Of a stretch of 21,231 bases of DNA, positions 1 through 21,231 are shown piece after piece. This DNA comes from a virus. A model generated the notes under the pieces. That model was not told the origin of the DNA, did not search any database, and worked only from the letters and a program-made list of their open reading frames with translations. Each line of letters begins with the position of its first letter. The stretch's first letter is position 1. A program made the translations under genes and the position numbers. Location of the stretch: positions 1 to 21,231 of IMG/VR virus record IMGVR_UViG_3300025133_000703. The stretch is one strand, 5' to 3'.

Positions 1-312
1 GGCGATCCCCACGCCGGGATGATCGACGTTGACTTCTCTTTAGATCAGGCTGTCGTTGGAAAATATTCAAAATCTATTTTAGACAATTTGTTTGATGATG
101 CTTTTGTCGACAATTTTGTAAGTTCTATATTGTTTGGAAAACAAGACACGCTTAGTGTTGAACAGTATGAAAAAGCGGCTCAATCGGTAGGAGAACCTTT
201 ATTTATAGAAAACAGCCCAGATAGAAACAGTTGGATCGCAGAATGTAATAAAACTGACGATAAAATAGATCAAAACCTAATTACTTTAATTGATTCTATC
301 GAGGGCTTTTAG
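1..312 (+). CDS. 3' end of an unidentified structural-region gene
   Basis: The reading frame is open to the left edge of the window (six codons, GDPHAG, precede the first ATG at base 19), and the 18 bases before that ATG show no convincing ribosome-binding site. I therefore read this as the C-terminal part of a longer gene, although a 97-residue protein starting at base 19 is possible. The visible part is acidic (several Asp-Asp and Asp-Asn pairs), has no cysteine-rich or membrane segment, and looks helical. It ends in TAG directly before the ATG of the gp25 gene, and its last codons carry that gene's GAGGG ribosome-binding site, so the two are probably co-translated. In contractile phages the gene before gp25 is often a spike, hub or gp53-like protein, but nothing here identifies the family. 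Confidence 0.6.
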   Translation, partial: GDPHAGMIDVDFSLDQAVVGKYSKSILDNLFDDAFVDNFVSSILFGKQDTLSVEQYEKAAQSVGEPLFIENSPDRNSWIAECNKTDDKIDQNLITLIDSIEGF

Positions 313-693
313 ATGGTTATTGGATACTCTGCAAAATTACCGCTAGCATATACCAAAGATGACGGCCCATATCTTTTAACAAAAGATTTAACAGAGAACA
401 CAAAACAAAATTTTAAAAATCTTGTTCTAACTAATCCGGGTGAGAGAGTCATGGAGCCGGATTTTGGAGTTGGCTTTACTCAACTCTTATTTGAGAATGC
501 AAACGAAGACACAGTAGAAGACTTAAAAGAAAGACTATTTATTCAAGTAAAGAAATATCTTCCATTTGTGGAGATTCAAACTGTGGAGACACAAGTAAGA
601 GAGAATACCGCATACCTCAGAGTGGATTATATAATCCCGGCTCTTTCTGTAAGTGAGACATTAGAGTTAGATATAGATAATAATTTTGGTTAG
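313..693 (+). CDS. gp25: Baseplate wedge protein, gp25/GPW family
   Basis: The 126-residue protein matches the GPW/gp25 family in length (T4 gp25 is about 132 residues) and layout. A short N-terminal stretch is followed by a helix around residues 26-38, then the family's hallmark core at residues 41-52, NPGERVMEPDFG, containing the E-R...P...F-G pattern (the EPR-type motif, here E44, R45, P49, F51, G52). A helix at about 64-80 and a beta-hairpin end follow. In the family, this protein sits in the inner baseplate, contacts the gp6-type wedge protein and templates sheath assembly. GAGGG at 301-305 lies seven bases before the ATG and fixes the start. The next gene encodes its expected partner, a gp6/J-type protein, which strongly supports the call. 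Confidence 0.93.
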   Translation: MVIGYSAKLPLAYTKDDGPYLLTKDLTENTKQNFKNLVLTNPGERVMEPDFGVGFTQLLFENANEDTVEDLKERLFIQVKKYLPFVEIQTVETQVRENTAYLRVDYIIPALSVSETLELDIDNNFG

Positions 694-704
694 GAAATTA
701 AAGA

Positions 705-2501
705 ATGCCAGACAAAAAGACAAAACCAGTTAGATACGCCAGCAAAGAGTTTGATACAATCAAGGATTCTTTGGTTGAATATGCAAAAACATATTATCCA
801 GACACATATAAGGATTTTACTGATGCGTCTTTTGGATCTTTAATGTTAGATACTGTTGCATATATTGGTGATATGCTATCTTTTTATGTGGACTATCAAT
901 CAAACGAATCGTTTATCGACAGCGCCATCGAAACTAAAAATTTATTAAAATTGGCAAAGCAGTTCGGCTATAAAAGGCCGCTGGAGTTTACCTCTACCGG
1001 CAAGTGTTCGTTCTATGTTCAGGTTCCAGCCACTACTGCTGGGCTTCCAGATACAGACTTAATACCAATTTTGAAAGAGGGGACAACGCTCACCTCGGCC
1101 GCCGGCACTTCTTTGATGCTTGTAGAAGATGTCGATTTTTCTAGAAGTGATTCCGAGGTTGTAGTGGCACAAACAAATACTGATGGAATTCCAACAAGCC
1201 ATGCCTATAAAGCATATGGCAACGTTATATCTGGCTTCGTAGAGACCGAGGTACTGTCTGTTGGCAGTTATCAGAAATTTTTAAAATTATCCCTAAAAGG
1301 AGAAAATATTACTGAAATTATTTCTGTGGTAGACAGCGAAGGTAATGAATATTTTGAAGTTCCATATTTATCACACAATATTGTCTATCAAGCAATTAGA
1401 AATCCAACACCAGCCGGGGAGGAGGATGCCCCATATATTATGAGAGAAAAGTTGGTAGCTAGAAGATTTATAATAGATGTTGATGAATTTGGGGTGACAT
1501 CTCTTCAATTCGGATATGGTTCGGAAAACAGTTTAAAAAACAATCAATATCCAGACCCCTCTAGCGTTGCTTTACAAAGATATGCTAGAAACTATTATTC
1601 AGACGATTCTTTTGACCCCTCTATTCTTTTAAAGACGGACAAATTTGGTGTTGTTCCGCCCTCTGGAGATCTGCTTGTCACTTATCGCAAAAACAATAAT
1701 TCTGTTGTAAATATTCCCGTTGGTTCGATTAATGCTATTGATTCTCCTATAGTGGGCTATGGTACAAATGACGTTCCTTCGTCAAGTGATCGTTTATTTA
1801 TAAACAATTCTCTTGATGTTGATAATGAAGAGGCTATTTTGGGTCAAATTGATGAGGCAAGGCAGGAAGAAATAAGAGTCCGAGCCATCGATGCCTATTC
1901 TTCACAGAACCGGGCCGTGACAAAACAAGATTATATTAGTCTGGCTTACAGAATGCCGTCAAAATTTGGAGCGATAAGAAGAGCAAACATCGTGCAAGAT
2001 AAGGACTCTTTTAAAAGAAACTTAAATATGTATGTCATATCAGAAGATATTGATGATAACTTAACAACGAGTAGCAGTACTATAAAAGAGAATTTAAAAA
2101 CTTGGTTATCTCAATATAAGATGATCAACGATACAATTGATATTCTCGATGGTCAAGTTATAAATTTTGGAATCAATTACAAAGTTTTAGGTAGCTTGGA
2201 CTCCACACAGACTGAAATTTTATCTGATTGTAATCGCGCATTAAAAAACATGTTTACAGATAAATTGCTTTTTGGTGAGCCGTTTTATATTTCAGATATT
2301 TATAGAACATTAAATGATTTAGACAAGGTTGTTGACACACAAGATATCCAAATAAAACAAAAAATAGGGACGAACTATAATACTGGAGATTTCGATGTAG
2401 AGGGAGCCACAACAGACGATGGCAGATTCATAATTGTGCCTGAAAATATTGTTTTAGAATTAAAGTTCCCAGATGAAGATATAGTTGGGGTGGTTGTATA
2501 A
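705..2501 (+). CDS. gp6: Baseplate wedge protein, gp6 / baseplate J-like
   Basis: This 598-residue protein has the two conserved blocks of gp6/baseplate-J proteins. Residues about 40-92 carry the N-terminal signature (GSLMLDTVAYIGDMLSFY, then NESF, a run of Ala/Thr/Asn/Leu positions and FGYKRP). Residues about 383-430 carry the C-terminal one (QEEIRVRAIDAYSSQNRAVT, then KQDY and the arginine-rich GAIRRANIV). The middle is a beta-rich domain typical of the family. Length is close to T4 gp6 (about 660). In contractile tails the protein forms the dimeric ring that clamps the baseplate core with gp25. AGGA at 692-695, overlapping the gp25 stop codon, lies nine bases before the ATG. The gene ends TAATG, sharing one base with the next start, which suggests translational coupling. 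It could equally be called gpJ-like, but the neighbourhood favours the T4-like name. Confidence 0.93.
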   Translation: MPDKKTKPVRYASKEFDTIKDSLVEYAKTYYPDTYKDFTDASFGSLMLDTVAYIGDMLSFYVDYQSNESFIDSAIETKNLLKLAKQFGYKRPLEFTSTGKCSFYVQVPATTAGLPDTDLIPILKEGTTLTSAAGTSLMLVEDVDFSRSDSEVVVAQTNTDGIPTSHAYKAYGNVISGFVETEVLSVGSYQKFLKLSLKGENITEIISVVDSEGNEYFEVPYLSHNIVYQAIRNPTPAGEEDAPYIMREKLVARRFIIDVDEFGVTSLQFGYGSENSLKNNQYPDPSSVALQRYARNYYSDDSFDPSILLKTDKFGVVPPSGDLLVTYRKNNNSVVNIPVGSINAIDSPIVGYGTNDVPSSSDRLFINNSLDVDNEEAILGQIDEARQEEIRVRAIDAYSSQNRAVTKQDYISLAYRMPSKFGAIRRANIVQDKDSFKRNLNMYVISEDIDDNLTTSSSTIKENLKTWLSQYKMINDTIDILDGQVINFGINYKVLGSLDSTQTEILSDCNRALKNMFTDKLLFGEPFYISDIYRTLNDLDKVVDTQDIQIKQKIGTNYNTGDFDVEGATTDDGRFIIVPENIVLELKFPDEDIVGVVV

Positions 2502-4858
2502 TGGCAGTTAAAAGAATAAAGGCAACAAAAGATACTACAATCACTAACGCATACAAAGCAAATTTAACTAGCAGAGGCTCTGGTTCAAACATGGGCGCTT
2601 CTGATATTTTAGAGGTTTTTAGCATATACGCGCAGGCTTCTACGTCATCAAGTGAATTATCGAGAATTTTAATAGATTTTGATATTGCTTCCCTATCATC
2701 ATCAAGAGACGCCGGCAACATCCCGGGATCCGGCTCGGTCGATTTTTATTTAAGGTTGTTTAACGCAGAACACTCGTCTACAACGGCAACGGACTATACG
2801 ATGTTAATATCGGCTGTTTCTCAATCTTGGGATGAGGGCACCGGCCTTGATATGGAAGATTATAGCGACCCCGGGATTGGTAACGGTGGTCAGGGTGCTA
2901 CATGGGTTGCTCGCAAGTCTGGATCTTTTAGTGCTGGTTCACTTAATTTAGATAGTGCCGGCACAGAGTATGTGCAGGTGTCAGATGCTGATGCGTTTTC
3001 TTTTACTGATAACTCTTCTGCAGACACAGCTTTTTCAATCAGTGCGTGGATTTATATTGATGATATAAGCGCCGACCGCCCGATTATGTCAAAATACACC
3101 ACATCGGGCGGGAACGCCCGCGAGTGGTATTTTTATGCTAGGGGCGGCGGCTCTTATGAAAATTTACATTTATATTTGTTTGATGAAACCAACGATGCCC
3201 AAATACAGGTTAATACTGCCGCCGGCACAATAGAAACTGGGCAGTGGTATCATGTTGTTGCAGCTTACGACGGCCGCGGCGGCCCACAAGCTGGGAAGGG
3301 CATCAGTATTTATATTAATGGCACTTCTTCAACTCTCACTGTCGGAACCGATGCGTCCTATGTCATTATGAGAAATACTACTGCGCCAGTTCAGATCGGC
3401 GCACTTTCATATAATTCGAATTATTTCGACGGCCAAATGGACGAGGTTTCTGTTTGGAGTAAAGAGTTAGCCTCGTATGATGTCAAAGAAATATATAACG
3501 AGGCCGTCCCGAACAACTTAAAGAAGACAACTGCATATGAGGTTGATGTTACCAATAAGTTAATGGCATGGTGGAGAATGGAGTGGAATCAGGTCATTCC
3601 CAAGGATACCGCCACAACAATTTATGATAGGTCTAATGCTTATGATGGAACCGGCCAAAATTTGGACGCCGCCGATCTTCTCACTTCAAACTATGCTGGG
3701 ATCAACAAAGATAACGAAACAAATACTGGTCTATACTGGATTGACGAGGGTGGAACTTTTATAACAGGAAGCGGCTACAACCCATCATTATATACACAAA
3801 AATTTACAACTGGCGTAGAAGATTTAGAAGTTGAGGTGACACACCAAGTTGAAGAGTGGTTAAATCCAAACTACACCGCTAGTTACGGCTTTGGTGTTTT
3901 TCTATCCGGTAGCTATGAGACAAAAGAAAACTCTTATTATACTAAAAAGTTTTTTGGAAGAGATAGCCAGTATGTGTTAAAACGACCGGTCTTAGAAGCT
4001 CGCTGGGATAGTTCCAAACAAGACGATACTTCCAACTTCTATTTAAGTTCTTCTAGAGTTCCTGCAGCAGAAAATTTGAATACAATTTATATGTATAACT
4101 TTGTGCGAGGTCAATTGAAAAATCTTCCTGACGTACATACTGTCGGTACCGCCGACCGCGACGACGGCATAATTTATGTTAGTATATATTCTGGTACCGC
4201 TGACGGCTCCGGGCCAACTGGAAATAAATTACAACTTCCTCTCGGTGGCGGCGTAGCCGACACGAATCATACCAACATTACCGGCGGATATGCCGGTAGC
4301 ACAGGTGTGTATTCGGCATCTTTTGCATATAATAATAAAACAGTAACCTCTATTTACCCAGTTTGGCACAGCGGCGCCGGCGGCGTTCAAGATACTGAAT
4401 ATTTAACGTCTTCTGCAATTACAGTAAATACATTTGATGAACAAGTGATTTATCCAATAAACACTTACACCACCAGCATAACAAACCTTCAAGCACAGTA
4501 TTCAACAAACGACCAAGCACACTTTAGAGTATTTGTTAGGAACAGAGATTGGAATCCCAACATTTATACTGTGGCGTCTACCAAGATTGAATCAGCAATT
4601 ATTCCAAAAATATATTATAAGGTTATAAGGGCCGTTGATGAACAAATTGTTATCAATTATGGCACTGGCAGCGGAGATCAGGGTTACACCAAACTATCAT
4701 ATGATGCGTCAGGCAGCTATTTTGACTTAGACATGAGTATATATGAGACGGATTTTTCTTATCAGGTTAGTTTTTTGATAAATGAGGGAAGCGATTATGT
4801 TGAGTTAAAAGATAAATTCAATTTCAGGGTTGTTGACGAAAATGACATTCCGGGTTAA
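2501..4858 (+). CDS. Virion structural protein with LamG domain inside a DNRLRE-like domain
   Basis: The 785-residue protein starts with a stretch (residues about 8-130) patterned like DNRLRE-type beta domains: 'DTTITNAY', an 'N-M-G-A' turn, 'SRILIDFDI', then 'SWDEGTGLDMEDY'. At about 140 this is interrupted by a LamG/concanavalin-like domain to about 400, seen in 'LNLDSAGTEYVQV', 'FSISAWIYIDD', 'GQWYHVVAAYD', 'ISIYINGT', 'FDGQMDEVSVWSKEL' and 'MAWWRMEW'. The DNRLRE-like pattern then resumes at about 409 ('WIDEGG', 'DLEVEVTHQVEEWL', 'YYTKKFFGRDS', 'RPVLEARWDSS'). Residues about 590-785 are a beta-rich C-terminal region ('RVFVRNRDWNP', 'LSYDASGSYFDLDMS'). LamG folds typically bind glycans or proteins, so a surface-exposed tail or baseplate role is likely, but this is inference. 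The start overlaps the gp6 stop by one base. The gene ends in tandem TAA TAA stops. No signal peptide or membrane segment is visible. Confidence 0.93.
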   Translation: MAVKRIKATKDTTITNAYKANLTSRGSGSNMGASDILEVFSIYAQASTSSSELSRILIDFDIASLSSSRDAGNIPGSGSVDFYLRLFNAEHSSTTATDYTMLISAVSQSWDEGTGLDMEDYSDPGIGNGGQGATWVARKSGSFSAGSLNLDSAGTEYVQVSDADAFSFTDNSSADTAFSISAWIYIDDISADRPIMSKYTTSGGNAREWYFYARGGGSYENLHLYLFDETNDAQIQVNTAAGTIETGQWYHVVAAYDGRGGPQAGKGISIYINGTSSTLTVGTDASYVIMRNTTAPVQIGALSYNSNYFDGQMDEVSVWSKELASYDVKEIYNEAVPNNLKKTTAYEVDVTNKLMAWWRMEWNQVIPKDTATTIYDRSNAYDGTGQNLDAADLLTSNYAGINKDNETNTGLYWIDEGGTFITGSGYNPSLYTQKFTTGVEDLEVEVTHQVEEWLNPNYTASYGFGVFLSGSYETKENSYYTKKFFGRDSQYVLKRPVLEARWDSSKQDDTSNFYLSSSRVPAAENLNTIYMYNFVRGQLKNLPDVHTVGTADRDDGIIYVSIYSGTADGSGPTGNKLQLPLGGGVADTNHTNITGGYAGSTGVYSASFAYNNKTVTSIYPVWHSGAGGVQDTEYLTSSAITVNTFDEQVIYPINTYTTSITNLQAQYSTNDQAHFRVFVRNRDWNPNIYTVASTKIESAIIPKIYYKVIRAVDEQIVINYGTGSGDQGYTKLSYDASGSYFDLDMSIYETDFSYQVSFLINEGSDYVELKDKFNFRVVDENDIPG
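3076..3120 (+). other. Two mutually exclusive GC-rich hairpins in the LamG coding region
   Basis: CCGCCCGAT (3076-3084) is the exact reverse complement of ATCGGGCGG (3103-3111), giving a nine-pair stem with an 18-base loop. The same right arm can instead pair as CGGGCG (3105-3110) with CGCCCG (3115-3120) around a GGAA tetraloop of the stable GNRA class. Both lie inside the LamG domain of the 785-residue gene. A nine-base inverted repeat at this spacing is expected a few times by chance in 21 kb. Confidence 0.35.
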
Positions 4859-4887
4859 TAAATTTATAAAACGAATAATTACTAATA

Positions 4888-7800
4888 ATGGGCACTAAAA
4901 GTTTTTTTACAAAGCAAAAGTCGCAAAAGCCAAGTCTTCGCGGCCAAGAAAAGTCTACAACACAAGGAATCACTTCTAGTGTTGAATCAATTGATTATAT
5001 CAAAGAATACGAAAGGGATAAGATTAATTTCTTACCAGAACTGGATTTTTCCGACCCAGCAAAATTTGTAAAATATGGCTCTGCAAAAGATTATTATGCT
5101 GATTTAGTTAGTAAAGTAGCCTCATCTTATCCTTATGACGGCTCTTTGACAGAAAGGTTAAAGTTTAAAAACGAATTGGTAGCTATTCAAAGGTATGAAT
5201 TTGATAACAACTATCCAAGATCAACTGGATATGCAGATTTTTCAGATTCAACTTATAATGAAACAAAAAATTCATTTACCGTTGATACAATTACGTTTGC
5301 ACTTGGCGAGAGTAGTACTCCACACTATATTTTAACAGACAACTATTCAAAAAATTTAGTTTATAACACGGCTTCAAGTCAAGTCGGAAGTATTGAATTA
5401 GATTTTTCAGAAGGTGTAACATTTGAATTTTGGATGAAAAAGGCGGCTTTTCCTGCCCCGGCTCAAACTCAAAATGAGGTAGTTTTTTCCATTAGTAATG
5501 AACAAAAAGATTTGTTTCAAATCACAACTGATGTCGCCGCATCATCTAATTTAATTGCCTGTTTCGCTCAGGCGGCCACGGATGCTAACCTACCTCAGTT
5601 TGTTTATGAATTTGATACTGACTTGGATACAATAGCAGACTCTTCTTGGCATCATTATGCCATGGCCTTTTCCACCAATTCTGCTGGGTATGTTGGAGAG
5701 TTTTATGTAGATGGATACTTTCAGGAAAAACAATATTATACAAAGGCTAGCCCATTTCTTGTATTGACTGGAACCTTAGATGCCACCATCGCCGCATCTT
5801 CTTTGTCTAGTTTAATTGGCGATGGTAAACTTTCTGGTTCTTTGGACGAAGTAAGGCTGTGGAAGACTCGAAGAGACGCAAAACAAATTGGAGAAAACTA
5901 TTTCTTTGATGTTGGCGGCGGCGGAAATACAGATAAGACAAAAGTTAACAAATATAACCCCCTAGATCTTTCTTTATACTACAAATTTAACGAAGGTATA
6001 ACCGGCACTTCCAGCCTTGATAGCATAGTATTGGACTATTCTGGTCGCCTTACAGACGGTGTTTGGGTCGGCTACGCGTCGGGCTCATCTAGACAAACTG
6101 GTAGCGCTATAACACTTTCTGAAGTTGCAACTGAAGTTGGTAGCCCAATCATTTATGGCAGTCATTCAGACGTGCTTTCTTATAAATCTGAAAAAGAAAC
6201 TTCTGGATCCGCCTATGATGCATCCAATATCAGTAGCATGTATGATATGTTACCACAATGGATTAGTGATGAAGATAGCGAAAATGGGCTATTGATTAGA
6301 AAGCTCATTCAGATAATGTCAAGCTACTTGGATACACTTCACGCACAAATTACAGCCGTATCCACTCTTCAGGATGGAAGCTATGTTAGTGGTTCATCGG
6401 CAAAACCAAACCCATTTTCAAAAAGAAATTTACTATCTTATGGTTTTGAAATACCAGATGTGTTTATTGATCCCGGTGTTATTGAAGAAATATATTTCAA
6501 AGACGAAAAAAGACTTTATGAAGATAAACTTTTTAATTTAAAAAATCTTATTTTCCAAAACATTTTTAACAATCTTAACTTTTTAAATAAAACTAAAGGA
6601 ACAGAGAAAGCCTTTAGAAATTTGTTTAGATGTTTCGGTGTGGATGATGAACTAGTAAGACTGAACATGTATTCCGACAATCAGGAATATGAATTTAGGG
6701 AAGGGTTTGAGTCCGCACAATCAAAGAGGAATGTTGTAGACTTTTCTGGCTATAATGAGTCTCAAAATAGAGAAGGTGTAATATACACATTTGCCGACAC
6801 AACTAAAGTGCTGGGCGAAACTGGAGATTATGGATACATCCCATCTGCTTCAAATCTCTACATTCCTTTGACAATAGAAAACCAAATTTATTTTCCAAAA
6901 TTTGTAGATTTTCCTAATGGTCATGTTGTGTCTAGGTTGCCACGCGCCTCTTTGTTCGGAGTGCATAGCGCTAGCGCAATCACCGGTATAACCGAAATTC
7001 CATCTCCAGACTCCTATTTTAAGGTTTATGCGGATACCAATTTAAACAATAAAACGAAATTTGTTTTAGAAACGAACATTACTTCAGTTGGCACGTTAAC
7101 TTCTTCATATTATGAAGACGTATATAACAATAATGCTTGGACTTTCGCGGTAAGGGTTAAACCAAGGGAATATCCCTTTGCAGATAAAGTAACAGGGTCA
7201 TCTAATTTTGATTTTGAATTTTATGGAGTAAATTACAGTTCTGGTATTAAGGTACATGAGTTCTCAGCTTCAGCAGAAGTTTCAACTGCTTCGGCAGCCG
7301 GCGATATTAGTTCATTTTTAACCGGTTCAAATAAGAGATTGTATGTCGGCGCCGACCGAACTAATATAACGGGTGCGATCAATTATCAAACAAACGTCAG
7401 GGCGTTATCATCAAGAGTATGGTTTGATTATCTAAAGACCGGAGAGTTACAAAGCCATGCTAAAGATGTGGAGACGTTTGGCCGACTAAATCCTTATGAA
7501 AATAGTTTTATTTTTGAAGCTGGTGTGTCTGGAAATTATATTCCTAAAATTGAAACCTTGGCCCTCCATTGGGATTTTGAAAATATAACAGGCTCAGATT
7601 CAAGTGGAAAATTTACAATACAAGATACAACGTCTGGTAGCAGCACAACCGTATATAACAAATATGGGGCTGAAAATTATTATAATTTATCAGGCCGCAA
7701 TTATAGCGGCCAAGGCTTTGGATTCCCCGCCAGTTCAACAGACGTAGTTGATTTCTTATTTGTTGATACTGCTCGTCAACAATTGCCAGAAAATTTATAT

Positions 7801-10800
7801 AATTCTGATTTAATCGAAGTGAGAGAACAGGACGACGTACTCTTTACGAAAGAAAGTCGTCCAAGTAAATATTATTTTGCTGCTGAAATAAGTTTATACG
7901 ATACGATTTCTAGGAATATTTTAGGATTTTTTGCCTCTATTGAAGATTTCAATAATCTAGTTGGTGAACCGGTTAATATGTATCGACCGAATTATAAGAG
8001 TGTGGAAAAGCTTCGTGCTTTGTTTTTCGAAAACATTCAAAACAGTCCGGACTTAGAAAAGTATGTCAATTTATATAAATGGGTCGACGGCGCCCTAGAT
8101 AGTGTTCTTGCAAACATGATTCCGGCGTCTGCAAAAGTTTCTGATAAGGTTAGAAGTGTGGTCGAAAGTCACTTATTAGAGAGGAGTAAATATAGACATA
8201 AATATTTGCATGTAAAGCAATATTCCAAAGAAGATGAAATTAAATCAACAAATTTTTGGTGGCCAAATTTGCCAGAAGTTGCAGACGTAGACCCAACATT
8301 TACGCCAAGGGATTTCCCGACAACAACAACAATAGACGCACCTCCGCTCCGAAACCTGGGTAATATGGAGAATATTGTACCAGAAGAAATAAGAAAGCGA
8401 AAGGTTTCTTTGAAGAAGACTGGCTTAAGGCCAATAAGACCAGCCGGCCCAGATCCTAGTCCGATTGAATCTCTCCGATCACCACCAAATCCTTCGGGCG
8501 ATCCACTACCCGGCGAACAAAGCAGTAATGAATTTTGGTGGCGCTCTAGGGCAAGAAGAAACCCTGATGGTGTTTTAGCAACTGGCGACCCCGGAAAAGA
8601 TAGGACTCGCGTTGCCATACAAATAAGTCAATTTCCAAACCCGTCAGCAAGTTCAAATAGTCCGCTCTCTTTTGATATGACTGTTGAAAAGTCTATCAGT
8701 ACAAACACCGGATATAGTGGAGAGAACAGAAAAAATTATTTCCCAAGTTCTTTTAAGCTTGGAATTAGTATCACTACCAGCGAAGGCTTAACAATTTCTC
8801 AAAGCGCGATGCCAGATAATAACAAGGGACAACCTTATTATGATTATAGTAGTGGGACTATTGATGAAACATATGGTGGCAAAAGAAGGGTTCCGCTTAA
8901 AATTACTGATGCGGGGAACAGTATTGTTTTAACTAATCAGAAGTATCTTCCCTTTGATGTATTGAGCGCATCATCAGCAAATTCAAGATATCAAGACGTT
9001 TTATTTGCACAAGAAATTTCAGCTTCTATAGAAACTGCTCATAGGGATTTTGTTATAGAGGGTACTCCCATACAAAGTCCATGGGCAGAAGAGAATGTTG
9101 GCGGCTGGATGTACCGCCATGGCAATAGATTTGTGACTAGCACGCTTGATAGAAAAGAGGGTTATGCTCTTTCTGTTGAAGGAAATCAAATCACCCTTAA
9201 CAACCCAAGGCTCTTTCGTGGCGACTTTCAAACAGAGGTTCCAATTGGTTATTATTTGCGTGACACTCCAGCTAAAAGCGCCGTAAACATAAAAAATATT
9301 TCAGGATCAAACGCCAATGCTGGCAATTATCTTAGAGACTATGAGATAATTCAAACGACGGGAAGAAAGGAAAATAATAGATATTATGTAAAATCAGAAG
9401 GAAATACTGGATCGGTCTCTGCAGCAACTGGTGGTATACTCTTCAGAACGGGTGACGACGACGGCCCAGATGGCCTTGGGACATACGCTTATAAGGACTT
9501 TGAAGTACTAGATAGGGCAACAGGAAGCAACGACTTCGTTATCGTAAGTAGGTTTAGTGCCCCCGGTGGACCAGAGGTTGCTTCATTTTCCTTTTTGGAT
9601 GTCGAAGCTGCTGAGTACTCTGTTTATAATAATTTAAACTATAGAAATCTTGGAGTGAGGTTGGCGAATAGAAGTCTATTGTCGCGACATACTTTGAGCG
9701 GCGGTTATGACTCTGTTATCTTAGAGCCGTCTGCATCTTACTATAAACCACAAAGAAACGGGATATATCACATTACAGGTACCGCTGCCCAATGGCCTAC
9801 TCCAATATGGGATAATTCTTATGTCGGCTATGGCATCCCGCGAACAGATGTACAATATTCGTGGGTTAAAGATTCGTGGGTTTTACAAAAAAGAGGCTAT
9901 CCTAATTTAAGAAGACTTGGCGCTCTCCAAATGTTTACTGGGTCTAAATGGACTGGCGGAAAAGGGCAATATGATTTAAGTGATATTTCATCCCCCATCT
10001 TTGCCCCGATCTATGGATTCGAATATAGCTCTTATTTATACACCAGTAGTTATGGCAGTGAAAGAAACGACTTTCCCTCTGGTGTTGTTTATGTGAGCGG
10101 TAGCGAAGCGACGTATACGCTATCAACTCAAGTTACGGCCCCAGTATCATTAGCCAGTACTAATGTTTTTAATCCTTTTAATGGGATGAACTTGGTGGTC
10201 TTTGGTAGTGTTGACTTAGAAAATAACTTATTTACGACTGGAACTGTAGATTACGCCGGAAGTGCCTTGTCCGCTGGTGAATATTTTCAATTTAATGCAA
10301 GCGTGTTTGGCCCTGGCGACCCATGGCCCCAAAGCGCTTATAATGTTTTAAATGCATTTTTATTAAACAACGGAGGCCCTTATCGACATGCATCGTTTAA
10401 ACAAACAAGGGGCGGGGATCATCGAGTCGCTAGGGTGTTCCGAAAAAAGAATTTATATAGAAACAGTTTAGATGTTTTAAGGGACGACAAAGAGGCCCTT
10501 ATAAGAGCCGGCCAGAGATATACCATCACACAAAGTGCCGTTACATCGAAGTTCAAGTCAGTTTTACAATATATTGATGATGTTACTGGAACCATAGAAT
10601 ACAGTTTTGGAAACTTATATGATTATTTTGCAAAAACTTACAATACAACACAAGATGTGATTGAAGATTTAAATCAGGAAATGGGCGCCCCACAGGTGGA
10701 TATTTATGATTCTGATTTTTATAAATTTAGTAAAAAGTTTAACACTATAAGATACAAAGAGGTGGTTTATCCAAGAGAAGAAAATGAATATCGAGACCTC

Positions 10801-13800
10801 GCAAGAAACAGAGAAAATTATGTCTCTTTCTGGAGTAATGATGCTTTATCTGAAAGAACAGCGGCCTCAGTAGTTAATTCACAAGGTGTTACAATCGACG
10901 CCAGCCGATGGTTGATGGATGTTAGCTTGTCAGGATCGTCATATCACGCTGAAAAGTCTGGTGAGATAATGAGATATACTGGCTCGGTAGGCGCAACCGC
11001 TGAATCTCGTGCGAATAAGAGTGCAAGATATTCATTCTTTATGGGCGAGTGCCGCCCAAACAACTTGGTCCAGGCCCAAGCCTCTTCTAGTGCTTTTTAT
11101 ACATCATATGGTGCCTTTTCGACTGATGTTCGTATAATAGGACAGGATGAGACAATAATCCCAGAATTTACAGTTTCTGATTATGTAGGACCAATCGTAA
11201 AAAACCATAATTACGATTTTGCAGAAAGGTCAATTTATGCGTTTTCTTTGACGGGAAGTAAGACGATGACTTCTGCCAGTTTCTTGGAGACTTATGGTAA
11301 AACAGAAAACTTAACATATTTAAAAGAATTAAAAGAGTTTTATGGAGAGCCGACTGCGATTAGGCTTACATTTGATGTTACAAAGAAGTTGCTGCCAAAA
11401 GATGGTTTTTATCCCGTTCAAAGGACAAGACAATTAGCATCTCAGTTTTCTTCTTCTTATTCTAATTCTAGTTTGATTGATGACGTGGGCGAAGAATCTG
11501 CAGTCCCTGCCGGCACGCAAGCAACTTATTCAACAACTTTGATGCCATTTTGGGCGCCCGGGGTTGGGTACAATTCTATAAAAGCCGGCTTTGCTGTGGA
11601 GTTTCCGTACAAAGCTACCGCAGCCGGCCCGATCAGCGCAAGTATTGTGGATATGTTTGATTCTGCGGCTCCTTTTGAATCTATATTGGCGCCTTCTGAG
11701 TATGCTTCAACAATTTATCATATTGTTGATTCAGGTTCCAATGCCTATCCTCATGCTAGTTTTGGAGACCAAATTGATAGTACCGGGTCAGTTAACAAAA
11801 CCGATGGTGTCTATGAACTGATGGCCCATAACTTTTTTGCAGAGATTCCAGAATTCTTTTTAGATGGGCTGGCCACTTTTAAAAGCTCTCCACAGTCAGG
11901 CTGGGACTTTAGGGGTCCTTTTTCAGGTAGCGCCACCGGAATTCCAACTCACAAAAAATTCGCTATGGATATTGTGATAGAAAACCCTGCGAATTATTTG
12001 CAATACGGTCAACCAGCCGCGTATGGACCGTATCCCTATCTTAATCATGCCCCACCCGGCTGTTATAGCCAGCAAATCGGCTCTTTAGGCCCGGGCTGCC
12101 CAAATGTGGCAAACATTCAAGGGCTTGGCCCAAATAATAGTCGCGCCGCCTTTACGAAGGCGACGTTGGTCTTTGACACAGCCGACTTCTTAACTACTGA
12201 TTCCAGAGCCGGAACAACCTCTTTTACTTTGAAAGACATAATAGCAAACAGTACCATAACTCATGTCCATCAGCAGGGGGACTATGGTAGCGAAGTTGTT
12301 TTTATGACAAATACAGCTAGTTTAGATTTGTTTAATATCGACAAAGATAACCGGTGGGTAATTAAAAGTAAGTGGGAGTGTCCCACGCTTCAGTTCTCTG
12401 GTACGGATGTTGTTAGTTTTGGTACCCCGCCTGACTCAGAATTACAAACAACTAGAGGCATGTGGCACCAATATGGTAGCTTGGCGGGAAGTAATGATCG
12501 AGCCAGAGTTCATGTTAGATTAGAAGAAACATCATATGAGGATTCTTCATTAACCGGCTCTTTGCTTGAGGCTGTTGGGTTCGCTCCGGAGGCCCATGCA
12601 TTTGGTAGGATAAAAAATCAAAAGACCCTAGAAGAGGCCATTTGTGTTGTTCCTTTTTATATTGATTGTGAAACCGGGGAGGAAAAGTTTTTTGAGATTC
12701 CAATTAATATTTTTGAAAACAGATATAGTCAAGTTCGAACTGACCAAATAACAAAGGATTCTATTTCCGATATGATTAGGAAGATGGACAAATATGTTGT
12801 TCCCCCTCCATATGATTATGTTGCAACCCGAGATGATTCTAGAAAGGTATTATCAACCAAGGTTGATTTCGCACAAGCTGGTGTCGAAGCTCCATTTTCT
12901 ATGTACTTTTTTGAATTCTCAAGTAAATTAAGTCAACAAGATTTAGCAGATGTGTGGCAGGGAGTCATGCCATCGATAGCAACAACTGCAGATAAAGAGA
13001 CGGTTATATTAGAACATCCTATTGTTGATGGAGAATTGTTATCGCCATCAATCTTTAGTTATAATAATTTTAATTCGATTCCTGATAATATTAGGTGGAA
13101 AATCTTCAAAGTTAAAAAGAGAGCTTCTTATGACTATTATAAGATGGTAGAAAAACAAACTGGCGTTGCAACATATAAAAGGTCTAGATCAGATAGATTT
13201 TCATTTAATTGGCCTTATGATTATTGTAGTTTGGTTGAGCTTGGTAAGATGGAGGTTGAGTTCGAAGTTCAAAACGATAGTCCAAACAGAATTAGGGATA
13301 TTAGGGGCGGCGGCTACATAACTCCGGAAGAGGCAGGTCGCGCATCTATAAATTTGGGAGTTCCTTTAACAATTTCTAGGAAGTCAGAAGAGCCGATAGG
13401 GCCGATGGAAACTACTCGTGCCAGAGAATGCCCTCACGGTTTCTTTGAATTCGGAGGCAAGTGTATGCCCATTGTTGATATCCCCGCCCCCACCGTGCGC
13501 TGTAATGATCCGGTTGCAATCAACTATCTACAACCAGAACCGTGTCAATACCGAGAGCCCGATGAACCACCGCCGTTCACGTCGCCCACAGGTACGGGCA
13601 CAACGGCCACCGGCACAACGGCCACCGGCACAACAGGTACCAGCACAACGGCCACCGGTACAACGGCCACCAGCACAACAGGTACCGGCACAACAGGTAC
13701 GGGCACAACGGACACCAGCACAACGGACACCAGCACAACAGGTACCGGCACAACAGACACCAGCACAACGGCCACCGGTACAACGGACACCAGCACAACG

Positions 13801-13878
13801 GCCACCGGTACAACGGACACCAGCACAACTGGCACCAGCACGACGGACACCAGCACGACGGACACAGGGACTTATTAA
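4888..13878 (+). CDS. Giant 2996-residue tail/baseplate structural protein (LamG, gpI-like segment, Thr-rich repeat tail)
   Basis: One uninterrupted frame spans almost 9 kb. Regions in order: a basic, Ser/Lys-rich N-terminus (1-40). A LamG/ConA-like domain at about 165-370 ('GVTFEFWMKK', 'SSWHHYAMAFS', 'GEFYVDGYF', 'LSGSLDEVRLWKTRR', 'LSLYYKFNEG'). A helical segment at about 450-590 with 'MYDMLPQWISDED' and 'NKTKGTEKAFRNLFRCFGV', which resembles the KGT...L...G motif of P2 gpI-type tail proteins. A second ConA-like stretch at about 748-915 ('AWTFAVRVKP', 'SRVWFDYLKTGELQSHA'). A helical block to about 1115, then a proline-rich linker at about 1160-1215 ending near 'FWWRSRARR'. A long beta-rich body follows. 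The end holds a small cysteine segment (Cys2848, 2859, 2872, 2887) and 19 Thr-rich pentapeptides at 2901-2995. The P2-like order gp25, J, I supports a baseplate-wedge role, probably reaching the tail exterior. I recognise the protein type from marine T4-like phages but know no assigned function. No clear ribosome-binding site precedes the ATG. Confidence 0.93.
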   Translation: MGTKSFFTKQKSQKPSLRGQEKSTTQGITSSVESIDYIKEYERDKINFLPELDFSDPAKFVKYGSAKDYYADLVSKVASSYPYDGSLTERLKFKNELVAIQRYEFDNNYPRSTGYADFSDSTYNETKNSFTVDTITFALGESSTPHYILTDNYSKNLVYNTASSQVGSIELDFSEGVTFEFWMKKAAFPAPAQTQNEVVFSISNEQKDLFQITTDVAASSNLIACFAQAATDANLPQFVYEFDTDLDTIADSSWHHYAMAFSTNSAGYVGEFYVDGYFQEKQYYTKASPFLVLTGTLDATIAASSLSSLIGDGKLSGSLDEVRLWKTRRDAKQIGENYFFDVGGGGNTDKTKVNKYNPLDLSLYYKFNEGITGTSSLDSIVLDYSGRLTDGVWVGYASGSSRQTGSAITLSEVATEVGSPIIYGSHSDVLSYKSEKETSGSAYDASNISSMYDMLPQWISDEDSENGLLIRKLIQIMSSYLDTLHAQITAVSTLQDGSYVSGSSAKPNPFSKRNLLSYGFEIPDVFIDPGVIEEIYFKDEKRLYEDKLFNLKNLIFQNIFNNLNFLNKTKGTEKAFRNLFRCFGVDDELVRLNMYSDNQEYEFREGFESAQSKRNVVDFSGYNESQNREGVIYTFADTTKVLGETGDYGYIPSASNLYIPLTIENQIYFPKFVDFPNGHVVSRLPRASLFGVHSASAITGITEIPSPDSYFKVYADTNLNNKTKFVLETNITSVGTLTSSYYEDVYNNNAWTFAVRVKPREYPFADKVTGSSNFDFEFYGVNYSSGIKVHEFSASAEVSTASAAGDISSFLTGSNKRLYVGADRTNITGAINYQTNVRALSSRVWFDYLKTGELQSHAKDVETFGRLNPYENSFIFEAGVSGNYIPKIETLALHWDFENITGSDSSGKFTIQDTTSGSSTTVYNKYGAENYYNLSGRNYSGQGFGFPASSTDVVDFLFVDTARQQLPENLYNSDLIEVREQDDVLFTKESRPSKYYFAAEISLYDTISRNILGFFASIEDFNNLVGEPVNMYRPNYKSVEKLRALFFENIQNSPDLEKYVNLYKWVDGALDSVLANMIPASAKVSDKVRSVVESHLLERSKYRHKYLHVKQYSKEDEIKSTNFWWPNLPEVADVDPTFTPRDFPTTTTIDAPPLRNLGNMENIVPEEIRKRKVSLKKTGLRPIRPAGPDPSPIESLRSPPNPSGDPLPGEQSSNEFWWRSRARRNPDGVLATGDPGKDRTRVAIQISQFPNPSASSNSPLSFDMTVEKSISTNTGYSGENRKNYFPSSFKLGISITTSEGLTISQSAMPDNNKGQPYYDYSSGTIDETYGGKRRVPLKITDAGNSIVLTNQKYLPFDVLSASSANSRYQDVLFAQEISASIETAHRDFVIEGTPIQSPWAEENVGGWMYRHGNRFVTSTLDRKEGYALSVEGNQITLNNPRLFRGDFQTEVPIGYYLRDTPAKSAVNIKNISGSNANAGNYLRDYEIIQTTGRKENNRYYVKSEGNTGSVSAATGGILFRTGDDDGPDGLGTYAYKDFEVLDRATGSNDFVIVSRFSAPGGPEVASFSFLDVEAAEYSVYNNLNYRNLGVRLANRSLLSRHTLSGGYDSVILEPSASYYKPQRNGIYHITGTAAQWPTPIWDNSYVGYGIPRTDVQYSWVKDSWVLQKRGYPNLRRLGALQMFTGSKWTGGKGQYDLSDISSPIFAPIYGFEYSSYLYTSSYGSERNDFPSGVVYVSGSEATYTLSTQVTAPVSLASTNVFNPFNGMNLVVFGSVDLENNLFTTGTVDYAGSALSAGEYFQFNASVFGPGDPWPQSAYNVLNAFLLNNGGPYRHASFKQTRGGDHRVARVFRKKNLYRNSLDVLRDDKEALIRAGQRYTITQSAVTSKFKSVLQYIDDVTGTIEYSFGNLYDYFAKTYNTTQDVIEDLNQEMGAPQVDIYDSDFYKFSKKFNTIRYKEVVYPREENEYRDLARNRENYVSFWSNDALSERTAASVVNSQGVTIDASRWLMDVSLSGSSYHAEKSGEIMRYTGSVGATAESRANKSARYSFFMGECRPNNLVQAQASSSAFYTSYGAFSTDVRIIGQDETIIPEFTVSDYVGPIVKNHNYDFAERSIYAFSLTGSKTMTSASFLETYGKTENLTYLKELKEFYGEPTAIRLTFDVTKKLLPKDGFYPVQRTRQLASQFSSSYSNSSLIDDVGEESAVPAGTQATYSTTLMPFWAPGVGYNSIKAGFAVEFPYKATAAGPISASIVDMFDSAAPFESILAPSEYASTIYHIVDSGSNAYPHASFGDQIDSTGSVNKTDGVYELMAHNFFAEIPEFFLDGLATFKSSPQSGWDFRGPFSGSATGIPTHKKFAMDIVIENPANYLQYGQPAAYGPYPYLNHAPPGCYSQQIGSLGPGCPNVANIQGLGPNNSRAAFTKATLVFDTADFLTTDSRAGTTSFTLKDIIANSTITHVHQQGDYGSEVVFMTNTASLDLFNIDKDNRWVIKSKWECPTLQFSGTDVVSFGTPPDSELQTTRGMWHQYGSLAGSNDRARVHVRLEETSYEDSSLTGSLLEAVGFAPEAHAFGRIKNQKTLEEAICVVPFYIDCETGEEKFFEIPINIFENRYSQVRTDQITKDSISDMIRKMDKYVVPPPYDYVATRDDSRKVLSTKVDFAQAGVEAPFSMYFFEFSSKLSQQDLADVWQGVMPSIATTADKETVILEHPIVDGELLSPSIFSYNNFNSIPDNIRWKIFKVKKRASYDYYKMVEKQTGVATYKRSRSDRFSFNWPYDYCSLVELGKMEVEFEVQNDSPNRIRDIRGGGYITPEEAGRASINLGVPLTISRKSEEPIGPMETTRARECPHGFFEFGGKCMPIVDIPAPTVRCNDPVAINYLQPEPCQYREPDEPPPFTSPTGTGTTATGTTATGTTGTSTTATGTTATSTTGTGTTGTGTTDTSTTDTSTTGTGTTDTSTTATGTTDTSTTATGTTDTSTTGTSTTDTSTTDTGTY
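13588..13872 (+). repeat. Thr-rich 15-bp coding minisatellite (19 units)
   Basis: Nineteen in-frame 15-base units encode pentapeptides of the form T-[G/A/D]-T-[G/S]-T at the very C-terminus of the giant structural protein, followed only by Tyr and the stop. Position 2 alternates Gly, Ala and Asp; position 4 alternates Gly and Ser. Most units differ by only a few bases (for example ACAACGGCCACCGGC), and 13761-13790 is repeated exactly at 13791-13820, a perfect 30-base tandem duplication, so the array has expanded recently. The Ser/Thr density would suit a flexible or glycosylated stalk, but that is inference. The array also keeps other frames on both strands free of stops, which produces spurious open frames. 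Confidence 0.95.
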
Positions 13879-13899
13879 GAATAGTTTTAAGGATTAACT

Positions 13900-13920
13900 A
13901 ATTATGATGGGAAGATAATT
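13900..13920 (+). promoter_or_regulatory. Possible weak hairpin presenting the ribosome-binding site of the next gene
   Basis: In the 45-base gap after the giant gene, AATTAT (13900-13905) and ATAATT (13915-13920) are perfect inverted repeats enclosing a nine-base loop that contains GGGAAG (13909-13914), nine bases before the ATG at 13924. The loop would present the Shine-Dalgarno sequence. The same bases hold a four-codon minicistron, ATG ATG GGA AGA TAA, at 13904-13918. The all-A/U six-pair stem is weak and may be chance in AT-rich DNA. Confidence 0.25.
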
Positions 13921-13923
13921 TAA

Positions 13924-14829
13924 ATGACATTTTTTAATAAAAAAGAGGAGGTTCTAGAAGTTATACTAACAAGGGTTGGCCGTGAAAAGCTCGCCACCGG
14001 CCAGTTTATTCCCACTCATTATGAATTTTTGGATGAAGACATCATATATGATATAAAATATGTTACTACCGGAAATGCAATTTTTGAAGAACAAAATGAA
14101 ATAAAGACAAGGATAAAAGACCAGATTATGTTTAGGGCGCAGACGGCAAAACAGGCCGCTATTAGTACTGGCGATCAGTTCTTCGCGTATGCCGAGGACA
14201 AACCTACTGGCCCGAAATCAGAAAATCGATTAATAGAAAGTTTGGGAACTTTCACTCCCTATTCAGAATATCGCCCTGCTTGGCAGATCGAAGCCGTAGA
14301 TGGGAGCTTGTTTACTGGGTCTGGTGAAATAGACTACACTCCGGTTGAAGTTTATAAAGGCGGCAGCGTCAATCCATCCTATGAAAAAATACCTCAACTA
14401 TCTTTAAGTTGCAGCTATAATTATAATTTTTATGTTGAAGCCCCAAAAGATAATCCTGAAAGTACATTTTTTTCTAATTTGTTAGAAAACCCATTTGTTG
14501 ATTCCACGGATGTATTTAAGGATCCAATTGACGACTCTTTTGTATTGTTTAAAAAGGATTTTAATGATTTTACGATTAGTGTAAAGGAAGAAAATGTTTT
14601 ATCATCCTCTAGCCAGTTTGAACTAGAGGTCTTCAAATATGAATATTCAAATGATTATAACAACGTGGATTTAAAAAGACTATACTTTGAGGCGGATGAT
14701 ATTACTCATGAGTCTGTTGAATGGTATCTGAATGTTTCAATTGATTCAGCGGTAGAATCTGAGAGAGAAGGGTTTGTTTTCGTTGATGAACCACTTCCCA
14801 TAAATGACATAGACGATGAGTGCAAATAA
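13924..14829 (+). CDS. Virion structural protein, 'LT..GR..LA.G' family (first copy)
   Basis: The 301-residue protein begins with about 47 residues clearly related to the gene at 19799: F-x(8)-L-x(2)-ILT-R-V-GREKLATG, then F-x(2)-TH-x(2)-F-x-DEDIIY. Beyond this the two copies diverge: this one has an acidic, aromatic-rich C-terminal half (Asp-Phe and Asp-Asp clusters near residues 196-240, ending DIDDECK). I recognise the N-terminal signature from structural genes of marine T4-like phages, but know no assigned role; the shared segment may be a docking module to a common partner. GGGAAG nine bases before the ATG supports the start. The stop overlaps the next start by one base (TAATG). No signal peptide or membrane helix is visible. 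Confidence 0.92.
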   Translation: MTFFNKKEEVLEVILTRVGREKLATGQFIPTHYEFLDEDIIYDIKYVTTGNAIFEEQNEIKTRIKDQIMFRAQTAKQAAISTGDQFFAYAEDKPTGPKSENRLIESLGTFTPYSEYRPAWQIEAVDGSLFTGSGEIDYTPVEVYKGGSVNPSYEKIPQLSLSCSYNYNFYVEAPKDNPESTFFSNLLENPFVDSTDVFKDPIDDSFVLFKKDFNDFTISVKEENVLSSSSQFELEVFKYEYSNDYNNVDLKRLYFEADDITHESVEWYLNVSIDSAVESEREGFVFVDEPLPINDIDDECK

Positions 14830-16589
14830 TGAACTTATTAAGTGTTTTAAATAATGAAACAGAAAATTCAAACACGGCGTTTGATGGAACTTTAATATTC
14901 CCAGTCGGAGTATTAGCCAACCTTCCCGCCTACTTCGCCTGGTCACCGCCGATTAATGATAACCTGAATAATAGTCCAGTTAGTATAAAGAATGTTTTTA
15001 TAGATAACGATGCTATCAACTTTGATTTGAGTTTGTTTAATGTAGACAAAGATGAATTTCCTCAATTAAAAATTATTTTACTTACCCAAACAAAGTTAGA
15101 TGCCTTATTCAGGGAACAGTTCCCAGATAAATTAACTAAGACTTCTATGGATTTATTGTTTTCTACTGATAAAAAACAAAATGTATATGAAGTTAAAAAA
15201 GAGTTGCCGGGAGTTCATATAAAATATAACCCTGAAGATGGCCCCATTAAGATATTGATTAATCTGGTGTCTTCATCTAGATTCGGTATGGTAAATTTAT
15301 TTACTTTAGAGAAGAATAGAATTCCACATGAAAAGGTTGTTTCAAAATTTGATTTTAATTATTTAGCTGCTACAAACAAACTACCTGCCGCGCTTAAAGC
15401 ATTAAAAGAACAGGCTTATGTGTCGGATTTATATTATTCGTACTCATCAAATGGGCAATTTAGTGGGTTTTATGCCATAGACGCTGAAAAGTTTATTAAT
15501 CGATACGCCAGTTTTCCAAACTTAATTAGTCGGGATGACATACGTCAATTTTCACAATTTTTATTTAAATCAGAGTTTTATCTTTTTGAACACGATAAAG
15601 ACGAGGGTGGATATAAGCTCAATAGGGCACTAGGCCCGGCCTTGCCGGTACCAGTCGAAAATGTAAGAGTTGATTTTTCCGGAAATAAGATTTTTTACAA
15701 TTTTTTGATGTTGGGAGTCAATTCGGTTCCCAATTATCAGGCGAAGCTGAGATTCACTTTTAATGATATATCTTTAGGCCTATTGAAAAATAAAATTCAA
15801 AATTTGATTAGAGCCATGCAAAATAAGGATGGTCAATTAATAAAGGACTTAGCAAGTGAGGTGTATGGAAAGAACATACCAAACGAATTTAAAGAAAGGC
15901 TAGGCCAGATTGATTTACTGTCAAATACTTCTATACATGAACTGGCAGGTGAAATTATTCGTGATTTAAAAGAACAGTTAAGAAATTCAGAACAAAAAAC
16001 AGTATCAGACAATAGTCTTGGTTCTCAATACACTTTTCCACTTTTTAATGCGCCCGCTTCTTTGGGCATAACATATGAACAAAATTTTGATAAAATTATC
16101 ATATTGGGAAGAAAGAAAGAAAATGGGTTGGTTAATTTTATTCAAAAGAATAGGCTTATGCAAACTGATACTAGAACTTTTTTACCAAATTTTAAAACAG
16201 CAGAAACTTTAGAAACTACTGTAAAAAAATTCATAAAAGCGAGAGTTCCAAAAATAACAACAATAAAGGAGTTTTCTATTTTGTCTATAAAGGACGAATC
16301 AACAGAAACCGATAATTTAAAAAACAATTCTGACTGTGGCCAGATTGATGAAAAATCCAAGGAAAAAATCACTATTGTTAATCCTGCTAAATTCCTAGAA
16401 CTAGTTACAACACTAAGAGAAGATATAAAATTTTATTATTTAGACAGGACAAACGAAACAGTATCTGGGTTTGTTTTTGAAGAATTGAGTGAGTCTATTC
16501 TGTTGTCGTTGGCAAATGATCAAAAGATTCTAGTTAGATTGGCATCTACCGAAGATTTTTATGATTCATATTTTTATGTTAGAGGTTAA
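14829..16589 (+). CDS. Unidentified probable virion structural protein (586 residues)
   Basis: I do not recognise the family. I choose the ATG at 14829, which shares a base with the preceding TAA exactly as in the gp6/LamG-protein junction, over an in-frame GTG nine bases upstream at 14820 that would add three residues. The protein opens with a short polar stretch, then 'FDGTLIFPVGVLANLPAYFAW', which is moderately hydrophobic but not a convincing membrane helix. Residues about 50-290 are mixed alpha/beta with many Phe and Tyr; about 315-395 is strongly helical and Lys/Glu-rich ('KNKIQNLIRAMQNKDGQLIK', 'AGEIIRDLKEQLRNSE'), a possible coiled coil. About 405-586 is again mixed. Placement between two structural genes, with coupled translation to the first, suggests a baseplate or tail component. 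No enzyme motif is visible. Confidence 0.9.
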   Translation: MNLLSVLNNETENSNTAFDGTLIFPVGVLANLPAYFAWSPPINDNLNNSPVSIKNVFIDNDAINFDLSLFNVDKDEFPQLKIILLTQTKLDALFREQFPDKLTKTSMDLLFSTDKKQNVYEVKKELPGVHIKYNPEDGPIKILINLVSSSRFGMVNLFTLEKNRIPHEKVVSKFDFNYLAATNKLPAALKALKEQAYVSDLYYSYSSNGQFSGFYAIDAEKFINRYASFPNLISRDDIRQFSQFLFKSEFYLFEHDKDEGGYKLNRALGPALPVPVENVRVDFSGNKIFYNFLMLGVNSVPNYQAKLRFTFNDISLGLLKNKIQNLIRAMQNKDGQLIKDLASEVYGKNIPNEFKERLGQIDLLSNTSIHELAGEIIRDLKEQLRNSEQKTVSDNSLGSQYTFPLFNAPASLGITYEQNFDKIIILGRKKENGLVNFIQKNRLMQTDTRTFLPNFKTAETLETTVKKFIKARVPKITTIKEFSILSIKDESTETDNLKNNSDCGQIDEKSKEKITIVNPAKFLELVTTLREDIKFYYLDRTNETVSGFVFEELSESILLSLANDQKILVRLASTEDFYDSYFYVRG

Positions 16590-16598
16590 GGGTTAAAC

Positions 16599-19500
16599 AT
16601 GGTGGAGATAAATTTAAAACAGTTGGATAACGATCTAAAAGATATTAAAAAACAGTTGTATGGTTCAGCCACAGAACCATCCCCGGCTAATGCTGGTCTA
16701 GTCCCTGCATCCAAAGATACGGGCGGCGCCTCTCCCGGTTCACAAGGCCCGGGAGTGTCTGACCCTGCTGATCAGCCAACAGACGTAAAAATAATTAAAA
16801 CAAAGCCTAAAATTCATAACGCACAAAATTATAACTTAGGACGATTAAGATATATAGGTGATGTTTCTAAGTACCTTGAAGACCCAATCGCCTTTATGGC
16901 GAATCAAGTGTGGAATTACGATTTAGAAAAACCTAGTGATTTGGTTTACGGATATGAACTGCCAACTCCCATTTTTAACAAAATTAATGAAAAAACGGCA
17001 GAGTTCCTTGATCTCACACTCGTCGACATCTTCAACGACGATTCGGTCTTCAAGGTAAATGGCAAATACACAGAGATTAATGACAAGGTTTGCCTCTATT
17101 TCGTAGAAAGAGTGCGTAAATATCTGCAGGATGAATTTACAGAAGCAACCATACAAAAGATTTTTCCAAAGGGCCCCTTTATATTTAGCGTCGGCAATTT
17201 CAGCCTTGCTCTGTTTTGGATAAATCAAATTTTTGCAAAAAATATAAAAATTGATGAAAAATCCATAACATTACTCGGTGTAAAATTCCAAGTTCCGTCA
17301 CTCAATATTTCAGACCCAACAAAAGCTGGCACCCTTTCACAAAGAGAAGAAAAAACAAAGGCTATAATCTTTGCTTCCTTCTTTTTTCAACATTTAAGGT
17401 TTTCCAGCAAAGAAAGCAAAGAAAAGACACCCAGCAAAGAAAGCAAAAAAAAGACATGGGACTTCTTTGACGACGACTTTGACACAGCCAAAGAAAGCAA
17501 AGAAAAGACACCCAGCAAAGAAAGCAAAGAAAAGACATTTGTTGACGTTTATGATGACCTCAAACAATCATTTAGCAAATACAAAAATGCGAACGATGTT
17601 CTTGTACAGGATTTAAAAAGACTTTCATCTAACTTACAAGATTATTTAAGTGGAAAAACGCTGGTTAACACTAATAACTATCATTTAAAAAATTATCTCA
17701 CAGGCATAAAAACACAAAGTGTGGTAGGCTTAAATGAAATAACAAACGATGATATAAAAGAAAATACATATGCTCGCTTGGTGGCGGCTCAAGCCCTAGA
17801 GAAATGTAAGAACACTAAATCAGAAAAAGATGAGACTTCCTTGAGGTTGTTTTACAAAGAGGGAAACGATGCAATATTAAATGGTGTATATCCCCCCGGA
17901 GGCTTGGGGTGCGATAAAAATACTGTTTTATGGCCGCCCGCAAAACGTATGTTACTTGATCACATTTCATTACAGCAACCGCGCTATAATAAAACTTTAC
18001 CATATTATAATTTAATTGATTCTTCAGTAAAGAGTGTTATTCCGAAAGAGAATGATGTTGCTATAGTGAACTCTGCCCCCGCTGGCCTAACTTTGTCGGA
18101 CAAAAAAACAATCAAACAGTTTAGAACTTTGCTGGCCCTCGACCGCTTTGGAGGGATTGAAACCTCTGCAAACGGCAACCCCATCCCTGACGAGGCTGGT
18201 AAAAAGGTCTTGACTGATAAATCTTTAATGTTTCGACCAGCACCTAATACTTCTCCGTTTAAAGCAGAGAGTTGGTTTCTTTACTGGAGCTTTACCGGGC
18301 TGCACGCCGGATTTGACGCAGGCTACTGGGCGCCCGATGAGTATTTTAATAAAATTATGACACTGTTAAAATATAAAAATTATTCGCCACGCAACGGAAT
18401 GTTCTCGGCCGGCTATGTTTTAGCAAAGTCACGAATTACAGATGACGTCAGCGGCGGCATAAAGCAAAGAATCTATATTAGTGATCCACAATTTTCACCA
18501 GATACTCTTAACATGTTGTCGCCAACCGGCCCTTTTTCTTTTTATGATTCACAAATAAAATATGGTGAAAAATATAGCTATCAATTAAATCAATTGGTTG
18601 CTTTTACCGAGGGTAAGTATAGCTATTTGACTTTCGTCGGGCTTGAATCAAATAAAGACACGGCGCCGTCCAATCCGGATAGTCTTTTCCACTTCAGGTT
18701 TATTCCCTCTCCGATAGAATATAGTAGCAAAATAGAAGAGATTCCTATTTCCCCTAATCAGTTAGTAGCCCCATTCGTAGATATTCCACCACACGCTACA
18801 TTTTTGGAAGTTCATCCTTTGCGAGGCGTCAACAATAAAGTGTTTATGCACTTTCAAGACATGTCTTTTTACGCGGACCCTCAAAAAAGAAATATTCCTA
18901 GAGCGTTTTGGCAAGAAGGGTGGCAGAGTTCAAGAGATTATTATATAGAGAGTGAGAGTCTCACAGAGCATCTTAATGAGGATAATCTAGACCCAAAGTA
19001 TATTAAGGACGACGACGTTTGGTTTAAAAATCAGCCATTACAAAAAATAATTATCTATAAAGTTGAAGGCGAGAAACCAACGAATGAGTTGGATTTTAAG
19101 GAAATACTTGAAGAGGTCGATGTTTTGGGTGGCAATCGTTTAAAACTAGTGTCAATAAAACCCAACGTTCAGTACTATTTTGCCACTAGGTCCGTTTCTG
19201 TTACTGGACTAAAGTCATATTTGAGCCAAGTGTATTCTGTCAAAATCGTGGACGATGGTGGCACAGTTTTCCCCATTGTTGATGTTGTAGAACTTGAATC
19301 TGCACCTATAAAAAGAAAAGAGATTAAGGAGTTTACATCTCTATTTAGAATTGAGCCAGCTTTGTTACAACAAGCGCCTAATCCGGCTAAAAATAATGTT
19401 GGGTATTTAAACCCAAGTACATTTTCCGACCAAAATGAAACAAAGCCACTTTATAAAATTCGGGTAACTTCCAAGAAAACTGGCAGAAAAGTTGATTTTA

Positions 19501-19751
19501 ATTTGATTTATAAGTTAAAAAAATCAACAAATGATGATAATCTGGGTGATATAAGCATCGCAGAGACAAGAGAAGAAAATATTTTGATGTCGTATCCTTC
19601 TGCCCCGGCTCAATGTAAGAAGAATTGTTCGGACACGTTTAAAAAGTGCAGCGACGAATGTGAAAAGGATATAGACACTCCTTTAGTCGCTTGTCTTGAT
19701 AAATGCGTACATACTTTAAATTCATGCAAACAGAATTGCTCTGATAAATAA
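16599..19751 (+). CDS. Large structural protein with KESK repeats, Fn3-like region and eight-cysteine C-terminus
   Basis: The 1050-residue protein starts with an amphipathic Lys/Asp helix (1-20), then a disordered Pro/Gly/Ser/Ala-rich linker (22-62). Residues about 75-265 look globular. Residues about 269-320 hold four copies of [S/A]KESK[E/K]KT in two pairs, each pair followed by an acidic-aromatic segment (WDFFDDDFDT, FVDVYDDL). The middle has Trp/Tyr/Gly-rich stretches ('WSFTGLHAGFDAGYWAPDEY', about 565-585). About 805-900 resembles a fibronectin-III-type domain ('IIIYKVEGEKP', 'QYYFATRSVSVTGLKS', 'VYSVKIVDDGG'). The last 45 residues contain eight cysteines at 1006, 1010, 1017, 1021, 1032, 1036, 1043 and 1047. 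I know no assigned function for this protein; domain style and neighbours indicate a virion structural or host-contact role. AAGGG about seven bases before the ATG supports the start. Confidence 0.92.
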   Translation: MVEINLKQLDNDLKDIKKQLYGSATEPSPANAGLVPASKDTGGASPGSQGPGVSDPADQPTDVKIIKTKPKIHNAQNYNLGRLRYIGDVSKYLEDPIAFMANQVWNYDLEKPSDLVYGYELPTPIFNKINEKTAEFLDLTLVDIFNDDSVFKVNGKYTEINDKVCLYFVERVRKYLQDEFTEATIQKIFPKGPFIFSVGNFSLALFWINQIFAKNIKIDEKSITLLGVKFQVPSLNISDPTKAGTLSQREEKTKAIIFASFFFQHLRFSSKESKEKTPSKESKKKTWDFFDDDFDTAKESKEKTPSKESKEKTFVDVYDDLKQSFSKYKNANDVLVQDLKRLSSNLQDYLSGKTLVNTNNYHLKNYLTGIKTQSVVGLNEITNDDIKENTYARLVAAQALEKCKNTKSEKDETSLRLFYKEGNDAILNGVYPPGGLGCDKNTVLWPPAKRMLLDHISLQQPRYNKTLPYYNLIDSSVKSVIPKENDVAIVNSAPAGLTLSDKKTIKQFRTLLALDRFGGIETSANGNPIPDEAGKKVLTDKSLMFRPAPNTSPFKAESWFLYWSFTGLHAGFDAGYWAPDEYFNKIMTLLKYKNYSPRNGMFSAGYVLAKSRITDDVSGGIKQRIYISDPQFSPDTLNMLSPTGPFSFYDSQIKYGEKYSYQLNQLVAFTEGKYSYLTFVGLESNKDTAPSNPDSLFHFRFIPSPIEYSSKIEEIPISPNQLVAPFVDIPPHATFLEVHPLRGVNNKVFMHFQDMSFYADPQKRNIPRAFWQEGWQSSRDYYIESESLTEHLNEDNLDPKYIKDDDVWFKNQPLQKIIIYKVEGEKPTNELDFKEILEEVDVLGGNRLKLVSIKPNVQYYFATRSVSVTGLKSYLSQVYSVKIVDDGGTVFPIVDVVELESAPIKRKEIKEFTSLFRIEPALLQQAPNPAKNNVGYLNPSTFSDQNETKPLYKIRVTSKKTGRKVDFNLIYKLKKSTNDDNLGDISIAETREENILMSYPSAPAQCKKNCSDTFKKCSDECEKDIDTPLVACLDKCVHTLNSCKQNCSDK
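17406..17537 (+). repeat. Direct repeats encoding KESKEKT units
   Basis: A 49-base segment at 17408-17456 recurs at 17489-17537, exactly 81 bases (27 codons) later, with one visible mismatch (A for G in the second half of the first copy). Each copy itself contains two roughly 27-base units built on GCAAAGAAAGCAAAGAAAAG, so four related units are present. In frame they give [S/A]KESK[E/K]KT twice, an acidic-aromatic spacer, and the same again. The preserved frame and near identity point to recent slippage or duplication within a tolerated linker. Confidence 0.9.
19743..19750 (+). promoter_or_regulatory. Candidate phage late promoter element
   Basis: GATAAATA fits the NATAAATA pattern known for late promoters of T4-like cyanophages (T4 itself uses TATAAATA). 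It overlaps the stop codon of the 1050-residue gene and lies 48 bases before the start at 19799, at the longest gap in the window. The same eight-base pattern occurs inside the giant gene (8197-8204), so chance is a real alternative in this AT-rich DNA. Confidence 0.3.
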
Positions 19752-19785
19752 AACAAAATGATTTTTAATACTATTTATTATGCTT

Positions 19786-19790
19786 AGGAG
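19786..19790 (+). promoter_or_regulatory. Strong Shine-Dalgarno AGGAG
   Basis: AGGAG eight bases before the ATG at 19799 is the best ribosome-binding site in the window and fixes that start. Its strength, together with the late-promoter-like element just upstream, suggests that the following gene is made at a higher level than its neighbours. Confidence 0.75.
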
Positions 19791-19798
19791 AATTAGAC

Positions 19799-20758
19799 AT
19801 GTCGTTTCTAGATAACACAGGTGATATTATACTTGATGCCGTTTTAACGCACATAGGTAGAAAAAAGTTAGCAGAGGGTAGGGGGTCATTTAGAGTTACA
19901 CACTTTACTTTGGGTGATGATGAAATAAATTATGCACTATATGATACGTCTGTAGCTACCGCTAGAAGAGATTTGGAGATTTTGCAAACGCCAATTTTAG
20001 AAGCGCGTACAGACTCAACGGCCGGTTCAAAATACAGATTACTGACTTTAGAAGATAGGGATATATTATTCTTACCAGTAGCCCGCCTTAATACAAAAAC
20101 CGGCGGTGGCCAGTTTACTGGGTTCCCCTACGCGTCTTCTGCAGAAAATGGTAGCGACACAAATCAGTTTGTTGTAGTTGCAAACAGAGCAACTGCAGAA
20201 GCATACATAGGGCCAAATGCAGAAAAACCAACACAGTTCCCCGATGGCTTTATTAACGGAACATCCGGACGCACAGCCAAGGACAACCGCATTATAATTG
20301 ATCAAGGTTTGGATACAACATCTATGTCTTATCTGAACCCTCTTCCCTCTCAGTTAAAAGAGACGGCCTATCTTATTAGTATCGACAACAGAGTTTTAGT
20401 GCCTGTTGATATAGACGGAACTGATCTTCCTGTAAGTTATACTGATACCAATCACATATCCACTTATTTGGCCGCCGGCCGACAAGCTGGCCTTGGTTCC
20501 ACCCCCGGCGGCGGGAATGCAACGCAGGGAGATGCCGCCATCGATGGTCCCCGGGGCCCACGATTTCATTTGGGCATTCGGCCAGCAATTGATGTTGTAA
20601 CACCAACTAAATTATATACACAGATCGGAAATTCCACTACTGGCTACGGAACTAGATCGCTTAGTGTTGATTACATTACTACAACTGTAAGGGTCACAGG
20701 CCTAGATCTTGGAATAACTACAGATTTCCAAGTTAAGGTTATTCGTAAAAACAATTAG
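19799..20758 (+). CDS. Virion structural protein, 'LT..GR..LA.G' family (second copy)
   Basis: The 319-residue protein opens with the signature shared with the gene at 13924: 'MSFLDNTGDIILDAVLTHIG', then RKKLAEGRGSF, THF and GDDEINYALYD. This is the more canonical copy; closely similar openings are familiar to me from structural genes of marine T4-like phages. After the shared block comes a region rich in Gly, Ala, Thr and Asn ('GRQAGLGSTPGGGNATQGD' near 230-250) and a beta-rich C-terminus that closes with alternating hydrophobic residues ('TTTVRVTGLDLGITTDFQVK'). No cysteine cluster, membrane segment or enzyme motif is visible. It has the strongest ribosome-binding site in the window. A role as an abundant tail, neck or fibre-attachment component is plausible but inferred. 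Confidence 0.93.
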   Translation: MSFLDNTGDIILDAVLTHIGRKKLAEGRGSFRVTHFTLGDDEINYALYDTSVATARRDLEILQTPILEARTDSTAGSKYRLLTLEDRDILFLPVARLNTKTGGGQFTGFPYASSAENGSDTNQFVVVANRATAEAYIGPNAEKPTQFPDGFINGTSGRTAKDNRIIIDQGLDTTSMSYLNPLPSQLKETAYLISIDNRVLVPVDIDGTDLPVSYTDTNHISTYLAAGRQAGLGSTPGGGNATQGDAAIDGPRGPRFHLGIRPAIDVVTPTKLYTQIGNSTTGYGTRSLSVDYITTTVRVTGLDLGITTDFQVKVIRKNN

Positions 20759-20773
20759 TAAAGGAAAATAGAA

Positions 20774-21231
20774 ATGAGTACATTGATTCCATTAAAACAT
20801 AGCGACAGCGCACAGCAAAGAGAGCAGTTACACGAGGCAATACCTGCTACTGGTTCTCTGATATCTGGCGGGTATTCGGTGCACGATGTTAATATCAAAA
20901 ATCCGGACCATGGCATGTTTCAGATGGTTTACGATTATCCTTACTTAAGTTCGTCGGCTAATCATATTTTTGATATATCGCTTGGTCACAGATCTGGCTC
21001 TGTGGCCACAACTTTAACTACTCAAAATTCAAAAAAGAACAACATATACAGTATGTACATGCAGCTATTGTGTGGCTATGACGCAACAGGTTCGGCTCGT
21101 GAATTGGGATATTCTTCTAGCATGGACGATACTTCAACGAAGATCGACTTCCCCATGTTCTTAAACTTTTCTAGGCTTCTTGTAAAAGATGAGATCGAGA
21201 AGGGTTCGTTTAGATTACAGCTTGGAACCGG
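20774..21231 (+). CDS. Virion structural protein, 5' part (cut by window edge)
   Basis: An open frame begins at the ATG at 20774, eight bases after AGGA (20762-20765), and runs without a stop to the right edge, giving 152 residues. The start is MSTLIPLKHSDSAQQREQLH; later come 'GMFQMVYDYPYLSSSANHIF', 'NNIYSMYMQLLCG' and 'FLNFSRLLVKDEIEKGSFRL'. I recognise this pattern as a conserved unnamed structural protein that follows the 'LT..GR' protein in related marine phages, which supports it being real; the biochemical role is unknown. It lies 15 bases after the preceding stop and is probably co-transcribed with that gene. Confidence 0.88.
   Translation, partial: MSTLIPLKHSDSAQQREQLHEAIPATGSLISGGYSVHDVNIKNPDHGMFQMVYDYPYLSSSANHIFDISLGHRSGSVATTLTTQNSKKNNIYSMYMQLLCGYDATGSARELGYSSSMDDTSTKIDFPMFLNFSRLLVKDEIEKGSFRLQLGT

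What the first reader, a model, noticed from the sequence alone, without database searches (positions are those of the whole stretch)
19614..19748. Twofold CX3C-X6-CX3C cysteine array at the C-terminus of a phage structural protein
The last 45 residues contain eight cysteines with exact internal symmetry: CX3C-X6-CX3C, a 10-residue spacer, then CX3C-X6-CX3C again. CX3C pairs on helices are the hallmark of disulfide-clamped helical hairpins (as in small Tim chaperones) and of some antimicrobial-type peptides; metal binding is an alternative. The rest of the protein does not look cysteine-rich, so this is a discrete module, perhaps formed or loaded after lysis, or recently acquired. I know of no described phage tail module of this form.
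Basis: partly seen in the sequence, partly recalled or inferred. Interest (0 to 1): 0.72.

Follow-up and report, generated by a model that had tools for sequence, protein, structure and literature searches.

The report
Cysteine-zipped helical hairpin on phage protein
The last 45 residues of a marine phage tail or baseplate protein carry eight cysteines spaced exactly as needed to zip two short helices together with four disulfide bonds; the same spacing recurs in a family of small exported bacterial proteins that has no entry in the libraries searched, so the phage has probably fixed a very stable bacterial-type knob to the end of a virion protein.

Summary
ORF 16599-19751 (1050 aa) ends in CX3C-X6-CX3C-X10-CX3C-X6-CX3C (19614-19739), holding 8 of its 11 cysteines. 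The ORF lies in a baseplate cluster (gp25- and gp6-like genes upstream), and its C-terminal half is predicted to be fibronectin-III-like. None of 22 homologues whose C-termini I read has the array. Their core ends where it begins and they carry other tails or none, so it is an accessory C-terminal module.

AlphaFold2 on the tail alone gives an antiparallel helical hairpin (pLDDT about 91). In an ideal two-helix model, the 3/6/3 spacing lets all four mirror cysteine pairs reach disulfide distance; 5 of 66 symmetric spacings did so.

The same array is the core of a small exported bacterial protein family, unnamed in Pfam and NCBIfam. It was found in 29 of 145 genomes of one Myxococcota order at E<=1e-3. 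All 30 arrays recovered keep 3/6/3 arms; only the loop varies (10, 11, 13, 14). The closest solved structures are four-disulfide neurotoxin B-IV and the alpha-hairpinins.

Best reading: a disulfide-laddered hairpin knob at the tip of a tail or baseplate protein. The fold is well supported. Oxidation after lysis and a role in attachment are inferred.

The parts
16599..19751 (+). 1050-aa virion (tail or baseplate) protein carrying the module at its C-terminus
   Evidence: homologues in 27 of 49 related phage records
18396..19508 (+). conserved C-terminal core of the protein, predicted tandem fibronectin-III-like beta domains (about residues 600-970), ending in the motif YKIRVTSKKTGRKVDFN
   Evidence: AF2 model m24ce77f8b412; Foldseek matches to FN3 tandems and phage tail proteins; alignment A1
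19614..19739 (+). eight-cysteine array CX3C-X6-CX3C-X10-CX3C-X6-CX3C
19608..19667 (+). predicted helix 1 with the first two CX3C motifs (19614-19628, 19647-19661)
   Evidence: AF2 single-sequence model, helix at residues 14-33 of 60
19668..19682 (+). predicted turn between the helices (DIDTP)
19683..19745 (+). predicted helix 2 with the second two CX3C motifs (19692-19706, 19725-19739)
   Evidence: AF2 single-sequence model, helix at residues 39-59 of 60
19799..20758 (+). next gene (319 aa), syntenic with relatives, showing the locus is intact downstream
313..693 (+). gp25-like baseplate wedge gene, places the cluster in a tail/baseplate module
   Evidence: PHROGs phrog_261 E 9e-18
705..2501 (+). 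gp6-like baseplate wedge gene, used to find relatives
   Evidence: PHROGs phrog_10646 E 4e-22

Best explanation
The tail is an autonomous mini-domain: two antiparallel alpha-helices joined by a short turn and zipped by a four-rung ladder of disulfides (C1-C8, C2-C7, C3-C6, C4-C5), which takes the place of a hydrophobic core. It sits after a short linker at the C-terminal tip of a fibronectin-III-rich tail or baseplate protein, where related phages carry other extensions or none. It is of the same kind as, and possibly captured from, an unnamed family of small exported bacterial proteins. It most likely works as a protease- and denaturation-resistant surface knob for contacts outside the cell (attachment to host surface or matrix), with the disulfides closing when the virion meets the oxidising environment on or after lysis. 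Shown: the array, its absence in homologues, its recurrence with rigid arms and a variable loop in bacterial proteins. Predicted: the hairpin fold and pairing. Inferred: oxidation state, surface exposure and role in attachment.
For: Exact array. AF2 on the isolated tail: two helices, pLDDT about 91; the same two helices in the full-length model. Ideal-helix modelling: mirror pairing of 3/6/3 arms places all four Cb pairs at 3.8 A with near-antiparallel axes; of 24 pairings only mirror and its parallel counterpart fit, and a 10-residue turn permits only the antiparallel one; 5 of 66 symmetric arm spacings fit. Family: in-frame arrays in bacterial proteins found by a DNA pattern that fixed X10, then by profile in Myxococcota; 30 arrays in 29 loci all have 3/6/3 arms with loops of 10, 11, 13 or 14 (21, 3, 2, 4 cases), most after a signal-peptide-like N-terminus (24 of 30 by a crude script). 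Closest solved sequences are disulfide helical hairpins: neurotoxin B-IV (1vib, E 0.016) and walnut vicilin Jug r 2 (7lve, E 0.45). Similarity to the bacterial arms exceeds Cys-fixed shuffles modestly: mean score p 0.024, best score p 0.002, profile score reached by 68 of 2000. C-terminal tails of homologues differ or are absent.
Against: No measurement of disulfides. Virions assemble in a reducing cytoplasm, so oxidation must come late. The hairpin geometry also offers two four-cysteine sites that could hold metal. Fold matches to solved hairpins do not stand above other helical pairs. The viral array is a singleton in the data searched. Homology to the bacterial family rests mainly on the cysteines, and the shuffle tests were made after the fact. 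No direct evidence of surface exposure or host binding.
Confidence: 0.62

Rival explanations
1. Metal-binding hairpin: the two CX3C pairs at each end of the hairpin form two four-cysteine sites that bind zinc or copper(I) in the host cytoplasm and stay metallated in the virion.
For: CX3C on helices is a usual thiolate ligand spacing (established knowledge), the cytoplasm is reducing during assembly, and the modelled cysteine stripe (0, 40, 20, 60 degrees) also clusters thiols in fours.
Against: Bacterial relatives look exported, where disulfides form. The nearest solved analogues with this spacing are disulfide-bonded (PMC11722136). No histidine is conserved in the family and no copper-storage or zinc-finger family matched.
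Confidence: 0.2
2. Intermolecular crosslinker: the cysteines bond to other virion proteins or to copies of the same protein and lock the baseplate or fibre after lysis.
For: Some homologues end in a single terminal cysteine (YSSGKC in L244-L246, DEEEC in L248), so thiols at this C-terminus recur in the family.
Against: An even set of eight cysteines with mirror spacing that satisfies itself within one chain is not needed for crosslinking, and bacterial relatives are small stand-alone proteins.
Confidence: 0.08
3. Substrate of a radical-SAM peptide-modifying system, with thioether rather than disulfide links.
For: Sub-threshold matches of two bacterial relatives to TIGR04117 and of the tail to TIGR04114, Cxxx-repeat radical-SAM targets.
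Against: Scores are far below the curated cut-offs (16-20 against 50 bits; 7.4 against 20), the array is not a continuous Cxxx repeat, and the relatives look Sec-exported.
Confidence: 0.03
4. Chance convergence: a cysteine-rich phage tail that merely resembles the bacterial family and has no defined fold.
For: Singleton in viruses; weak similarity outside cysteines.
Against: Exact mirror spacing (about 2e-5), confident hairpin model without an alignment, one of few zipping spacings.
Confidence: 0.05

Closest known systems
Neurotoxin B-IV of the nemertean Cerebratulus lacteus (PDB 1vib; Pfam PF07822 Toxin_13)
   Same: Two antiparallel helices crosslinked by four disulfides (PMC6410017, PMC11722136). 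Cysteine spacing 3/6/2/10/3/6/3 as read from the profile alignment, which covers 44 of 46 positions.
   Different: One residue shorter in the second CX3C; stand-alone secreted venom peptide of an animal; E 0.016 driven mainly by cysteines. No claim of common descent or shared activity.
Plant alpha-hairpinins and vicilin-buried peptides (6o3q, 7lve, 9q1l)
   Same: Helix-loop-helix with CX3C on each helix and cross-helix Cys1-Cys4/Cys2-Cys3 disulfides (PMC7191063); VBP-8 aligns at rmsd 1.6 over 38 columns.
   Different: Four cysteines and two rungs, not eight and four; plant proteins; fold match no better than background.
Vanabin2 (1vfi)
   [quoted passage not shown] Z 4.1.
   Different: More cysteines and helices, different spacing, vanadium binding.
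Unnamed small exported Myxococcota proteins (L276, L326-L332, L337-L366)
   Same: Identical arms 3/6/3 and most often the same 10-residue loop; array close to the C-terminus.
   Different: Stand-alone exported miniproteins rather than a C-terminal tail on a virion protein; 20-32% identity over 46 residues including the eight cysteines.

Membership tests
Exported bacterial eight-cysteine hairpin family (unnamed; defined here) | arms CX3C-X6-CX3C twice with a 9-14 residue loop | tested here: met
   exact spacing, loop 10
Exported bacterial eight-cysteine hairpin family (unnamed; defined here) | sequence similarity beyond the cysteines | tested here: inconclusive
   best-match p 0.002, mean p 0.024, profile score reached by 68 of 2000 Cys-fixed shuffles; post hoc
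Exported bacterial eight-cysteine hairpin family (unnamed; defined here) | N-terminal export signal on a small protein | tested here: not met
   the phage copy is the C-terminal tail of a 1050-aa protein
alpha-hairpinins | Cys motif of four cysteines, Xn-C-X3-C-Xn-C-X3-C-Xn, forming two disulfides | tested here: not met
   eight cysteines in a doubled motif (definition from PMC7191063)
alpha-hairpinins | antiparallel helix-loop-helix | tested here: met
   predicted model only
Toxin_13 / neurotoxin B-IV (PF07822) | match to the Pfam family | tested here: inconclusive
   the window tail itself has no Pfam match; one bacterial member of A3 matches at E 0.0068
Toxin_13 / neurotoxin B-IV (PF07822) | four disulfides across a helical hairpin | not testable with these tools
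   needs mass spectrometry or structure
Small Tim chaperones (twin CX3C) | four cysteines in two CX3C motifs | tested here: not met
   eight cysteines in four CX3C motifs
Radical-SAM Cxxx target peptides (TIGR04114/TIGR04117) | score above curated cut-off | tested here: not met
   7.4 against 20 bits for the tail with TIGR04114; 16.5 and 19.6 against 50 for bacterial relatives with TIGR04117

The most novel reading that the evidence does not exclude
A widespread, unrecognised bacterial exported mini-domain, a four-rung disulfide-laddered helical hairpin that needs no hydrophobic core, has been taken up by a marine phage as an exchangeable tip on a tail protein and is locked only after the virion leaves the reducing host cell.
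Probability: 0.35. Interest if true: 0.68.

Novelty: new variant of a known kind. Interest (0 to 1): 0.52.

Why it matters
Disulfide-laddered helical hairpins are known from animal venoms, plant defence peptides and ascidian vanabins. I found no described bacterial family or phage virion module of this form in the libraries and papers searched. If right, it names a tiny, very stable protein unit in bacterial exports, shows a phage using it at the variable C-terminus of a tail protein, and raises a testable question of how disulfide-dependent virion parts mature when phages assemble in a reducing cytoplasm.

Tried and rejected
Direct peptide searches of IMG/VR with the tail and the whole protein found no relatives. 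tblastn of the whole protein and of the tail against GenBank phages found nothing; the one plasmid match (Shinella, E 7) has a different cysteine pattern and no annotation. Restricted patterns, including one with a variable loop, gave no clean in-frame viral example. Half-motifs in related phage records look like chance or non-coding frames by eye. Exported-family profile hits in Pseudomonadota (1 of 398) and Chloroflexota (1 of 201) were only the seed genomes. Fold searches gave only weak matches for the hairpin, so no fold homology is claimed from them. I considered small Tims, copper-storage proteins and DUF326 and set them aside on cysteine count, on spacing recalled from memory, or for lack of any Pfam match.

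Full report
Observation. ORF 16599-19751 (+) encodes 1050 residues and ends in CKKNCSDTFKKCSDECEKDIDTPLVACLDKCVHTLNSCKQNCSDK. The spacing is 3/6/3/10/3/6/3. Eight of the protein's eleven cysteines lie in these 42 residues. The half-motif occurs twice in the window against 0.06 expected by shuffling, and symmetry of this kind is met by about 2 in 100,000 placements of eight cysteines in that span. Spacing is mirror-symmetric about the centre as well as two-fold repeated.

Setting. Upstream genes are baseplate wedge proteins of gp25 and gp6 type. The gp6-like protein led to 80 related IMG/VR loci, and homologues of the 1050-aa protein were found in 27 of 49 such records. A full-length AlphaFold2 model on 20 sequences is poor overall (mean pLDDT 53), but residues 600-970 form beta domains whose Foldseek matches are fibronectin-III tandems and phage tail proteins including tip attachment protein J. 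Placement at a tail tip or baseplate is therefore an inference from synteny and fold.

The module is accessory. The conserved core ends with a strand motif like FKIRLTSKKTGRKVDFN, and BLAST matches stop at about residue 1000-1005. In 22 homologues read to the C-terminus none has the array. Two close ones (L233, L252) stop after the core, L235 has about 80 more residues with two cysteines, and L232 and L234 have about 250 to 330 more residues with a shared CC...CxxC...C set. GC3 of the tail (0.356) equals that of the rest of the gene (0.352), so nothing in composition marks a recent import. The next gene is syntenic in relatives, so this is not an assembly join.

Fold. AlphaFold2 on the last 60 residues without an alignment gives helices 14-33 and 39-59 with pLDDT about 91 in the three middle ten-residue blocks, and the full-length model shows the same pair. 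On a helix the four cysteines of each arm lie at 0, 40, 20 and 60 degrees, one stripe. With ideal rigid helices, all four mirror pairs reach 3.8 A between Cb atoms at once in near-antiparallel helices. Of 24 possible pairings only this one and its parallel twin fit, and 5 of 66 symmetric arm spacings fit. This is my own coarse model, not a structure.

Relatives of the array. A genome scan for the eight-Cys DNA pattern with X10 fixed, after translation, left clean in-frame cases in Deltaproteobacteria, Myxococcales, a Woeseiaceae and a Thermomicrobiales genome, several of them a signal-peptide-like segment followed by the array at the very C-terminus. A profile of these found more in Myxococcota and in 29 of 145 genomes of one order at E<=1e-3, or 51 at E<=0.05. 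Among 30 arrays recovered by a regular expression that allowed spacing to vary, all arms are 3/6/3, and loops are 10 (21 cases), 11 (3), 13 (2) and 14 (4). One of the 30 loci gave no array under that expression. 24 of 30 have a signal-peptide-like N-terminus by a crude script. One Thermomicrobiales locus holds three such genes with loops 9, 10 and 9. Four of these proteins match no Pfam or NCBIfam model above its cut-off. Rigid arms and a variable loop are what a helical hairpin with cross-helix bonds predicts.

Is the phage tail a member? Cysteine spacing is identical. Beyond cysteines the similarity is modest: the best member shares 8 of 24 arm residues, p 0.002 for the best score, 0.024 for the mean, and 68 of 2000 Cys-fixed shuffles reach the tail's profile score. 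Descent from this family is plausible but not shown; convergence on one of few zipping geometries remains possible.

Known analogues. The profile's best PDB sequence matches are neurotoxin B-IV (1vib, E 0.016) and the walnut vicilin hairpin Jug r 2 (7lve, E 0.45). B-IV is two helices crosslinked by four disulfides (PMC6410017, PMC11722136); alpha-hairpinins have the four-cysteine two-rung version (PMC7191063); [quoted passage not shown] Fold comparison includes VBP-8, Jug r 2, vanabin2 and B-IV, but none stands above unrelated helical pairs, so these are analogues, not proven relatives.

Mechanism. Shown: array, accessory position, recurrence with rigid arms. Predicted: hairpin and pairing. 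Inferred: disulfides rather than metal (bacterial relatives look exported, closest solved analogues are disulfide-bonded), closure outside the reducing cytoplasm, and a role as a tough surface knob in attachment because it sits at the variable end of a fibronectin-III tail protein. Metal binding is the chief rival and cannot be excluded from sequence.

Limits. The viral example is thus a singleton in what was searched, not proven unique.

Noticed in passing
L232 and L234 (homologues of window 16599-19751): These homologues carry a different 250-330 residue C-terminal extension with a shared CC...CxxC...C cysteine set, so this protein's C-terminus seems to be a site of exchange for cysteine-bearing modules.
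   Followed up: partly
L244, L245, L246, L248: Other homologues end in a lone terminal cysteine (YSSGKC in three, DEEEC in one).
   Followed up: no
window 13386-13878; L256 first ORF: The 2996-aa neighbour ends in a cysteine-bearing stretch (CPHGFFEFGGKC...CNDPVAINYLQPEPC) followed by a long TGT/TST repeat; the ORF at the corresponding place in L256 has 14 cysteines in about 200 residues. More than one virion protein of this group may have a cysteine-rich C-terminus.
   Followed up: no
window 13924-14829 and 19799-20758: The 301-aa and 319-aa proteins share a similar N-terminal segment (MTFFNKKEEVLEVILTRVGREKLATG / MSFLDNTGDIILDAVLTHIGRKKLAEG), also present in relatives.
   Followed up: no
L367, L370: In two Myxococcota genomes the exported hairpin gene follows genes whose N-termini look like TadE/TadG pilus-locus proteins (RGAASVE..., RGQALVL...). 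The same look was seen near L368 and L369, but the proteins sent to Pfam gave no match, so this is by eye only.
   Followed up: partly
L112, L119, L181, L194, L317: Viral contigs encode long cysteine-rich repeats (CTGTC/CSGSC or CQxxC units) in open frames of about 240-550 residues, possibly disulfide-rich fibres.
   Followed up: no
L282, L289, L291, L301-L303, L309: Myxococcota genomes encode long proteins of tandem cysteine repeats (CGNGxCEPxCGExxxxCPxDC units) with more than 100 to over 200 cysteines.
   Followed up: no
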